A stretch of DNA of 64,000 nt, from positions 2,852,001 to 2,916,000 of the forward strand of contig NZ_CP119988.1 of NCBI RefSeq assembly GCF_029338515.1, in the 5' to 3' direction. This stretch comes from Haloglomus litoreum (GTDB taxonomy: Archaea > Halobacteriota > Halobacteria > Halobacteriales > Haloarculaceae). Made by a program: the position numbers and the translations under genes. The notes below the pieces were generated by a model. The model did no database searches. It was not told the origin of the DNA and was given only the letters and a program-made list of their open reading frames with translations. Within the stretch, counting starts at the first letter, position 1. Every line of letters starts with the position of its first letter. This document shows, in pieces, positions 1 through 64,000 of the stretch.

Positions 1-439
1 CGCCCAGGACGAGGACCGGACCCAGATCCTCGGTGGCGGGTTCCTCGCCGAGGACGACCGCACCGACGATGACGTCCAGATCGCCCACTTCGACGTGATC
101 GACGCCACCGGGAAGTACACGGACCGGCTCAACGCCTTCGACTCGTTCATCCAGATCGAGCAGGGGTACGCCGAACTGATGCGGCATATGCGCCGGGCGC
201 ACGACTCGCTGTCGTTCTTCGTCGGCGGCGACAACGTCATCGCGGTCTGTCCGGACCTGGACCGGGCCGCCTACCGCGACGCCGTCGACCACGTCGCCGG
301 CGAGGTCGACGTCGACCTGCAGGTGGGCGTCGGCCGTGCGAGAACCGCGCAGGATGCCGGGATGGGCGCGAAGCACGCCCTGGAGACCTGCCGGCACGAG
401 GGCACGACCGTCGAGTTCGCGGACGGCCACGAGATTTAA
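1..439 (+). CDS. gch3: GTP cyclohydrolase III (IIa), C-terminal part
   Basis: This reading frame enters from the left edge (frame beginning at base 2) and ends with TAA at 437-439, so only the last ~145 residues are visible. It carries the motif FVGGDNVIAVCP, the GGDN signature of archaeal GTP cyclohydrolase III, a family related to nucleotidyl cyclases/GGDEF proteins. These enzymes open GTP to a formamidopyrimidine product, the first step of archaeal riboflavin and F420 chromophore synthesis. The acidic tail ends in a short conserved-looking helix segment (MGAKHALETCR). The start and N-terminal domain lie outside the window. The family assignment is from the motif and overall pattern; confidence is high. 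Confidence 0.88.
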   Translation, partial: AQDEDRTQILGGGFLAEDDRTDDDVQIAHFDVIDATGKYTDRLNAFDSFIQIEQGYAELMRHMRRAHDSLSFFVGGDNVIAVCPDLDRAAYRDAVDHVAGEVDVDLQVGVGRARTAQDAGMGAKHALETCRHEGTTVEFADGHEI

Positions 440-523
440 TACACCGGGACGCTCCGGTGTTCCGCCCCGAATGTGGGGAAAGGAACCGCTGTATGGTGAA
501 ATCCGGGTTTCATCTTTGACAGA

Positions 524-534
524 CTTTATATATT
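524..534 (+). promoter_or_regulatory. TATA box for the Liv-type substrate-binding protein
   Basis: TTTATATATT lies in an AT-rich island of an otherwise GC-rich region, centred about 30 nt before the ATG at 559. This spacing would give a very short or absent leader, as is usual in haloarchaea. No ribosome binding site is evident before the ATG. Confidence 0.6.
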
Positions 535-558
535 CTCCAATATAAGGGAACAGTTGAC

Positions 559-1887
559 ATGACACGGGAATACCGACGTCGTGATGTAGTGAAAGGTGCT
601 GCCGGTCTCGGTGCTGTCGCGGGAGTCGCCGGCTGCACGCAGCTGGGTGGCGATGGCGGTGACGGTGGCGGTGGTGACGGCGGTGACGGTGGTGACGGTG
701 GCTCCGGGGGAGCAGAGGCACTCGTCGTCATCGGCTATCCGGAGTCCGGGGTCCAGCTGTTCAAGGACTTCTACAGCGACTTCGACACCGACGTGCCCAT
801 CTTCGTCACTGACGGCCTGAAGGCCCCGGAACTGCCGGGGCAGGTCGGCAACGACATGAGCAACGTGACGGGGACGGCCCCGACCGCGGCCGGGCCGGGC
901 CAGGAGTTCTTCACCAACCGATTCCAGGAGGAGTTCGGTGCCGAGCCGGGCGTGTTCACCTCGCAGGCGTACGACGCCAGCGCGGTCCTGATGCTCGCCA
1001 ACCTCGCCGCCGGTGAGAACAACGGGAAGGCCGTCCGCGACCAGATGCGCGCGGTCGCCAACCCGAGTGGCGAGGAGTTCGGTCCGTCCGAACTCGCCGA
1101 CGCCGTGGAGGCCGTCGCGGCCGGCGACGACATCAACTACGCCGGTGCCTCCTCGTCGGTCAACTTCGACGAGAACGGCGACATGCGCGCGGTCACCTAC
1201 GAGGTGTTCGGCTTCACCTCCGACGGCGTGACCCAGCAGAGCACCATCGACTTCGGCGGTGGTGGCGGCGATGGCGGCTCCTCCGCCGACTACCCCGGCT
1301 CCTCGTCGGGCCGCACCGTGAAGTTCGGCGTCCTGATGCCGCTCACCGGCGACCTCGCCCCGGTCGGGAAGCCGATCCGCGACGGTGCCATCCTGCCGGC
1401 CCGCCAGCTCGAGGGGAACACGGACTTCACCTTCGACTACCAGGTCGAGGACACGCAGACCAACCCCGACGCCGGGGTCTCGGCCGCGGAGACGCTGGTC
1501 AACGCCGGCTACCCGGCGGTCACCGGCCCGGCCTCCTCCGGTGTGAACCTGCAGGTCTCGAAGCAGGTCTTCATCCCGAGCAAGGTCGTCGGCTGCTCGC
1601 CCTCCTCGACCTCGCCCACCGTGACGACGCTCGAGGACAACGACTACATCTACCGGACGCCGCCGAGCGACGCGCTGCAGGGCCAGGTCCTCGCACAGCT
1701 GGCTGCCGACAACGACGTCTCCAGCGTCTCCACGCTGTACGTCAACAACGACTACGGCCAGGCGCTCAGCCAGTCGTTCAAGAAGGCCTTCGAGGACAAC
1801 CACGACGGCACCGTGCCCCAGCAGGTCGCCTTCGAGAAGCAGAAGTCCTCGTACACCTCGCAGCTCAACACGGCGCTCGGGCAGTAA
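559..1887 (+). CDS. Circularly permuted branched-chain amino acid substrate-binding lipoprotein (LivJ type)
   Basis: This is a periplasmic-binding-protein type I (LivJ-like) lipoprotein of an ABC importer, 442 residues. Residues 1-26 form a Tat signal (RRR at 6-8) with lipobox VAGC (Cys26), then a Gly/Asp linker (27-52). What follows is out of the family order: residues 53-232 (from EALVVIGYPESG to QQSTIDF) match the family's C-terminal half, then a second Gly-rich linker (233-250), and residues 253-442 (TVKFGVLMPLTGDL to SYTSQLNTALGQ) match the family's N-terminal half. In ordinary homologues NTALGQ runs straight into the EALVVIGYPESG segment, so the protein looks like a clean circular permutant. 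The livHMGF genes converge on it from downstream. Misassembly or a recombination product is the main alternative. Confidence 0.88.
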   Translation: MTREYRRRDVVKGAAGLGAVAGVAGCTQLGGDGGDGGGGDGGDGGDGGSGGAEALVVIGYPESGVQLFKDFYSDFDTDVPIFVTDGLKAPELPGQVGNDMSNVTGTAPTAAGPGQEFFTNRFQEEFGAEPGVFTSQAYDASAVLMLANLAAGENNGKAVRDQMRAVANPSGEEFGPSELADAVEAVAAGDDINYAGASSSVNFDENGDMRAVTYEVFGFTSDGVTQQSTIDFGGGGGDGGSSADYPGSSSGRTVKFGVLMPLTGDLAPVGKPIRDGAILPARQLEGNTDFTFDYQVEDTQTNPDAGVSAAETLVNAGYPAVTGPASSGVNLQVSKQVFIPSKVVGCSPSSTSPTVTTLEDNDYIYRTPPSDALQGQVLAQLAADNDVSSVSTLYVNNDYGQALSQSFKKAFEDNHDGTVPQQVAFEKQKSSYTSQLNTALGQ

Positions 1888-1897
1888 GCGAACATCT

Positions 1898-1920
1898 CGG
1901 ATTTCTGAATTTTTCACCTC
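1898..1920 (+). terminator. Possible T-rich terminator after the substrate-binding gene
   Basis: Just after the TAA at 1885-1887 the sequence becomes T-rich (ATTTCTGAATTTTTC). Short U-tracts without a strong hairpin are typical of haloarchaeal termination. The site also sits between convergent genes. This is inferred from composition only. Confidence 0.35.
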
Positions 1921-2035
1921 TCGACCGAAGAGCTTCGCCATTACTGCCCATATACGTGACTCTAGTCGCATATCTCGTCGAGAATCGGATAACGAGTCCT
2001 GGAACGATCAGCGGACGACCGCGGTCGTCCGCGGC

Positions 2036-2821
2036 CTATCCGCCCAGGAAGTCCTGGCGGACCTGCTCGTCTTCGAGCAGCACGTCGCCGGCGTCCATGT
2101 ACCGGTTCCCGCCCTGGACGAGGACGTAGCCCCGATCACAACGCCGGAGCGCCTCCTTCGCGTTCTGCTCGACCATGAGGATGGCCGTGCCGGAGTCGTT
2201 GATGCGGTCGATGCGGTCGAACATCTCCTGGACGAGGTCCGGCGCCAGGCCCGCCGAGGGCTCGTCCAGCATCAGGAGGTCGGGGTCGAGCATCAGCGCC
2301 CGGCCCATGGCGAGCATCTGGCGCTGGCCGCCCGAGAGCGTGCCGGCGCGTTGCCCCTCGCGCTCTCTGAGGATGGGGAAGCGGTCGTAGATCTCCTCGA
2401 TGCGGTCCTCCGGGAACTCGTCGAGGATGTAGGCGCCCATCTCCAGGTTCTCGCGGACCGAGAGGCCGGCGAACACGTTCTCGTTCTGCGGCACGTACCC
2501 CAGCCCGAGGTGGATGATGTCCTCCGGGTTCATCCCGGCGATGTCCTCGCCGCCGAACTGGATGGACCCGCCCATGTACGTGGTGAGCCCGAAGATGGAC
2601 TTCATCACGGTGGACTTGCCGGCGCCGTTCGGCCCGACGATGGTGACGTACTCCGCGTCATCGACGTTCATGTCGACCCCCGACAGGATCTGGAGGTCGC
2701 CGTAGCCGGCGTCGAGGTCGGTCACGTCCAGCAGCGAGTCCGTCGCGGACTTGTACTCCGAGGCGTCGCCGGCACGGGTGCCGGTGGAGACGCCGTCGTC
2801 GGAGTCGGCCGCGTCGCTCAT
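2036..2821 (-). CDS. livF: Branched-chain amino acid ABC transporter ATP-binding protein LivF
   Basis: 261 residues, second ATPase of the branched-chain amino acid importer. After about 30 variable acidic residues it shows Walker A (GPNGAGKST), the Q-loop region (VPQNENVF), the ABC signature LSGGQRQ, Walker B followed by Glu (LLMLDEPSAGL) and a switch His replaced by the usual LivF-type MVEQNAKEAL. It energises uptake with LivG at the inner face of the membrane. It is the last gene of the livHMGF operon and overlaps livG by 4 nt. The acidic N-terminal tail is longer than in bacterial LivF (about 235 residues). Confidence 0.93.
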   Translation of the reverse strand: MSDAADSDDGVSTGTRAGDASEYKSATDSLLDVTDLDAGYGDLQILSGVDMNVDDAEYVTIVGPNGAGKSTVMKSIFGLTTYMGGSIQFGGEDIAGMNPEDIIHLGLGYVPQNENVFAGLSVRENLEMGAYILDEFPEDRIEEIYDRFPILREREGQRAGTLSGGQRQMLAMGRALMLDPDLLMLDEPSAGLAPDLVQEMFDRIDRINDSGTAILMVEQNAKEALRRCDRGYVLVQGGNRYMDAGDVLLEDEQVRQDFLGG

Positions 2822-3909
2822 ACGTCACCTCCGAGGTAGGCCTCGATGACCTCCTCGTTGCCCTGGATGTCCTCGGCGGTGCCCTCCGCGAGCACCGACC
2901 CCTGGTGCATGACAATGATGTGTTCGCAGTTCTCCATGATGAGGTCCATGTCGTGCTCCACGAGCAGGAAGGTGTAGCCCCGGTCCCGGAGTTCGTGGAT
3001 GCGCTCCAGCAGTTTCTCCTCCAGCGTCGGGTTGACGCCGGCGAACGGCTCGTCCAGCAGCACCATCTCCGGGTCGGTCATCAGCGCCCGTGCCATCTCG
3101 AGCAGTTTCCGCTGGCCGCCCGACAGGTTGCCCGCGAACTCCTCGGCGAGGTGGTCGATCTCGAAGAACTCCAGCGTCTCCCAGACCTCCTCGCGGATCT
3201 CGGTCTCTTGCTCGATGACGCCGCGCCGGAGCCCCGGGGTCACCGACCGGACGATGGACTCGCCCTTCTGCCCGCGTGGGGCGAGCATCAGGTTCTCCAG
3301 CACGGTCATCTCCTCCAGCTCGCGGGCGATCTGGAACGTCCGGACGAGCCCGCGGTTGGCGATCTGGTGGGGCTCCAGCCCGGTGATGTCCTCGCCGTTG
3401 AAGAAGACGTGGCCGGAGTTCGGCGTGTGGACGCCGGTGATACAGTTGAACGTGGTCGACTTGCCGGCGCCGTTCGGCCCGATGAGGCCCGTCAGCGAGC
3501 CCTCCTCCACCTCGAAGGAGGCGTCGTCGACCGCCGTGATGCCCCCGAACGTCTTCCGGAGGTTCTGGACCCGGAGCGGGAGGCCACGCGGGGTCTCCTG
3601 GGCCTGCCGCTCGATGTCGGAGTCGTCCGTCTCGGGGAGTTCGTCGGGGGCCTTCGCCTGTGTCGCTGCGGCCCCCGCGGCGCCTGCGGCTCCCGCGCTG
3701 CGGGCCTCGGTGTCCGATTCGTCCGCGGTCGGTTCCTCGACCGGGTCGGGTTCCCCGGGTGCGTCGGACTCCTCGGGTGAGCCGGACTCCCCGGTCGGTT
3801 CCGACGCATCGTCGGCCGGGCCCGCGGGGTCGTCGTGACCGTCGTCGGGGTCCGTGGCGTCCTCGTGCTCCTCGGCGCCCGGGTCGGTCTCCTCCTCGGA
3901 GTCACTCAT
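2818..3909 (-). CDS. livG: Branched-chain amino acid ABC transporter ATP-binding protein LivG, with long acidic N-terminal tail
   Basis: About 363 residues. The ATPase core contains Walker A (GPNGAGKST), signature LSGGQRKLLEMARAL, Walker B (MVLLDEPFAG) and switch His (LVEHDMD), as in LivG. Roughly the first 110 residues are low-complexity Asp/Glu/Pro/Ser with an Ala/Gly run, absent from typical LivG (about 255 residues). I chose ATG at 3909, which overlaps the livM stop; an in-frame GTG lies at 3918. The gene pairs with LivF to drive the LivHM permease. Whether the tail is a flexible regulator or simply a halophilic extension is unknown. Confidence 0.9.
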   Translation of the reverse strand: MSDSEEETDPGAEEHEDATDPDDGHDDPAGPADDASEPTGESGSPEESDAPGEPDPVEEPTADESDTEARSAGAAGAAGAAATQAKAPDELPETDDSDIERQAQETPRGLPLRVQNLRKTFGGITAVDDASFEVEEGSLTGLIGPNGAGKSTTFNCITGVHTPNSGHVFFNGEDITGLEPHQIANRGLVRTFQIARELEEMTVLENLMLAPRGQKGESIVRSVTPGLRRGVIEQETEIREEVWETLEFFEIDHLAEEFAGNLSGGQRKLLEMARALMTDPEMVLLDEPFAGVNPTLEEKLLERIHELRDRGYTFLLVEHDMDLIMENCEHIIVMHQGSVLAEGTAEDIQGNEEVIEAYLGGDV

Positions 3910-5299
3910 CGGTCTCACCTCCGTCCGCCGCGGGACGGCCGCCGCCGGTACCGCCCTCGCCGTCGGGACGGACCGAGAGGTCGACGCTGGCGGCAGTCTC
4001 CTTGCGGTGGCCCAGCAGGCCGTCCGGACGGTAGATCATCACGAGGATGAGCACCACGCCAAGGAGGACGAACCGGAGCGAGGAGATGTTGTCGAGCATG
4101 TAGACGACGAACCCGCCGGGGCCGATGGCCAGCGCGTCGACGAACGTCGTCGGCGTGGCATCGATGACGCCCTGCAGTGCGTTGTCGACGAGCCCCGCGA
4201 TGGCGGGCGGGCCCTGGAACAGGAGCGAGGCGAACACCGCGCCGCCGATGACGCTACCCGTGTTCGACCCCGAGCCGCCGATGATGAGCGCGATGAAGAT
4301 GTAGAACGTCGCGATGGGGAGGAACGAGGTCGGCGTCGTGCTGCCTCCGGCACCACGCCAGAGGATGCCGCCGATGCCCATCAGCGCACAGCCGACGACG
4401 AACGCGACGATCTTGAACCGGTTCGTGTCCTTGCCCAGCGAGTTCGCGACGATCTCGTCCTCGCGGATGGCCTTCAGCACGCGGCCGAACGGGGAGTTGC
4501 CCGTCCGGATGAGGATGGCGTAGAACAGCCCCACGACGAGGACGAGGAAGATGGCGTACGCCCAGCCCAGCATCACGGAGTCCTCGATCCCGGCGGCCGT
4601 CCCGATGCCGAACCAGAAGTCCCCGAGTGCCGTCGGGTTCGAGTTGGTCGCCGGGTTCGCGAACAGCAGCCCCCGGACGAGCAGGTCCGGACCGGGGAAG
4701 ATGATGCCGCTGGCGCCGCCGGTACCGATCTCGATGCCCCCGATCTCGAGGGTCTGCAGCGTCGTCGAGTTGATCGTCAGCCGGATCATCTCCGAGAAAC
4801 CGATGGTGACGATGGCGAGGTAGTCCGCGTCCAGCCGGAGTGCCGGGAGCGCGGCCAGGAAGCCGAAGAAGCCCGCCATCAGCGCGCCGCCGATGAACCC
4901 GGCCCAGATGGGGAGTCCGAGCCCCGGTGCGCCCGTGGTCCCGGTCGCCTCCGGCGAGCCCGTGATGATGCCGAACGTGTAGACGCCGACCATCATGAAT
5001 CCGGCAATCCCGATGTTGAACAGTCCCGTGTACCCCCAGTGGAGGTTGAGCGCCAGCACCAGCATCGCGTACACCGCCGACAGGAAGGTGATGCGCTGGA
5101 GCGTGTTCACCAGCCCGTTGAAGTCGTTGCCCTGCCCCATCGAGATGAGCGCGAACAGCACGTAGAGCCCGGCCATCAGGCCGAGGACGAGCAGCGCGTC
5201 GCGGGCACCCTTGCTGTCGAGGAGTCCGTCGCTGGGTGGTTCCACCGTGGTTCCACCGTCGGGTGCGGTTCGGGGCGTGTCGGGGCTGCCGTCGGTCAT
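3902..5299 (-). CDS. livM: Branched-chain amino acid ABC transporter permease LivM
   Basis: 465-residue polytopic membrane protein. After an N-terminal cytoplasmic stretch of about 35 residues come multiple hydrophobic helices and the family's conserved block (ALNLHWGYTGLFNIG) and cytoplasmic coupling region (FGRVLKAIREDE). LivM forms the translocation pore with LivH. It overlaps livH by 4 nt (ATGA) and livG by 8 nt, which suggests translational coupling in one operon. The C-terminus is hydrophilic and acidic, longer than bacterial LivM. Confidence 0.92.
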   Translation of the reverse strand: MTDGSPDTPRTAPDGGTTVEPPSDGLLDSKGARDALLVLGLMAGLYVLFALISMGQGNDFNGLVNTLQRITFLSAVYAMLVLALNLHWGYTGLFNIGIAGFMMVGVYTFGIITGSPEATGTTGAPGLGLPIWAGFIGGALMAGFFGFLAALPALRLDADYLAIVTIGFSEMIRLTINSTTLQTLEIGGIEIGTGGASGIIFPGPDLLVRGLLFANPATNSNPTALGDFWFGIGTAAGIEDSVMLGWAYAIFLVLVVGLFYAILIRTGNSPFGRVLKAIREDEIVANSLGKDTNRFKIVAFVVGCALMGIGGILWRGAGGSTTPTSFLPIATFYIFIALIIGGSGSNTGSVIGGAVFASLLFQGPPAIAGLVDNALQGVIDATPTTFVDALAIGPGGFVVYMLDNISSLRFVLLGVVLILVMIYRPDGLLGHRKETAASVDLSVRPDGEGGTGGGRPAADGGETDE

Positions 5300-6423
5300 G
5301 CGACGGTCACCCCGCTGAACAGTCCAGACGGCTTGAACAGCAGGACGAGGATCATCACGCCGAACGCGGCGACGGTGGTGAACTCGCTGGGGATCCAGAC
5401 CAGCGAGAGCTGTTCGGCGAGGCCGATGACGAGGCCCCCACCCATCGCGCCGTAGATGGAGCCGATTCCGCCGAGGATGACGGCGGCGAAGATGAGCAGC
5501 AGGAGCACCCAGCCGAGGTTGAACCGCAGGACCCCGGTGTTGAGCGCGATGAGGTAGCCGGAGATGCCGGCGAGACCCCCGCCGATGGCCCAGGTGTAGG
5601 TGATGATGCGTTCGGTCGGGATGCCCGTCACGCGGGCGAGGTCCTCGTTGTCGGCCATCGCGCGCATCGCCTTGCCCAGTTTCGTGTTCTGGAGCAGGAC
5701 GTGGACACCGAGCATCAGGGCGATGGCGGCCACGATGAGCGTGATCTCGTGGACGTCGACGTTGATGGTGCCGTCGACGAGGAAGACGGGGAAGCTCTCG
5801 ACGTCGTTGACGGCCGTCGTCGAGAGGCTCCCGGTCTGCCAGATGAAGGCGATGAGGTAGCGCAGTGCCAGCGCCACCCCGATGCTGGCGATGAGCAGCG
5901 CGATGCCGCTCTGGTTGCGCATCCGCTTGTAGACGACGCGGTCGATGAACAGCGACAGCAACAGGGTCCCGCCGGCCGCCACGACCATCCCCAGCAGGAT
6001 GGCGAGCGGCGTCTTCACGATGCTGAGGTCGAGGTCGCCGACGGTGAGCCCGCCACCACCACCCAGCAGGAACAGCGCGCCCGCGGAGGCGGTGCCGAGG
6101 CCGGTGATGAGCCAGGTCGTCACCCAGCCGAAGAAGGCACCGCTCGTGACCAGGTCACCGTGCGAGAAGTTGGCGAAGTTGAGGATACTGTACGTCATCG
6201 AGAGGCCGACGCCGGCGAGCCCGTACACCAGCCCCAGCACGAGTCCGTCGAGCAGGAGCGTGGCGAACGAGGAGATGGCGACGCCCCCGTTCGAGGCCGG
6301 CAGGACGAACAGCCGGACCAGCAGGTCGACGAAGAGTGCTGCACCGGCGAGCGCCAGCAGGACGAGCGCCGGCCGCTCGGTGATGACCGACCGCCCCTGT
6401 CTGAGAGATTCTGCGACACCCAT
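5296..6423 (-). CDS. livH: Branched-chain amino acid ABC transporter permease LivH
   Basis: 375-residue integral membrane permease, first gene of livHMGF. Typical elements are the N-terminal LVLGLVYGLAGVGLSMTYSI helix, the coupling segment LGKAMRAMADNEDLAR and a Gly-rich C-terminal helix pair ending FKPSGLFSG. It has an insertion (about residues 95-130, with a Gly run) in a loop relative to bacterial LivH (about 300 residues). The 5' region to 6424-6600 is GC-rich and I see no strong TATA box. The substrate-binding gene of the system is separate, on the opposite strand and convergent. Confidence 0.92.
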   Translation of the reverse strand: MGVAESLRQGRSVITERPALVLLALAGAALFVDLLVRLFVLPASNGGVAISSFATLLLDGLVLGLVYGLAGVGLSMTYSILNFANFSHGDLVTSGAFFGWVTTWLITGLGTASAGALFLLGGGGGLTVGDLDLSIVKTPLAILLGMVVAAGGTLLLSLFIDRVVYKRMRNQSGIALLIASIGVALALRYLIAFIWQTGSLSTTAVNDVESFPVFLVDGTINVDVHEITLIVAAIALMLGVHVLLQNTKLGKAMRAMADNEDLARVTGIPTERIITYTWAIGGGLAGISGYLIALNTGVLRFNLGWVLLLLIFAAVILGGIGSIYGAMGGGLVIGLAEQLSLVWIPSEFTTVAAFGVMILVLLFKPSGLFSGVTVA

Positions 6424-6600
6424 GCGTTCAGTTCACGCGGTCATTCGTGGCCGGCGGACTAATGAACCTGCCGCTGTTCTGCCGGTGTCGACCCTTGAAC
6501 CGGCGGTCAGAGTGACATCCGGCAGCGCGAGCCACGGACCCCCGGCCACCCCGGGAGCCGGAAGGAAAGGACTTTGCTGGGTCCGGCGGGACGGGCGAAC

Positions 6601-7815
6601 ATGCTACGGACGCTGGCGGACCTCGACGCCACCGGGACCACCCTCGGGGTGCGGGTCGACATCAACAGTCCCCTCGACGACGGGGAGCTGGCGGACGACT
6701 CGCGGGTCCGCGCACACCTGGACACGCTCTCGGAGCTGCTCGACCGGGGCGCCAGGGTCGCGGTGCTGGCCCACCAGGGGCGGCCCGGCGGCGACGAGTT
6801 CGCCGACCTCTCCTCGCACGCGGCACGGCTCGACGAGCTGCTCGACGCCCCGGTCGACCACTGTGACGCCACGTTCACCGCGGCCGCGCGCGACCGGATC
6901 GACGCGCTCGGGGACGGCGAGTGCGTCGTCCTCGAGAACACGCGCTTCTACTCCGAGGAGTACATGGAGTTCGACCCCGAGGTGGCCGCCGACACCTTCC
7001 TCGTGCGCAAGCTCGCGCCCGCGCTCGACGCCTACGTCAACGACGCCTTCGCCGCCGCCCACCGCTCGCAGCCCTCGCTCGTGGGCTTCCCCGTCGAGGT
7101 GCCGGGCTACGCCGGGCGCGTGATGGAGCGGGAGCTCGACGTGCTGGGGAGCATCGGCGACACGCCCGAGCCCCGCGTGTACGCACTGGGCGGGGCGAAG
7201 ATCGTCGACTCGCTGGACGTCGCCCGCTCCGTTCTCGAGCGAGGGCTCGCCGACCACGTCCTCGTCTCGGGCGTCGTCGGCAACGCCTTCCTGCTGGCCG
7301 ACGGCGTCCAGCTCGGCGCCGCCAGCGCCCACGTCGTCAACGAGCGCTCGAACGAGGCCGTCAAGCGCGCGGGCGACCTGCTGGACGATTTCGGCGCCCG
7401 CATCCACCTCCCCCGCGACGTGGCCGTCGAGCGCGATGGGGACCGCGTCGAACTGGACCTGGACGAGCTGCCGTCCGAGAACCCCGCGATGGATATCGGC
7501 GCCAAGACGGTGGCGGCGTACGCCGAGATCCTCGACGACGCCGGGACGGCCATCCTCAACGGGCCGGCCGGTGTCTTCGAGGAGGAGCTGTTCGCGACGG
7601 GGACGAAGGAGCTGTACGAGGCCGCCACCCGCGCGGAGTACAGCATCGTCGGCGGGGGTGATACCGCGGCGGCGCTCCGGGGACTCGGCATCGAGGGGTT
7701 CGACCACATCTCGACGGGCGGTGGCGCGGCGCTCCGGATGCTGACCGGCGAGTCGCTCCCGGCGGTCGAGGTGCTCCGCAAGGACTGGCAGGCCGAGCCC
7801 GCCCCCGGGGCGTGA
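6601..7815 (+). CDS. pgk: Phosphoglycerate kinase
   Basis: 404 residues from ATG 6601. It converts 1,3-bisphosphoglycerate and ADP to 3-phosphoglycerate and ATP in glycolysis, and the reverse in gluconeogenesis. Recognisable features are the N-terminal substrate loop (VRVDINSP), the HQGRPGG basic motif, a lysine/GGAKIVDSL motif in the middle and the nucleotide-binding GGGDTAAAL near the end, followed by STGGGAALRML. Length fits archaeal PGK. The stop overlaps the GTG start of the next gene. An in-frame start 27 nt upstream (6574) would add residues not seen in the family, so I prefer 6601. Confidence 0.95.
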   Translation: MLRTLADLDATGTTLGVRVDINSPLDDGELADDSRVRAHLDTLSELLDRGARVAVLAHQGRPGGDEFADLSSHAARLDELLDAPVDHCDATFTAAARDRIDALGDGECVVLENTRFYSEEYMEFDPEVAADTFLVRKLAPALDAYVNDAFAAAHRSQPSLVGFPVEVPGYAGRVMERELDVLGSIGDTPEPRVYALGGAKIVDSLDVARSVLERGLADHVLVSGVVGNAFLLADGVQLGAASAHVVNERSNEAVKRAGDLLDDFGARIHLPRDVAVERDGDRVELDLDELPSENPAMDIGAKTVAAYAEILDDAGTAILNGPAGVFEEELFATGTKELYEAATRAEYSIVGGGDTAAALRGLGIEGFDHISTGGGAALRMLTGESLPAVEVLRKDWQAEPAPGA

Positions 7816-8348
7816 CCGACCGGGCCGCCGCGCCGTCGGACGTGCTCGTCGAGCGCGGCGAGACGGCCGACGCCGAGGCGGTCGCCGACTGCTGGGTCGC
7901 ACTCGCCACGGACCAGCAGGACCACGGCTCGCGCCTGCACGCGGCCCGGAACCGTAGCGCGGCGCGCGAGGCGGCACTGCGCCACGCGGTCACTGGCGGC
8001 CTGTTCGTCGCGCGCCGGGTCGAGGGGACGGCAGAGTCGGACCGCGCGGCGGACACGGACGGCGGCGGGTCACTCCTGGGTTTCGTCACCGCGAGCCGTG
8101 CGACCGGCGACTTCGTGGAGACCGCCGACCGGGGCGTGGTCAGGAACATCTACGTCCGGCCGGCCGAACGCGGCCGCGGCATCGGGACCGCACTGCTGAG
8201 GGCAGCCGAGAGCCACCTCGCCGAACAGGGTGTCTCGGTCGTCTCGCTGGAGGTGATGGCGGCGAACGAGGCCGCCAGACGGTTCTACCGGCGCCACGGC
8301 TACGAGGACCACCGGGTAGAACTCCAGCGGACCATCGACGACGGATAG
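7812..8348 (+). CDS. GNAT family N-acetyltransferase
   Basis: 178 residues, GTG start overlapping the pgk stop by 4 nt. The C-terminal half has the acetyl-CoA binding signature NIYVRPAERGRGIGTALLRAAE and the trailing EVMAANEAARRFYRRHGY pattern of RimI-like N-acetyltransferases. The N-terminal half includes the alpha1-2 region with an acidic insertion (residues about 65-85). Substrate is not predictable; candidates are protein N-termini or small amines. Co-transcription with pgk is likely from the overlap and is probably a chromosomal arrangement rather than a shared pathway. Confidence 0.85.
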   Translation: MTDRAAAPSDVLVERGETADAEAVADCWVALATDQQDHGSRLHAARNRSAAREAALRHAVTGGLFVARRVEGTAESDRAADTDGGGSLLGFVTASRATGDFVETADRGVVRNIYVRPAERGRGIGTALLRAAESHLAEQGVSVVSLEVMAANEAARRFYRRHGYEDHRVELQRTIDDG

Positions 8349-8410
8349 GGCACCACCCGACCGCCGACGACCGATAAGGTTTCCAGTCACCCGGGCGAAC
8401 CCTCGCGCGC

Positions 8411-8484
8411 GCCACGGGAGCTTGGGCGGTTCAAGCACTCGACTTGTAATCGAGAATTCGTGGGTTCAAATCCCACCCGTGGCT
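8411..8484 (+). tRNA. tRNA-Thr (anticodon TGT)
   Basis: A 74-nt cloverleaf can be drawn: acceptor arms GCCACGG (8411-8417) and CCGTGGC (8477-8483) with discriminator T; anticodon stem CTCGA/TCGAG enclosing loop CTTGTAA, giving anticodon TGT (Thr, ACA codons); T-arm GTGGG-TTCAAAT-CCCAC. CCA is not encoded and no intron is present. A TATA-like CGATAAGG stands about 35-40 nt upstream (8372-8379). Confidence 0.95.
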
Positions 8485-8549
8485 CTCGCCCGGCTCGCCC
8501 GGAGCCGGTCACGCCAGCGTTCTTGTGGCTCGAACAACACACTCGCCCC

Positions 8550-9095
8550 ATGCGGGAGTACGACCGCGCTATCGGGCGGCTCGCGGGGTGCTGTTCGGCC
8601 CTGAACGCGTCCTACCGTGGGTTCCGGAACCAGCGTGGGCAGCAGATCATCGAGGTCAGGTACCGGAACGGGGTGTTCACCATCGTCAGCCAGCCGACCG
8701 ACAGCTACTTCCACGCCATCGCGGCACGCAGGCTCACCAACGTCGACGGGTTCGACATCACGCGGAGCCGGCCCATCGTGCAGGTCGAGGACGACCTCAC
8801 GGCGCTGTTCGACGAGCTGGAGACCGCCAACATCCGCATCGACCACCTGACAGAGATGCACGACGCGGAGGGAATCGAGTACTTCGACGGGTACCGGACC
8901 GCGAAGCCCCTGTACGTCTTCGAGGACGGCTTCGGTCCCAGGCGGTTCGACGAGTCCCTCGCCGAGCTGAACCAGATCGGACGGAAGGCCTTCGAGCGGA
9001 CGCTCGACAGGCTCGAGCTCGATCTCGACGAGATCGAGGAGACGACCGGGAGCGAGGACGAGCCCGAGGAGACCTACGGGCGGGCGTTCCAGTAA
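8550..9095 (+). CDS. Conserved hypothetical protein, 181 residues
   Basis: Starts at ATG 8550, 66 nt after the tRNA; in-frame upstream codons overlap the tRNA and are not plausible coding. The protein is soluble, mixed alpha/beta, without signal or membrane segments. The N-terminal half (VRYRNGVFTIVSQPTDSYF) looks like a sheet-forming domain, and the end is an acidic helix (LDRLELDLDEIEETTGSED). I do not recognise a named family or catalytic motif. It looks like a real haloarchaeal gene by its codon use and acidic composition. Confidence 0.75.
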   Translation: MREYDRAIGRLAGCCSALNASYRGFRNQRGQQIIEVRYRNGVFTIVSQPTDSYFHAIAARRLTNVDGFDITRSRPIVQVEDDLTALFDELETANIRIDHLTEMHDAEGIEYFDGYRTAKPLYVFEDGFGPRRFDESLAELNQIGRKAFERTLDRLELDLDEIEETTGSEDEPEETYGRAFQ

Positions 9096-9108
9096 CGGGC
9101 CCAGGGGC

Positions 9109-9360
9109 TCAGCGTGTCCCGGAATCGCCGTCGACGTGGTCCCGGCCGGCGGACGAGATACGGTAGTAACCGTCCGTCCCCTCGACACGGTCGACCAGCT
9201 CGGCCTCCATGAGGAGTTTCAGGCGCCGCTTCAGGGTCCGCTCGGAGAACGTTATCTCCCTGTCGGCCTTCATGTTGTAGTACAGGACCTTCGGCGGAAG
9301 TGCCAGACTCACCTCCGCCAGATACTCGAGGATAGCGACGTCACGTCGGTTCGGCTCCAT
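9109..9360 (-). CDS. Winged-helix DNA-binding protein (PhiH1 repressor-like)
   Basis: 83 residues from ATG 9360 (a TTG lies one codon upstream). The sequence EPNRRDVAILEYLAEVSLALPP, then SERTLKRRLKLLMEAELVDRV and YYRISSAGRDHV is the winged-helix layout seen in small haloarchaeal repressors of the PhiH1 type: helices 1-3 with recognition helix around TLKRRLKLL, and a wing ending in a Tyr-rich strand. Likely a transcriptional regulator binding DNA as a dimer. It has its own AT-rich promoter and may regulate itself. Target genes cannot be inferred. Confidence 0.78.
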   Translation of the reverse strand: MEPNRRDVAILEYLAEVSLALPPKVLYYNMKADREITFSERTLKRRLKLLMEAELVDRVEGTDGYYRISSAGRDHVDGDSGTR

Positions 9361-9384
9361 CAACAGTACATCGGTTTACTCGGT

Positions 9385-9394
9385 GTATAATTTT
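9385..9394 (-). promoter_or_regulatory. TATA box for the winged-helix gene
   Basis: On the minus strand AAAATTATAC is centred about 29 nt before the ATG at 9360, in an AT-rich stretch (9361-9460). It predicts a leaderless transcript. Confidence 0.55.
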
Positions 9395-9479
9395 GACGGT
9401 AATTTCAGGAATCTTTACTGATTGATGCCGGATTGTGGTAGAAAATGTAAAATAGCATCTTCCGACGCCATCCGGGTGC

Positions 9480-9752
9480 GTGGAACGGTCGAATACTGCG
9501 AAGGACCACCACGGATGCCCGTGTCAGGGGAGGGTTCACGGGGATCGGGCGCCTCGGTTCGACCGTGACCGGAGCCGAGGACCAGGACCCAGGCGAGCGA
9601 AGGAGCTGCAGGCGAAGCTGGTCGTGCTGCGACTCCGCGAGGGGACCGCGAACTTCGAGGACAGGGAGGCCATCCGACGCGAGATCAACCGGCTCGAAGA
9701 GGAGCTAGCATCCCTCGGACTCGACCCGGATTCGGTGGACGAGGCCCCCTGA
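9480..9752 (+). CDS. Small hypothetical protein with C-terminal coiled coil
   Basis: 90 residues if the GTG at 9480 is used. The first ~35 residues are Arg/Gly/Pro-rich and unconvincing, but residues 39-90 form an acidic amphipathic helix pair (EDREAIRREINRLEEELASL) with a haloarchaeal-looking tail DPDSVDEAP. A TATA-like TGTAAAATAG lies about 27 nt upstream of the GTG, compatible with leaderless expression. A shorter protein from an internal start is possible. No family is recognised. Confidence 0.4.
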   Translation: MERSNTAKDHHGCPCQGRVHGDRAPRFDRDRSRGPGPRRAKELQAKLVVLRLREGTANFEDREAIRREINRLEEELASLGLDPDSVDEAP

Positions 9753-9761
9753 GCCGGCCGC

Positions 9762-9992
9762 TCAGTCGGCGTCCGCACGGATCTGCTGGCTGCCCTCCAT
9801 CGTCTCGACGAGCTCGGCCAGGAGCGTCCGGACGGCCTCCTCCTGTGCCGCCTTCGAACGGTGGATGGCGCTCGGGGAGACATCGCACGCGTCGTACCTT
9901 GGGGTGAGGACCTGGTCGCCCGTCTCGCGCTCGTAGTACTCACGGACCTCCCGGAGCAGGCCGTGCAGGTAGACGAGTTCCTGTTTCCGCAT
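9762..9992 (-). CDS. UPF0058 family protein
   Basis: 76 residues from ATG 9992. The sequence MRKQELVYLHGLLREVREYY and later the segment SPSAIHRSKAAQEEAVRTLL match the small archaeal UPF0058 family, an all-helical protein of unknown function that occurs widely in euryarchaea, often near translation or regulatory genes. No membrane or metal motif is visible beyond the family's His. The function is unknown; the assignment is by pattern. The longer frame that continues upstream of 9992 is non-coding in appearance. Confidence 0.85.
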   Translation of the reverse strand: MRKQELVYLHGLLREVREYYERETGDQVLTPRYDACDVSPSAIHRSKAAQEEAVRTLLAELVETMEGSQQIRADAD

Positions 9993-10127
9993 GGTTCCAT
10001 GTAGGGGCCGAACGCCTAAGGGTCTGTCTCCGAAGCGGTTCGTGTCCGGCGATTCGTCCACCCAGCGGGGCCGGGAGCACACCGGGAACGCGCAAGCGTT
10101 TTGCCGTGGCCCGCTGGCTTCGAGGGT

Positions 10128-10934
10128 ATGGCCGGCCCTCCAGCACCCGACCTCGTCACGGCGCCGCTGGTCGTCATCGTGGCGCTCCTGTCGGCCGGGG
10201 GCGTCGCACGGTTCGGCCCACCACTCACCCGTCGGACGGTCCTGGCCGCGACACCGTGGATGGTCCTCGGGGGACTCCTCCACGCGCTGGCTGGGAGCGG
10301 CGTCTACGACGGCCCGCTCGCAGCGATGCTCGGCTCGCCGCTCGTCGCCCCGGCGACGGTCGCCCTGGCGGTCCTCCTCTGGCTCCCTCTCGTACAGGCC
10401 GGAGTGGTCCGGGCGCGGGGGGACCCGCCCACGTACCTCGTGGCGGTGGGAACCGGAGCGACCGTCCCGGTGTTCGTCGCGACGCTGCTGGCGGGGCGAG
10501 CGACCGTCGGCACCCTCGTCCCGCTCGTGGTCGCGCCGGTCGTGGCGGCCGTCGCGGCCGCGGCGGTGGTGTTCGTCCTCGGGTTGAGTGCTGCCCCCGC
10601 GCTGGCCGCGGGGCGCTCGCTCGCACTGCTGGCGACGTACGCGCAGGCGTTCCACGCCGTCGCCGTTGTCGTGGTGGTCGACGCACTCGGCGGGACCGCG
10701 AGCGGCCCACTCGCCGCGGCCGCCGTCGGGGTCGGCGGGTCGCTGGTGGACGGCTTCGGCGCCGCCTGGCCGTACCTGCTGGGCAAGCTCTGTGGGGTGG
10801 CACTCCTGGTGGTCCTGCTGGGGCGACTGGCCGAACGCCGCCCGACCGCCGCCTACCTCCTGCTCGGAGCCATCGCGGCGCTCGGAATCGGCCAGGGGGT
10901 CGCGGCGCTGCTCTCGTGGACGCTCCTCGCCTGA
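10128..10934 (+). CDS. DUF63 family integral membrane protein
   Basis: 268 residues from ATG 10128. About eight hydrophobic segments are visible, separated by short loops, with the motif RRTVLAATPWMVLGGLLHALAG early and LGKLCGVALLVVLLGRLAE near the end. This agrees with the DUF63 family of archaeal membrane proteins of unknown function. Charged residues are almost confined to loops. No transport or enzyme signature is evident. The gene stands alone on the plus strand between two convergently or divergently placed small genes. Confidence 0.82.
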   Translation: MAGPPAPDLVTAPLVVIVALLSAGGVARFGPPLTRRTVLAATPWMVLGGLLHALAGSGVYDGPLAAMLGSPLVAPATVALAVLLWLPLVQAGVVRARGDPPTYLVAVGTGATVPVFVATLLAGRATVGTLVPLVVAPVVAAVAAAAVVFVLGLSAAPALAAGRSLALLATYAQAFHAVAVVVVVDALGGTASGPLAAAAVGVGGSLVDGFGAAWPYLLGKLCGVALLVVLLGRLAERRPTAAYLLLGAIAALGIGQGVAALLSWTLLA

Positions 10935-10985
10935 GTGGAGGGCTCTCGGTGCAGCGAGCGCTGGAGTAAAGACCACTCCCCCGGG

Positions 10986-11225
10986 ATGGTCGGCATGGAG
11001 ACCGCCGATGACCCCGTTGGTGTCGTCGTCGCGCTGGTCCTGGGTGGCGGGGTCGGCGTCGCGCTCGCGATGCCCGTGCTCCCGCCCGGCGGCCTCGCGC
11101 TCACCGTCGGTGGTGTCACGCTGGACACCGTCGGGACGGTCCTGATCGTGAGCGCGCTGTCGGTCCTCCTCCTCCCGCTCGCGCTACTGACGCTCTATCA
11201 GCTGTTCTCGCTCGCGGACCGGTAG
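10986..11225 (+). CDS. Small membrane protein, two transmembrane segments
   Basis: About 79 residues from ATG 10986; ATG 10995 is an alternative start. Two hydrophobic stretches (VGVVVALVLGGGVGVALAM and VLIVSALSVLLLPLALLTLY) flank a short polar turn. Family unknown. It may be co-transcribed with the DUF63 gene 50 nt upstream. It is convergent with the acyl-CoA dehydrogenase gene downstream (15 nt between stops). Confidence 0.65.
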   Translation: MVGMETADDPVGVVVALVLGGGVGVALAMPVLPPGGLALTVGGVTLDTVGTVLIVSALSVLLLPLALLTLYQLFSLADR

Positions 11226-11240
11226 CGCCGACGCCCGGCG

Positions 11241-12386
11241 CTACTTCGTCAGTTCGCGGGCGATGATGTTCTTCTGGATCTCGGTGGTGCCCTCGTAGAT
11301 CTGGGTGATCTTCGCGTCGCGGTAGAACCGCTCGGCATCGAAGTCGTCGACGTAGCCGGCGCCGCCGTGGATCTGGACGCACTCGTTGGCCACGTCGACA
11401 GCCACGCGGGAGGCGTACTCCTTCGCCATCGACGCCAGGCTGGTGAGCTGCTCGTCCAGGTTGTCGACGGACCACGCCGATTTGTAGGTCAGCATCCGCG
11501 CGGCCTCCAGGTCGGTGTGCATCTCGGCGAGCTTGTGCTGGATGGCCTGGAACTCGCCGATGGGCTGGCCGAACTGCTCGCGCTGCTGGCTGTACTCCAG
11601 CGCACGCTCGGCGGCGCCCTTCGCGATGCCGACGCCCTGTGCGGCGACCTGGGTGCGGGTCTCGTCGAAGAACTGCATCTGCTGCAGGAACCCGGCGCCC
11701 CGCGTCCCCACGAGGTTCTCCTCGGGGACGCGCACGTCGTCGAAGATGAGTTCCGCCGTGTCGCTCGCGCGGATGCCCATCTTCCCCGTGATCTTCTCGC
11801 TCGTGAAGCCGTCGCGGTCGGCCTCGACGATGATCTGGCTGAAGCCGTTGTAGCGACCCTCAGCATCCGGGTCGGTCCGGCAGAGGACCACGAAGAAGTC
11901 CCCGACGGAGCCGTTCGTAATCCACATCTTGTTGCCGTTGATGACCCACTCGTCACCGTCCTTCTCCGCGCGTGTGCTCACGCTGGAGACGTCCGAGCCC
12001 GTATCGGGCTCGGAGATGGCCGACCCCATGATGGCCTCGCCCTCGGCCAGCGGCGGGAGGTACTCCTCCTTCTGTTCCTCGGTCCCGAAGCCGACGATGG
12101 CCTCGCTCCCGAACGCGGTCCCGAGGACGGAGCCGCCGACACCGGGGTCGGCCGCGTACAGCTCCTCGACGATGATCGCCACGTCGAGCGCGTCGTAGCC
12201 GGCGCCCCCGTACTCGATGGGGATCTGCGCGCCGGTGAGCCCCATCTCGGCTCCCTTCTCGACGACCTCGTACGGGAACGTCTCCTCGCGGTCGTACTCC
12301 GTGGCGACCGGCCTGATCTCGTTCTCGCCGAAGCGCCGCACTTCCTCGCGGATCTGCTGTTGCTCGTCGGACAGCTCGAAGTCCAT
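11241..12386 (-). CDS. Acyl-CoA dehydrogenase (paralogue 1)
   Basis: 381 residues, starting [13 protein letters not shown]-dependent oxidation of acyl-CoA to enoyl-CoA, in fatty-acid or branched-chain amino acid breakdown. Signatures: [11 protein letters not shown] and the FAD-binding [14 protein letters not shown] in the middle domain; the C-terminal [22 protein letters not shown]; and the active-site region [14 protein letters not shown] with the catalytic Glu of YEGT. It is a close paralogue of the gene at 15343-16497 and more distant from that at 25749-26882. Electrons would pass to an ETF not encoded here. Substrate chain is unknown. Confidence 0.94.
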   Translation of the reverse strand: MDFELSDEQQQIREEVRRFGENEIRPVATEYDREETFPYEVVEKGAEMGLTGAQIPIEYGGAGYDALDVAIIVEELYAADPGVGGSVLGTAFGSEAIVGFGTEEQKEEYLPPLAEGEAIMGSAISEPDTGSDVSSVSTRAEKDGDEWVINGNKMWITNGSVGDFFVVLCRTDPDAEGRYNGFSQIIVEADRDGFTSEKITGKMGIRASDTAELIFDDVRVPEENLVGTRGAGFLQQMQFFDETRTQVAAQGVGIAKGAAERALEYSQQREQFGQPIGEFQAIQHKLAEMHTDLEAARMLTYKSAWSVDNLDEQLTSLASMAKEYASRVAVDVANECVQIHGGAGYVDDFDAERFYRDAKITQIYEGTTEIQKNIIARELTK

Positions 12387-12427
12387 ACACCCGGCTAGGG
12401 TGGGAGGGTAAAACCGGTTGCCCCGTG

Positions 12428-12880
12428 TTACTCGTACTCCCCCTTCCCGATGTCCGGTTCGGGCTGGGGCGTCATGTTGATTCGGAGCCGGGGGAGATAG
12501 AGCGCCAGGTCGGTCGTGGTGATGATGCCGACGGCCCGGCCGTCCTCGGCGACGGGCAGTTTCTTGACCCCGTTGTGACCCATCCGCTCGCCGGCCACAC
12601 GGGCCGACTCGTTCGGCCGGATGGTGACGACCGGGTCCGACATCAGGTCCTCGACGGTCGTCGTCTGGGGGTCCATCGCCTTCCCGACGCTCTCGACGAT
12701 ATCCATCTCCGTGATGATGCCGTCGATGATCTCCTCGCCGATCACCAGCGACCCGATCCCCTCACTCGACAGGATCTCTGCGGCCTCGGCGATGGTGGTG
12801 TCGGCCGACACCGTACGCACCGGCGAGGTCATGATCTCACTCACCCGGGTATCGATCTCCGAATCTGGCTCCTCCGTCAT
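12428..12880 (-). CDS. CBS-domain protein
   Basis: 150 residues with two CBS motifs in tandem. The first is around residues 10-65 (VSEIMTSPVRTVSADTTIAEAAEIL, IIDGIITEMDIVESV) and the second around 75-130 (VEDLMSDPVVTIRPNESARVAGERM, GRAVGIITTTDLALY). CBS pairs bind adenosyl ligands and act as sensors. The protein has no attached enzymatic domain, so it probably works by contacting a partner. Start ATG 12880 is supported by a TATA-like box 25-30 nt upstream; an in-frame ATG at 12907 would overlap that box. Confidence 0.9.
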   Translation of the reverse strand: MTEEPDSEIDTRVSEIMTSPVRTVSADTTIAEAAEILSSEGIGSLVIGEEIIDGIITEMDIVESVGKAMDPQTTTVEDLMSDPVVTIRPNESARVAGERMGHNGVKKLPVAEDGRAVGIITTTDLALYLPRLRINMTPQPEPDIGKGEYE

Positions 12881-12902
12881 GGGTGGCTGCAGGGGACCCC
12901 GA

Positions 12903-12910
12903 TTCATAAG
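12903..12910 (-). promoter_or_regulatory. TATA box for the CBS-domain gene
   Basis: On the minus strand CTTATGAA lies 25-30 nt before ATG 12880. It decides in favour of that start over the in-frame ATG at 12907. Confidence 0.5.
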
Positions 12911-13255
12911 CCTACCCGACGCCCGTGCGGTGTTCCGTCGTCCGGCCGTGGAACGGTGGCGTCGTTCGGAGGGTGGGCCCCCAGGTCATCGTCCCCGCGG
13001 CGTGCGCACATGGGTCGGTCGACAGCGCCGTTCCCCTGGCCGACCTCGCCGCCCTGGCGCCGGTCGGTGCTGTAGAGTCCCGGAACAGAGACGAAAGAGC
13101 CAGCGACAGCTCGGTACAGCGTGCGCCACGCAAACGGGCGCAGCACTTACGACGACGCGTGTCGTAGGTTCACATGGCGTGCGGTGGGGCTCCAACTGTC
13201 ACCTTGGGTAGGGAGACTCGTTCGTGGTCCCCTGCACGCCACCGCTTCGTTTCCG
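12911..13255. other. Intergenic region with no supported gene
   Basis: About 345 nt between the CBS gene and the small zinc protein gene. Several short frames are open but none has recognisable domains, acidic bias or a promoter at the right distance. I see no convincing RNA gene. Confidence 0.4.
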
Positions 13256-13441
13256 TTACTGGCCGTCCCAGTCCATGCGGCAGGTGTCGTTGCAGAAGTG
13301 TGCACTCCGGACCTCGCCGTCCTCGACCCAGGTGATCACGCGGTGCTGTGGATCGTTCAGGATCGGCTCGCCGCAGGTGCGACACCGCGGGGCGTCCTCC
13401 TCGGTGACGTCCTCGCCCAGATCCGAGGTCGGGTCTACCAT
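13256..13441 (-). CDS. Small zinc-binding protein (DUF7576-like)
   Basis: 61 residues from ATG 13441. Two cysteine pairs are present: CRTCGEPI and FCNDTC, separated by a beta-rich stretch (HRVITWVEDGEVRSAHF). This is a treble-clef or MYND-like zinc knuckle seen in many haloarchaeal micro-proteins. It is probably a zinc-stabilised protein- or nucleic-acid-binding module. A TATA-like box sits at 13466-13473 on the same strand, giving a nearly leaderless transcript. Confidence 0.8.
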   Translation of the reverse strand: MVDPTSDLGEDVTEEDAPRCRTCGEPILNDPQHRVITWVEDGEVRSAHFCNDTCRMDWDGQ

Positions 13442-13465
13442 TACTCGAGGCCAGACACCGCCCCT

Positions 13466-13473
13466 ACTTATGC
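13466..13473 (-). promoter_or_regulatory. TATA box for the DUF7576-like gene
   Basis: Minus-strand CATAAGTA centred about 28 nt before ATG 13441, in a local AT-rich pocket. Confidence 0.5.
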
Positions 13474-13521
13474 CCATACTTTCGGCGGCGTTCTTGCGGC
13501 AACACTCCGGGGGAGCGCTCG

Positions 13522-14727
13522 CTACGTGTCTCCGTCCGACGACGGCTCGGGACCGCGGTAGGCCTCGCCGGGCCGCGTCCAGCCGTCCGTCGGAAGGACG
13601 CTCCCGGGGTAGAGGCTGGTGTTGATACCCGTCTTCGCGCCGGGACCGACGACGACACCGAACTTCCGACGGCCCGTCGACGTGGCGTCGCCCTTCACGA
13701 CGGTCCGGACGTCACCGTCGTCGTGGCGGAGGTTCGCGACCTGTGTGCCGGCGCCGAGGTTCGCGCCCGGGCCGAGGACGCTGTCCCCGACGTAGGAGAC
13801 GTGGGGGACGTTCGAGCCGGCCATTACGACCGTGTTCTTCACCTCGACGCCGTGCCCGACGTGGGTGTCCGGGCCGAGCAGCGTCGCTCCCCGGACGTAC
13901 GCGTTCGGGCCGACCGCGGCACCCTCGCGGACGAGCGCGGGCCCCTCGATGACGACGCCCGGCTCGACCGTGGCGCCCTCCTCGACGACCACGGTGCCGC
14001 GGAGTTCGGCGTCGCCGCGCACGTCCCCGTCGATGCGCCGCTCCAGCTCGCCGAGCTTCCACTCGTTCGCAGCCAGCAGCTCCCACGGGCGGCCCACGCC
14101 GAGCCAGCGCTCGACATCGACGGCAGCCACGTCGAACGCGTCGACGACGCGCGCCAGGACGTCGGTGATCTCGTGCTCGCCGCGCTCGGACAGTTCGGTC
14201 TCGGTCAGCCAGTCGGCCGCCTCCGCCGGGAAGTGGTAGGCACCGACGTTGACACGGTTGCTGGGCGGCTCGGCGGGTTTCTCCACCACGTCCGTAACGT
14301 GGCCGCCGTCGATGGAGAAGACGCCGTACGGGCGCGGGTCGTCCACCTCGTAGGCGCCGACCGCGGGACACGACTCGAACAGTGCCTCCAGTGCGGCTTC
14401 GTCGTAGAGGTCGTCCCCGTTCAGCACGACGAAGTCACCGTCCAGGTACGGCCGGGCCTGCGCGGCGGCGTGGGCGGTGCCCAGTCGTTCCACCTGCTCG
14501 GCGTACTGGACCGGGACGCCGCGGTACTCCTCGCCGAAGTGCTCGCGGACGTCATCGCCGCGGTAGCCCACGACGAACACCAGTTCGTCCGCCCCCGCGC
14601 GGACGGCGGCGTCAGCCGTGTGCGCACACAGCGGTCGGTCCCCGACCGGGAGCATCGGCTTCGCGACGGCGTCGGTCAGCGGCCGCATCCGGGTTCCCTG
14701 CCCGGCGGCCAGGATGACGACTTCCAT
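13522..14727 (-). CDS. glmU: Bifunctional sugar-1-phosphate nucleotidyltransferase/acetyltransferase (GlmU-like)
   Basis: 401 residues. The N-terminal nucleotidyltransferase domain opens with the classic VILAAGQGTRMRPLT loop and KPMLPVGDRPL, with NGDDL metal site near residue 105. From about residue 230 a left-handed beta-helix of hexapeptide repeats follows (VVVEEGATVEPGVVIEGPAL, PNAYVRGATLLGP), ending with the TGINTSLYPGSVLP active-site region. This combination fits archaeal GlmU-type enzymes making UDP-N-acetylglucosamine, or a closely related UDP/dTDP-sugar, for surface glycoconjugates. The exact sugar cannot be settled from sequence. Confidence 0.88.
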   Translation of the reverse strand: MEVVILAAGQGTRMRPLTDAVAKPMLPVGDRPLCAHTADAAVRAGADELVFVVGYRGDDVREHFGEEYRGVPVQYAEQVERLGTAHAAAQARPYLDGDFVVLNGDDLYDEAALEALFESCPAVGAYEVDDPRPYGVFSIDGGHVTDVVEKPAEPPSNRVNVGAYHFPAEAADWLTETELSERGEHEITDVLARVVDAFDVAAVDVERWLGVGRPWELLAANEWKLGELERRIDGDVRGDAELRGTVVVEEGATVEPGVVIEGPALVREGAAVGPNAYVRGATLLGPDTHVGHGVEVKNTVVMAGSNVPHVSYVGDSVLGPGANLGAGTQVANLRHDDGDVRTVVKGDATSTGRRKFGVVVGPGAKTGINTSLYPGSVLPTDGWTRPGEAYRGPEPSSDGDT

Positions 14728-14984
14728 ACCGACGCTCCCGCGCCGGCCCGCAAAGGTCCACCGACACCGGCGACCACGGCCCCGACGGTCACCGGGGTCG
14801 GTTGCAGTGGCTGGCGAGCAGGCGACACCGCTCCCTCCGCCGGACCGTGGTGCCGCGCTGGCGGAACCGAGCAGTCGGTGGCGTTCCGACTGGTCGGGTC
14901 GGCGGTCCGGCGATGGCTCGTCAGAGCATGGGGGTGCTGGTCGCGTGCCGGTATTTGAACGTATGGGACTGCCCGATATTCTTC
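14728..14984. other. Intergenic region upstream of the GlmU-like gene
   Basis: About 260 nt of GC-rich sequence with open frames but no recognisable gene. It presumably holds the promoter for the minus-strand gene, though no strong TATA box is visible. Confidence 0.35.
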
Positions 14985-15062
14985 AGATACCTGGATTAAT
15001 ATCCGAGCTCCGATTCCCGATTATATATGTGGACTATTATAGAAAAATCCACCATCCAAGCC
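14985..15062. other. AT-rich island bordering the multi-hairpin repeat
   Basis: About 78 nt with far lower G+C than its surroundings, containing TTATATATG (15021-15029) on the plus strand. It could act as a promoter reading rightwards into the repeat at 15079-15345. No coding frame is credible here. Confidence 0.4.
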
Positions 15063-15078
15063 AGTAATACGGAAGTGC

Positions 15079-15345
15079 ATCCGCGCGAGCGAAGCGAGCG
15101 CGGTTTGGTTCGAGAGACGCCTCCGGCGTCTCTCGTCATCCCGAAAATCGAAGATTTTCGGAGACACCACTGGCGACCGGCGGGAGTCAGCGGCATTTTT
15201 ACTGAACGTTTGTTGGCGTCATCAGAACGATTTGCGTTCTGATTGCCCGTGGAATCGCTGCGCGATTCCACGACGGCGAGCGGTGGCCGCAGGCGGCGCG
15301 AAGCGTCGCCGAGGCCACCCGAGCCGTCAAAACAGCTCGGGTTTA
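15079..15345. repeat. Multi-hairpin intergenic repeat, copy A
   Basis: A chain of perfect inverted repeats: arms GAGAGACGCC/GGCGTCTCTC (15112-15134), CCGAAAATC/GATTTTCGG (15141-15161), ATCAGAACG/CGTTCTGAT (15221-15243), GTGGAATCG/CGATTCCAC (15249-15271) and CCCGAGC/GCTCGGG (15318-15341). Between them are unpaired blocks (GCGAGCGCGGTTT, TGGCGACCG, CTGAACGTTT, GAGCGGT) that recur in the same order in 62600-62904. Both copies end on the 3' side of a minus-strand gene; here the last hairpin directly follows the acyl-CoA dehydrogenase stop. It may act as terminator, be a structured RNA, or be a non-autonomous mobile element. Confidence 0.7.
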
Positions 15346-16497
15346 GAAGCCCTTGCCCTGGAGTTCGCGGGCGATGATGTTCTTCTGGATCTCGGTGGTG
15401 CCCTCGTAGATCTGGGTGATCTTCGCGTCGCGGTAGAACCGCTCGACGTCGAAGTCGTTGACGTAGCCGGCGCCGCCGTGGATCTGGACGGCCTCGTTGG
15501 CCACGTCGACGGCCACGCGCGAGGCGTACTCCTTCGCCATCGACGCGAGCGTCGTCAGCTGGCCCTCCTTGTTGTCGACGGACCAGGCGGACTTGTAGGT
15601 CAGCTGGCGGGCGGCCTCGATGTTCGTGTGCATCTCGGCGAGCTTGTGCTGGATGGCCTGGAACTCGCCGATGGGCTGGCCGAACTGCTCGCGCTGCTGG
15701 CTGTACTCCAGCGCACGCTCGGCGGCGCCCTTCGCGATGCCGACGGCCTGTGCGGCGACGCCGGTGCGGGTCTCGTCGAAGAACTGCATCTGCTGCAGGA
15801 AGCCCATCCCCTCGGTCCCCAGGAGGTTCTCCTCGGGGACGCGCACGTCGTCGAAGATGAGTTCCGCCGTGTCGCTCGCGCGGATGCCGAGTTTGCCGTG
15901 GATCTTGTCCGCCTGGAAGCCGTCGCGGTCGGCCTCGACGATGATCTGGCTGAAGCCGTTGTAGCGACCCTCGGCGTCCGGGTCCGTCTTGCACAGGACG
16001 ACGAAGTAGTCGCCGACGGTCCCGTTCGAGATCCACATCTTGTTGCCGTTGATGACCCACTCGTCACCGTCCTTCTCCGCGGTCGTCGAGACCGACGAGA
16101 CGTCCGACCCCGTGTCGGGCTCGGAGATGGCCGCGCCCATGACGGACTCGCCCTCGGCGATGGGGGGCAGGTACTCCTCCTTCTGCTCCTCGGTGCCGAA
16201 CTCGACGATGGCCTCGCTCCCGAACGCCGACGCCGTCACGCAGAACCCGATGCCCGGGTCCGCGGCGAACATCTCCTCGACGACGATGGACGTGTCCAGC
16301 GTGTCGAGGCCGGCGCCGCCGTACTCGATGGGCAGACCGCCGCCCAGCAGCCCGTTCTCCGCGGCCTTCTCCATCACGTCGTGGGGGTACTTCTCCTCGA
16401 CGTCGTACTCGGTCGCGACCGGCTTGATCTCGTTCTCGGCGAACCGACGAACCTCCTTCTTGAGTTGCTCCTGCTCGTCGGACAGTTCGAAGTCCAT
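15343..16497 (-). CDS. Acyl-CoA dehydrogenase (paralogue 2)
   Basis: 384 residues from ATG 16497 ([16 protein letters not shown]). Same FAD-dependent acyl-CoA dehydrogenase architecture as the gene at 11241-12386, with [41 protein letters not shown] and the catalytic Glu within [10 protein letters not shown]. The two are extremely similar, including runs of identical nucleotides over 70-100 bases in the C-terminal half, pointing to duplication and gene conversion. Divergence is greater in the N-terminal half ([18 protein letters not shown]), so substrate preference may differ. An in-frame start at 16518 would overlap the TATA box. Confidence 0.94.
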
Positions 16498-16520
16498 ACC
16501 CCTGTTGTACAATCCCACGC

Positions 16521-16528
16521 GTATAAGC
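16521..16528 (-). promoter_or_regulatory. TATA box for acyl-CoA dehydrogenase paralogue 2
   Basis: Minus-strand GCTTATAC is centred about 27 nt before ATG 16497, implying a leaderless transcript and fixing the start. Confidence 0.55.
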
Positions 16529-16646
16529 CCAACTATTCTAACGCCGTTTATCGGAAGACTAAGTGGTATTAACGGTGTAAATCCGAGAACCGGCCAACGC
16601 CGGGGACTTCATTATCGTTACCGCGAAAATCGGTGGTGCAGCGGAC

Positions 16647-18904
<2,258 letters not shown>

Positions 18905-18908
<4 letters not shown>

Positions 18909-19225
18909 CGATCGTCCTCCGTGTCCGCCGCCTCGTTCTCACCGCCGGGTGCGTCGACATCGACCGTCTCACCGTCCACGTCGGCGGTCGCTCCGTGCAT
19001 CTCGACGGTGACGACGCCGTTGTTGATAGTCGCTTGGGCGGGTCGGCCGTCGGGAAGATCCATCTCGAACTGGTCGTCGTCGACGACGACCAGCAGGGTC
19101 CCGTCGACCACGTCCACGGCGCCGGTCGTCCCGGCGCCGAGGTCGAACGCCAGCACGTCGCCGTCGGCGTACTGGTACTGCCGTGCGACGACGTCGCGCT
19201 CTGCGAACCGCTGGGTCTCTGCCAT
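18905..19225 (-). CDS. Divergent Hsp20-like small protein (DUF7127-type)
   Basis: 106 residues, first gene of the cdc48 operon. The middle is beta-rich: [35 protein letters not shown], then [15 protein letters not shown]. The last segment resembles the NGVLTVTLPK strand that ends an alpha-crystallin domain, though the protein is short and the match is weak. The C-terminus is a disordered acidic tail. Archaeoglobus fulgidus also pairs an hsp20 with cdc48 in a heat-shock operon (established), which supports a small chaperone role here by context. An alternative is a dedicated Cdc48 adaptor. Confidence 0.72.
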
Positions 19226-19242
19226 ACTAACTCAGAGTTAGT
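19226..19242 (-). promoter_or_regulatory. Perfect 17-nt palindrome matching the HSR1 heat-shock operator
   Basis: ACTAACTCAGAGTTAGT is a perfect palindrome (8-nt arms, central A) directly abutting the ATG at 19225 and lying between the start codon and the TATA box. Its core reads CTAAC-N5-GTTAG, the motif reported for the A. fulgidus heat-shock repressor HSR1. A repressor bound here would cover the transcription start of the Hsp20-like/cdc48 operon. Confidence 0.7.
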
Positions 19243-19250
19243 CGTTATAG

Positions 19251-19258
19251 TATATAAA
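19251..19258 (-). promoter_or_regulatory. TATA box for the Hsp20-like/cdc48 operon
   Basis: Minus-strand TTTATATA, among the best TATA matches in the window, is centred about 29 nt upstream of ATG 19225, with a purine-rich BRE-like GGAGAAAGA before it. Confidence 0.7.
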
Positions 19259-19372
19259 TCTTTCTCCAAACAAGGTGTGCACGGGGGTCGGTTTACACTG
19301 GAGAGGTGAATTGCGGTTCACACCATTTCCGTCCCACGCTGGCTTCATACAGTTGCCGGCCGCAGGGGGGAT

Positions 19373-20164
19373 ATGGACCACGTCACCCACGACGGTCGGA
19401 CGACAGCCTATCGTGACGCCACTGCCGACGACGACGGTTCGGCGCCGACGGTGCTGTACGTCCACGGGAGCGGTGCCACGCACACGGTCTGGGCCAACCA
19501 GTACGGCCGGCCCGACCACGACGCCGTCGCGCTGGACCTGAGCGGCCACGGAGGGAGCGAGGATATCGACCTCGGCCCGGGTGGTGGCCTCGACGCGATG
19601 CACGCGTACGCCGAGGACGCGGTCGCGGTGGCCCGCGAGGCCACCGCGACGGTGCTCTGTGGCAACTCGCTCGGTGGCGCGGTCGCCCTGACGGTCGCAC
19701 TCGACCACGGGGGCGGACTCGACCTCGACGGGCTCGTCCTCGTCGGAACGGGTGCCAAGCTCGGCGTCGCGGACCCGCTACTCGACGCGCTCGCGAACGA
19801 TTTCGATGCTGCCGTCGACACCCTCCTGGGCGACGACATGCTCTACCACGGGAGCGGCGACGACGGCGGCGCGGATGCTCGCGAGATGTTCCGTGCGGTC
19901 GGACAGCGCGTGACCGAACGGGACTTCCGGGCTTGCGACGCCTTCGACGTGCGCGACCGCCTCGACGAGATCGACGTGCCGGCACTCGTCGTCAACGGGG
20001 AGCACGACAGCCTCACGCCACCGGCGTTCCACGAGTACCTCGCCGAACACCTGCCGGACGCCCGCCGTGTCGAACTGGCTGACACCGCGCATATGCCGTA
20101 CGCCGAGCGTCCGGCTGCCTTCGACGCTGCCGTCGACGAGTTCCTCGACGAGCTGTCGGGCTGA
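19373..20164 (+). CDS. Alpha/beta-fold hydrolase
   Basis: 263 residues. Features of the alpha/beta hydrolase superfamily: oxyanion HGSGATHTVW near residue 30, nucleophile elbow GNSLGG (Ser in GNSLGGAVAL), acid NGEHDSLTPP and catalytic His in DTAHMPYAERP. A lid region lies between (MLYHGSGDDGG). Substrate could be an ester, lactone or peroxide; nothing in context decides. It is followed by a lipid-kinase gene and a PHP gene on the same strand with short gaps, possibly a loose operon. Confidence 0.88.
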   Translation: MDHVTHDGRTTAYRDATADDDGSAPTVLYVHGSGATHTVWANQYGRPDHDAVALDLSGHGGSEDIDLGPGGGLDAMHAYAEDAVAVAREATATVLCGNSLGGAVALTVALDHGGGLDLDGLVLVGTGAKLGVADPLLDALANDFDAAVDTLLGDDMLYHGSGDDGGADAREMFRAVGQRVTERDFRACDAFDVRDRLDEIDVPALVVNGEHDSLTPPAFHEYLAEHLPDARRVELADTAHMPYAERPAAFDAAVDEFLDELSG

Positions 20165-20217
20165 ACCGCCGTTCGAGGCGCCGACGACTACTTGGGACCC
20201 GCCCGCGACCCGGGGGT

Positions 20218-21165
20218 ATGCACGGCGCCAGACGCGTCCTCGTCCGCAACCCGAACAGCGGGGACGGGCGGGCGACGAAACACGCGAAGCGAATCGCCAC
20301 CGACCGCGGCTACGAGGTCCGGGACAGCGAGGGCGGCGACCACACGGTCGAACTGGCCGAAGACGCCGTCCGAGACGGCGCCGACCTCCTCGCGGCCTGT
20401 GGTGGCGACGGCACGCTCAACAAGGTCGTTCGGGGAGCCCTCACGGCAGGCGGTGGTGAGACGGTCCCCGACGGCCTCACGCTCGGCGTCGTCCCCGCGG
20501 GGACGGGCAACGACTTCGCGGACAACGTGGGTGTCCGGAGCGTCGAGCACGCCTTCTCGGTACTGAACCGGAACGACCCTGCCGGCGAGACGCGCGAACT
20601 GGACCTCGGTCTGGCCGGTGACCGCCCGTTCGTGAACAGCTGCGTCGGCGGATTGACGGCCGATGCCAGCGCCCGGACCACCCGCGAGTCGAAGCGACGG
20701 CTGGGCGTGTTAGCGTACGTCCTCAGCACGCTCCGCGAGTACCAGGACTTCGAGCCGATGTCGGTCACGCTGCGGGGCGGTGAGGACGATGACGCACCGA
20801 CCTGGAGCGGCGACGCGCTCGTCGTCCTCGTCGGCAACGGCCGCCGATTCCCCGGGGAACGGATGCGCCAGGCGAATATGGAGGACGGCCTGCTCAACGT
20901 GGTCGTCATCGAACGTGCGCCGGCCATCGACTACGTCGCCTCGGGTGCCGCCAACCGGCTGTTGAAGCGCGAGGCGTCGTACCTCACGCGCCTGCGCGTG
21001 CCGCAACTCTCCGTCGAGTGCCATCGGCCGGTCGGGTTCAGCCTCGACGGCGAGATGGTCGAACACGACCACCTCCGCGCGCGGAGCCTCCCCGGCGCCA
21101 TGCCGTTCCGTGTCGGTGAGGGGTACGACCCGGCGCCCGAGGAGTGGAGCCGGCGGCTCCGGTGA
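20218..21165 (+). CDS. Diacylglycerol/lipid kinase family protein (YegS-like)
   Basis: 315 residues. The N-terminal DAGK catalytic domain shows NPNSGDGRATKHAKR, the nucleotide loop GGDGTLNKVVRG and GTGNDFADNVG. The C-terminal beta-sandwich includes GNGRRFPGERMRQANMEDGLLNVVVI and ends with the strand FSLDGEMVEHDHL. Such enzymes phosphorylate diacylglycerol, sphingoid or other lipids; in archaea an isoprenoid ether-lipid alcohol is a possible substrate (inference). Stop at 21163 is close to the next start. Confidence 0.9.
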   Translation: MHGARRVLVRNPNSGDGRATKHAKRIATDRGYEVRDSEGGDHTVELAEDAVRDGADLLAACGGDGTLNKVVRGALTAGGGETVPDGLTLGVVPAGTGNDFADNVGVRSVEHAFSVLNRNDPAGETRELDLGLAGDRPFVNSCVGGLTADASARTTRESKRRLGVLAYVLSTLREYQDFEPMSVTLRGGEDDDAPTWSGDALVVLVGNGRRFPGERMRQANMEDGLLNVVVIERAPAIDYVASGAANRLLKREASYLTRLRVPQLSVECHRPVGFSLDGEMVEHDHLRARSLPGAMPFRVGEGYDPAPEEWSRRLR

Positions 21166-21167
21166 CG

Positions 21168-21827
21168 ATGCTGGACTGCGACCTCCACACCCACAGCCGG
21201 TTCTTCCACCAGCCGCCCGAGCGATTCGAGGCGTACGACCCAGCGGGCGCGTGGCTCAACGAGCGCGTCGCGCGCCGGCGGGGGCTGGACGGCTTCTGCG
21301 TCACCAACCACGACTACTTCCGCCCGGATACCCTCGACACGCCGGGCGGGGGCTTTCGCCTCCCGGGCATCGAGATCTCCTCGACGCGGGGCCACATCCT
21401 CGTGCTCGGCCCGGACCCGCCGGCCCGCACCGAACCCGGCGAACTGACGCCGATGGAGGCCGTGGGGCTGGCCCACGACCACGACTGCGTGGCCATCATG
21501 GCGCACCCGTTCCGCAACGGCTCGCTGCCGAAGAGCGACGCGCCGTTCGACGCCGTCGAACTCAACGGGAAGCACCCCGAGTTCCGGTCGCGGGTCGAAC
21601 GGCTCGCGCGCCGGCGCGACCTCCCCATCGTCGCGGGGAGCGATGCGCACTTCCCGTTCGAGGTGGGCCGCGCCTCCACGCGACTGGACGTGGACGAGTT
21701 CACGCCCGGGGCGGTCGCGGCGGCCATCAGCGACGGCCGTGTCGAGCCGGTCGTCCGCCGAGGGCGGGTCGAGCGCCTGCTCGGCCCCGTGTACGACCGC
21801 ATCCACCGCGGGAAGGGCCATCTGTGA
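21168..21827 (+). CDS. PHP-domain metal-dependent phosphoesterase
   Basis: 219 residues from ATG 21168 (a GTG two codons earlier overlaps the previous stop). Metal ligands of the PHP fold are evident: DLHTHS at residues 4-9, VTNHDYF, the EISSTRGHILVLG strand, MAHPFRN and the late GSDAHFPF. Unlike longer PHP enzymes there is no extra domain. Likely a small phosphoesterase or RNA/nucleotide phosphatase such as the TrpH/YciV class. It immediately follows the lipid-kinase gene, so translation may be coupled. Confidence 0.88.
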   Translation: MLDCDLHTHSRFFHQPPERFEAYDPAGAWLNERVARRRGLDGFCVTNHDYFRPDTLDTPGGGFRLPGIEISSTRGHILVLGPDPPARTEPGELTPMEAVGLAHDHDCVAIMAHPFRNGSLPKSDAPFDAVELNGKHPEFRSRVERLARRRDLPIVAGSDAHFPFEVGRASTRLDVDEFTPGAVAAAISDGRVEPVVRRGRVERLLGPVYDRIHRGKGHL

Positions 21828-21995
21828 CACCGGGACGCTACAGTGGGTCGGTATCACGGGGACACGCACGGTCCCCCGTCGAACGGCTCTCGCGCCCGGG
21901 CACACCACAGGCTGATTACGGGAGGTGGTGTGCCTTCGCACGACAGGGGTCGACAGGGATGAGACACGACCGATGTACCGCCGGGGGACGGGGGG

Positions 21996-22655
21996 ATGGT
22001 TGAGAGCGACCCGGACCCGCGCTGCCCGGAGTGTGGTGGCCCCATCGGGGCGACCGCGACCTACTGCATGCACTGCTCGGCCGACCTCACCGAGGAGCTC
22101 GCGGCGGCGGACATCGACGGTGACGGGGCCTGGGACCAGTTCCCCGATGACGCCACAGGACCGGAGGGAGCAGCCGGCTGGGGTGACGGGACCTCGGCAG
22201 GGGCCGGTGGGGAATCCGGCGGCCAGCTGCTCGACCCGGACGGACTGGCCGACAACGCCCTCACCATCCTCGTCGGTATCGTCGGCGGTGCCATCGCGGG
22301 CCTGGTCGGGACGGTCGTCCTCGGCGTGGTGACCAGCAGCGGCTACGGGGTCCTGTTCGGCATCGTCGCCTGGCTCGTGACGACCGCCTACCTGGTGCGC
22401 CAGCGGACGGTCCAGGGGGCGGTCTCGAAGAGCGGCTACGCCATCGCGCTCGTCCTCCTGCTGGTGCCGCTCGTCGCGTTCAGTCCGGGCGCGACGGTCG
22501 ACGGGAGCCGGGGCGGGCTGGCCGCCGTGCTACTCGCCGTCGTCCTCGTCCCCGCCACCATCGCGGCGGTCGTGGGCTGGGTCGCCGGGAAGTTCGTCCC
22601 GGACGAGCCCTCCGAGGGCGACGGCCCGACCGGGGGTGACGCGCCGACTCAGTAG
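21996..22655 (+). CDS. Zinc-ribbon membrane protein
   Basis: 219 residues. N-terminal zinc ribbon with CPECGGPIG and CMHCSADL (residues about 11-30), an acidic linker of 40 residues, then about four hydrophobic helices (LTILVGIVGGAIAGLVGTVV, a central pair and LLAVVLVPATIAAVVGWVAG). The ribbon-plus-helices layout is common in haloarchaea and has no assigned function. The ATG at 21996 gives the zinc ribbon a normal start. The end overlaps the panB stop by 7 nt in a tail-to-tail arrangement. Confidence 0.8.
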   Translation: MVESDPDPRCPECGGPIGATATYCMHCSADLTEELAAADIDGDGAWDQFPDDATGPEGAAGWGDGTSAGAGGESGGQLLDPDGLADNALTILVGIVGGAIAGLVGTVVLGVVTSSGYGVLFGIVAWLVTTAYLVRQRTVQGAVSKSGYAIALVLLLVPLVAFSPGATVDGSRGGLAAVLLAVVLVPATIAAVVGWVAGKFVPDEPSEGDGPTGGDAPTQ

Positions 22656-23461
22656 AGGTCGTCCGTGTCCAGGTCCTCGGCGACGTGGCTGTGCTCCTCG
22701 GCCGGGAAGGTCCCCGATTCGACCTCGTCGACGTAGCCCGCGATGGCCCGCTCCATCTCCCCGCGGACGTCGCCGAACTTCTTCGAGAACGGGGCGACGC
22801 CCTCGGTCAGGCCGATGACCTCGTCGACGGTGAGGACCTGCCCGTCGCAGTCCGGCCCCGCGCCGATGCCGATGGTCGGGATGTCCAGCGCCTCGGTGAC
22901 GGCAGCCGCCGCGTTGGCCGGGACGTGCTCGAGGACGAGCGAGAACGCGCCGGCCGCCTCGTGGGCCGTCGCCAGTTCGAGCATCTCGCCCGCAGCCTCG
23001 TCGTCGGTCGCCTGCCGGAACAGGCCGGTCTCGTTCTCGCGCTGGGGCGTCAGCCCGAGGTGGGCCTGCACGGGGATGCCGAGGTCGGTCAGGCGGTCGG
23101 TCAGGTCGACGGTGTGCTTGCCGCACTCGAGTTTCACGCCGTCGGCGCCGGCCTCCTTGACCATCCGGCCGCAGTTCTCGATGGAGTCGGCCTCGCTCAC
23201 CCCGAAGGAGAGGAACGGCATGTCCGCGATGACGAACGCGTCGTCGGCAGCACGCGCGACGGCGGCCGTGAGGCTGGCCGTCTCGTCCACCGTCACGGGG
23301 AGGGTCGAGTCGTGGCCGAGCCGGAGGTTGCCCACCGAGTCGCCCACGAGGATCATGTCGACGCCGGCCGCGTCGACGAGTTCGGCCGTGGGCGCGTCGT
23401 AGGCCGTCAGCATCGTGATGGGCTCCTCGCCGGCCTTCGCGCGGATGTCCTTCGCTCGCAT
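22649..23461 (-). CDS. panB: 3-methyl-2-oxobutanoate hydroxymethyltransferase
   Basis: 270 residues from ATG 23461. Transfers a hydroxymethyl group from methylene-tetrahydropterin to ketoisovalerate, giving ketopantoate for pantothenate/CoA synthesis. Signatures: ITMLTAYDAPTAELVDAAG with the metal/substrate Asp residues, DMILVGDSVGNLRLGHDSTLPV, and GVKLECG, plus PVQAHLGLTPQ. Length matches PanB. The frame is open much further upstream but that part is repeat-derived and non-coding in appearance. It stands alone; other pan genes are not in the window. Confidence 0.93.
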   Translation of the reverse strand: MRAKDIRAKAGEEPITMLTAYDAPTAELVDAAGVDMILVGDSVGNLRLGHDSTLPVTVDETASLTAAVARAADDAFVIADMPFLSFGVSEADSIENCGRMVKEAGADGVKLECGKHTVDLTDRLTDLGIPVQAHLGLTPQRENETGLFRQATDDEAAGEMLELATAHEAAGAFSLVLEHVPANAAAAVTEALDIPTIGIGAGPDCDGQVLTVDEVIGLTEGVAPFSKKFGDVRGEMERAIAGYVDEVESGTFPAEEHSHVAEDLDTDDLY

Positions 23462-23651
23462 GTACGGTGGTGTTCCGTGTGCCGCGCGAAAAGCGTGGCC
23501 CCTCTCGCTCGACGTCGTCTCTTGTGGGGTCGGCTCTCGTGTCCGTTCCTGCCTGGACGGCGGGCTAGCCCTCCACGAGGCCCTGTAGGGAGCCCCGGCG
23601 CGCTCGACAGTCCGTGACCTGCTCGCTTCGCTCGCACCAGCGAGCTGGCGG

Positions 23652-23739
23652 CTGCGCTCCTCGCGCTCACTTCGCTCGCGCTGCGGTGCTTGCCGGGTCC
23701 GGGCCGGGTCGACCGCGCCGCCCCTTCCATTCCCACCCG
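23652..23739 (-). repeat. Intergenic repeat, left arm of an inverted pair
   Basis: Read on the minus strand: GGGTGGGAATGGAAGGGGC, then about 28 nt, then AAGCACCGCAGCGCGAGCGA followed by AGTGAGCGCGAGGAGCGCAG. The right copy (24007-24100) has the same blocks in the same order and spacing (48 versus 46 nt between block starts). Confidence 0.65.
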
Positions 23740-24006
23740 AACGTGGTGGTGGCACGGGCGCGGCGGCCCTGCCCTTCCCCAGGTCGCGCACGCTCACCCC
23801 GAGGGGTTCGCCACGCGCTCCCGGCCAGGGAGTGTTCGATCAGCCGACCGGTTCCACGGACAGGAAGCGCGCGAGCGCCACACGGCCGAAGCCGTGAGCG
23901 CAAGCGAAGGTGCTGAGGCGTACTGCGGCGCTCGCACGGGGAGGTGTGGGGGCACTAGCACTCCGCTGGAACCACCCCACGCGAATGCCCGGCCGAACCA
24001 ACAACT

Positions 24007-24100
24007 GGGTGGGACTGAAAGGGGCCGCCCGCTCGGCGAAGGCGGGCGAAGTAAGCACCGCAGGCCGAACGGAGTGAGGCCGAGGAGCGCAACGAGCCCC
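24007..24100 (+). repeat. Intergenic repeat, right arm of an inverted pair
   Basis: GGGTGGGACTGAAAGGGGC, a small hairpin (CGCCCGC/GCGGGCG, about 24024-24046), then AAGCACCGCAGGCCGAACGG followed by AGTGAGGCCGAGGAGCGCAA. It aligns with the minus-strand copy at 23652-23739. Compensating changes in the dyad GGCCGAACGGAGTGAGGCC against GCGCGAGCGAAGTGAGCGC preserve the hairpin. Confidence 0.65.
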
Positions 24101-24314
24101 CCGAGTCGAGCGGGCGGGGGCTTTCAACAGACGTCTCCATCTGTGCTGCCGCCAAATAAGTCTAATGAGAGCAATAAAAATATAATTACACGTATTTCTA
24201 TTTAATGGAGTGGTTTATTGCCGTAATTGTACTATTATGCTAATTGCTGTCAAACCCTCTCTTCCGCCTAGCGACCGTAACCGCTTACCGCGAACCACCA
24301 CAACGACCTGCTAG

Positions 24315-24599
24315 ATGCCCGAGCGCGTCGACAGCACGGACCCGGATGGCGTCGACTTCGGGTGGGTGATGCAGACCACGTTCGTCCTGACCATCGTCGT
24401 CGGGGCACCGGTGGTCGCCATCGCCTCGACCGCCGTCACGCTGCCCACCTGGGCCGCCATGGCCTCGTTCGCGGTCCGGGTCGGCGCGCTCGTCTGGTTC
24501 ATCACCGCCGTCGCCGTCTACCTCTACGCCCGGCGCAAAGAGAGCCAGGAACCGGACGTCGACGTCGAGACGGGGACCGACCCCGCGGAGAACGACTAG
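24315..24599 (+). CDS. Small membrane protein (DUF5822-like)
   Basis: 94 residues with two transmembrane segments (TTFVLTIVVGAPVVAIAS and FAVRVGALVWFITAVAVYLY), a short N-terminal acidic leader (VDSTDPDGVDFGWVMQ) and an acidic C-terminal tail. The layout matches a small haloarchaeal family of unknown function. The AT-rich stretch upstream (24150-24260) may carry its promoter, though the nearest convincing element is not at the expected 25-30 nt. It is convergent with a HAD hydrolase gene. Confidence 0.72.
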   Translation: MPERVDSTDPDGVDFGWVMQTTFVLTIVVGAPVVAIASTAVTLPTWAAMASFAVRVGALVWFITAVAVYLYARRKESQEPDVDVETGTDPAEND

Positions 24600-24615
24600 C
24601 GGGCGGCGCCGGGAG

Positions 24616-25170
24616 TCAGACCCACTCGTCGACGTAGCTGAACGCGGTCCCGGCGCGCTCGGCGGTCACCTCGTCGCGCCGGCCATCGCCGACGAACACC
24701 GCCCGCTCGGGGGCGACCGCCAGGCCACGCAGCGTCGCCAGCAGCGGCTCCGGGTCGGGCTTCTCCGTCTCGACGGTGTCCCGGCCGACGACGGCCCGGA
24801 CCCGGTGGTCGAGTTCGTGGCGCTCCAGCGCCAGGTGACAGGCGTCCTCGCAGTTGAGCGAGCAGACGCCCACCGGCAGCGTCTCGGGGTGTGCGAGCAG
24901 GCGGTCGGCACATGCCAGCCGCTCGGAGGCGCGGGCGCCCTCGCGCTCGTGTTCCGAGATGGTCGCCTCCACGGCCGCCGCCAGGTCGGACTCCTCGCGG
25001 GCGCGCTCCAGCATCGACCAGAGGTCCAGCCCGTCGGGGTCGGCACCGTGGTCGGCCAGCATCCGGCCCACGTCCTCGCGGACGAGGTCCCAGTCGACCG
25101 CCAGCTCTGCGAGGGTCCCGTCGAGGTCGTAGACGACCGCGTCGTACGGGTGGTCGTCGGTGCCTGTCAT
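24616..25170 (-). CDS. HAD-superfamily hydrolase
   Basis: 184 residues. Motif I is YDLDGTLAE (catalytic Asp pair D-x-D near residue 15), motif II is the SLNCE region, motif III is EKPDPEPLL and motif IV is FVGDGRRDEV. The helical cap lies between motifs I and II (about residues 20-80). This is a phosphoglycolate-phosphatase-like member; the substrate cannot be fixed. The gene stands between a small membrane protein and a plus-strand secreted protein. Confidence 0.9.
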   Translation of the reverse strand: MTGTDDHPYDAVVYDLDGTLAELAVDWDLVREDVGRMLADHGADPDGLDLWSMLERAREESDLAAAVEATISEHEREGARASERLACADRLLAHPETLPVGVCSLNCEDACHLALERHELDHRVRAVVGRDTVETEKPDPEPLLATLRGLAVAPERAVFVGDGRRDEVTAERAGTAFSYVDEWV

Positions 25171-25261
25171 CGGACCACGGTAGGGACCGGGCGGTCAAAC
25201 GGCTTGCGCACTGTCGCCGCAGGGCCAACGCTCATGGGCCCGGTCGCCGTCGGCACCCCAC

Positions 25262-25717
25262 ATGGCAGGCACGTCAGGCCCCCGGGTCCCCCGCTCGCGG
25301 GTCCTCACGGCCGTCGCGGTCGCCCTCCTCGCCGGACTCCTGCTCGGCGTCCTCCTCGGTGGCCCGCTGCTCGGGCTCGGCTCGCCCGGACAGCCGACGC
25401 CCACGCCGACCGAGGAGGTCCGGTTCGAGGCGGTCACCGAGGGGTACGACGACCGCATCGTCTTCCGCTTCTCCCCGACCCTCCAGCAGCCCCGCCAGTA
25501 CGCGGTGACCTACGATCTCCTCGAGGGCGGGAACACCCTCGAGACGGCCCGGAACCGCTCGGTCACGCTCTCCGCGAGCGATCCGCTCGTCGTGACCGTC
25601 GAGGACCCCCAGCCGAACACGGAGTACACCCTCGACATCGCCATCTTCCGGAACGACCGGCGGGTGCACCGGTCGGAGATCACCATCTCGCAGCAACGGC
25701 CGACGGCGACGACCTGA
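25262..25717 (+). CDS. Membrane-anchored extracellular beta-sandwich protein
   Basis: 151 residues. A single N-terminal hydrophobic segment (residues about 14-38, VLTAVAVALLAGLLLGVLLGG) acts as an anchor, followed by a PTPTPTEE stalk and a fibronectin-III-like beta domain (VRFEAVTEGYDDRIVFRF, VTYDLLEGGNTLETARN, PNTEYTLDIAIFRNDR). Surface-exposed protein of unknown role. There is no lipobox Cys. A Thr-rich tail (RPTATT) could be glycosylated. Confidence 0.75.
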   Translation: MAGTSGPRVPRSRVLTAVAVALLAGLLLGVLLGGPLLGLGSPGQPTPTPTEEVRFEAVTEGYDDRIVFRFSPTLQQPRQYAVTYDLLEGGNTLETARNRSVTLSASDPLVVTVEDPQPNTEYTLDIAIFRNDRRVHRSEITISQQRPTATT

Positions 25718-25748
25718 GCGCCGGGTGGCCGGTCCGACGGGACCGGAC

Positions 25749-26882
25749 TCAGCGCTCGCCCAGCCACTCGCGGGCGATGACGGTCCGCTGGATCTCGCTG
25801 GTCCCCTCGTAGATGGTCGTGATCTTCGCGTCACGATACAGCCGCTCGACCGGGAAGTCGGTGGTGTAGCCGTAGCCGCCGTGGATCTGGACGGCCTCGT
25901 TGGTCACGTCCATCGCCGTCTCGCTGGCCTTCAGCTTCGCCATCGACGCGGCCTCGGCGGGCGGCGAGCCCTCGTCCAGCCCGCGCGCGGCGTCGTACGT
26001 GAGCAGGCGCGCGGCCTGCGTGTCCGCGCGCATGTCGGCCAGCTTGTGCCGGATGGTCTGGAAGTCACTGATGGGCTGGTCGAACTGCTCGCGGTCGCCC
26101 GCGTACTCGGTGGCGAGGTCGAGCGCCGACTGGGCCAGCCCCACGGACTGTGCGGCGATACCGACCCGCCCGCCAGTGAGGATCTCCAGCGCCGCCGAGA
26201 GCCCGCGACCCTCCTCGGTGAGGCGGTTCTCCGCGGGGATGCGCGCGCCGTCGAAGGTGAGCGAGGTGGTGTCGCTCGCGCGCAGGCCCAGTTTCTCCTC
26301 CTTCTTCCCCACGGAGAGGCCGTCGACCTCCTTCGGGACGAGGAACTGCGTGACGCTCCCGGGGTCGTCGGGGTCGGTCTTCGCGAACAGGATGACCACC
26401 CCCGAGCGCTCGCCGTTCGTGATCCACTGCTTGTCGCCGTCGATGACGTACTCGTCGCCCTCGCGGCGCGCGACGGTCGACATCTCCACGGGATTCGACC
26501 CGGCGTGGGGCTCCGAGAGGGCGAACGCGCCGACGGGGTAGCCGTCGCGCATCTCCGGCAACCAGCGCTCCTGCTGTTCCTCGGTGCCGAACTTCGCGAT
26601 ACAGGAGGTGGCGAGGCTGTGGACGGACAGGGCGGTCGCGACGGCCAGCGTCCCGTACGCGACCTCCTCGTTGACGAGGGCGTACGTCAGGCCGTCGGCG
26701 TCGTAGCCACCGTACTCCTCGGGGACGGTCAGACTGGTCAGGTCCAGCTCGGCCAGGCCCTCCCACACGTCCTCGGGGAACGTCTCGGTCTCGTCGGCCT
26801 CGCGGGCGACCGGGCGGATCTCCTCGAGCGCGAACTCGCGGACGGTGTCCCGGACGGCCTGCTGTTCCGGCGTCAGGTCCAT
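25749..26882 (-). CDS. Acyl-CoA dehydrogenase (third, divergent)
   Basis: 377 residues from ATG 26882 ([17 protein letters not shown]). FAD-dependent acyl-CoA dehydrogenase with [22 protein letters not shown] in the FAD domain, [22 protein letters not shown] and the catalytic [10 protein letters not shown]. It is clearly more distant from the two other paralogues in the window, so substrate or branch preference probably differs. An upstream in-frame start at 26939 would invade the promoter of the previous gene and adds a Pro/Arg stretch; I reject it. Immediately downstream of the MgtC-like gene on the same strand (54 nt gap). Confidence 0.93.
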
Positions 26883-26935
26883 ACCCCGACTCGGGGGCGT
26901 TCCGGCAAAAGTTCCCCGCCGGGGCGGGGCGGCGG

Positions 26936-28195
26936 TCACCCCACGAACAGCGCTGCGACGGTCACCGCGCCGGCCAGCACCGCCGCGGCGGCCGACCAGC
27001 CCGCCACCCGCAGGGTGAACCGGCGGTCCGGCGCGGGCGCCGTCAGCGCCACCTTCACCGCCAGCGACGCCGCCGTCGCGACGAGGATACCGACCACGGC
27101 CTCGTCGGCGGGCAACGCGTTGCTCCGGTAGAGGACGACGGCCGAGGTCGTCACCCCGGCCGAGGAGACGAGGCCCGCGAGCGCCGCCGTGAGGTAGAAG
27201 CCGGCGGTGCCGAACAGCGAGTCCGCGAGGCTCCCGGTGACCACCACCAGCAGGAACAGCAGGCCGAAGGTGAGGACGTACCGGAGCGTGAACGGCCGGT
27301 CGAGCGAGACGTCGAGGGAACCACCGCGCCCGGCGACGACGGCCGCAGCCGCCACCGAACCAGCCGCGAGAACGCCCAGCGGGACCGCCACGCCCGTCAG
27401 CGGCGGGACGACCGCGCCCAGCGTGAACAGGAGCGCGATGGCGAGGTTGCGAAGCGCCATGGCCGCGTTCCCCAGCAGCACCGCCGCGACGGCGTACGGC
27501 GTCGCGGCCGCGTCCTCGCGGACGTGCTCGACGGCGCTGCCGACCACGGCGGTCGAGGAGGCTAGCCCACCCAGGAACCCCGTGACCGCGACGCCGCGGC
27601 CGCCGTACACCCGCACGGCGGCGTAGTTGACGATGCCGATGCCGGCGACGGTCACGACCATCGCCCAGACGACCCGGGGCTCGACGGCGACGGTCGCCCC
27701 CGCGACCGAGACCGACCGCTCGCCGGGCGGGAGCAGCGGGTAGACCACGAACCCGATGATGGCGAACTGCGCGGCGGCGCGGACCTCCTCGCGGGAGAGC
27801 TTCTCCGCCAGCCCGTGGAGTTCGCGCTTCGAGACCAGCAGCAGGGCCGTCCCCACCCCCACAGCGACGGCCACGACCAGGTCGCCAGCGCCCGCGAGCG
27901 CGCCGACACCGTACGCGACGAGCATCGAGATGGTGGTCGTGAGCGCGAGTCCCTCGCGCTCCCCGACGACGGCGCGCGCACCGAGCAGCCCCCCGAGCAC
28001 CACCACGAGGAGCGCGCCGACGGCCAGCAGCAGGGGCCGGTCGAGAACGACGAACACGGCAGCCGCCAGACTCAGCAGCGCGAACGTCCTGACGCCGGCG
28101 GCCTTCTCGGAGCGCTCGCGCTCGAAGCCGACGAACAGCCCCAGCGCCGTGGCCACGGCCAGCCGGAGCACCGGCTCCGAGAGCGCCGTCTCCAT
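26936..28195 (-). CDS. MgtC/SapB family membrane protein with DUF4010 domain
   Basis: 419 residues from ATG 28195. N-terminal MgtC-like region: [23 protein letters not shown]. Then about ten more hydrophobic helices, with the C-terminal half resembling DUF4010 (conserved [20 protein letters not shown] and [15 protein letters not shown]). MgtC proteins influence magnesium homeostasis and F-ATPase in bacteria; the archaeal role is unknown. A frame extends upstream to 28237 but starts with a Met-Pro-Arg-Arg stretch that is not characteristic of the family. Confidence 0.85.
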
Positions 28196-28313
28196 AGCAC
28201 TATATTGACAAAGGGAGTACTTCCGTCTTCGGGGCATCCATCGCCCTCGTGGGGACCCGGGCTCGGAGCGCCGGCACGGACCGGCAGGGGCACCGCGTGA
28301 GCGCCGGCGTGGC

Positions 28314-28724
28314 TCACTCGGCGGTCAGGGGCTCCTCGTGCTCACCGTTCCCGTCGGCGTACTTCTCCCGGAACTCCCCGATGAGCTGGCCCATCTTCGC
28401 GTAGAAGTCGTTGAGGTCGCGCTGCATCGCGTCGGCGATCTCGTCGGCGTCCCGGGGGGAGAACACGTGGTAGTAACTCCCCCCGTCCTGGTTGACCTGG
28501 TCGCGGGTGACGAGGTCGGCCTCGCGGAGGCGCGTCAGCGAACGGTAGGCGGTCGTCCGCTCGCGGTCGACCGCGCTCGCGAGTTCGTCGACGGTCATCG
28601 GGCCGTCGGCCTCGACGAGGAGGCGGAAGACCCGGCGGTCCAGTTCGGAGAGCCCGTGGAAGCAGTCCAGCAGGCTCTCGCACGCCATCTCCCGCTGGAG
28701 CAGTTCGCGCATGGCGTCGGGCAT
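28314..28724 (-). CDS. Winged-helix transcriptional regulator of the sulfur locus
   Basis: 136 residues from ATG 28724. Helix-turn-helix region around MTVDELASAVDRERTTAYRS with the following wing (LREADLVTRDQVNQ), a MarR/TrmB-like or GbsR-like layout; a C-terminal helix (RDLNDFYAKMGQLIGEFREKY) is suited to dimerisation. It is 90 nt downstream of the YeeE/YedE genes on the same strand, so it is probably a local regulator of the sulfur-transfer operons. No cysteine sensor is obvious except Cys26 and Cys32 in CESLLDC. Confidence 0.82.
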   Translation of the reverse strand: MPDAMRELLQREMACESLLDCFHGLSELDRRVFRLLVEADGPMTVDELASAVDRERTTAYRSLTRLREADLVTRDQVNQDGGSYYHVFSPRDADEIADAMQRDLNDFYAKMGQLIGEFREKYADGNGEHEEPLTAE

Positions 28725-28814
28725 GGTTACGGGTACTCGCTGCCCGTACAAGAGCATGTCCGTGGCGCGGCCGGGGGGCGCGGGCGTACTCGGTCGGCCC
28801 CGTGGCCGCGCGGT

Positions 28815-29297
28815 TCAGTCCGCACCGGCGACCTCCCCCGTGGCCCGCCGCTCGGCCAGGACCGACCGGGCGTACCCCTGCGCGTACGCCCCGAGGAACA
28901 TCCCCCCGATGGCCCAGAGGATGGGCCAGTTGCCGACGCCGAAACTGGCGTAGGCGGCACCCGGGCAGATGCCCGAGAGTCCCCAGCCGACCCCGAAGAC
29001 GGTCCCGCCGACGAGGACGTTCCGGTCCATCTCGCGCACCCGGCGGCCGTACTCGCGGCCGGTGAGCGGCGCCGGCCGGTCGAGCAGGTCCGCGCCGATG
29101 ACGAACGTCACGGCCGAGACGACGGCCGCGCCGCCCATCACGAACAGCAGCCCGAGGTCCTGGAACTGGAGGAAGTCCAGCACGACCTCCGGGCGGGCCA
29201 TCCGGCTCACGCCAAGGCCGAAGCCGAACAGGACGCCGCCCGCGAGGATGAGCGCGTGGAAGCGCGCCCCCTGGCCGTCCTTCGGGGTGTCGCTCAT
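28815..29297 (-). CDS. YeeE/YedE family sulfur-transport membrane protein (second half)
   Basis: 160 residues from ATG 29297. Four or so transmembrane helices; the conserved Cys-containing motif GLSGICPGAAY is the substrate cysteine of TsuA-type thiosulfate transporters (YeeE). In this organism the domain is split into two adjacent genes (this and 29294-29824), overlapping by 4 nt. The two halves probably assemble into one transporter importing sulfane sulfur. The C-terminus is polar. Confidence 0.88.
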   Translation of the reverse strand: MSDTPKDGQGARFHALILAGGVLFGFGLGVSRMARPEVVLDFLQFQDLGLLFVMGGAAVVSAVTFVIGADLLDRPAPLTGREYGRRVREMDRNVLVGGTVFGVGWGLSGICPGAAYASFGVGNWPILWAIGGMFLGAYAQGYARSVLAERRATGEVAGAD

Positions 29298-29824
29298 GGC
29301 GTCACCCCCAGCGCGAGGACGACCTGCGCGGTCCCGATGGCGACGGCCATGAACGTCGCGACGTTGGTGATGCTCGTCCCCGAGAGCGAGCCGACGCCAC
29401 AGACGCCGTGCCCCGAGGTGCAGCCCTTCCCGACGCGCGTGCCGACGCCGACGAGGAAGCCGCCGGCGAGCAGCCGCCAGGGCTGGACCTCGGTGGTCCA
29501 GCCGCCGGGGCCGATGGTCAGCGCGTAGACCGCCGCCCCGAGGACGATTCCCAGCGTGAACGTGAGCCGCCAGTCCCGGGAGGCGAGGTATGTCGGGCGG
29601 TTGAACCGCGGCAGCCGCGAGGCGTACGAGAGCGTCGTCTCCAGGAACGTCGACGCGCCGGCCGTGATGCCGGTCCCCAGGTAGATGACCGCCACGCCCA
29701 GCCCGATGAACAGGCCGCCGACGGCGTACGAGAGGACGCCGTCGGGGAAGTAGGCCGCCAGCCACCGCGGCATGGCCTCGACGACCGGGCCGGTCTGGAG
29801 CGCGAGGGTGTCGAGTCCGGTCAT
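29294..29824 (-). CDS. YeeE/YedE family sulfur-transport membrane protein (first half)
   Basis: 176 residues with five or so hydrophobic helices. The conserved motifs GTRVGKGCTSGHGVCG and TGITAGASTF are the counterpart of the YeeE/YedE half-domain: paired Cys and the GHG loop belong to the thiosulfate path. It overlaps the second half by 4 nt and is itself abutted by the upstream rhodanese/MBL gene (shared base at 29824), so all three are translated together. Confidence 0.9.
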   Translation of the reverse strand: MTGLDTLALQTGPVVEAMPRWLAAYFPDGVLSYAVGGLFIGLGVAVIYLGTGITAGASTFLETTLSYASRLPRFNRPTYLASRDWRLTFTLGIVLGAAVYALTIGPGGWTTEVQPWRLLAGGFLVGVGTRVGKGCTSGHGVCGVGSLSGTSITNVATFMAVAIGTAQVVLALGVTP

Positions 29825-31044
29825 CAGTCGTCCCCCCCGTCTCGCGGTGGTTCGGAACTCGCGGCGCGGGGCGCCGCCCCGTCGGAGCCGCCCCCGCTCG
29901 CCGCGCAGTTGTTCGGTCCGAGTTCCATGGTGAGCACGTCGGCCCGTTCGACGTCCGCGCGACCCATGTTCGTGTCGATGATGGTCTCGTAGTTGGCCGG
30001 CCGCGGCGGCATATCCGCGAGGACCCGCTCGACGAACCTCTCGCGGTCGGCCGCCAGGACGGGCAGGCGCTCGCGGACCGTCCCCAGCGTCGCGGTGTAG
30101 GTGCCGTCACCGCTAGTGGGAGTGTGCTCGCTCGCGTGCCCGGGCGCGACGAGCACGTCGTCGCCCAGGTCGAGGAGGTCCTGCAGCGTGTCGTACAGCT
30201 GTCCGGCGGCCTCGGGGGCGCCCTCGTTTCCTTCTTCCAAATCAGGGCGCGCGACGCTGTCGACGAACAGCCCGTCCCCCGTCAGCAGGACCGCGTCGTC
30301 GACCAGCAGCGAGGTCATCCCGGAGGTGTGCCCGGGCGTGTGCAGCACCTCGACGGCCGTCCCGCCGACGGCGAGGGTGTCCCCGTCGGCGAGTTCCCGG
30401 TCCACGTCGAAGACGACCCCCCGCGCGACCGAGCCGGCGGGCAGGCAGGTCCGGACGCCGCGCTCGCCCAGCGCCGAGAGCGCCGAGACGTGGTCCGCGT
30501 GGACGTGCGTATCGACCGCGCAGGTCAGCTCCGCGCCGAGCGCGCGGGCGTCCTGCTCGTACTGGTCGACGAACGCCAGCAGCGGGTCCACCACGAGGGC
30601 CTCGTCCCCGTCCACGACGAGGTAGCTCAGGCAGCCGCTGGAGGGGCGATGGTACTGGGCGACGGTCGCATCCGTCCCGACATCGAGTTCGGTGTACTCG
30701 TAGAGGTCCGCCCAGCCACGCATCCCGCGGTCGAGGTTGACCGCCTCGACGCCCTCCTCGCGGAGGTGCTCGGCGATGAGGTCGCTGGCGTCGCCCTTCG
30801 CGCAGACGACGACCACCGGCTCCGGGGCGGGGAGGTCGTCCAGCACCTCGTCCGGGATGCCCTCCAGCATCCGGAAGTACGGCACGTTGCGGTAGTCGAC
30901 GGCGTCACCGCCGATGCGCCACTGCTCGGCCTCGGACTCGGCCCGGACGTCGAGAAGTCCGACCGGGTCCCCCTGGTCGATGCGCTCCTTCAGCGCCTCC
31001 GGAGCCATCGATCCGGTCGGCCTATCGGGCGGGTGCTCGGTCAT
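29824..31044 (-). CDS. Rhodanese/metallo-beta-lactamase fusion (persulfide dioxygenase-like)
   Basis: 406 residues from ATG 31044. Residues about 10-110 are a rhodanese domain (VGLLDVRAESEAEQWRIGG) with catalytic Cys in VVVCAKGDASD; residues about 130-360 form an MBL-fold with THVHADH (metal site), HTPGHTSGM and GDGLFVD. Such fusions handle persulfide/sulfane sulfur as dioxygenases or sulfurtransferases. The end carries MELGPNNCAA, found in haloarchaeal homologues, but here about 30 residues of Ser/Gly/Pro tail follow. It heads the minus-strand sulfur operon, divergent from tusA/dsrE2. Confidence 0.88.
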   Translation of the reverse strand: MTEHPPDRPTGSMAPEALKERIDQGDPVGLLDVRAESEAEQWRIGGDAVDYRNVPYFRMLEGIPDEVLDDLPAPEPVVVVCAKGDASDLIAEHLREEGVEAVNLDRGMRGWADLYEYTELDVGTDATVAQYHRPSSGCLSYLVVDGDEALVVDPLLAFVDQYEQDARALGAELTCAVDTHVHADHVSALSALGERGVRTCLPAGSVARGVVFDVDRELADGDTLAVGGTAVEVLHTPGHTSGMTSLLVDDAVLLTGDGLFVDSVARPDLEEGNEGAPEAAGQLYDTLQDLLDLGDDVLVAPGHASEHTPTSGDGTYTATLGTVRERLPVLAADRERFVERVLADMPPRPANYETIIDTNMGRADVERADVLTMELGPNNCAASGGGSDGAAPRAASSEPPRDGGDD

Positions 31045-31264
31045 CGCCGGACCGTTCGGGCCTGCGACACAAAACAGTTTGCACGTATCGCACAACCTTG
31101 TTCCGTCCCCACTGATGGCTCGGGGAAACCGCGGCAGCCACAGTCTCTCTGCCCGACTGCCATGCCGCCCCATCACCACACTCAGCCCGTCTCGAGCCGT
31201 GGTGCCCACGGGAACCGGACGACCGGAGCGACCGAATGGTTTTTGTCTCTCGCGAAAGGATTGT

Positions 31265-31272
31265 GCTATAGA
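31265..31272 (+). promoter_or_regulatory. TATA-like box for tusA/dsrE2
   Basis: GCTATAGA centred about 25 nt before the ATG at 31293, in the 248-nt divergent space shared with the rhodanese/MBL gene; suggests a leaderless transcript. The rest of the intergenic space (31045-31264) is GC-rich and has no clear gene. Confidence 0.5.
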
Positions 31273-31292
31273 TTCAATATGGTGATGTCCGA

Positions 31293-31538
31293 ATGAGTTC
31301 GGAGTACGAGATCACGGAGACGCTGGACGTGAAGGGCCTCTCCTGTCCGATGCCGGTCGTGAAGACGAAGCAGGCCATCGACGACCTGAGCGACGGAGCG
31401 GTGCTGGAGGTGCTGGCGACCGATAGCGGCAGTATGAGCGACATCGCGGGCTGGGCGGACACGACCGCGGGTGTCGAACTGCTCGACCAGGTCGACGAGG
31501 GCGACGTCTACCGACACGTCGTCCGCAAGACCGCATGA
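31293..31538 (+). CDS. tusA: Sulfur carrier protein TusA
   Basis: 81 residues. TusA-family signature CPMPVVKTKQAI with the Cys that carries sulfur as persulfide, and the C-terminal strand of the two-layer sandwich (VLEVLATDSGSMSDI). It delivers sulfur to dsrE2 and molybdenum-cofactor or thiolation pathways. The stop overlaps the start of dsrE2 by 4 nt (ATGA). Position opposite the rhodanese/MBL-YeeE operon supports a common sulfur-transfer module. Confidence 0.92.
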   Translation: MSSEYEITETLDVKGLSCPMPVVKTKQAIDDLSDGAVLEVLATDSGSMSDIAGWADTTAGVELLDQVDEGDVYRHVVRKTA

Positions 31539-32140
31539 GCTCCGACGCCGACGCCGCAGCGGACCCGGCGGCGCCCGACCCGGACGAGCCCTCGCGCGAG
31601 GAGCTGGCGGCGCAGGTCGAGGCGCTGCAGGAGCGCGTCGAGCACCTCGAGAGCGGTGCGGCCGGCGACGCCGCGGACGACGAGAAGCGGATGGTCATCA
31701 TCGCGACGAAGGGGACGCTGGACATGGCGTACCCGCCGCTCATCCTCGCCTCGACGGCCGCCGCCTTCGGCTGGGACGTGACCGTCTTCCACACGTTCTG
31801 GGGGCTGGAGATCCTCCACGAGGAGCGCTCGAAGGAGCTGCAGCTCTCCTCGGTCGGGAACCCCAACACGCCACTGCCGAACGCCGTCGCGGCGCTCCCC
31901 GGCATGGACCGCCTGACGACGGCGATGATGAACCGGCAGATCGACGCGGTCGGCACGCCGACCGTCGACGAACTCGTCGACACCTGCCTCGACATGGGCG
32001 CTGACCTCCAGGCCTGCCAGATGACCATGGACCTGATGGACTACGACGCCGACGAGTTCTACGACGAGGTCACCACGGGTGTCGGCGCGGCCTCGGCGCT
32101 GTCCGAGATGGCCGACGCCGACATCCAGCTGCTGGTCTGA
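31535..32140 (+). CDS. DsrE/DsrF/DrsH-like sulfurtransferase (DsrE2)
   Basis: 201 residues. After an acidic coiled N-terminus (about 50 residues, LAAQVEALQERVEHLES) comes the DsrE2 domain: MVIIATKGTLDMAYPPLILA, WDVTVFHTFWGLEIL, and the Cys-containing segments DTCLDMGADLQACQMTMDLM. The Cys in ACQMT is the likely sulfur-transfer site. It is encoded with tusA by an ATGA overlap. These proteins shuttle sulfane sulfur between carrier proteins at the membrane; the lack of a transmembrane segment suggests a soluble form. Confidence 0.88.
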   Translation: MSSDADAAADPAAPDPDEPSREELAAQVEALQERVEHLESGAAGDAADDEKRMVIIATKGTLDMAYPPLILASTAAAFGWDVTVFHTFWGLEILHEERSKELQLSSVGNPNTPLPNAVAALPGMDRLTTAMMNRQIDAVGTPTVDELVDTCLDMGADLQACQMTMDLMDYDADEFYDEVTTGVGAASALSEMADADIQLLV

Positions 32141-32146
32141 TACCCG

Positions 32147-32998
32147 ATGCTCTCCCAGGAACCCACCCCCCGCGAATCCGGTGACACCGACGAGTCGAGC
32201 GACTCCGACGCCGACAGATCGGCCGGGCGAGCGGCCGGAGCCGGCCAGCGATCACCGGGACGGCCAGCCCCCGACGGCGCGGGCCCCGACCCGTTCGTCG
32301 GGCAGGGGCTGCTGGACTCGGAGATGGGGCCGAGTTCGGCGATGGCCCACCTCTACCGCGGCGAGATCCACCGGATGAAGTTCTGGCGCGAGCGCCTGGA
32401 CCGCACCACCAACTGGGCGGTCATCGTGCTCGCGGCGGTGCTGACGTGGGCGTTCTCCAGCGAGCAGAACCCACACTACCTGCTGCTCATCGGCAACGTC
32501 GTGCTGGCGACGTTCCTCGTCATCGAGGCGCGGCGCTACCGAGCGTACGACATCTGGCGCTCGCGGGTCCGGACCCTCCAGCAGCAGGTCTGGGCGACCG
32601 GCCTCGACGAGGGCGAGCCGACGGACGCGGACTGGCGGGCCGACCTGGCCGAGGACTACCGCCAACCGACGATCAAGATCACCGCCGAGGAGGCCATCGC
32701 GCACCGGCTGCGTCGCATCTACCTCCCCCTGCTGGCCGTCCTCGACGCGGCCTGGGTGGTTCGGGTGACCGCGTTCGGTCCCGAGCCGTGGCCGGCGAGC
32801 GCGGCCATCGGCGTGGTACCGGGGACGGTCGTGACGGGGCTGCTGGCGCTCCTGTTCGCCGCCGCGGTCGTCGTCGCGTGTCGCCCCCGGACGTGGCACG
32901 CGGATGCGGAGCTCCGGACCGAGGCACTCCGGAAGGAGCGGGGGGCCGCCGGCGACGACCACGCCGACGGCCTCGCGGGCCGCCCCGAGGACGATTGA
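32147..32998 (+). CDS. DUF2270 membrane protein
   Basis: 283 residues. Acidic Ser/Asp-rich start (1 to about 55), then a conserved core MAHLYRGEIHRMKFWRERLDRTTNWAVIVLAAVLTW with a first TM pair, ARRYRAYDIWRSRVR, and a second TM pair near 200-250. The motifs correspond to the DUF2270 family. The function is unknown. It starts 6 nt after dsrE2 stops, so it may be co-transcribed, although DUF2270 is not known to be part of sulfur metabolism. Confidence 0.82.
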   Translation: MLSQEPTPRESGDTDESSDSDADRSAGRAAGAGQRSPGRPAPDGAGPDPFVGQGLLDSEMGPSSAMAHLYRGEIHRMKFWRERLDRTTNWAVIVLAAVLTWAFSSEQNPHYLLLIGNVVLATFLVIEARRYRAYDIWRSRVRTLQQQVWATGLDEGEPTDADWRADLAEDYRQPTIKITAEEAIAHRLRRIYLPLLAVLDAAWVVRVTAFGPEPWPASAAIGVVPGTVVTGLLALLFAAAVVVACRPRTWHADAELRTEALRKERGAAGDDHADGLAGRPEDD

Positions 32999-33049
32999 CG
33001 ACCGTACACACCCGCAAACTGTATCCGGCCGGTGGACCAGATTCGTCGT

Positions 33050-34234
33050 ATGCGTCGTCTGCGTGGTCCGTGGGGTCCACCGCTCACGCTCGGTGGCATC
33101 GGCGTCTTCTTGCTGGCACTCGGGCTGTGGAACCTCAACCGGGAGCTGACGAACCTCCGGATCGAGTGGGGGCCGGTCCTGGCGTTCGGACAGATCGCTA
33201 TCCCGGCACTGGTGGTGGTGTACGCCGGGTACCGGCTGTCGGCCTCGTCGTTCAACCGGGAGGAGCGCTGGCGCGTGACGCTGTTCGGCGTCGCCGGCCT
33301 GCTGCTGGTCGGTGGGGGGGTCTACTCCACCATCCTCGTCCGGCTGGCCGAGGCCAGGGCCGTCGGTGAGCCCCAGTACGTCCTCGGCGTGATGTCCGGG
33401 CTCGGCACGGCCGGTGGTGCGGTGCTGGGTTCGTTCAGCGTCACCAGCCGGCGCGACGCACGCCAGGCCCAGCGCGCCCGCGACAACTTCGAGCTGCTGA
33501 ACAGCATCATCCGCCACGACATCCTCAACAGCATGATGATCGTCCAGTCGCGGGCGGAGTTCATCGAGGAGGAGGCCGACGAGGAACGCATCCGGGAGTT
33601 CGCCGGCACCATCCTCACCCAGACGAACGGTGTCGTCGACCAGGTCGAGCGGACCCGGGCCATCCTGCAGGCGCTCCGGACGAGCGACCCCCGGCTGGAG
33701 GCGGTCGACCTGGCCGCGGTCGTGGAGGGCGAACTCGAGACCATCCGGACGACCTACGACACGGTGGCCGTCGAGACCGACCTGCCCGGGGCGCTGTACG
33801 TCCGCGCCGACGACCTCCTGGACGACGTCGTCGGGAACGTCCTCTCGAACGCCGTCGAGCACAACGACAAGGACGAACCCCGGCTGTCGGTCTCGGCGAC
33901 GGTGCTCGAGGACGGACAGCTCGCCGACCGGACCGGTGACGAGGAGGAACACGAGGCCGTCGTCGAGCTCCGCATCGCCGACAACGGCCCCGGTGTCGAC
34001 GACGACCTCAAGGACGCCGTCTTCCGGCGCGACGAGACCGGGCTCCACGAGGACGGGACCGGCTCCGGGTTCGGCCTCTTCTTCGTCGACACGATGATGG
34101 GCAAGTACGGCGGCGACGTCTCCATCGAGGACAACGACCCCGAGGGGGCCGTCTTCGTCTTCCGCTTCGGCGCCGCCGAGCCGGCCGACGAGGGCACGGC
34201 CGACGCGAGTGACGTGGTCGAGGTCCCGGCCTGA
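33050..34234 (+). CDS. Membrane sensor histidine kinase
   Basis: 394 residues from ATG 33050 (a GTG at 33032 is an alternative start). Four hydrophobic helices in the first ~130 residues and no long extracytoplasmic domain; then the H-box region LLNSIIRHDILNSMMIVQSR, the N-box NVLSNAVEHN, the G1 box RIADNGPGVDD and the G2 box GTGSGFGLFFVDTMM. It autophosphorylates on the H-box His and hands the phosphate to a response regulator, plausibly the HalX-type one 95 nt downstream. A short acidic tail ends the protein. Confidence 0.9.
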   Translation: MRRLRGPWGPPLTLGGIGVFLLALGLWNLNRELTNLRIEWGPVLAFGQIAIPALVVVYAGYRLSASSFNREERWRVTLFGVAGLLLVGGGVYSTILVRLAEARAVGEPQYVLGVMSGLGTAGGAVLGSFSVTSRRDARQAQRARDNFELLNSIIRHDILNSMMIVQSRAEFIEEEADEERIREFAGTILTQTNGVVDQVERTRAILQALRTSDPRLEAVDLAAVVEGELETIRTTYDTVAVETDLPGALYVRADDLLDDVVGNVLSNAVEHNDKDEPRLSVSATVLEDGQLADRTGDEEEHEAVVELRIADNGPGVDDDLKDAVFRRDETGLHEDGTGSGFGLFFVDTMMGKYGGDVSIEDNDPEGAVFVFRFGAAEPADEGTADASDVVEVPA

Positions 34235-34329
34235 CATCCGCGGGGGCCGGACGTTCGCGTGGCCCTCGCGCGGGCACCGGCGGGCCCGTCGGGTGAGGGT
34301 TTTTGGCTCATGCACCCAAAGGCGGCGCC

Positions 34330-34956
34330 ATGAGCGAAACCGAGGAGCCGGCGGACGACCAGCCGACCGTACTGGTGGTCGAGGACGAGGAGGAGCTTCG
34401 GCGCACGTACGAACTCTGGCTCGCGGGCGACTACGAGGTCGTGACGGCCGCGGAGGGGGAGGAGGCCCTGGACATCGTGGCCGAGCGCGCGGCGGACGTC
34501 GAGGTCGTGCTCCTGGACCGGATGATGCCGGGGCTGTCGGGGAAGGAGACCCTGGAGCGGATGCGGGAGCGGGGCGTGGAAGCGAAGTTCGCGATGGTGA
34601 CCGCGGTCGAACCGGACTTCGACATCATCGAGATGGGGTTCGACGCCTACCTCACGAAACCCATCGACGAGGACCGCCTCCGGGACACCATCTCCAGCCT
34701 GCGCTCCCAGGAGGCCTACTCGGACGCGCTGGACGAGTACACCTCGCTGCTGGCGAAGAAGGAGACGCTGAAGGCCCGCAAGAGCGAGGAGGAGCTGGCC
34801 GAGAGCGACGCGTACGCGGAGCTTGAGGCACGCCTCGCGGAGCTGGAGACCGAACTCGAGGACGCCGACTCCGGTGCCGGCGACGACGCCGGCTTCGTCG
34901 CTGCCCTCCGGAGCATCGACGAGGGGGCCCAGCAGACCGAACCCGAGGAGTCATGA
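34330..34956 (+). CDS. HalX-type response regulator
   Basis: 208 residues from ATG 34330. Receiver domain residues 11 to about 130 with acidic pocket VVEDEEEL, phosphoacceptor Asp63 in VLLDRMMPG, and the switch Lys in AYLTKPID. From about residue 140 the HalX extension is a Glu-rich coiled coil (LLAKKETLKARKSEEELAES) as known from haloarchaea. There is no DNA-binding domain; HalX is thought to mediate output or dimerisation. Presumed partner is the histidine kinase 95 nt upstream. Confidence 0.92.
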   Translation: MSETEEPADDQPTVLVVEDEEELRRTYELWLAGDYEVVTAAEGEEALDIVAERAADVEVVLLDRMMPGLSGKETLERMRERGVEAKFAMVTAVEPDFDIIEMGFDAYLTKPIDEDRLRDTISSLRSQEAYSDALDEYTSLLAKKETLKARKSEEELAESDAYAELEARLAELETELEDADSGAGDDAGFVAALRSIDEGAQQTEPEES

Positions 34957-34990
34957 CCGCAGCCAGCGAAGCCGCGATACACCCACCACC

Positions 34991-35629
34991 ATGAGCGGAG
35001 CCTCAGACGGTGACGACGCCTACGACCTCGGCAGCGCCTTCCCCATCGCCGAGGCACGGCGCCAGCGCCCCGGAACGACCCTCCTCATCACCGGGTCGGC
35101 CGCGCTCACCGAGCGCGCCGCCTTCGACATCCTCCTCGCCGAGCCGGACGCCGCGGAGGGTGTCGTGCCGGTCAGCACGGACCGCTCGGCGGCCGACCTT
35201 GAGAGCGAGTTCGCCGGCCGCTCCGAGGGCTCGCTCGACGACCGGCTGGCTGTCATCGACATCACCGGGTCGTCCGAGCGTGGAACCCGTCCGGACGACC
35301 TGGCGGCCATCGGCCGCGAACTCAACGAGGCCATCGACCGGGTCGACCGCCCCCGGGTCCGGATCGGCGTGCTCTCGCTGACCGGGATGCTCGAACACCT
35401 CGACCGGACGGAGGTGTTCAAGTTCTGCCACGTCGTCAGGGACCGGATCGCCGACGCCGGCTATCTCGGCATCGCGACGCTGGACACCGACGAGGTCCCC
35501 GAGGCGACGGTCTCGATGCTACAGGACGCGTTCGACGCGACCGTGGAGGTCGACGAGGACGAGAAGGGCAGCATCGTCCGCGTCATCGGTCTCTCGGACG
35601 CCCCGGTCACCTGGCACGCCTGGAGCTAG
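34991..35629 (+). CDS. KaiC-like/DUF7504 regulatory protein, paralogue 1
   Basis: 212 residues from ATG 34991. A degenerate RecA/KaiC-like fold: start of the core TTLLITGSAALTERAAFDIL, then RLAVIDITGS and VRIGVLSLTGMLEHLDRTEVFKFCHVVRDRI. The P-loop is lost (GSAALTE), so ATP binding is uncertain. Haloarchaea carry many such proteins next to kinases and regulators; the role may be signalling. It follows the HalX gene by 34 nt. A similar protein is encoded convergently at 35650. Confidence 0.75.
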   Translation: MSGASDGDDAYDLGSAFPIAEARRQRPGTTLLITGSAALTERAAFDILLAEPDAAEGVVPVSTDRSAADLESEFAGRSEGSLDDRLAVIDITGSSERGTRPDDLAAIGRELNEAIDRVDRPRVRIGVLSLTGMLEHLDRTEVFKFCHVVRDRIADAGYLGIATLDTDEVPEATVSMLQDAFDATVEVDEDEKGSIVRVIGLSDAPVTWHAWS

Positions 35630-35649
35630 CTCGACCCGAGCGCCCGGGG

Positions 35650-36270
35650 CTAGACGCCCTCCCAGCCGTCCTCGGTCCACTCGTAGACGCCCTCGAACAG
35701 GCTCCGGATCGTCGAGACCGTCTGCTCGTCGTGGGCCTCGGGGTCCATGTAGAAGACGCTCATCACCCCGGCGCGCTTCATCCGGCTGGTCAGGACGTGA
35801 CAGAACTGGAAGACCTGCCGGGTGTCGGCGTACTGGAGCATCGTCGTCACGGAGTCGAAGACGACGACCGGGTCGCGGTTCGACCACGCGTCGAGACACT
35901 CGTTGATTCGGATGCCGAGGCCCGTCAGGTCGCCCGGGTCGGCGACCGTGGTCGTCCGGAACGGGGTCTCGGTGCTCGACTCACCGGGGGTGGTGCCGGC
36001 GTGGGTGCAGCCGATGGCCGCGACCTCCGCGGGCGGCGCCCGCCACCGCTCCTCCCAGGTCGCGATCCTCTCGGCAGGAGGGCGAAGCAGCGACACCGCC
36101 AGCAGCGCGGGCGTCCCGGTCACGCTCTCCAGGAGTCGAACGATGGCATCGCCGTCGTCCTCCATGGATGGACCCAGGAGGAGCAGGTTCGCCGGAGGGG
36201 TCTCCTCGAACGGGGGGGCCGTCGCTGGGTCCTTTCCCAGCCCGGCGTCCGCCGATCCGACACTCGTCAC
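35650..36270 (-). CDS. KaiC-like/DUF7504 regulatory protein, paralogue 2
   Basis: 206 residues from a GTG at 36270 (a more upstream GTG at 36318 is also open). Shares the layout of the plus-strand neighbour: a degenerate P-loop strand (PANLLLLGPSMEDDGDAI), DPVVVFDSVTTMLQYADTRQVFQFCHVLTSRMKRAG, and a final strand TEDGWEGV. The pair meets tail to tail 20 nt apart. A TTAAGT box at 36294-36299 on the minus strand lies about 25 nt upstream of the GTG at 36270, favouring that start. Confidence 0.72.
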   Translation of the reverse strand: MTSVGSADAGLGKDPATAPPFEETPPANLLLLGPSMEDDGDAIVRLLESVTGTPALLAVSLLRPPAERIATWEERWRAPPAEVAAIGCTHAGTTPGESSTETPFRTTTVADPGDLTGLGIRINECLDAWSNRDPVVVFDSVTTMLQYADTRQVFQFCHVLTSRMKRAGVMSVFYMDPEAHDEQTVSTIRSLFEGVYEWTEDGWEGV

Positions 36271-36293
36271 AGCAGTACCTACGCACCCCACCC

Positions 36294-36300
36294 ACTTAAC
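36294..36300 (-). promoter_or_regulatory. TATA-like box deciding the start of KaiC-like paralogue 2
   Basis: Minus-strand GTTAAGT is about 25 nt before the GTG at 36270; supports that start over the GTG at 36318, which would lie upstream of the box. Confidence 0.4.
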
Positions 36301-36384
36301 GAGCCCCAACGCTTTCACGACAAGATAACGCCATCGTCCGGGGCGAGCGGTGCTATCTGACCCGAATGGGCCCCACGAACGCCA

Positions 36385-36891
36385 CTACCCCCGGACGCTC
36401 GCCGCCACGTCGCCGATGGTCTCGTAGGCGTCGTCGGAGTAGGCGATGACGCGGACATCGGCGAGCGAATCCGGGTCGTACGCGGCGATCTCCTCGCAGA
36501 TGAGGCGCGCCCCCTCCGCGAGGTCGAACCCCGCGACACCGGTCCCAAGCGCCGGGATGACGAGCGACTCGCACCCGAGTTCGTCGGCCCGTGCCAGCGT
36601 GTTCCGGGTGGCGTCCCGGATGGACTCGCGGGTCGCCTGCCCGTCGCCGTAGTGGGGCATCGCCGCCGCGTGGATGACGTACTCGGCGTCGAGGTCGTAC
36701 GCGTCGGTGACGGCGACCTCGCCCAGGTCGACGGGCCCCTTCGAGACCGCCTCATCGTTGATCTCGGGGCCGGCCCCCCGCCGGAGCGCCCCGGCCACGC
36801 CGCTTCCCATCTGCAGGCTGGTCCCCGCCGCGTTCACCAGCGCGTCGGCGGACTGTGTCGCGATGTCGCCCTGCACGACTCGGAACTCCAT
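36385..36891 (-). CDS. Macro-domain protein (ADP-ribose-binding)
   Basis: 168 residues from ATG 36891. Macro domain with QGDIATQSADALVNAAGTSLQMGSGVAGAL (loop 1 that binds ADP-ribose, including the GSGVAGAL glycine-rich turn), YVIHAAAMPHYG and the second loop IPALGTGVAGFD. These bind or hydrolyse ADP-ribose on proteins or on DNA/RNA ends. Single-domain, so it acts in trans. No obvious partner gene encodes an ADP-ribosyltransferase nearby. Confidence 0.93.
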   Translation of the reverse strand: MEFRVVQGDIATQSADALVNAAGTSLQMGSGVAGALRRGAGPEINDEAVSKGPVDLGEVAVTDAYDLDAEYVIHAAAMPHYGDGQATRESIRDATRNTLARADELGCESLVIPALGTGVAGFDLAEGARLICEEIAAYDPDSLADVRVIAYSDDAYETIGDVAASVRG

Positions 36892-36966
36892 GTGAGGGGC
36901 TGTACGGCAGGTCCACAAAGTTCCACCGCCGCCACGGCAGCAGGTGGTCGGGAGGCGACGCCGTCG

Positions 36967-37098
36967 CTATCTCGTGGCCCGTCGGCCGAGGACGAACACG
37001 AGCAGGGACAGCAGTATCGGGCCGACCATCGCCTCGACGGTCGTGAGCACCTCGCCGACGGTTCCGGTCGCGGTCGACGGACCCAGACAGGGACACAT
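36967..37098 (-). CDS. Putative 43-residue single-pass membrane micro-protein
   Basis: From ATG 37098: a polar Cys/Gly start (MCPCLGPSTATGTVGEVLTT) then one membrane segment (AMVGPILLSLLVFVLG) and a basic end RRATR. The charge pattern would place the C-terminus in the cytoplasm. Short, no family recognised; the coding nature is moderately supported by the clean helix and stop. It lies divergently from the gluzincin-like gene. Confidence 0.45.
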   Translation of the reverse strand: MCPCLGPSTATGTVGEVLTTVEAMVGPILLSLLVFVLGRRATR

Positions 37099-37149
37099 GG
37101 ATTCAAGCGGCCGGTCCTCCAACGCTGGACATACCAGGAGAACGCTGTA

Positions 37150-38448
37150 ATGAGCAACAGACCGACGATACGGCAGAAGTTCAGCTTTCGACGTGAGACA
37201 TCCACAGTAGGTGCGTTCGGTCTCCTCGTCGAGCACAGGATTCCGGACTCGATTCCACAGTTCGCGTTGAACTTCGGGGGACGATGGTCGGAGGTAACGA
37301 TACAGAGCAGCCACGGGTACACCTCCGAGACGGGCGGCAGACTCGTGTGGGATGGTTCGACGCGGAATCCCGAGGCACATCTCACGGTATCACTGACCGA
37401 CTCGCTCCACTACAAGGATACAGGGGACTGGACGATCGCCAAAACGCCGCTGTACTCGACTTCCCCCGCTGGCAGGAACACCACCACAGCCACGAACTCC
37501 GGCAGTGATGGCCGTAGGGTGGTCGAGACTCCCCTTGGCCGCGTGCAGACAGGAGCTCACAACGATGTGTTCGATGCGTTCTTCGGGGAGGGTTCACGGG
37601 GGTACAGCATCGAAGAGGAATACGACGTTGCAGGGGAGGGTGTCGTCAGTGAAACAGGCGGGATACTGTACCTCGGAGCGTACGACGAGTGGTCCCGGAC
37701 GACGGATGACGGACAACAGATCCGACTCGTCGTTCCCGACGCTGCGCAACTGGCTCCGGAACCGGAAGCAGTGGTGGAGGCACTCGTAGCGGCCGCGAAC
37801 GAACTCGACGTTGGGACGGAGCACGACAGTATGCTGGCGGTAGCCGCACCAACCCGAGGTGTCGACTGGTATCACAGAGGTATCGGCGGGGATGATGGAT
37901 TCTGGGTCAGGGATGATCTACGGCTGGATTTGAGTACATTCGGTGGCAACCCGTGGATCCACGAATACATCCACACGCGACAGCGATTCAGGAGCGAGTT
38001 GACGTCGGCCACCACATGGCTCACCGAGGCCGTCGCGTCCTACTACGGGGCGGTGCTGTGCTTCCGCCAGGGATTGTGCTCGTTCGAGAGACTGCTGGAC
38101 CATCTGACATTACGGACGTCGCCCGGATTCTCACACGGCCAGTTGACGGACCACAGCGAGTTCAGGGATGACGACAGGAACCATCTGGATTACCGGAAAG
38201 GCAGGCGAGTGCTTGCCGCCCTCGACTGCAAGATTCAGGACGATACTGCCGGACGGGCGACGTTCGAGGACGTGTTCCGGCAGCTGAATGCGTACGACGG
38301 TCAGATCACCAACAATTCGTTCATCGGGATGGTTGCCGACATCACCGGGAACTCGGAGTATTACGAGTGGTTCAGTACGTATGTCGGTTCAGCGAACGTA
38401 CCAGAGGTACCCAGGTCGAAGAAGTACTTCATCAACAGTGTGGCGTAG
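37150..38448 (+). CDS. Gluzincin-like metalloprotease of unknown family
   Basis: 432 residues from ATG 37150. Zinc site HEYIH (His271-His275) followed by TTWLTEAVASYYG with Glu293, 17 residues after the second His, a spacing close to that of M1/M61 gluzincin peptidases. The first ~200 residues are beta-rich (QFALNFGGRWSEVTIQSS), as in M1-type N-domains. There is no signal peptide or membrane segment, so a cytoplasmic peptidase is implied, unless exported by another route. Codon use is less GC-biased than neighbours (many ACA, GGA, CGA, ATT), which suggests transfer. Assignment to gluzincins is from the motif; a precise family is unknown. Confidence 0.72.
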   Translation: MSNRPTIRQKFSFRRETSTVGAFGLLVEHRIPDSIPQFALNFGGRWSEVTIQSSHGYTSETGGRLVWDGSTRNPEAHLTVSLTDSLHYKDTGDWTIAKTPLYSTSPAGRNTTTATNSGSDGRRVVETPLGRVQTGAHNDVFDAFFGEGSRGYSIEEEYDVAGEGVVSETGGILYLGAYDEWSRTTDDGQQIRLVVPDAAQLAPEPEAVVEALVAAANELDVGTEHDSMLAVAAPTRGVDWYHRGIGGDDGFWVRDDLRLDLSTFGGNPWIHEYIHTRQRFRSELTSATTWLTEAVASYYGAVLCFRQGLCSFERLLDHLTLRTSPGFSHGQLTDHSEFRDDDRNHLDYRKGRRVLAALDCKIQDDTAGRATFEDVFRQLNAYDGQITNNSFIGMVADITGNSEYYEWFSTYVGSANVPEVPRSKKYFINSVA

Positions 38449-38728
38449 AATCGACTCGGTACGGGAATCAGGTTCCGACCGCGGGAACCTGTCAGCGACC
38501 TCCGAGAGGAGGCCGGCCGAAACTGGCTCCTGTAGTCCGTAGTGGGAAACGCAGGTACCGCCGCTTTCGTCCCACGGCCAGACACAACTACACGACGTCC
38601 GGGACGGCAGCACACTCCGCCGGACAGTACCACCTGACGTGTAATCCGTTCGTTCACAGAGAGGTTGCTATCGAAATTCTCCGCCTGATATCGATATAAT
38701 GTAATAATTCAAGAAATTATTCGCTTGT
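38449..38728. other. Intergenic region with a final AT-rich palindrome
   Basis: About 280 nt between convergent genes with no credible gene. The last part is AT-rich and contains AATAATT-CAAG-AAATTATT (38703-38721), which could act as a bidirectional terminator for the protease gene and the lipoprotein gene. Confidence 0.45.
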
Positions 38729-39661
38729 TCAGACCATATCCTGCTTCCGGGCGACGTAGCCGATGGCGGCCAGCGGCAGGCCGAACACCAGCGCGAACGG
38801 GCCGACGTAGGCCAGCGTGACCAGGATGGCCCGGACCGTGACGACCACGCCGTTCACCGAGGCAGCGAGCGCCCCGCCGAGGTCGGTCTCGTGGTAGGAG
38901 GGCCGGGGTGTGGGTGAGGCGGTCGGCGTCGGCGTGAGGCCGGGTTCGCGGAGCTGGACGGTGATGGTCGCGTACGCGACCTCGTCGCGGAGCGCGCGCC
39001 GCTGGGCCTGGAGGCGCTCGATGCGCTCCTGAACGCTCGACAGCTTCTCGCCCACCTGGAGGATGGCCTCGGTGTCGTTCGCCTCGTCGTACAGCCGGCG
39101 GAGGCGGTCACGCTGGGTCCGGAGGTTGGTGAGCCGGGCCTCGATGTCGACGAGCTGGTCGCTCACGTCCTCGCTGTCCGAACTCGCCTTCCGGACCTCG
39201 CCGACGGCCTTCACGGCGCGGAACGCCTCGCCGAACCGGTCGCTGCGGACCCGGAGTCGCAGACTGCCCGTCGTCCGCGTCCGGTTGCCGACGCGCTCGA
39301 CGTTCGTGTCGGACCCGGCCACGTAGCCGCCGTGCTCGCGGGCGACCGATATCACCGACTCGCGGGCGCCCTCGAACGAGGCCACCCGCAGCGTCGCGCT
39401 CCCGGTCCGGATGATGGCCTGCGACCGGTTCGGGTCCCGATACGACTGCGCCGCCGCGTCACCACCCCGGCCGTCACCGCCGTCACCGACACCACCGGCG
39501 GGTGCGTCGGCTGCCTCCGGGGCGCCCTGCGAGCCACCGCCGTCCCCACCGCCCGCGCTGCCGGCGTCCGGGCCCCCGCCGAGGCCCGAACAGCCCGCGA
39601 GCACGAGGAGCGCGCCCAGGAGCAGTGCCAGCACCGTCCGTCGTCTCGGTCGCTCACCCAT
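38729..39661 (-). CDS. DUF4349-containing lipoprotein
   Basis: 310 residues. N-terminal signal with lipobox LAGC (Cys24) and Gly/Asp linker to about residue 75. DUF4349 core: SGSLRLRVRSDRFGEAF-type strands (here TTGSLRLRVRSDRFGEAF), the coiled-coil ARLTNLRTQRDRLRRLYDEA and IQVRE-like strand TITVQLREPG. A C-terminal transmembrane helix (VRAILVTLAYVGPFALVFGLP) and short tail follow, so the protein has a lipid anchor and a helix. DUF4349 proteins are surface or envelope proteins of unknown function. Confidence 0.85.
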   Translation of the reverse strand: MGERPRRRTVLALLLGALLVLAGCSGLGGGPDAGSAGGGDGGGSQGAPEAADAPAGGVGDGGDGRGGDAAAQSYRDPNRSQAIIRTGSATLRVASFEGARESVISVAREHGGYVAGSDTNVERVGNRTRTTGSLRLRVRSDRFGEAFRAVKAVGEVRKASSDSEDVSDQLVDIEARLTNLRTQRDRLRRLYDEANDTEAILQVGEKLSSVQERIERLQAQRRALRDEVAYATITVQLREPGLTPTPTASPTPRPSYHETDLGGALAASVNGVVVTVRAILVTLAYVGPFALVFGLPLAAIGYVARKQDMV

Positions 39662-39780
39662 GTCCGAAGTGTGTGAACAGCCCCCATTAACCGCGACGGA
39701 GCATCAAACGGCGATTTGTCCATCCGGCGAACGCCGCCCCCGCCGTCAGGGAGATACGGCGGCGTCCCCTACATCCGGGT

Positions 39781-40506
39781 ATGTGTGCCGGCATCGCCGA
39801 CTGCGGGGTCCTCTCGATGGTCTGGGAGGACCTGCTGTTCGCCCACTGGCCGGTCGACCCGGACCTCGTCGATGAACGGCTCCCCGAGGGGCTGACGGTC
39901 GACACGTACGACAGCGACGCCTACCTCGGGGTCGTGCCGTTCGTGATGCGTGACATCGGGCCCCGGTTCGCGCCGGTGGGGCTCTCGTTCGGGGAACTGA
40001 ACCTGCGGACCTACGTCCGGGAGACGGCCGACGGGCCCACGAGCGACGCCCCCGACGAGGGCGGCCGCGGCGTCTACTTCTTCAACCTCGACGCCGACGA
40101 CCCCCTCGGGGTGGCCGTCGCGCGCTCGCTGTTCCAGCTCCCGTACCACCGGGCGAACATGACCATCGACACGGCGGGCGACCGGGTGGCGTTCCGCTCG
40201 CAGCGCCCGGACGGGACGGCGACCTTCGCGGCCGCCTACGGCCCGGAGGGCGAATCGTTCGAGCCGGAGCCGGGCTCGCTCGCGGCGTTCCTCACGGAGA
40301 ACTACCGGTTCTACACCGCCGACGCCGGCGGTCGGCTCTGGTACGGCGACATCGACCACCCGCGCTGGGAGCTGGCGCCCGCGAGCGCGGACTTCGTCAC
40401 CAACGAGCTGTTCGCGGTGAACGGGTTCGACCACCCGGACGGCGACCCGGTGCTCCACTTCTCCGAGCGCATCCGGGTGACTGCCGGGCGGATCCGTCGC
40501 GCATGA
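39781..40506 (+). CDS. DUF2071 (YqjF-like) protein
   Basis: 241 residues. DUF2071 pattern: EDLLFAHWPVDPDLVDERLPEGL at the start, AYLGVVPFVMRDIGPR and SFGELNLRTYVR, then GVYFFNLDADDPLGVAVAR and the YHRANM pocket. Fold is a ligand-binding beta barrel related to acetoacetate decarboxylase. Biochemical role unknown. ATG 39781 is used, although a start at 39817 (MVWED) would match some family members better. Confidence 0.85.
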   Translation: MCAGIADCGVLSMVWEDLLFAHWPVDPDLVDERLPEGLTVDTYDSDAYLGVVPFVMRDIGPRFAPVGLSFGELNLRTYVRETADGPTSDAPDEGGRGVYFFNLDADDPLGVAVARSLFQLPYHRANMTIDTAGDRVAFRSQRPDGTATFAAAYGPEGESFEPEPGSLAAFLTENYRFYTADAGGRLWYGDIDHPRWELAPASADFVTNELFAVNGFDHPDGDPVLHFSERIRVTAGRIRRA

Positions 40507-40627
40507 CCGAATCGCACGCCGTCGCGCGTGGCCGCGTCACCAGTCGTCCCGGCCCCGGGCGCCGACAGCCCGGCCCCGCCTTCGCGGGTCGGGGGCTACT
40601 TTACCCGCGGTGTTCTCGGTACGGACA

Positions 40628-41458
40628 ATGAGTGACGGCGACGCGCGGGGCGACGACGCCACGACGGCGCCCGAGGACCCGGACGCGCCGGCGGAACGGG
40701 CCAGCGACGGCGCCGTCGAGGGCGACGACGGGACCGCGGGAACCGACAGCGACGACGGTGCGGGGGCGGACGACGGCGCTCCCGGCGCGACCTCGGGGAC
40801 CGCGTCCGGCGGCGACACCGTCGCGGAGCAGTCGGGTGGGGCCGGCCCGGCCGCCGACGTGTCGGACGATGGCGTGTCGGACGACGGCGACCCGGCCCGC
40901 GGGAGCGCGACGGATGACGCGGGGCGTGACGGGGGGTCGACAGCGGAGGGGGGACCGCTCGACCCGTCCGAGGTCGACATCTCGGCGCTGACGGGGCCGG
41001 AGCGGTCGCTGGAACCGGCCGTCCGGCTGGTGTGGTTCCTCCGCGCGGCCATCGTCGCGGTCGTCCTCGGTGCGGTGACTGGCGCGCTGTCGGTCATCCT
41101 GTCGGGGCCGGCCTGGGTCGGGCCGGCCGTCTTCACCGCGCTGTTCGTGCTCGGTGGGACCCGGGCGCACTTCCGCTACGAGTCCTGGTCCTACCAGGTG
41201 CGGACGGACTCGCTGTTCCTCGACCGCGGCGTCCTGACGCGGGTCCGGACGGTCGTCCCGTACGTCCGCATCCAGCACGTCGACGCCTCGCGCGGGCCGG
41301 TCGAGCGGGCGTTCGGTCTCGCGACCGTGGTCGTCTACACCGCCGGCTCGCGGGGCGCGGACGTGACCATCCCCGGCCTGACGCCCGAGCGCGCCGACGA
41401 ACTGCAGGACCGGCTGAAGCGCCTGGCCATCGCCGCCGAGGGGGAGGACGCGGTCTGA
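40628..41458 (+). CDS. Bacterial-PH-domain membrane protein with long acidic N-terminus
   Basis: 276 residues from ATG 40628. The first ~130 residues are low-complexity Asp/Ala/Gly/Thr. Then two helices (LVWFLRAAIVAVVLGAVTGALS) and a bacterial PH (YdbS-like) domain beginning FRYESWSYQVRTDSLFLDRGVLTRVRTVVPY and HVDASRGPVERAFGLATVVVYTAGS. YdbS/YdbT pairs are membrane proteins of unknown exact role in envelope stress in bacteria. It overlaps closely with the following three-domain protein (start two bases after its stop). Confidence 0.82.
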   Translation: MSDGDARGDDATTAPEDPDAPAERASDGAVEGDDGTAGTDSDDGAGADDGAPGATSGTASGGDTVAEQSGGAGPAADVSDDGVSDDGDPARGSATDDAGRDGGSTAEGGPLDPSEVDISALTGPERSLEPAVRLVWFLRAAIVAVVLGAVTGALSVILSGPAWVGPAVFTALFVLGGTRAHFRYESWSYQVRTDSLFLDRGVLTRVRTVVPYVRIQHVDASRGPVERAFGLATVVVYTAGSRGADVTIPGLTPERADELQDRLKRLAIAAEGEDAV

Positions 41459-41459
41459 G

Positions 41460-42965
41460 ATGCGACTCAGCCCCCTCTCGATTCCGTACGGCGCCGTGAC
41501 CACGGCGGCCAGACTGGGGTGGATCCTCGTCATCGCCACCTTCGGCTCCACGCAGATGCCCGGCGCGGGGCCACTGGTCGCGGTGGCCCTCGTCGCCGGA
41601 GTGCTGGCACTGGCGGGAGCCTACCAGTTGGCGCGCTGGCAGCGCTTCGACTACGAACTCACGGAGGATACGCTCGACATCGAGTCGGGGGTGTTCTCAC
41701 GTCGGACGCGGGAGATCCCACTCCAGCGCGTCCAGAACGTCGACACGAGCCGGAACGCCGTCCAGCGCGCGCTCGGCATCGCCGCCGTCACCGTCGAGAC
41801 CGCAGGGGGGAGCGACGTGGAGGCCGAACTCCGGTACGTCACCGAGGCCGAGGCCGAACGCCTCCGGGCGGAGGTCGGCCGGCTGAAGCGCGAGCACTCG
41901 CGCGACCACGACGCGGAACCGGGCGACGCGCGCGCGACGCCCGACGACGAGCCCGCCGAGGAGGAGCTGTTCGCGATGTCGGCCCGCGAGCTGGCCCTGC
42001 TGGGCGTCGTCTCCGTCGACCTGCGGCTGCTGTCGCTGTTCTCGGCCATCGTCCCCATCCTCGCGCCGTCGCTTGCGCGGTCGGCGACGGACCCGCTGTT
42101 CTCGCTGGCGGTCACCGCGCCCCTGGTCGCCGGCGGGCTCGTGCTGCTCGCGGTGCTGGCGAGCGCGGCGTTCTCGGTGGGGAACTTCTACGGCTTCCGG
42201 CTGAGCCGGGCTGGCGACGAGCTCCGCTACGAGCGTGGGCTGCTCAACCGCTACACCGGGACCGTGCCGCTGTCGAAGGTGCAGTCGGTGGTCCTCTCGG
42301 AGAACGCGCTGGCGCGGCGCATCGGCTACGCCTCGCTCACCGTCGAGACGGCGGGCTACGCGCCGGGCGATTCGGGCGCCGAGTCGGCCGTCCCGCTGGC
42401 GCGCCGCGAGCGGGCCGTCGCCCTCGCCCGCGAGATCGAGCCGTTCGGCGAGGTGACGTTCGAGCGCCCACCGACCCGCGCGCGGACACGCTACGTGATA
42501 CGGTACGCCCTGGTCGGGGCACTGCTCACCGCCATCGCGTACGGCGTCCACCGGTTCTCGCGGTTCGCGTTCGCGTGGTACCTCGTCGCCGGCCTGGTGG
42601 TGCTGGCGCCGCTGGCGGCGCACCTGAAGTGGCGCAACCTCGGCTTCGCCGTGCTGGACGACCACGTCGTCCTCCGGTCGGGGTTCTGGTCGCGGGAGAC
42701 GACCGTCGTCCCGTACTACCGGGTGCAGACGGTCGTGGAGAGCCAGACGGTCTTCCAGCGCCGGCGCGACCTGGCGACCGTCGTCGTCGACACCGCCGGG
42801 TCGCGCGGCCTGACGACCGGCGACCCGCAGGCACTCGACATCGAGGCCGAGCGCGCGAGCGAACTCCGGGAGACGGTCGCCGACCGATTGCAGGCATCGC
42901 TGCAGACGCGCCGGGCGGTGCGACGCGAGCGCGGCCGCGACCGGCTGACGAGTGTCGCGGACTGA
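41460..42965 (+). CDS. Membrane protein with three bacterial PH domains (YdbT-like)
   Basis: 501 residues. Three bPH2 domains separated by transmembrane pairs: first around FDYELTEDTLDIESGVFSRR, second around FYGFRLSRAGDELRYERGLLNR, third around HLKWRNLGFAVLDDHVVLRS; each includes the VETAG/VDTAG strand that marks the family. It starts just after the YdbS-like gene stop, so the two are co-translated and likely form one complex. Its biological role in archaea is unknown. Confidence 0.87.
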   Translation: MRLSPLSIPYGAVTTAARLGWILVIATFGSTQMPGAGPLVAVALVAGVLALAGAYQLARWQRFDYELTEDTLDIESGVFSRRTREIPLQRVQNVDTSRNAVQRALGIAAVTVETAGGSDVEAELRYVTEAEAERLRAEVGRLKREHSRDHDAEPGDARATPDDEPAEEELFAMSARELALLGVVSVDLRLLSLFSAIVPILAPSLARSATDPLFSLAVTAPLVAGGLVLLAVLASAAFSVGNFYGFRLSRAGDELRYERGLLNRYTGTVPLSKVQSVVLSENALARRIGYASLTVETAGYAPGDSGAESAVPLARRERAVALAREIEPFGEVTFERPPTRARTRYVIRYALVGALLTAIAYGVHRFSRFAFAWYLVAGLVVLAPLAAHLKWRNLGFAVLDDHVVLRSGFWSRETTVVPYYRVQTVVESQTVFQRRRDLATVVVDTAGSRGLTTGDPQALDIEAERASELRETVADRLQASLQTRRAVRRERGRDRLTSVAD

Positions 42966-42974
42966 ATCAAGCGG

Positions 42975-43127
42975 TCACTCCGTCTTCGGCTCGCTGTACC
43001 GTGTCAGGGTCACCACGTACCCGCGCCCGCACTCGCCACACTCCGTCCGGAGGTCGGATTCGACCTGGTTCGCCTCACCGCTGGTCTCCATCGGCGCGCC
43101 ACACCAGCACTCGAAGTTCACCCTCAT
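42975..43127 (-). CDS. 50-residue zinc-ribbon micro-protein
   Basis: Not found by length filters but clear by sequence: from ATG 43127 it reads MRVNFECWCGAPMETS, then a CGECG pair (TECGECGRGYVVTLTRY) and ends EPKTE. Four cysteines in CxC and CxxC pairs form a zinc ribbon like those common in haloarchaea. It stands tail to tail with the PH protein gene and is independent of its neighbours. A TATA box is not obvious. Function unknown. Confidence 0.7.
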   Translation of the reverse strand: MRVNFECWCGAPMETSGEANQVESDLRTECGECGRGYVVTLTRYSEPKTE

Positions 43128-43279
43128 CCGAGTGAATGGATGTTCTCCACACGCTTGGTTTCTTCGGCGTGCATCCGTGACTCTTTTTCAACGACACTGA
43201 TAGCAGACGGGCTCTCGGTCTCAGGACCGCTTCGCTCGCAAGCGCCACACACAAGCCCCGGCGCCGCGGGGCACCAGTC

Positions 43280-43936
43280 GTGACCGACTCGCACACGCGC
43301 CTCGCCGGCACGGCGAGCGTCGTCGTACTCGCCCTCGCCGTCCTCGTCGGGGTGGCGCTCGACCCGACCGTCCGGCTCCTCCCGGTCCGGGCCCGCCTGT
43401 CCGACCTCGGCCGTCCCGGCGGCGCGGGCGCGTTCCCGTTCGACTACGGCCTCGTCGTCGCGGGACTCCTCGGGCTGGCCTTCGTCCGGGCGTGGTGGCC
43501 AGCGGCCTCCGAATCGCGGGACCGCGTGGCCGCGGGCCTCGCCGGCGTCGTCTTCGGCTGTCTCGCAGTCGCCGGGCTCTTCCCCGAGCCGTCGGCTGTC
43601 CACCTCCCGTTCCTGGCGGGGGCCTACCTGGCGGCCTGGGCCGGTCCCCTGCTCGACGGGGTCCGGCTCCGGCGGGACGGGGCCGACGACGGAGGGCGCT
43701 CGCGTGCTGGCGTCGCGCTCCTTGCCGGCGCCGCGCTCGTGGCACTGCTGTGGGGAATCCGGGCCGTCGTGCAGGTGACGACGTTCCTCCTCTCCGGGGC
43801 GACGAGCGCCCTGCTCCTGACGGAGGTCGCGACGCTCGCACTGTTCGCGGGCTGGGTGCTGTTCCGGGCGTGGGTCGGCGGGCCGGCCCTCACGGTTGAC
43901 GCGCCCGCGGGCGACCTCAGCGTCGACGGACGGTGA
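43280..43936 (+). CDS. DUF998 membrane protein
   Basis: 218 residues, GTG start. Six or so transmembrane segments with the DUF998 signature LSDLGRPGGAGAFPFDYGLVVAG in the first loop, typical of this haloarchaeal/bacterial family of unknown function. A hydrophilic loop (GVRLRRDGADDGGRSRAG) precedes the last helices. Ends 20 nt into the next gene on the opposite strand. Confidence 0.82.
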   Translation: MTDSHTRLAGTASVVVLALAVLVGVALDPTVRLLPVRARLSDLGRPGGAGAFPFDYGLVVAGLLGLAFVRAWWPAASESRDRVAAGLAGVVFGCLAVAGLFPEPSAVHLPFLAGAYLAAWAGPLLDGVRLRRDGADDGGRSRAGVALLAGAALVALLWGIRAVVQVTTFLLSGATSALLLTEVATLALFAGWVLFRAWVGGPALTVDAPAGDLSVDGR

Positions 43937-45365
43937 CCCGGATGGGGTCGCTCGGCTGGAGCGTGACGTTGAGCGACGGCCGTACCTCGCCGGGGTCGGT
44001 GAACCGCCACTCCCGGGCCAGCGTTGCCAGCGCGAGGCGAGCCTCCAGCATCGCGAACCGCGCGCCGATGCAGTGGCGCGGGCCGCCGCCGAACGGGAAG
44101 TAGGCGTACTCCGGGCGGTCCTCGGTGCCGGGAGCCGCCCGCGTGTGTTCGGCATCGTCGTCGAGCCACCGCTCGGGCCGGAACGCCTCCGGCCGGTCCC
44201 ACCAGCGCGGGTCCGTGTGGACGATACGCTGGGGGAGGACCAGCGTCGCGCCCGCGGGCACCCGGCGGCCACCGAGGGCGACCGGTTCGAGCGGTTCGCG
44301 GAACAGCGTGTACAGCGGCGGGTAGCGCCGCATCGACTCCTTCACGACGGCCTCCGTGTACGGCAGGTCGGGCAGGTCCGCGACCGTCGGCTCCCCCGAG
44401 AGGGTGTCCACCTCGGCCGCGAGGCGGTCGCTCGCGTCGGGGGCGTCCGCGAGCAGATGCCCGGCGTACGAGAGCGCGAGCGCGGTGGTCTCGTGGCCGG
44501 CGAACAGGAAGGTGACGAGGTTATCGCGCAACTCGGCCCGGGAGAGGCGGTCCTCCTCGTCGGCGGCGCGGTTGGCGGCCAGCAACAGGTCGAGCAGGTC
44601 CGGGTCGTCGATGGCGTCCAGCGACGCGGGGGCGTCGGCCACGGCGTCGACACCGGACCCACCGCGCGCGTCGAGCAGGTCGTCGACGGCATCGTCGAAG
44701 TCGGCGCGGGCAGCCTCGAACCGACGCTTCGCGGGCGTCGGGAGCCAGTCCGGGAGCGGGAGGATCGTCCGGAGCGAGGTGGCGTCGAGGAAGTCGTTGA
44801 CCGTGCGCGCGGCCTCGGCGACGGTCCGGCCGAACGCGTCGTCCAGGTCGCGGTCGAACAGTGCCCGGACGAGGACATCGAGCGTGACGCGTTTGGTCAC
44901 GGCGCCGAGGTCGACGCGGTCGCCGTCCGACCAGCCGGCGGTCGCCTCGCGGGTCGCGTCGACGGCGTGGCGGCCGTAGCGCTCGACGCGCTCGCGGTAG
45001 AAGGCGGGCTGAGCGATGGTCCGCGCGCGGCGCCACTGCTCGCCCGTCGCGAGGAACATCCCGTCGGTGAGGAAGCCGCTGCCGGCCTCGGCGACCTGCG
45101 AGGCCTTCCGGAAGCGGGACTGGTCGCTCACGAGGACGCGCTGGATGTCGTCGGGGTGGGTGACGTAGTGGAAGCTCCCGCCCGCCAGCCGGACCCGGAC
45201 CACGTCGCCCAGGTCGCGGGCGTGGCGCTCGTGGAAGGTGAGGGGGTCCCGGAGGTACTGGTGGGTGTTGCCGAGCAGCGGGAGGCCGTCGACCTCGGGT
45301 GCCGGTGGCGCGGTGGTCGGGTCCGTCGTTCCGTCCCCGTCCCCGGGCGCCGAGCGGTCGGCCAT
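43917..45365 (-). CDS. Cytochrome P450
   Basis: 482 residues. Helix I oxygen-binding FAGHETTALALSYAG, the ExxR motif in VVKESMRRYPPLYTLF, PERW-type region FRPERW, and the haem loop FGGGPRHCIGARFAML with the Cys ligand. This is a soluble class I P450, similar to the CYP110/CYP102-type group used widely in bacteria and haloarchaea. It needs a ferredoxin or similar donor not encoded here. Substrate is unknown (fatty acid or carotenoid are possible). The 3' end overlaps the DUF998 gene by 20 nt on the other strand. Confidence 0.94.
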   Translation of the reverse strand: MADRSAPGDGDGTTDPTTAPPAPEVDGLPLLGNTHQYLRDPLTFHERHARDLGDVVRVRLAGGSFHYVTHPDDIQRVLVSDQSRFRKASQVAEAGSGFLTDGMFLATGEQWRRARTIAQPAFYRERVERYGRHAVDATREATAGWSDGDRVDLGAVTKRVTLDVLVRALFDRDLDDAFGRTVAEAARTVNDFLDATSLRTILPLPDWLPTPAKRRFEAARADFDDAVDDLLDARGGSGVDAVADAPASLDAIDDPDLLDLLLAANRAADEEDRLSRAELRDNLVTFLFAGHETTALALSYAGHLLADAPDASDRLAAEVDTLSGEPTVADLPDLPYTEAVVKESMRRYPPLYTLFREPLEPVALGGRRVPAGATLVLPQRIVHTDPRWWDRPEAFRPERWLDDDAEHTRAAPGTEDRPEYAYFPFGGGPRHCIGARFAMLEARLALATLAREWRFTDPGEVRPSLNVTLQPSDPIRVTVRRR

Positions 45366-45452
45366 TGTCGGCCGGTGGGTCCCGCCCGACTAACGCCTTC
45401 GGGTGGTGGGTAGCCGGGCACTCACAGCGACGGGTCGGCGGCGCCTGTCACC

Positions 45453-45923
45453 TCACAGCGCGATGAAGCCCGCACTGTTGGCCGCGAGGACGCCCGCGTC
45501 GACCAGCAGCAGGACGGCCACGACGCCGGCCGCGCGGTAGAAGCGGCCGGCCTCCCGGGCCGGCGTGCGGACCTTCTTCGCGTCGAGCCCGTCGCTCATC
45601 CGGCTGTTGCCGACCTCGACGAGACCGGTCATCACGAGCCACAGCAGGGTCATCGTCAGGACGAGATGGCCGCGTGGGCTGCCGGTCAGGCTCTCGACGG
45701 TGTAGAGCTGGGCGGCCAGGTGGCCCCCGGTGAGGAGCATCACGAGTGCCGCCCCCCGCGAGAGCAGGGTCAGGCGACCGAAGACGCTCTCGAGCGGTTC
45801 GGGACGGACCTCGCCGTCCCGCGCGGCCGGCAGCACCGCCCAGACAGCGAACAGCACGCTCCCCGTCCAGAGTGCTCCGACGAGGAGATGGATGGCGTAG
45901 AACGTCGCGTCGACGAGTGTCAT
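45453..45923 (-). CDS. CopD-like four-helix membrane protein
   Basis: 156 residues from ATG 45923. Four or five transmembrane helices; the N-terminal IHLLVGALWTGSVLF and later RLTLLSRGAALVMLLTGGHL match copper-resistance CopD family membrane proteins (His and Trp in the first helix). A helix-loop-helix end (REAGRFYRAAGVVAVLLLVDAG). Could take part in copper handling or be a haem-binding membrane protein. Single gene between P450 and the zinc-finger/aEF1-beta operon. Confidence 0.72.
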   Translation of the reverse strand: MTLVDATFYAIHLLVGALWTGSVLFAVWAVLPAARDGEVRPEPLESVFGRLTLLSRGAALVMLLTGGHLAAQLYTVESLTGSPRGHLVLTMTLLWLVMTGLVEVGNSRMSDGLDAKKVRTPAREAGRFYRAAGVVAVLLLVDAGVLAANSAGFIAL

Positions 45924-46068
45924 GTCACCGCTGGCGGGCGGACGGCTCTTGAAACCAGGCGGGACGAGATGGGGGAGCAAGCGGAACATGAGAGGGAACG
46001 ATGTGGGACGAAACGGAACCGCAGCCACCCCGTGCCATCGTCGCACGGGGGCCGCGCGGGTTGACAAG

Positions 46069-46076
46069 TCTTAAAT
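46069..46076 (+). promoter_or_regulatory. TATA box for the zinc-finger/aEF1-beta operon
   Basis: TCTTAAAT centred about 27 nt before ATG 46100; a short AT pocket in GC-rich DNA. Confidence 0.55.
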
Positions 46077-46099
46077 CCGGTCCACGAGGATGCGTGTGT

Positions 46100-46279
46100 A
46101 TGAGCCAGGCCGACAGCAGCGAGACGCGCCAGTGCGTCTCCTGTGGCATCAACATCGCCGGGACGAACGCCGCCCGGTTCAAGTGCCCCGACTGCGGGCA
46201 CCTGATCTTCCGGTGTTCGACCTGCCGCAAGCAGAGCAACCTCTACGAGTGTCCGGACTGTGGCTTCACGGGGCCCTGA
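46100..46279 (+). CDS. HVO_2753-type zinc-finger protein
   Basis: 59 residues. Four cysteine pairs: CVSCG, CPDCG, CSTC and CPDCGF, giving two zinc-finger halves as in the Haloferax micro-protein HVO_2753. It binds two zincs and is a small nucleic-acid- or protein-binding module. It is followed three bases later by the elongation factor 1-beta gene, an arrangement conserved among haloarchaea, which supports a translation-related role. Confidence 0.92.
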
Positions 46280-46281
46280 CA

Positions 46282-46548
46282 ATGGGGAAGGTCGCAGCCA
46301 AACTCAAGGTCATGCCGCAGAGTCCCGACGTGGACCTGGACGCGCTCCAGGAGCGTCTGGAATCGTCCCTCCCGGAGGGCGCCCACATCAAGGGCGTCCA
46401 GCGCGACGACGTCGCGTTCGGGCTGGTGGCGCTGTTCCCCACCGTCATCGTGCCCGACGACGCCGGCGGCACGGAGGCCGTCGAGGAGGCGTTCGCGGGC
46501 ACCGAGGGCGTCGAGTCGGTGCAGGTCGAGGAAGTCGGTCGCATCTAG
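46282..46548 (+). CDS. ef1b: Elongation factor 1-beta (aEF1B)
   Basis: 88 residues. [50 protein letters not shown] and the C-terminal [12 protein letters not shown] match the archaeal EF-1beta: the ferredoxin-like guanine-nucleotide exchange factor for EF-1alpha. Start three bases after the zinc-finger stop at 46279. Translation-coupled to it. Confidence 0.95.
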
Positions 46549-46653
46549 CGACCGCCTACCGCCACCGGCCCGGGTCGACATCGGACCGGATCGGCGGGTA
46601 ACGCCGCTCATGAACTCTTTCGGGCGACTTCACGGAGCGATAACGGCCGGTCT

Positions 46654-46661
46654 ACTTATAC
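46654..46661 (+). promoter_or_regulatory. TATA-like box for the following hypothetical gene
   Basis: ACTTATAC lies about 22-25 nt upstream of the in-frame GTG at 46679, suggesting leaderless initiation there rather than at the ATG 46739. Confidence 0.4.
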
Positions 46662-46678
46662 CTATGTAGGGCGACCCT

Positions 46679-47029
46679 GTGGACGAGCATGACCCACAGC
46701 AGTCACCGCTCGACCCGGGCATCGTCGGGGTGGTCGGCATGAGTGCCGGCGCCCGCGAGGATTCGACGAACGCGGAGGTCGAAACAGGGCGCGACCCGCT
46801 CGCTCCGTGGGCGTTCCGGGCGGCGATGTCGGGCCTCTCCGAGGAGCAGGCACGCGAGCTGCTCGAAGGCGAGCGCTGCCCCCAGCCCAGCCACCAGGAG
46901 CGCTGGGAGGCCGAGATGGACGCACTCGAACTGCGCGAGGAGGGCAGCGAGGTCGTGGTGTACCGGCGAGACCAGGAACACGCCTGGCTCCAGTCGGACA
47001 CGGCGCTCCGGCCGGACGAGGTCCGCTGA
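46679..47029 (+). CDS. Hypothetical acidic protein
   Basis: 116 residues from GTG 46679, or 96 from ATG 46739. Segment DPLAPWAFRAAMSGLSEEQARELLEGERCPQPS followed by WEAEMDALELREEGSEVVVYRRDQEHAWL looks like a small alpha/beta protein with one Cys. No family is recognised. Independent of neighbours, followed by the L21e gene after 140 nt. Confidence 0.6.
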   Translation: MDEHDPQQSPLDPGIVGVVGMSAGAREDSTNAEVETGRDPLAPWAFRAAMSGLSEEQARELLEGERCPQPSHQERWEAEMDALELREEGSEVVVYRRDQEHAWLQSDTALRPDEVR

Positions 47030-47170
47030 GTCCGACACCTCCGACCACCCGCGTTCCGACCAGCCGTTCTCGGCTTCGCCCGCACCGTCGAGCGTCGCCC
47101 GTCGGCGACCCTCCGACGGATGCATAACACACCATTCAAGTACTCCTCGGGTCAATTCGGTCTCACGACT

Positions 47171-47464
47171 ATGCCGAGCTCCAACGGGCCCCTCCACGGA
47201 ACACGCAACAAGCTACGGAACAAGCCCCGCGAGCGGGGTACCTCGCCGCCGCAGCGCGCGGTCGAGGAGTTCGAGGCGGGCGAGAAGGTCCACCTCCACA
47301 TCGACCCGAGCGTGCCGGACGGCCGCTTCCACCCCCGCTTCAACGGCCACACCGGCGAGGTCGAGGCGCAGCAGGGCCGCGCCTACAAGGTGACCATCAC
47401 CGACGGCAGCAAGGAGAAGACCATCATCACGAAGCCCGCACACCTCCGCCGCCAGACGGAGTAA
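47171..47464 (+). CDS. rpl21e: 50S ribosomal protein L21e
   Basis: 97 residues. [26 protein letters not shown] at the N-terminus, then [35 protein letters not shown]: the SH3-like KOW-type fold of L21e. Constituent of the large ribosomal subunit. Starts 40 nt before the Rpo4 gene, a common archaeal operon. The ORF would extend upstream but the conserved MPSSNG start is clear. Confidence 0.96.
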
Positions 47465-47468
47465 CCGC

Positions 47469-47825
47469 ATGACGATCTTCAAGGAGACGCTCGACGCCGA
47501 GTACGTCACCACCGCCGAGGCCAAGGAGCTGCTGGCGGAGGTCGAGCAGGAGCGCGCGCTCGACGAGGACCGCGAGATGCGCTACGAACTGGCGCGCGCC
47601 ATCGACCACGCGAACCGCTTCGCCGCCATGAGTGCCGAGGACGGCCGCGCACTCGTCGAGGAGCTCCTCGAACTGGAGAAGCTCGACGAGAAGACCGCCC
47701 ACAAGATCGCCGACACCCTCCCGCAGGACCGCGACGAGGTCCGCTCCGTGTTCGCCCAGGAGCGCTACGCGCTCGACGGCGACGAACTGGACGAGGTCCT
47801 CAATGTCGTCGCGAAGTACGCCTGA
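47469..47825 (+). CDS. rpo4: DNA-directed RNA polymerase subunit Rpo4 (F)
   Basis: 118 residues. Rpb4-like helical protein: ITEAKELL-type helices (YVTTAEAKELLAEVEQERALDEDREMRYELARAIDHA), the HRDC-like C-terminal half (LEELLELEKLDEKTAHKIADTLPQDRDEVRSVFAQE). It forms the stalk of RNA polymerase with Rpo7. Follows rpl21e by four bases. In many other haloarchaea a DUF655 gene and rsmA follow; here an unrelated small zinc protein does. Confidence 0.94.
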   Translation: MTIFKETLDAEYVTTAEAKELLAEVEQERALDEDREMRYELARAIDHANRFAAMSAEDGRALVEELLELEKLDEKTAHKIADTLPQDRDEVRSVFAQERYALDGDELDEVLNVVAKYA

Positions 47826-47920
47826 ATGGGCGTTCCGCTTCGTTCCCGCTGTACTCCCGCACAGCTGCCGCTCGCGCTCCCACCGTCAGCCTTAACGGCT
47901 CCTGGCGGTTATTTATGGTA

Positions 47921-48142
47921 ATGAAATCCACTCAGATCCAGGAGGTGGCAGCGGGGAGCACACCCGCGTCGCGGAAGTCGGACCTGTTCTGCCCCACCTG
48001 CGGCCACAGGGCCCCCACCGAGGGGGACTGGGTCGTCACCGAGCGGTCCGTGGAGGGCGACCGCCGGCGGGCCTACGGATGCCCGACGTGCGGTCGCACG
48101 CTGGTCGTCCAGCCCGTGTTCGAGCAGTCCGTCCCGGCCTGA
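47921..48142 (+). CDS. Small zinc-ribbon protein
   Basis: 73-75 residues; ATG 47921 or the upstream ATG 47915. Two pairs FCPTCGHRAP and YGCPTCGRTLV form a classic CPxCG zinc ribbon. A short unstructured start precedes it. Function unknown; may bind nucleic acid or an RNA polymerase/ribosomal partner. About 95 nt after rpo4 with an AT-containing space, so probably its own promoter. Confidence 0.78.
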   Translation: MKSTQIQEVAAGSTPASRKSDLFCPTCGHRAPTEGDWVVTERSVEGDRRRAYGCPTCGRTLVVQPVFEQSVPA

Positions 48143-48157
48143 ACCTCGTGGTCGGTG

Positions 48158-49012
48158 TCACGGCGACAGCGTCCCCTCGTCCGTGATGACCGAGTCGACG
48201 AGGTGGGTCGGCGTCGCGTCGTACGCGGGGTTCTCGATGTCGAACCCGTCGGCGGGTTCGAGCATGACCTCGCTGGCCGGGCGGAACTCGTTCTGGAACT
48301 GGAAACCGCCCTCGTCGATGATCTTCGTCGACGCGCCGACGACCGTGACCGGCACCGCGAGCTCGGCGGCGGTCGCGGCGATGGGGAACGTGCCGACGCG
48401 GTTGTAGAACGTGCCGTCGACGATGCAGTCCATCCCGACCATCACGCGGTCACAGTCCGGGAGGACCTCGCCGCAGGCCGAGTCGACCAGCAGGTGCGGC
48501 TCGATGCGGTCGATACCGGCGAGGGTCCGGGCGGTCTTGCGCCCGAGGTAGCGTGGCCGCGCCTCGGTCACGTACACCTCGAGATGGCGGCCCTCGCTCG
48601 CGGCGAGTTCCAGCGCCTCCAGCACGGTCGAGGAGTAATCATGCGTGAGGACCACGTCACCGTCCCGGAGTGACTCGGCGGCGTTCGCGGCGGCCTGCTG
48701 CTTGCCACGCTCGACCTGCTCGACGACCGCCTCGATGGCCGCCTCGGTCGCCGCCTTCGCTGCCTCGACGTCCTCGGGGTCGGCGTCCTCGACGGCCGCC
48801 CGGATCTCGCCCTGTGTGGTGTGGAGGGTGGCGTGGGAGGGCTGGGCGCGCTTGAGCGCCTGGCTGTTCCGTTCGAGGTCCCGGATGTACTCCTCGAGCG
48901 ACGGGAACTCCCGGTCCAGCAACTCCCGCAGCGCCTCGGCCGCCTTGACCGCCACGACGGAGGAGCTGTGGGTCTGCATGTCGCGGATCTCCGCGACCGT
49001 CTCGTCGATCAT
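48158..49012 (-). CDS. eIF-2B alpha-like protein / ribose-1,5-bisphosphate isomerase homologue
   Basis: 284 residues from ATG 49012. N-terminal helices (MIDETVAEIRDMQTHSSSVVAVKAAEAL), then the Rossmann-like core with VLTHDYSSTVLEAL, EVYVTEARPRYLGRKTA, VDSACGEVLPDCDRVMVGMDCIVDGTFYNRVGTFPIAATA and VVGASTKIID. The CG...D/DGT region holds the catalytic Cys-Asp of sugar isomerases. Archaeal members are annotated either as eIF2B-like or as ribose-1,5-bisphosphate isomerase of the pentose bisphosphate pathway that feeds archaeal RuBisCO; the sequence alone cannot decide. Confidence 0.85.
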   Translation of the reverse strand: MIDETVAEIRDMQTHSSSVVAVKAAEALRELLDREFPSLEEYIRDLERNSQALKRAQPSHATLHTTQGEIRAAVEDADPEDVEAAKAATEAAIEAVVEQVERGKQQAAANAAESLRDGDVVLTHDYSSTVLEALELAASEGRHLEVYVTEARPRYLGRKTARTLAGIDRIEPHLLVDSACGEVLPDCDRVMVGMDCIVDGTFYNRVGTFPIAATAAELAVPVTVVGASTKIIDEGGFQFQNEFRPASEVMLEPADGFDIENPAYDATPTHLVDSVITDEGTLSP

Positions 49013-49143
49013 GCCCGATTGCACTCGCGGGGCGGCCAAAGGCGTATCGGCCCCCGGATTCGCCCGTGGTGCGGGTGTCCAGGGCCGGCGGTCCCGACCG
49101 AACCGGGCGTGATGGTTTAGCCACCCGAGCGCCTACCGGTGGT

Positions 49144-49440
49144 ATGGTCACGGTCACGTACACCTGCCCGCGGTGTGACGCGGTGGTCGAGCTGGAGCGG
49201 GACGCCTACCTCGCCGACAAGTCGGTCACGCCTGACCCCCTCGAGGGCTGGGAGTACGCCCCGGCGTACGGGGAGTTCGAGGCGGCAGCGGGCGTCGAGA
49301 TCGTCTGTGGTGCCAGCGAGACCCGCGGTGAGGGGTGCGGGCGGCCGTTCTACCTCTCGTTCGTCCGGTACGAGGACGGCCGGGAGGTCGACCCCGGCCG
49401 ATCGCTCGACGAGGTGTCGTTCGACTTCCTTCGCGGCTGA
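49144..49440 (+). CDS. Hypothetical zinc-ribbon protein
   Basis: 98 residues from ATG 49144. CPRCDAVVELERD at the N-terminus and a second pair spaced wide (VCGASETRGEGCGRPFYLSF) suggest one zinc site. Acidic, soluble; no family recognised. Gene stands alone with short upstream space to the eIF2B-like gene on the other strand. Confidence 0.68.
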   Translation: MVTVTYTCPRCDAVVELERDAYLADKSVTPDPLEGWEYAPAYGEFEAAAGVEIVCGASETRGEGCGRPFYLSFVRYEDGREVDPGRSLDEVSFDFLRG

Positions 49441-49506
49441 GCCGCGTGGAATCCGACGAAGGGAGGGTGACGGCCCCAGCCCCGGAGTTTCCGTTGGAAC
49501 CAAACG

Positions 49507-49514
49507 CTTAAATA
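49507..49514 (+). promoter_or_regulatory. TATA box for the DUF7563-like micro-protein
   Basis: CTTAAATA centred about 26 nt before the GTG start at 49537. Confidence 0.6.
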
Positions 49515-49536
49515 TGAGACTAAGTAGACGTTAGGT

Positions 49537-49695
49537 GTGCCCCACTGCAACAACTGCGACTCGTACGTCAGTGAAGCGTACGTACGGGTGTTCGCCCCGC
49601 AGGGCATGGATACCGTCCGAGTGTGTCCCCACTGCGAGGACAAGCTCCGGGACGGAGCCGACGTCCGCGAGGCGCGGGCCCCGCGTCAGCAGTAA
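49537..49695 (+). CDS. DUF7563-like zinc-finger micro-protein
   Basis: 52 residues, GTG start, read as MPHCNNCDSYVSEAYVRVF..., with a second pair VCPHCEDKLRDGADVREAR. Two CxxC motifs (HCNNC, CPHC) form a zinc ribbon. The strong TATA box placed 26 nt before the GTG makes this gene credible despite its size. The pattern matches a small haloarchaeal family of unknown function. Confidence 0.8.
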   Translation: MPHCNNCDSYVSEAYVRVFAPQGMDTVRVCPHCEDKLRDGADVREARAPRQQ

Positions 49696-49830
49696 CCCAC
49701 CGTACTGGGGGTACAGTCCGCCGGTCCTCGCGACCGGCTCCTTCCTCTGACCGCTCGACGGCCAGCGGCCGCGCTGGCGTCCGATGTGGGCGCTGGAGGC
49801 TGTGTCAGGCCCTCAGCTCGTGTCGAGCCC

Positions 49831-51336
49831 TCAGCCCTTGATGTTGCAGACCGGGAACGTCCGCGCCACCCTGTCACCGATACCGAGCGCGTCGCTGACC
49901 CGAACGACCTCGTCGACGTCCTTGTAGACGCCGGGGGCCTCCTCGGCGATGGTGGCCCCCGAGGACGCCTTGACGTAGATGTGCTCCTGCTCGCGGAGGT
50001 CGTCCTGCACGTCGCCGCCCCAGTAGTCCTGTTTGGCCTGCGTCCGGCTCATCAGCCGTCCCGCGCCGTGGGCCGTCGACCCGAACGTCTCGCGCATGGA
50101 GTGCTCGCCGCCCCGCAGGACGTACGACCCCGCGCCCATGCTACCGGGGATGATGACCGGCTGGCCCACGTCCCGATGGGCCTTCGGAACCTCGGGGTTC
50201 CCCGCGGGGAACGCCCGCGTCGCGCCCTTCCGGTGGACGAACAGCTCGCGCTGCTCGGTGCCACCCGCGCCGTCGGGCACCTCGTGGACCTCGCGCTTCG
50301 CGATGTTGTGGGCCACGTCGTACAGCAGGTCCATCCCGAGGTCCTGCCAGTCGGCACCGAACACGTCGGCGAACACCTCGCGGGTGCGGTGGGTGATGAG
50401 CTGGCGGTTCACCCACGCGAAGTTGATGGCCGCGCACATCGCGCCGTAGTACTGCTCGGCCAGTTGCGAGCCGGCCGGCGCGGCCGCGAGTTCCCGGTCG
50501 GGCAACTGCGCGAGGAGTCCCTGGTGGGCCTGCTCGATGTCGCGCAGGTAGTCCGTGCAGACCTGGTGGCCCAGGCCCCGCGAGCCACAGTGGATGAGGA
50601 CGACCACCTGGTCCGGCTCCAGGCCGTACGCGTCGGCCACGTCCTCGCGGTAGATATCGGTGACGCGCTGGACCTCGAGGAAGTGGTTGCCCGAGCCGAG
50701 CGAGCCCAGCTGCGTCCGTCCGCGGTTCTTGGCCTTCTCCGACACCGCCGAGGGGTCCGCGTCGTGGCGCATCCCCTCGTCCTCGCAGTGGGTCAGGTCG
50801 TCCTCGACGGCGTAGCCGTGTTCGAGCGCCCAGTCGACGCCCCGCCGGAGGACCGACTCCACCGTCGACACGTCGCTCTCGACGACCCCGCCGCCGCCCA
50901 GCCCCGTCGGGACCGCGTCGAACAGCGCGTCGACGAGTTCCTCCTCGCGACCCTGGAGCTGTTCGTAAGAAATATCTGATTTTATCATCCTCACGCCGCA
51001 ATTGATATCATATCCGACAGCTCCAGGAGAAATGCAGCCATCTTCGGCATCTATCCCCGCGACACCACCGACCGGGAACCCGTACCCCTGGTGGCCGTCG
51101 GGCATGCAGATGGCGTACTTGCGGACGCCGGGGAGGTGGGTCGTGTTCCGGAGCTGCTGGAGCGTCTTGTCGTTCTTGATCTCCTCCAGTAGCGACCGGC
51201 TGGCGAGGATGCGGGCGGGCACGCGCATCCCCCCGGCCTCGTCACGGGGCATCTCCCAGACGAACTCCCGGCGCTTCTCCAGGGTGATACCGCCGGCCTC
51301 GAACGTCTCGGGGTCATCCGCGGGCGTCTCGCTCAT
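49831..51336 (-). CDS. rtcB: RNA-splicing ligase RtcB
   Basis: 501 residues from ATG 51336. The 3'-phosphate RNA ligase that joins tRNA exons (tRNA splicing) and repairs RNA, using Mn and GTP. Metal ligands are visible in YDINCGVRMI (Cys113 of the D-x-x-C site), CGSRGLGHQV and SMGAGSYVLRG; the His that becomes guanylated is near the C-terminal end (GAGRLMSR-AH region, TAHGAGRLMS). The codons at 50962-51054, exactly flanking Asn112-Cys113, are AT-ended and contrast with the rest of the gene; RtcB inteins known from Pyrococcus and Methanocaldococcus are inserted before this Cys (see findings). Confidence 0.96.
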   Translation of the reverse strand: MSETPADDPETFEAGGITLEKRREFVWEMPRDEAGGMRVPARILASRSLLEEIKNDKTLQQLRNTTHLPGVRKYAICMPDGHQGYGFPVGGVAGIDAEDGCISPGAVGYDINCGVRMIKSDISYEQLQGREEELVDALFDAVPTGLGGGGVVESDVSTVESVLRRGVDWALEHGYAVEDDLTHCEDEGMRHDADPSAVSEKAKNRGRTQLGSLGSGNHFLEVQRVTDIYREDVADAYGLEPDQVVVLIHCGSRGLGHQVCTDYLRDIEQAHQGLLAQLPDRELAAAPAGSQLAEQYYGAMCAAINFAWVNRQLITHRTREVFADVFGADWQDLGMDLLYDVAHNIAKREVHEVPDGAGGTEQRELFVHRKGATRAFPAGNPEVPKAHRDVGQPVIIPGSMGAGSYVLRGGEHSMRETFGSTAHGAGRLMSRTQAKQDYWGGDVQDDLREQEHIYVKASSGATIAEEAPGVYKDVDEVVRVSDALGIGDRVARTFPVCNIKG

Positions 51337-51436
51337 ACCCGAACGGTCACCGTCGCCAGCCGAAAGGGTTCGGGTCGTCGCGGGGACGCCCGCCGGGACC
51401 CCCACGGCTATGACGTGGCGGTCCGTCGCCCCGCCC

Positions 51437-52393
51437 ATGCGAGCCGTCCGATACCACGACCACGGCGGGCCGGAACAGCTCATGGTCGAGGACGTCGACC
51501 GCCCGACGCCCGGCGACGACGAGGTGCTGGTGAAGGTGCGCGCCGCGTCGGTCAACCCCGTGGACACGTACTTCCGCGAGGGCTCCTACCGCCCGGGAGA
51601 TCTGCCGTGGATACCGGGGAGCGACGCCGCCGGCGTGGTGACGGCGGTCGGCGACAGCGTGACCGACTACGACCCCGGCGACCGCGTGTTCGCGACCGCG
51701 CTGGGCAACGACCACCCGGGGACGTGCGCGGAGTACGTCACGGCCCCGACCGACCGGCTGGCGGCGCTCCCCGACCGCGTGGGGTTCGCGGCGGCCGCGG
51801 CCGGGGCGCTGGTCGGTGTGACGGCGTGGCAGTCACTGGTCGCGCGGTGTGGCCTCGACCCCGGCGAGCGCGTCCTCGTCCACGGCGGCTCGGGCGGCGT
51901 CGGGCACGTCGCGGTTCAGCTCGCGGCGGCCGCCGGCGCGCGGGTGACGACCACGGCCAGTCCGGCGTACCACGACGACCTCCGCGACCTGGGTGCCGAC
52001 GACGTGCTGGACTACGACCGCGACGACCTCGCCGACGCCGTCCGCGAGGCCGGCCAGCCCGACGTGGTGCTGGACCACCGGCTCGACGACTACCTCGGGC
52101 TGGACTGCGAGGTGGCGGCCTTCCGCGGGCGCATCGCAGCCATCGGCAACACCGACGCCGAGGCGACGTTCCCGAACGTCCCTGCTCATCGTGGGAAGGC
52201 ACTCACCGTCCACCACGTCTCGATGTTCAACACGCCGGACGTGGCGCGGGTACTCGGGCGGCTGGCATCCCTGATGGAGCGTGGCTCGCTCGCGCCGCGG
52301 GTCGCGCGCACGTACGACCTCGACGGGGTGAAGGACGCCCAGCAGGCGGTGCTGGACGAGTCGTTCCTCGGGAAACTGGTCGTCGAGCCCTGA
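51437..52393 (+). CDS. NADPH:quinone oxidoreductase-like MDR protein
   Basis: 318 residues from ATG 51437. Zinc-independent medium-chain reductase: N-terminal catalytic domain (MRAVRYHDHGGPEQLMVEDV, DEVLVKVRAASVNPVDTYFREG), cofactor domain with VHGGSGGVGHVAVQLAAAAGA, and a C-terminal domain ending FLGKLVVEP. No structural-zinc Cys cluster. Reduces quinones or enones with NADPH. Transcribed away from rtcB across a 100-nt space. Confidence 0.92.
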   Translation: MRAVRYHDHGGPEQLMVEDVDRPTPGDDEVLVKVRAASVNPVDTYFREGSYRPGDLPWIPGSDAAGVVTAVGDSVTDYDPGDRVFATALGNDHPGTCAEYVTAPTDRLAALPDRVGFAAAAAGALVGVTAWQSLVARCGLDPGERVLVHGGSGGVGHVAVQLAAAAGARVTTTASPAYHDDLRDLGADDVLDYDRDDLADAVREAGQPDVVLDHRLDDYLGLDCEVAAFRGRIAAIGNTDAEATFPNVPAHRGKALTVHHVSMFNTPDVARVLGRLASLMERGSLAPRVARTYDLDGVKDAQQAVLDESFLGKLVVEP

Positions 52394-52420
52394 GCGGCGG
52401 AGCCGTTCTCGTGTCGCGGC

Positions 52421-52750
52421 TCAGACGGCGTCCGGGCCGCGCTTGCCCGTCCGGATCTGGAGCGCCGACTCCACCGGCAGGACGAACACCTTCCCGTCGC
52501 CCGGCTCGCCAGTGTGAGCGCCGTCGGCGATGGCCGCGACCACGTCGTCGACGGGCGTATCGGCCACGACGCACTCGACCTTCACCTTCCGGTGGAGGTC
52601 GACCGTGTACGTCTCGCCGCGCCACTGCCCCTCGGTCGCGGACTGGCTCCCGCGCCCGGAGACCTGCGTCACCGTCAGCGAGGGCGCGCCGACTTCGGCG
52701 AGGGCCTCCTTCACCGCCTCCAGCCGGTCCGGGCGGATGTAGGCCATCAC
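52421..52750 (-). CDS. P-II-like nitrogen regulatory protein
   Basis: 109 residues from a GTG at 52750 that overlaps the preceding gene's stop (GTGA). Starts [22 protein letters not shown]-loop region [31 protein letters not shown] and the C-terminal [22 protein letters not shown] match GlnB/GlnK proteins. It lacks the MKLVMAYI lead-in of canonical GlnK but retains the fold. P-II proteins bind ATP/ADP and 2-oxoglutarate and regulate ammonium uptake; here no amtB is adjacent, but a small membrane protein is. Confidence 0.88.
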
Positions 52751-52950
52751 GAGCTTCGGCCGCGGGCTCCCCCGTCCGTCGCCGAGCGGGTGACGGGGCC
52801 CGTGGGTCGTTCGGCGGTGGCGGCGTCGCTCTCTCTCGCGGGAGCCCCGTCACCGGCCCGGTCCAGCCGCCGGACGCGGCGGGCGAGGAGGCCGCCGACG
52901 ACGGCGAGACCGAGGCAGCTCAGGAGGAGAGCGAGCGTCCCGGCGTCCAT
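52747..52950 (-). CDS. Small single-pass membrane protein coupled to the P-II gene
   Basis: 67 residues. N-terminal hydrophobic segment [18 protein letters not shown] then a basic [10 protein letters not shown] and a disordered tail. Its stop overlaps the P-II GTG start (GTGA), suggesting a translation-coupled pair. No family is recognised; by position it could anchor or partner the P-II protein (inference). Confidence 0.6.
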
Positions 52951-53008
52951 ACGCGGGCGTCTGCGGCCGGCCCACTACAGCCTTACGCCCCACCCGGTTC
53001 AAGTGAGC

Positions 53009-54055
53009 CTACGCCTCGTCCGGGTCGGGCTGGTCGGGGGAGACGACGTGCTTCACGTCGCTCACGCTCGCGCGCCGGACGACCGCACGGACCGGGTTCC
53101 GGTAGCCCGAGAGGTTGTCCGAGTCGCCGTCGAGGACGAGCAGCCGCGCCTCGCGCCCGGCCTCGATGCAGCCGCAGTTCAGGCCCGCGAGGTCCGCGCC
53201 CGCGACGGTCGCCATCCGCAGCACGTCGGGCGCCGTGACGCGGTCGTCGCTCAGTTTCGCGGTGAACGCCATCTCGCGGAACATCGACGGGGAGTTGAGC
53301 ATCACGTTGTCCGTCCCGAGCGCGACGCTCGTCCGCTCCAGCATGTCGCCGACCGGCGGGAACCCGACCTTCGTGACGAGGTTCGAGCGCGGGCAGACGA
53401 CGATGGGCGTCCCGCGCTCCGCGACCCGCTCGAGGTGGAGCTCCTCGGCGTGGACCATGTGGACGAGGAAGTCCGGGTCCAGGTCCAGCGCCGGGTTGAT
53501 GTCCATCGCGTCGCGCTCGCCGGCGTGGATGCCGAACAGTTTGCCGGCCTCGCGGGTCGCGTTGCGCTCGCGGGAGAAGTCGCCGTCGCGAGCGCCCGAG
53601 GCGCCGAACCCGTCGGCCGCCTCCATGGCCGCGACCGTCTCCCGGCCGAGGACGACCGGGTTGATGTCGACGCCGTCGAGGGCGTCGCGGATGGCCCGGA
53701 CCCCCTCGACGCCCCCCTCGCGGAACTCGACGAACGCGCCGGTGCCGCCCTGGCGCATGTAGCGCAGCGACCGGTGCATCGCCGCGACGAGTTCCTCGTG
53801 CGAGGCGTCGCGCAGGAGCCGGTGTTTCAGGCCGTCCGGTGGCGCGACCAGCTCGTCCAGCGAGAGGCCCGCCCCGGCGTCCTTCGCGATGGAGTCGCCG
53901 ATGTGGGTGTGTGCGTTGACGAACGCGGGCAGCACGATGTCGTCGCTGTCGACGGAGTCACCCTCGACCCGCTCGACGGTACCGTTCTCCACCACCACGC
54001 GCCCCTCCACGGGTTCGAACTCGCGACCGACGAGGACCGTCCCCTCGAGCACCAT
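53009..54055 (-). CDS. Amidohydrolase-family metal-dependent deaminase
   Basis: 348 residues from ATG 54055. TIM-barrel amidohydrolase: strand-1 metal site NAHTHIGDS, IHAGERDAMD and VHMVHAEELHLERVAERGTP in the middle, VCPRSNLVTKVGFPPVGDM and LGTDNVMLNSPSMFREM (late Asp). Similar to guanine/cytosine-type or S-adenosylhomocysteine-type deaminases; the specific base cannot be named. An upstream GTG at 54082 is less likely. Acidic C-terminus DQPDPDEA. Confidence 0.85.
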   Translation of the reverse strand: MVLEGTVLVGREFEPVEGRVVVENGTVERVEGDSVDSDDIVLPAFVNAHTHIGDSIAKDAGAGLSLDELVAPPDGLKHRLLRDASHEELVAAMHRSLRYMRQGGTGAFVEFREGGVEGVRAIRDALDGVDINPVVLGRETVAAMEAADGFGASGARDGDFSRERNATREAGKLFGIHAGERDAMDINPALDLDPDFLVHMVHAEELHLERVAERGTPIVVCPRSNLVTKVGFPPVGDMLERTSVALGTDNVMLNSPSMFREMAFTAKLSDDRVTAPDVLRMATVAGADLAGLNCGCIEAGREARLLVLDGDSDNLSGYRNPVRAVVRRASVSDVKHVVSPDQPDPDEA

Positions 54056-54195
54056 GGTCGGCGGTGCGCGACGGACGACCAAAAGCGAGTCGGCCCGCGG
54101 TCGACCCGGCGGCGCGGGCCCGCCGACGCCGCCCGTCCCGGACCCGTGACAGCTCGCGGACAGGCTTTAGTACACCGCTCCGGAACTCCCCGCCC

Positions 54196-54489
54196 ATGAC
54201 AGCCGACGGGGACGGCGAGCGCGTGCGAGCCCACGTCTTCGTGGGCGGCCGCGTCCAGGGCGTGACCTACCGCGCGACCACGCGCCGCGAGGCCACCGAG
54301 CGCGGCGTCGACGGCTGGGTCCGGAACCTGGACGACGGTCGCGTGGAGGCGGTCTTCGAGGGGCCCGCCGACGCCGTCGAGGGGATGCTGGCGTACTGCC
54401 ACGAGGGACCGACACGGGCCCGCGTCGACGACGTGAGCGTCGAGTACGAACCGCCAGCGGGTATCGAGGGCTTCGAGATCCGCCGATGA
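54196..54489 (+). CDS. acyP: Acylphosphatase
   Basis: 97 residues. Substrate loop GRVQGVTYRATTRREATERGVDGWVRNLDDG: Arg in the VQGVTYR loop and Asn in VRNL are the catalytic residues, although the usual Phe of VQGVFFR is Thr/Tyr here. Hydrolyses acyl phosphates. Its stop overlaps the next start (ATGA) with a methyltransferase. Confidence 0.93.
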   Translation: MTADGDGERVRAHVFVGGRVQGVTYRATTRREATERGVDGWVRNLDDGRVEAVFEGPADAVEGMLAYCHEGPTRARVDDVSVEYEPPAGIEGFEIRR

Positions 54490-55232
54490 GCGACGGGGCG
54501 GCGCCGGCCGGGGAGTGGCCGACCATCGACTGGGACGCCTTCTGGCGCGCGCCGCTCACGCCCGCCGACCGCGACGCGATGTGCCGCCGCGGCCACGACG
54601 CCGCGCGCCTGCTGGGCGACCTCTTCGTCGAGCGCGGCGTCCCCGACTCGGTCGCCTCGATGGGCTGTGGCGCCGCGGTCGTCCTGCTCGACCTCGCCGA
54701 GGAGTTCCCCGACACGGAGTTCGTCGGCTACGACCCCGCGCCCGCCGCGCTGGAACGGGCCCGCGCGAACCACCAGGAGCGGGAGTCGGTCGACGGCGCG
54801 CTGGCCCCCGAGTGGGGGCTCGCACCGGTAACGTTCGCGGCCGCGGGACTCCCGGACCCCAGCATCGACCGGACGTTCGACGTCGTCTACTGCCTGAACA
54901 CGCTCGACTACGTGCCGGACATCGAGCGGGCGCTGCGGGACCTGTTCGACCTCGTGGCCCCGGGCGGCGTCCTCGTGTTCAACCACCCCTCGCCCGCGCG
55001 CCAGGCCTGGCACGAGACCCACCTCGCGGACCCAGACGACTACTGGCTCGGCGAGCACGACGAGCGCTGGCTCCGGCGCCGGTTGCGCCTCGTCGACACC
55101 GGGGAGAACGTGCTGGCCCGTGACCGTGTCGAGGACCTGCTCGGCCGCGAGGCGCGACCGGTCGGGGAGCTGCTGGAGGGCGTGACACCGAACCCGGACC
55201 CCGTCGCGCCCGTGCTGTCCGTGGAGAAGTAA
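54486..55232 (+). CDS. SAM-dependent methyltransferase
   Basis: 248 residues. Class I methyltransferase: motif I VASMGCGAAVVLLDLAEEFP, acidic motif II FVGYDPAPAALERARAN, motif III region VVYCLNTLDYVPDIERALRDLFDLVAPGGVLVF. The N-terminal helices (AFWRAPLTPADRDAMCRRGHDAARLLGDLF) resemble a lid. Translation-coupled to acylphosphatase by a 4-nt overlap. Substrate unknown, possibly a small molecule. Confidence 0.85.
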   Translation: MSDGAAPAGEWPTIDWDAFWRAPLTPADRDAMCRRGHDAARLLGDLFVERGVPDSVASMGCGAAVVLLDLAEEFPDTEFVGYDPAPAALERARANHQERESVDGALAPEWGLAPVTFAAAGLPDPSIDRTFDVVYCLNTLDYVPDIERALRDLFDLVAPGGVLVFNHPSPARQAWHETHLADPDDYWLGEHDERWLRRRLRLVDTGENVLARDRVEDLLGREARPVGELLEGVTPNPDPVAPVLSVEK

Positions 55233-55386
55233 TATATTATCTGCCCTCGAGTCGAAATGGTATTTTACAACCAGTATCCAGAGAACTCTCTGCAGAACAG
55301 GCAGATATTCCGATTGCTCTGCAGACAGGGGGGCTGGTCCCGGCGGTGCCGCCCGATTTAACCGACCCTCCGTCGAACCAACTCCC
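55231..55386. terminator. AT-rich terminator region
   Basis: The stop of the methyltransferase leads into TAATATATTATCTGCCC, a local AT-rich spot expected for archaeal termination; further on TCTGCAG repeats occur twice at 55293-55330 (inverted TCTGCAGA). No gene here. Next promoter is not strong. Confidence 0.4.
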
Positions 55387-56889
55387 ATGCTCACGGCACA
55401 GGACGTGGCGGTCCTCGACGCGAACGCCGAGGCCCTCGGCGTCCCGCGCAAGCAGCTGATGGAGTCGTCGGGCAACGCCGTCGCCCGGGCGGTCCGTGAC
55501 CTCGTCGACCCCGGCGCCACGGTCGCCATCGTCGCCGGCCGCGGGAACAACGGCGGCGACGCGCTCGTCGCGGCACGGTTCCTCGACGGTGGCGCGCAAC
55601 GCGCGCCCGGGAGCCGGGGAGCGGAGCGACCCGGCGACTACGACTGCTCGGTATCGCTGCTGGGCCGCACGTCGGCCATCGGGACCGACATCAGCCGCGA
55701 GAACTGGGACGCGCTGGTCGCGGCCGACGCCGACGCCCGCGAGGTGACCGACGCGACGGCGCTGGACCTGGGCGACCCGGACCTCGTTGTCGACGCGATG
55801 CTCGGGACCGGCGTCTCCGGGGACCTGCGTGAACCCGAGGCCACCGCCGCCGAGCTGATGGCCGAATCCGACGCGACCGTCCTCTCCGTGGACGTGCCCT
55901 CGGGCGTCGACCCGGACGGCGGCGCAGGCGCCTCGAACGCCGTCGCGGCCGACCACGTCGTCACCTTCCACGACACGAAGCCCGGCCTGGCCGACCTCGA
56001 CGCCGACGTGCGCGTCGAACCCATCGGCATCCCGGCGGCGGCCGAGACGTTCGTCGGGCCGGGCGACCTCCTCCGGCTCGGGCGCGACCCGGCGAGCCAC
56101 AAGGGGGAGAACGGCGAGGTACTCGTCGTCGGCGGCGGGCCGTACACGGGCGCGCCGGCGCTCTCGGCACAGTCGGCCCTGCGCGCGGGGGCGGACCTCG
56201 TCCGCGTCGCGTGCCCGCGCAACGTGGCCCGCGAACTGCAGGGGTACAGCGAGAACCTCATCGTGCGGCCGTTCGACGGTGAGCGCTTCGGGCCCGACGC
56301 GGTCGACACAGTCCGGGAACTGGCGAACGGACACGACACCGTCGTCCTCGGGCCCGGCCTCGGCGGTGCCGACGAGACGCTGGACGCCGTCGAACAGTTG
56401 TTGTTCGCGCTCGACGGGACCGTGGTCGTCGACGCCGACGCGCTTCAGGTCGTGCCCGACGTCGAGACGCGCGCGGAGCTGCTCTGTACGCCCCACCAGG
56501 GCGAGCTGCAGAAGATGGGCGGCGAGACCGCCGAAGACCCCGCCGAGCGTGCCGAACTGGTCGAGGCGTTCGCCGACGACCTGGGCCACACGCTGCTGGT
56601 GAAGGGCGCTCACGACGTCATCAGCGACGGTGACCGCACGCGGCGCAACCGCACGGGGAACCCGGGGATGACCGTCGGCGGCACCGGCGACGTGCTCGCG
56701 GGCGCCTGCGGCGCGCTCGCGGCCGTGCTCGACACGCACGCGGCCGCGTCCATCGCCGCGTTCGCTAACGGGCGCGCGGGCGACATCGTGGTCGAGGAGT
56801 ACGGCCACGGCCTCGTGGCGACCGACCTCGTGGACGCGCTCCCGCGGGCGATGCGGCGCCCGGACGAGGACATCGCGGGGGGTGACTGA
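55387..56889 (+). CDS. nnr: Bifunctional NAD(P)H-hydrate epimerase/dehydratase (Nnr)
   Basis: 500 residues. N-terminal YjeF_N epimerase: ESSGNAVARAVRDL and GRGNNGGDALVAARFL, with VDAMLGTGVSGD. C-terminal carbohydrate-kinase-like dehydratase: GEVLVVGGGPYTGAPALSAQSALRAGADL, LGPGLGGAD, LCTPHQGELQKM and GNPGMTVGGTGDVLAGACGAL. Repairs damaged NAD(P)HX. It ends 2 nt before moaC and probably shares a transcript with it; this pairing is common in haloarchaea. Confidence 0.93.
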   Translation: MLTAQDVAVLDANAEALGVPRKQLMESSGNAVARAVRDLVDPGATVAIVAGRGNNGGDALVAARFLDGGAQRAPGSRGAERPGDYDCSVSLLGRTSAIGTDISRENWDALVAADADAREVTDATALDLGDPDLVVDAMLGTGVSGDLREPEATAAELMAESDATVLSVDVPSGVDPDGGAGASNAVAADHVVTFHDTKPGLADLDADVRVEPIGIPAAAETFVGPGDLLRLGRDPASHKGENGEVLVVGGGPYTGAPALSAQSALRAGADLVRVACPRNVARELQGYSENLIVRPFDGERFGPDAVDTVRELANGHDTVVLGPGLGGADETLDAVEQLLFALDGTVVVDADALQVVPDVETRAELLCTPHQGELQKMGGETAEDPAERAELVEAFADDLGHTLLVKGAHDVISDGDRTRRNRTGNPGMTVGGTGDVLAGACGALAAVLDTHAAASIAAFANGRAGDIVVEEYGHGLVATDLVDALPRAMRRPDEDIAGGD

Positions 56890-56890
56890 G

Positions 56891-57406
56891 ATGGCTGGCG
56901 AGGACGCCGCCGACGCAACGGGCGAGTCCGACGCCGACGGCCTCACCCACGTCGAGGACGGCGACGTGCAGATGGTCGACGTGGGCGACAAGCCCGACAC
57001 CGCACGCCGGGCGGTCGCGCGGGGGACAATCCACCTCCAGCCCTCGACGGTCGCAGCCATCCGCGCCGACGAGGTGGGCAAGGGTAACGTGCTCGCCACC
57101 GCCCGCGTCGGCGCCGTGCAGGCGGTCAAGCACACCTGGGAGACCATCCCGATGTGCCACCAGATCCCCATCACGAACGTCGAGACCTCCTTCGACGTGG
57201 ACGACGACCGCGTCGACCTCGAGGTGGCCGTCGAGACGACGGGCAAGACGGGCTGCGAGATGGAGGCGCTGGAGGGTGTGACGACCGGCCTCAACGTCGT
57301 CTGGGACATGGTGAAGGCCGTCGAGAAGGACGAGGACGGGCAGTACCCGGCGACGCGCATCGACGACGTGCGGGTGGTGGAGAAGCGCAAGCGGCCGCTG
57401 GAGTGA
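56891..57406 (+). CDS. moaC: Cyclic pyranopterin monophosphate synthase MoaC
   Basis: 171 residues from ATG 56891; GTG 56882 is in frame but would overlap nnr. MVDVGDKPDTARRAVARGTIHLQP, KGNVLATARVGAVQAVKHTWETIPMCHQIPIT, and the catalytic ETTGKTGCEMEALEGVTTGLNVVWDMVKA. Makes cPMP from the radical-SAM product in molybdenum/tungsten cofactor synthesis. It carries a short acidic N-terminal extension. Length is the usual for MoaC plus this tail. Confidence 0.95.
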   Translation: MAGEDAADATGESDADGLTHVEDGDVQMVDVGDKPDTARRAVARGTIHLQPSTVAAIRADEVGKGNVLATARVGAVQAVKHTWETIPMCHQIPITNVETSFDVDDDRVDLEVAVETTGKTGCEMEALEGVTTGLNVVWDMVKAVEKDEDGQYPATRIDDVRVVEKRKRPLE

Positions 57407-57465
57407 GACCCCACGCCCACGCGGCCGGGTGAAGACACTTACCGGCGTGCCGGCAACGCCCGGCG

Positions 57466-58836
57466 ATGCCCTCCAGACGCGCGTTCCTCGCAGCCAGTAG
57501 CGCGGCGTTCGCCGCCCTCGCCGGCTGCTCGACGACCGACGGACCCGCCGACTCGACGACGGACCCGCCGACCGACATCCCGACGACGGCGCCGGACTCA
57601 CCGACGCCGACGCCCACGGACGACGACCGACCGACACAGACCCCACGGGACCCACGACCGCTCGACATCTCGGGCACCTGGCCACAGCGCGGCTACGGCG
57701 CCGGGCACGCCGGCGTGGCTCCGGCGACCGGCGTCCCCGACGACGGCACGGCGTACTGGCACCTCCGACGGATCCGCAGCGGACCGCCGCTGCTCGCCGA
57801 CGGGCGGCTGTTCCACTTCGGCCTGACCGGCGACGACGGCCCGGGGCCACCGACCCGGACCGCCTCCCCGCCGGTGGGGACCGGCCACCAGCCCGAGGGC
57901 GCGCTGACGCTGTTCTGCCGCGACGCCCGCGACGGGAAGGTGCGCTGGACGCGGCGGCTGCCGGGCCGGACACGTTCCGGGGTCGTCGCCGGCGACCGGA
58001 TGGTCGTCGCCGGCGAGGGATTCGTCCGCGCGTACACCCTCGCAGGTAACCTGGCGTGGGAGCGTGACCTCGGGAGCCGGATGGCGTCGGTCGGAACGAC
58101 TATCGACGGTACGGTGATGGCCTCGACCGAGATACCCCGGCAGGGCGACCGCGACGCCGACGTGCGGGCCTACGCGGTCGCGGACGGGGCCCGGCGCTGG
58201 CGACGCCCGTCGCCGCGGTGGCGGGCCGCGCTCGCGGCCGACGGCGAGACGGTCTACGCGCTCTCGAGCGAGTTCCAGGTCGGCAGCACGCTCACGGCCC
58301 GCACGCTCGACGACGGCCGGCCGCACTGGTCGGTCGAACTCGACGACAACGGCATCCCGGCCGGTCCTTTCGCCGCCGGCGACACCGTGTACGTCGCGCC
58401 GGACGACGGCGGCATCCACGCCTTCGCGCGGTCGGACGCGCGCCGTCGCTGGCACTACGAAGCCACGACACCGAACACCGTGGGCCTCGCGGCCGACGGC
58501 GACCGCGCGTATCTCGTCGACGACGGAACGCTCCGAGTCCTCGAGGCCACGACCGGCGACGAACGCTACGCCGTGACACCCAACCACGGCGGGTACGCGA
58601 GACAGCCGGCGGTGGGGAGTGAGTGCATCTACCTGGGGCGGCGTGGCGACGGCGGGGAGCTGGCCGCACTCGCCCGGGACGACGGGCGCGAGCGGTGGAC
58701 CCTCCGGTTCCCGGAGACCGTCGTGGAGGGGGATATGGTCGTCTCGGGGCTGGCGGCCCAGCCGGTCGTCGCCGAGGGCGGCGTCTACGCGTTCGCGTGG
58801 GACGGGCTGTACGCGCTCGGCCCCGGGGAAGACTGA
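57466..58836 (+). CDS. PQQ-repeat lipoprotein (BamB-like beta-propeller)
   Basis: 456 residues. Tat-like lipoprotein signal MPSRRAFLAASSAAFAALAGC (Cys lipobox) with a Thr/Asp-rich linker to about residue 75. Then beta-propeller with PQQ-enzyme repeats: RDGKVRWTRRLPG, GNLAWERDLGS, ADGARRWRRPSP, LDDGRPHWSVELDDNG. A cell-surface propeller, probably a scaffold or a ligand-binding protein as BamB in bacteria. It is convergent with hflX. Confidence 0.85.
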   Translation: MPSRRAFLAASSAAFAALAGCSTTDGPADSTTDPPTDIPTTAPDSPTPTPTDDDRPTQTPRDPRPLDISGTWPQRGYGAGHAGVAPATGVPDDGTAYWHLRRIRSGPPLLADGRLFHFGLTGDDGPGPPTRTASPPVGTGHQPEGALTLFCRDARDGKVRWTRRLPGRTRSGVVAGDRMVVAGEGFVRAYTLAGNLAWERDLGSRMASVGTTIDGTVMASTEIPRQGDRDADVRAYAVADGARRWRRPSPRWRAALAADGETVYALSSEFQVGSTLTARTLDDGRPHWSVELDDNGIPAGPFAAGDTVYVAPDDGGIHAFARSDARRRWHYEATTPNTVGLAADGDRAYLVDDGTLRVLEATTGDERYAVTPNHGGYARQPAVGSECIYLGRRGDGGELAALARDDGRERWTLRFPETVVEGDMVVSGLAAQPVVAEGGVYAFAWDGLYALGPGED

Positions 58837-58840
58837 CGGA

Positions 58841-60151
58841 TCAGTGTTCGACGGCCGCCGCGACCTCCGAGGCCCGGGCCCGCGAGCGCTCGATGACGCT
58901 GGGGCGGGCCTCGAAGTCGACGACCACCTGCTCGCCGTAGTCCACGTCGTTGACGTGCGCGTGGTCGTGGACCCACGACACCAGCGACATCGCGTCGTCG
59001 CACATCGGCAGGACCAGTCGCTCGCGCTCGAACGGCGGGAGTTCGTCGTCCACGCGGTCGCGCAACTCGGCGATGCCGTCGCCCTCGAGGGCGCTCACGG
59101 CGATGGGGTTGGGTGCGAGCGCGGAGAGGGCCTCGCGCTTGCGCTCGACCTCCTCCGCGGGGACCTTGTCCACCTTGTTGAGGACGGTGACGATGGGGGC
59201 CTCGTTGCGCTCGTACAGCGTATCGTGGCTGGTGACGAGCTTCTCGCGGATCTCCTCGATGGGGTCGGAGACGTCCACCACGAGGAGGACGAGGTCCGCG
59301 CGGTACACCTCCGAGAGCGTCGACTTGAACGACTCCACGAGCCAGTGCGGGAGGTCGGAGATGAACCCGACCGTGTCCGTCACCAGCACGTCGCGCTTGC
59401 CCATGTCCGCGCGGCGCGTGGTGGTGCCGAGCGTCGTGAACAGGCGGTCCTCGGATTCGGCCGTCGTGTCGAGGTCGGGGTGGAGGTCGGCGTTCTCGTC
59501 GATGTCGAGTTCGTCCGCCAGCCGCCGGAGCAGGGTGGACTTCCCGGCGTTCGTGTAGCCCGCCAGCGCGACGAGGTCGAAGCCGGACTCGCGGCGCTGC
59601 TCGCGCCGGTGGGCCTCGGTCTCCTCGATGGCCTCCAGCTCGTCGCTGATCTCGGATATCTGGCGCTTGATGTCCTGTTCGCGGGACTCGTCGTACTCGC
59701 CCAGTCCCATGAAGCCGGGGCGCTCGTCGCGTTTCGCGAGCGAGGCCTTCGCCTCGGCACGCGGGAGTTCGTACCGCAACTCGGCGAGTTCGACCTGCAA
59801 CTGGGCCTTCTTGGTCGCGGCGCGCTGGCCGAAGATCTCGAGGATGAGCCGGAAGCGGTCGACCAGCTCGACGCCCTCCGGGAGCAGGTTCCCGAGGTTG
59901 AATGTCTGGTACGGACCCAGCCGGTTGTCGAACAGTACCGTCGTCGCCTCCGTCTCCCGGACGACCGCGGCCAGTTCCTCGGCCTTCCCCTCGCCGAGAC
60001 AGAGCGCCGGGTCCTCCTTCCGGGTCTGGGTGACCTCCGCGACGACCTCGTACCCGGCCGCCCGGGCGAGTTCGCGGAACTCGGCCGTGTCGGCCTCACC
60101 CGCGTCGACACGCTTCGCGACGACCGCCGTTCCCTGGTGTGCGCCAGTCAC
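58841..60151 (-). CDS. hflX: GTPase HflX
   Basis: 436 residues. N-terminal HflX domain (VAKRVDAGEADTAEFRELARAAG, the glycine-rich LGEGKAEELAAV and LFDNRLGPYQTFNLG), coiled helices (REQDIKRQISEISDELEAIEETEAHRREQR), then the G domain: G1 GYTNAGKSTLLRRL, G3 DTVGFISDLP, G4 NKVDK. Ribosome-associated GTPase that splits stalled ribosomes. C-terminal small domain ends with the strand ARPSVIERSRARASEV. Confidence 0.94.
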   Translation of the reverse strand: MTGAHQGTAVVAKRVDAGEADTAEFRELARAAGYEVVAEVTQTRKEDPALCLGEGKAEELAAVVRETEATTVLFDNRLGPYQTFNLGNLLPEGVELVDRFRLILEIFGQRAATKKAQLQVELAELRYELPRAEAKASLAKRDERPGFMGLGEYDESREQDIKRQISEISDELEAIEETEAHRREQRRESGFDLVALAGYTNAGKSTLLRRLADELDIDENADLHPDLDTTAESEDRLFTTLGTTTRRADMGKRDVLVTDTVGFISDLPHWLVESFKSTLSEVYRADLVLLVVDVSDPIEEIREKLVTSHDTLYERNEAPIVTVLNKVDKVPAEEVERKREALSALAPNPIAVSALEGDGIAELRDRVDDELPPFERERLVLPMCDDAMSLVSWVHDHAHVNDVDYGEQVVVDFEARPSVIERSRARASEVAAAVEH

Positions 60152-60297
60152 TCACCCCGAACGTTACTCCCCCTGGGTGAAAACGTCGTCGGCGGGGTGG
60201 GGGGCTGACGCACGCCTGACGGCCATCCGGGCGCCACCGGCCGGTTCCGGCCCGTCTCGCCACAAGAGACTTACACCGGCGTATCGCACCCGGGGGC

Positions 60298-60621
60298 ATG
60301 GTGGACTTCCAAGCGCTCGCACAGACCGTGGGCATCAACCTCGGCACCGGGGCCGTCATCGGTGGCCTCATCGGGTTCACGGCGAAGAAGGTGGCCAAGG
60401 TCCTCGCCATCCTGGTCGGCCTCGAACTCGCCCTGTTCAAGTTCCTCGAATCCCGCCAGATCCTGACGGTCAACTGGGACAAGCTCGGTGCGAGCTTCCT
60501 CGCCGCGGGCGAGGCAGCCGCCTCGCAGACACCGCCCTCCTGGCTCATGACCATCCTCTCGACGCTCTCGGTCAGCGGCGGCTTCGCCGGCGGCTTCCTG
60601 CTCGGCTTCAAGAAGGGATAG
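60298..60621 (+). CDS. FUN14-family membrane protein
   Basis: 107 residues. Gly-rich helices (INLGTGAVIGGLIGFTAKKVAKVLAILVGLELALFKFLESRQ) and the end helix SVSGGFAGGFLLGFKKG match FUN14 proteins. Two or three transmembrane segments. Function in archaea unknown (eukaryotic FUNDC1 is a mitophagy receptor). Monocistronic between hflX and the orphan gene. Confidence 0.9.
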   Translation: MVDFQALAQTVGINLGTGAVIGGLIGFTAKKVAKVLAILVGLELALFKFLESRQILTVNWDKLGASFLAAGEAAASQTPPSWLMTILSTLSVSGGFAGGFLLGFKKG

Positions 60622-60711
60622 TAATTCTACCAACTTTGTTTTGATATTATACCGATTCTTGAATGTCAATAAGAAATAATATAGAATAATCGGCCAGCCA
60701 TCGGAGCATCG
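60622..60711. terminator. AT-rich region with T-tracts after the FUN14 gene
   Basis: About 90 nt of low G+C: it contains an early T-rich stretch (CTTTGTTTTG) suitable for termination and, near its right end, AATATAGAATAAT (60678-60690), which can serve as a TATA element for what follows. Confidence 0.4.
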
Positions 60712-60927
60712 ATGCACGAGGCGACTGTCGGGCCAGCGACGGAACCAGCACCCGCGGCCCTGCCAACAGGGGTGGAACGGGCCTGGGGCCGACGGACAGT
60801 ACCATCGCTCACGGCGGTTCCCGCGGAAGTGCAGAGCTCAACTGTGGGGATAGCGCTGGAGCAGGCTAACGTTCATACTCGTTCCGACCGTTTCGGGGAT
60901 GCATGGGCGATATTTCGGGGGGCGTGA
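60712..60927 (+). CDS. Doubtful 71-residue protein before the TIR-like gene
   Basis: ATG 60712 is about 27 nt after a TATA-like AATATAG, giving a leaderless start. The product is Pro/Ala/Thr-rich with no domain and ends 25 nt inside the next gene. It may be the real leader gene translated before the 532-residue protein, or the ATG may be a chance one. I give it low confidence. Confidence 0.3.
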   Translation: MHEATVGPATEPAPAALPTGVERAWGRRTVPSLTAVPAEVQSSTVGIALEQANVHTRSDRFGDAWAIFRGA

Positions 60928-62501
60928 GGCTCAAGGAACCGAAAGAGCTCAGCCCAGATTCGTCGGCGAGCATCGTCCTGGAGTACGTCAACCGGGACGA
61001 CCAGGCGTTCCATCACATCACGAATGTCTCCGTCTGGCCGACCTGGGACCCCGATCGGGAGATTGCCAGCGGTGGTGACCGCTCGGTGCCATCGAATGCC
61101 TCGAAACAGCTGCTGGCCACAGACGTGGACACCCCGCTCGGACTCGCTGGGCGGCAGGGCTTTCACGTCGAGTTCGAAGTGGGGATCCCCTCGGAAACCG
61201 GCGAGATGGCGTACCAGCACCGCCACACCGATACGCCGCTGGTCGTGCCGGTCGGCGGCACTCCCCGGTATGACGCCGTTCTGTGTACCGCCGGTGCAGG
61301 CGATCCCGCTCGCCCGGTCCGAGATTTCATCCAGAACTGGGGGTTCGACATCTATCTCGCATCCGGTGAGCAGGAGGCCCGCGAGCGATTCACGGAGTTC
61401 ACCGAGACGCCGACCTGTTTCGTCGGCGTGGTTCCCGCGGACAGGACCAGTAGAGGCCGGCAGGCGGTCAGCAGTACGGCGTCGGTCGCCCTATCACGTG
61501 ACGTGCCGGCGCTCGTCCTGTTGGAGGAAGACGCGACGCGTCCACACCTCCCCGAGAGCGAGGGCTGTCTCGTCATCAGGACCGACCTGGGAAGCGAGCG
61601 GGCGCTGGCACGCAGCAGTGGGCCAGAACTACTGGGTGTGCGACGCTCGCTCGAAGTCGGCACCGCCGCCAGACTCCTCGAACAGGTCAGAGCGCGGGCC
61701 AAGCGGGAACCGAAGGAGGCGCTCCGGGCGGTGGTGTACTCGGTACTGCTGGAGCGAACCGGCGCGGTAGAGACGGTGCTGGATTCACTCGGGGACCCGA
61801 CGGATCTGTTCGTCACCCTCGCTGCTGGGACTGCCGCGGGGTCCGACACCAGTACGGTGCCACCGTCTCGCGGCACCGACCGGACACTGGATCCGGCCAG
61901 TGAATACGACGTTCCGGGGGCCGAGTTCACCTTAATACCGTTCGACGTACTGAACAAGAGGTTTCTCGAATTCTCGACTGACCAACATGGCAACCAGGTG
62001 AGGGTCGTATCCGACGATCCGCCCACCACCCATACTTCGGTCGATCTGTACAGGGCGATAGACGATTGGATAGGGTCGCGGAACAGCATCCCCACATTGA
62101 ACGTCGATAGGATAGAGCTCATCTGGAGTCCGGACGGGGAGGAGCCGGTGTTCATCCCCGCCAGTGCCGAAACGATCAGCAAGGACGTCGCTCGGGACGT
62201 GGGGACGTGGTTCGACGAAAGCTACCGAAGTATCCACACCGACCACAATATCACGCAGCTGGACGTTACTTTACCTGCTAAAGGCGCATACCATGTGTTG
62301 ACCTGGTCAGAGGAGGGGGCTGGGGCACTGAAGATCCGTTTCGAGCGGGGCGAGCCAGTCGTCGGACCCGAGAACGGCAATCGCTCCGGGAGCAGTCACC
62401 CGTTCCTGGAAGACGACTGGTGGAGCGGTCGAAAACGGCTCATCGTCCCGACACCGGAGCCGTATGAGACGGATGATCTGGAGCTGTCCTGGGCGCGGTA
62501 G
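60903..62501 (+). CDS. Orphan protein with a TIR-like core domain
   Basis: 532 residues from ATG 60903 (only start in frame since the TAA at 60867). Residues 1 to about 115 are a beta-sandwich with no known family; residues about 119-215 resemble a TIR/flavodoxin-like Rossmann fold: YDAVLCTAG (strand 1), PARPVRDFIQNWGFDIYLA (helix, strand 2), TCFVGVVPADRTS (strand 3), helix SSTASVALSRD and VPALVLLEED (strand 4). The conserved catalytic Glu of TIR NADases is not seen at the expected helix (STASVAL). The last ~200 residues are unclassified. Codon use is less GC-biased than neighbours. It stands alone; function unknown. Confidence 0.65.
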   Translation: MGDISGGVRLKEPKELSPDSSASIVLEYVNRDDQAFHHITNVSVWPTWDPDREIASGGDRSVPSNASKQLLATDVDTPLGLAGRQGFHVEFEVGIPSETGEMAYQHRHTDTPLVVPVGGTPRYDAVLCTAGAGDPARPVRDFIQNWGFDIYLASGEQEARERFTEFTETPTCFVGVVPADRTSRGRQAVSSTASVALSRDVPALVLLEEDATRPHLPESEGCLVIRTDLGSERALARSSGPELLGVRRSLEVGTAARLLEQVRARAKREPKEALRAVVYSVLLERTGAVETVLDSLGDPTDLFVTLAAGTAAGSDTSTVPPSRGTDRTLDPASEYDVPGAEFTLIPFDVLNKRFLEFSTDQHGNQVRVVSDDPPTTHTSVDLYRAIDDWIGSRNSIPTLNVDRIELIWSPDGEEPVFIPASAETISKDVARDVGTWFDESYRSIHTDHNITQLDVTLPAKGAYHVLTWSEEGAGALKIRFERGEPVVGPENGNRSGSSHPFLEDDWWSGRKRLIVPTPEPYETDDLELSWAR

Positions 62502-62599
62502 GCGGAAGATCCGAACGCGGTCTACATGCTGAGTTCGTCCTATGAGTCGGTGACGCCGATAGCATCAGCTACCGGAGGTTCCAGCAACGTCATGACACA

Positions 62600-62904
62600 C
62601 CGCGTGGGCGTAGCGAGCGCGGTTTCAGTTCCGTCGGAGCACGCTCCGACGACGTTCGGGCTGTCACCCTCATCGCTGGCGACCGCTGGGACCCAGCGGC
62701 ATTGGTCTGAACGTTTTTTGCGACGAGCGATTTCTGGGCGGAGCCGAGAAATGTATCGCTGGCGCTCACGAGAGGAAGGTTCTCGCGCAGCCCATCAGAA
62801 CACGAAGCGTTCTGCGGGCGGCAACGCCGCCAGCCGGCACCCGCCGTGGTGCCGGCCGAAGGCCGGCCCGCGAGCGGTACCCGAGTCGTCAAAAAAGCTC
62901 GCTA
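62600..62904. repeat. Multi-hairpin intergenic repeat, copy B
   Basis: Dyads: arms GTCGGAGC/GCTCCGAC (62633-62650), CCGCTGGG/CCCAGCGG (62683-62699), CAGAAC/GTTCTG (62796-62814), CCGGCC/GGCCGG (62852-62866), and a weak final CGAG/CTCG. Unpaired blocks shared with 15079-15345 in the same order: GCGAGCGCGGTTT, TCGCTGGCGACCGCTGGG, GCGGCATT, CTGAACGTTTT, CATCAGAAC, GCGAGCGGT, GAGTCGTCAAAAAAGCTCG. The element ends at the stop codon of the minus-strand DUF5793 gene. Confidence 0.7.
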
Positions 62905-63354
62905 GAGTTCGACGCCGCTCGGAATCAGCGACCGGCCGCGCAGCAGTTCCCCGTCGGGATCGTAGACGAGGAAGACGTTCATCTCGTGGTCCAGCAGCTC
63001 CTCGCCGTCGACGGTGACGCGGACGCGGTAGCGGAACTCCCGGTCGGTCTCCTGTCCGAACTCGCGGGCGGCGTCGATGAAGCGGAACACGTCGTCGGCG
63101 TCGACGTTGAGCTCGAGGACGTACGCGCCGGTCACCCGGTTGGTCACGGCGACGACGCCGCTCGCGTCCTCGGCGTCGGCCGGGGTCTGGAGTCGCAGGG
63201 CGACATCGAGCTCCTCGGGCGGAAGTGGCTCGTCGTCGTCGCCGGTGAGGCGATCGACGAGCTGGTCGGCGGGGCCATCGAACTCGATGTGGGCCGTCGG
63301 TGGCCCGTCCGCGTCCATGTTGCGGACGTCCAGCGTGAAGTAATCGCGCCTCAT
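62902..63354 (-). CDS. DUF5793-like hypothetical protein
   Basis: 150 residues from ATG 63354. MRRDYFTLDVRNMDADGPPTAHIEFDGPADQLVDRL, then beta-rich central segments (GAYVLELNVDADDVFRFIDAAREFG, FRYRVRVTVDGEELLDHEMNVFLVYDPDG). Cytosolic, acidic; no enzyme motif. It matches a haloarchaeal hypothetical family. Directly adjoins the multi-hairpin repeat at its 3' end. Confidence 0.8.
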   Translation of the reverse strand: MRRDYFTLDVRNMDADGPPTAHIEFDGPADQLVDRLTGDDDEPLPPEELDVALRLQTPADAEDASGVVAVTNRVTGAYVLELNVDADDVFRFIDAAREFGQETDREFRYRVRVTVDGEELLDHEMNVFLVYDPDGELLRGRSLIPSGVEL

Positions 63355-63468
63355 CTAGTGGCAGCACCTTGTACGTCGGCGGACAAGAACGTGACGCCCC
63401 AGGGTCGCGAGTCCGCGCGGCCCGCCCCCCATCGGTAGGTTTTCGGCGGCGGGCGGCGCCCGCCCGGT

Positions 63469-63972
63469 ATGGTGTCGCTCCGGACGAAGTACGCGGGCGA
63501 GCTCGCCGTGCTGTCGACGTGGGCGAGCGCGCTGTTGCCGTGGTCGATGTCGTTCGCCTCGCAGGGGGGCATCTCGCTGGTCGTCGTCCGATGGCAGGTG
63601 TTCCTGTTCCAGTTCATCTTCGGGGCCTCGCTCCCCGGCGAGGCGCCGTTCCAGTTGCTCCCGACCGCCATCGCTCGCGAGTCCGGGGGCGTCGAGCAGG
63701 CATACCTCGTCTGGGCCGCCGGGGCGGTCCCGTTCCTCCTCGCGTTCCTCCTCAGCGTGGCCTACTACGCCCGCGAGGAGCGCGTCGAGGACCGACTTCC
63801 GGTCGACCCCGTCCGCGTGCTGGGGGGGCTGTTGCTCCTGAGTGGCGTCGTCCTCGGCGCGGCGACGGCGTTGCTGGTCCAGCGGTACCCGGGCGGAGCG
63901 GTCCCCGTCGGGGTGCTGTTCCTCCTCGTCTTCGGCGCCATCCTGCTCCGGGTCGAGCGCGTCGAGGGCTGA
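63469..63972 (+). CDS. Hypothetical membrane protein
   Basis: 167 residues. Four hydrophobic segments: LAVLSTWASALLPWSMSFAS, VVVRWQVFLFQFIFGASL, WAAGAVPFLLAFLLSVAYY and the C-terminal LGGLLLLSGVVLGAATALL/VGVLFLLVFGAIL. Looks like a small haloarchaeal membrane family. No motif for function. The last gene in the window; ends before 63973 with sequence open to the edge. Confidence 0.75.
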   Translation: MVSLRTKYAGELAVLSTWASALLPWSMSFASQGGISLVVVRWQVFLFQFIFGASLPGEAPFQLLPTAIARESGGVEQAYLVWAAGAVPFLLAFLLSVAYYAREERVEDRLPVDPVRVLGGLLLLSGVVLGAATALLVQRYPGGAVPVGVLFLLVFGAILLRVERVEG

Positions 63973-64000
63973 CCCCACGTTCAGCCAGAACCCCACGCCG

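Follow-up and report, generated by a model that had tools for sequence, protein, structure and literature searches.

Islands of A/T-ending codons at intein insertion sites in rtcB, polB and mcm of Halobacteria

The rtcB gene and its codon island

A stretch of 64,000 nucleotides from Haloglomus litoreum (positions 2,852,001 to 2,916,000 of contig NZ_CP119988.1; hereafter, the window) encodes an intein-free tRNA-splicing/RNA ligase RtcB, in which a short run of codons ending in A or T surrounds a vacant intein insertion point. The locus comprises the following features:

49831-51336, reverse strand: rtcB, tRNA-splicing/RNA ligase RtcB, intein-free, 501 aa encoded by 49834-51336, with the ATG at 51336 (Pfam RtcB, E 1.9e-162)
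50962-51054, reverse strand: island of A/T-ending codons, codons 95-125 (20 of 31 A/T-ending; 41.9% G+C)
51000-51001, reverse strand: junction of codons 112 (AAT, Asn) and 113 (TGC, Cys), a vacant intein insertion point at which the intein-bearing alleles L117-L156 and L052 are split
51001-51003, reverse strand: codon 112 (AAT), the -1 codon (AAT in 63 of 131 vacant rtcB alleles; A/T-ending in 6 of 40 occupied ones)
51017-51027, reverse strand: left arm, CCTGGAGCTGT, of an 11-nt perfect inverted repeat, within the island
50952-50962, reverse strand: right arm, ACAGCTCCAGG, of the same repeat, at the downstream edge of the island

The original prediction described a sharply bounded patch of 31 codons with 42% G+C, 20 of them ending in A or T, that extends 54 nt upstream and 39 nt downstream of the Asn112-Cys113 junction. 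The composition proved exact (0.419 G+C; 20/31), the extents are correct, and the sharp boundaries hold for the mean rtcB island, which covers about -8 to +11 codons around the insertion point. In a maximal-segment scan for A/T-ending codons (significance by permutation at a 0.01 threshold, with codons treated as independent), the best-scoring segment of the window gene comprised codons 90-125 (reaching 51069), outside of which the A/T-ending fraction is 0.049; its score was equalled by none of 10,000 codon permutations. Among the 60 gene-like ORFs of the window, this segment has the top score and is the sole strong one located away from a gene start. The 11-nt inverted repeat brackets most of the island and is the longest among 171 rtcB alleles, a length attained in none of 200 codon shuffles. 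Its right arm encodes an unusual Q-L-Q, the first residue of which is mostly acidic in relatives.

The two genomes of the same genus with rtcB (L112 and L113) are also intein-free and carry an A/T-rich patch (48% A/T-ending), which differs from the window patch by ~23-25% at the nucleotide level, compared with 9-10% elsewhere in the gene. For the sister species L112, nucleotide difference from the window is 24.7% inside the island and 9% outside, and amino acid identity is 83% and 96%, respectively. The outer left codons (95-99) are mostly common to the window and the same-genus patches whereas the centre differs, a pattern suggestive of two or more events in succession within the genus.

Intein sites in rtcB, polB and mcm

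The survey of rtcB inteins covered 391 Halobacteria, followed by a second pass over 48 genomes. An intein of ~475 aa was detected in about 40 of the 391, exactly at residues 112/113, the insertion point that had been predicted; the 41 intein-bearing alleles are split there by a gap of 1395-1440 nt. The window gene is thus a vacant intein site, homologous alleles holding an intein at the same codon junction. A profile search with one RtcB intein yielded Intein_splicing (E 4.6e-15) and a weak match, below the Pfam cut-off, to LAGLIDADG_3 (E 0.003), and GDG and FGAEM motifs are visible in five RtcB inteins. The host gene is the same as that of the intein-containing RtcB family NF038162 (NCBIfam), whose extein aligns, in its C-terminal part, with residues 112 onwards of the window protein, but the window allele lacks the intein. 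The usual junction of intein-bearing alleles is GAC ATC AAC / TGC GGC; patch-bearing alleles have junctions like GAT ATA AAT TGC GG. On the rtcB tree, the patch underwent at least 18 state changes, and intein occupancy at least 24.

The survey also turned up atypical rtcB loci. In G323, the gene lies in three overlapping pieces (C1:2463512-2465006), owing to frameshifts or assembly errors, and G171 contains a second, diverged copy with an in-frame TGA (C23:22044-23487). In genus g3 of the same family, many of the searched genomes (e.g., G016 and G051) had no rtcB match at E 1e-50, which suggests loss or replacement of rtcB in this genus.

A significant A/T-codon segment was present in 27 of 171 non-redundant halobacterial rtcB alleles, in 23 cases overlapping codons 112-113. 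The intein sites of polB and mcm were placed, to within a few codons, from the split points of intein-bearing alleles, and this placement agrees with the published account of haloarchaeal mcm (PMC10643990). For these two genes, the alleles were the best matches, hence biased to nearer relatives; intein sites were overlapped by 13 of the 14 significant segments in polB and by 27 of the 29 in mcm, where several intein sites lie within ~80 codons, for which the null model allows. When the three genes were pooled, 63 of 70 significant segments fell on intein sites, compared with 8.5 under random placement (maximum 21 in 20,000 runs); single-gene scans of polB and mcm gave nearly equal counts, and the gap reflects noise of the permutations at the 0.01 threshold. 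The control gene for aEF-2, which has no known inteins, showed no internal island in 30 alleles, its six significant segments all lying at the gene start, and 102 other genes yielded 12 significant segments, mostly near gene ends. The predicted link between the patch and the intein site is therefore strongly supported and extends beyond rtcB: that A/T-codon islands are tied to intein sites in three essential and unrelated host genes (rtcB, polB and mcm) across the class Halobacteria is well supported. A literature search within an open-access library found no previous account of codon islands where inteins insert.

The genome of the window itself contains further examples. Its polB (L258/L337, G000:C1:2654793-2657618) is intein-free, with an island at codons 612-652, the NSLYG site. 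In its mcm (L262/L263, G000:C1:3421994-3425482), the Walker-A lysine of GDPGTGK is followed by an intein that has a LAGLIDADG domain, and codons 385-432, a region of other, vacant mcm intein sites, form an A/T-codon island. Two extra family-B polymerase genes with identical scores (L259 and L260, G000:C1:1244084-1245172 and 1343823-1344911) are located ~100 kb apart and are perhaps a duplicated mobile element. In several genomes, intein-bearing polB alleles have a further split point at residues ~342-353 of P0002, distinct from SLYP, NSLYG and YGDTDS, and an island covers codons 329-345 of one intein-free polB allele (L364).

An internal promoter, mRNA structure or translational pausing at a conserved motif might keep such a region A/T-rich, with inteins merely sharing the motifs. 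A baseline A/T preference does exist in rtcB, where TGT, ATT/ATC and GGA are favoured at codons 101, 102 and 105 throughout the Halobacteria, in vacant and occupied alleles alike, as a separate and weak trend, and the RNA folding of the window island is mildly stable (z -1.8), if nothing remarkable. However, the islands are missing from most alleles and differ between sister species, a lineage restriction that already speaks against a conserved function; the motifs of aEF-2 have no island; and rtcB and several polB and mcm sites would each need an unrelated reason. We consider this explanation highly improbable. The original prediction held that the same A/T-ended codons in distant intein-free relatives would count against it; similar islands are indeed present there, but they sit exactly at the intein site and consist of different codons, so that the idea is extended rather than refuted.

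Divergence and sharing of the islands

In rtcB and at the NSLYG site of polB, where the main peak spans -11 to +8 codons, the A/T content of the mean island is highest, or nearly so, next to the insertion point. The mcm islands are broader, some reaching ~100 codons. Most of the change is synonymous: compared with the nearest relative, mcm islands show, on average, 8 percentage points less nucleotide similarity and 5 points more protein similarity than the rest of the gene. In mcm of L318 and L316, the island differs by 26% at the nucleotide level and encodes identical protein, whereas the rest differs by 13% in nucleotides and 13% in amino acids. Synonymous divergence of rtcB, which had been proposed as a check, is elevated at the site: all-pair values are saturated and rise there but mildly, and among close pairs, codons 112-118 are ~1.4-fold (vacant/vacant) or 2.35-fold (vacant/occupied) more divergent. 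As a signal in its own right, this measure was rejected, given that some other rtcB windows are equally divergent; the signal is the A/T-codon segment.

The A/T-rich haplotypes are partly common to different genera, and this cross-genus sharing is concentrated at intein sites; for example, polB alleles L338 and L341 are identical over 36 nt at the island and 80% identical over the rest. These short shared haplotypes support some inter-species gene conversion at the sites. They also fit the main idea of the original prediction, namely, that during homing the flank of an intein-bearing, low-GC donor was copied into the gene, where it persists as the patch after intein loss. Flank co-conversion is established for homing elements (PMC4059233) and has been reported for the codon adjoining the MCM-d intein (PMC10643990), and the islands resemble the tracts of co-converted exon sequence beside homing introns (summarised by Wu and Hao 2014, PMC4059233) in being short replaced stretches centred on the insertion point. 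For such tracts, however, the donor is normally identifiable, whereas no donor of the window island was found in 146 genomes of the family, 171 rtcB alleles, phages, plasmids or viral contigs, and the islands have codon style in common more than sequence. The sole match in the phage collection, AM491333 (BJ1 virus), was rejected as a viral donor and read as host DNA because host-type genes surround it and the record gives its sequence as an insertion carried by a mutant isolate. None of the intein-bearing rtcB alleles had the flank matching the patch that the prediction calls for, and these alleles are mostly GC-rich beside the junction. In a partial Mantel test, rtcB intein distance weakly tracked the 15 upstream codons (r 0.17, p 0.016), but the correlation was 0 downstream and control windows gave similar values, so that intein relatedness hardly predicts the flanks. 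Moreover, protein identity of ~90-100% inside most mcm islands is unlike import from distant low-GC archaea. Shared haplotypes speak for this idea, the low-GC donor and subsequent intein loss are weakened, and we regard it as quite unlikely.

The notion that islands occur only at vacant sites is contradicted by polB and mcm, where occupied alleles match vacant ones both in the frequency of islands and in the A/T-richness of the wider flanks; accordingly, an island marks the site rather than intein loss. The only codon that separates vacant from occupied alleles across four sites is the -1 codon, which is A/T-ending in 117 of 286 vacant and 8 of 63 occupied alleles (CMH p 1.2e-5, a figure that ignores kinship). 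Phylogenetic correction, applied to rtcB, retained the contrast (13 vs 2 nearest-neighbour pairs, p 0.007; phylogenetically independent pairs, median p 0.008). The overall mismatch to the occupied consensus at the core was not significantly higher in vacant rtcB alleles (p 0.07).

Mutagenic break repair offers another route to islands at occupied and vacant sites alike. If a cut vacant site were resected and filled by error-prone synthesis, a local mutation hotspot would arise in which purifying selection keeps the protein and codons drift at random towards A/T, with no need for selection of resistance. This would account for synonymous divergence with conserved protein, the A/T bias and the length of some islands, and the 11-nt inverted repeat of the window island is possibly a template-switch product. 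For the mitochondrial introns of fungi, Repar and Warnecke (2017, PMC5378118) have already put forward such repair; there, extra nucleotide diversity by the insertion points does not result from relaxed selection, and either mutagenic repair or foreign co-conversion is a candidate cause. The halobacterial islands are similar to those gradients in that extra diversity occurs in host coding sequence near insertion points of homing elements, but differ in that they involve inteins of archaeal chromosomal genes and are discrete, synonymous A/T islands that a single genome suffices to reveal, that mark vacant sites and that recur in three genes and many lineages. Against this mechanism, the deamination-type strand asymmetry expected of resected ends (C-to-T and G-to-A changes on either side of the cut) was not evident at 4-fold sites, where numbers are small; the edges of the rtcB islands are sharp and lack long tails; and neither the cross-genus haplotypes nor the -1 codon contrast is predicted. 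We judge mutagenic repair rather unlikely.

Proposed recoding of homing target sites

Our preferred explanation, to which we assign about an even chance, is that the patch is the footprint of a homing-endonuclease target site, probably a recoding that blocks cutting and spreads by break repair. Under this scenario, LAGLIDADG endonucleases of inteins in neighbouring cells would cut vacant alleles again and again, and alleles with several synonymous changes in the target would evade cutting and persist. Such escape alleles could then serve as the repair template for cut alleles, so that their haplotypes would spread by gene conversion, even across genera. Nearly every codon of the original sequence has G or C in last place, so that a synonymous escape would mostly bring in a final A or T. 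Recoding a GC-saturated gene is therefore enough to yield A/T-ending codons, and no low-GC donor has to be invoked. Endonucleases may in turn catch up and re-invade recoded sites, which would explain recoded flanks in occupied alleles.

In this explanation, the association of islands with intein sites is firm, and the driver is inferred. Selected recoding is favoured by the narrow width of the islands (LAGLIDADG enzymes recognise 14-40 bp; PMC8966425), their synonymous character, the -1 codon contrast and the shared haplotypes. The footprint is further backed by the location of the islands, their repeated gain and loss on the rtcB tree, their rapid divergence between sister species, and the presence of a LAGLIDADG intein in mcm of the window's own genome. 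An endonuclease-resistant allele, the second idea of the original prediction, fits the first three of these features and is, on this sequence evidence, a candidate rather than a proven state. Several observations weigh against the footprint. Some islands, with up to ~100 codons in mcm, far exceed the width of an endonuclease target. The window island includes amino acid changes as well, as its identity to the sister species indicates. Because occupied polB and mcm sites are as A/T-rich as vacant ones, recoding would be, at best, incomplete protection. Homing endonucleases tolerate changes at wobble positions (PMC3943268; PMC3024317), so that many changes would be needed for escape. The closest parallel is provided by MCM-d-resistant mcm alleles (Turgeman-Grott et al. 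2023, PMC10643990), where vacant and occupied haloarchaeal alleles also differ beside the insertion point; in that case, an amino acid (proline) blocks splicing, whereas the difference described here leaves the residue unaltered and would take effect on the DNA.

More broadly, and tentatively, Halobacteria may evade homing endonucleases by synonymous recoding, with the nuclease itself driving putative uncuttable haplotypes through populations and, by break repair, across genera; codon usage would then hold a class-wide record of gene-drive resistance, in which intein sites could be read without the intein. If so, A/T-codon islands would offer a simple way to detect intein sites, present or past, from codons. 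Resistance through synonymous change of the target is a central worry for engineered gene drives, and natural long-term examples are scarce. If recoded islands recur at vacant halobacterial sites, nature would have run the experiment many times independently, in a group that is genetically tractable (Haloferax); these cases could be used to examine whether DNA-level resistance to homing endonucleases evolves in hosts and whether it is spread by the nuclease.
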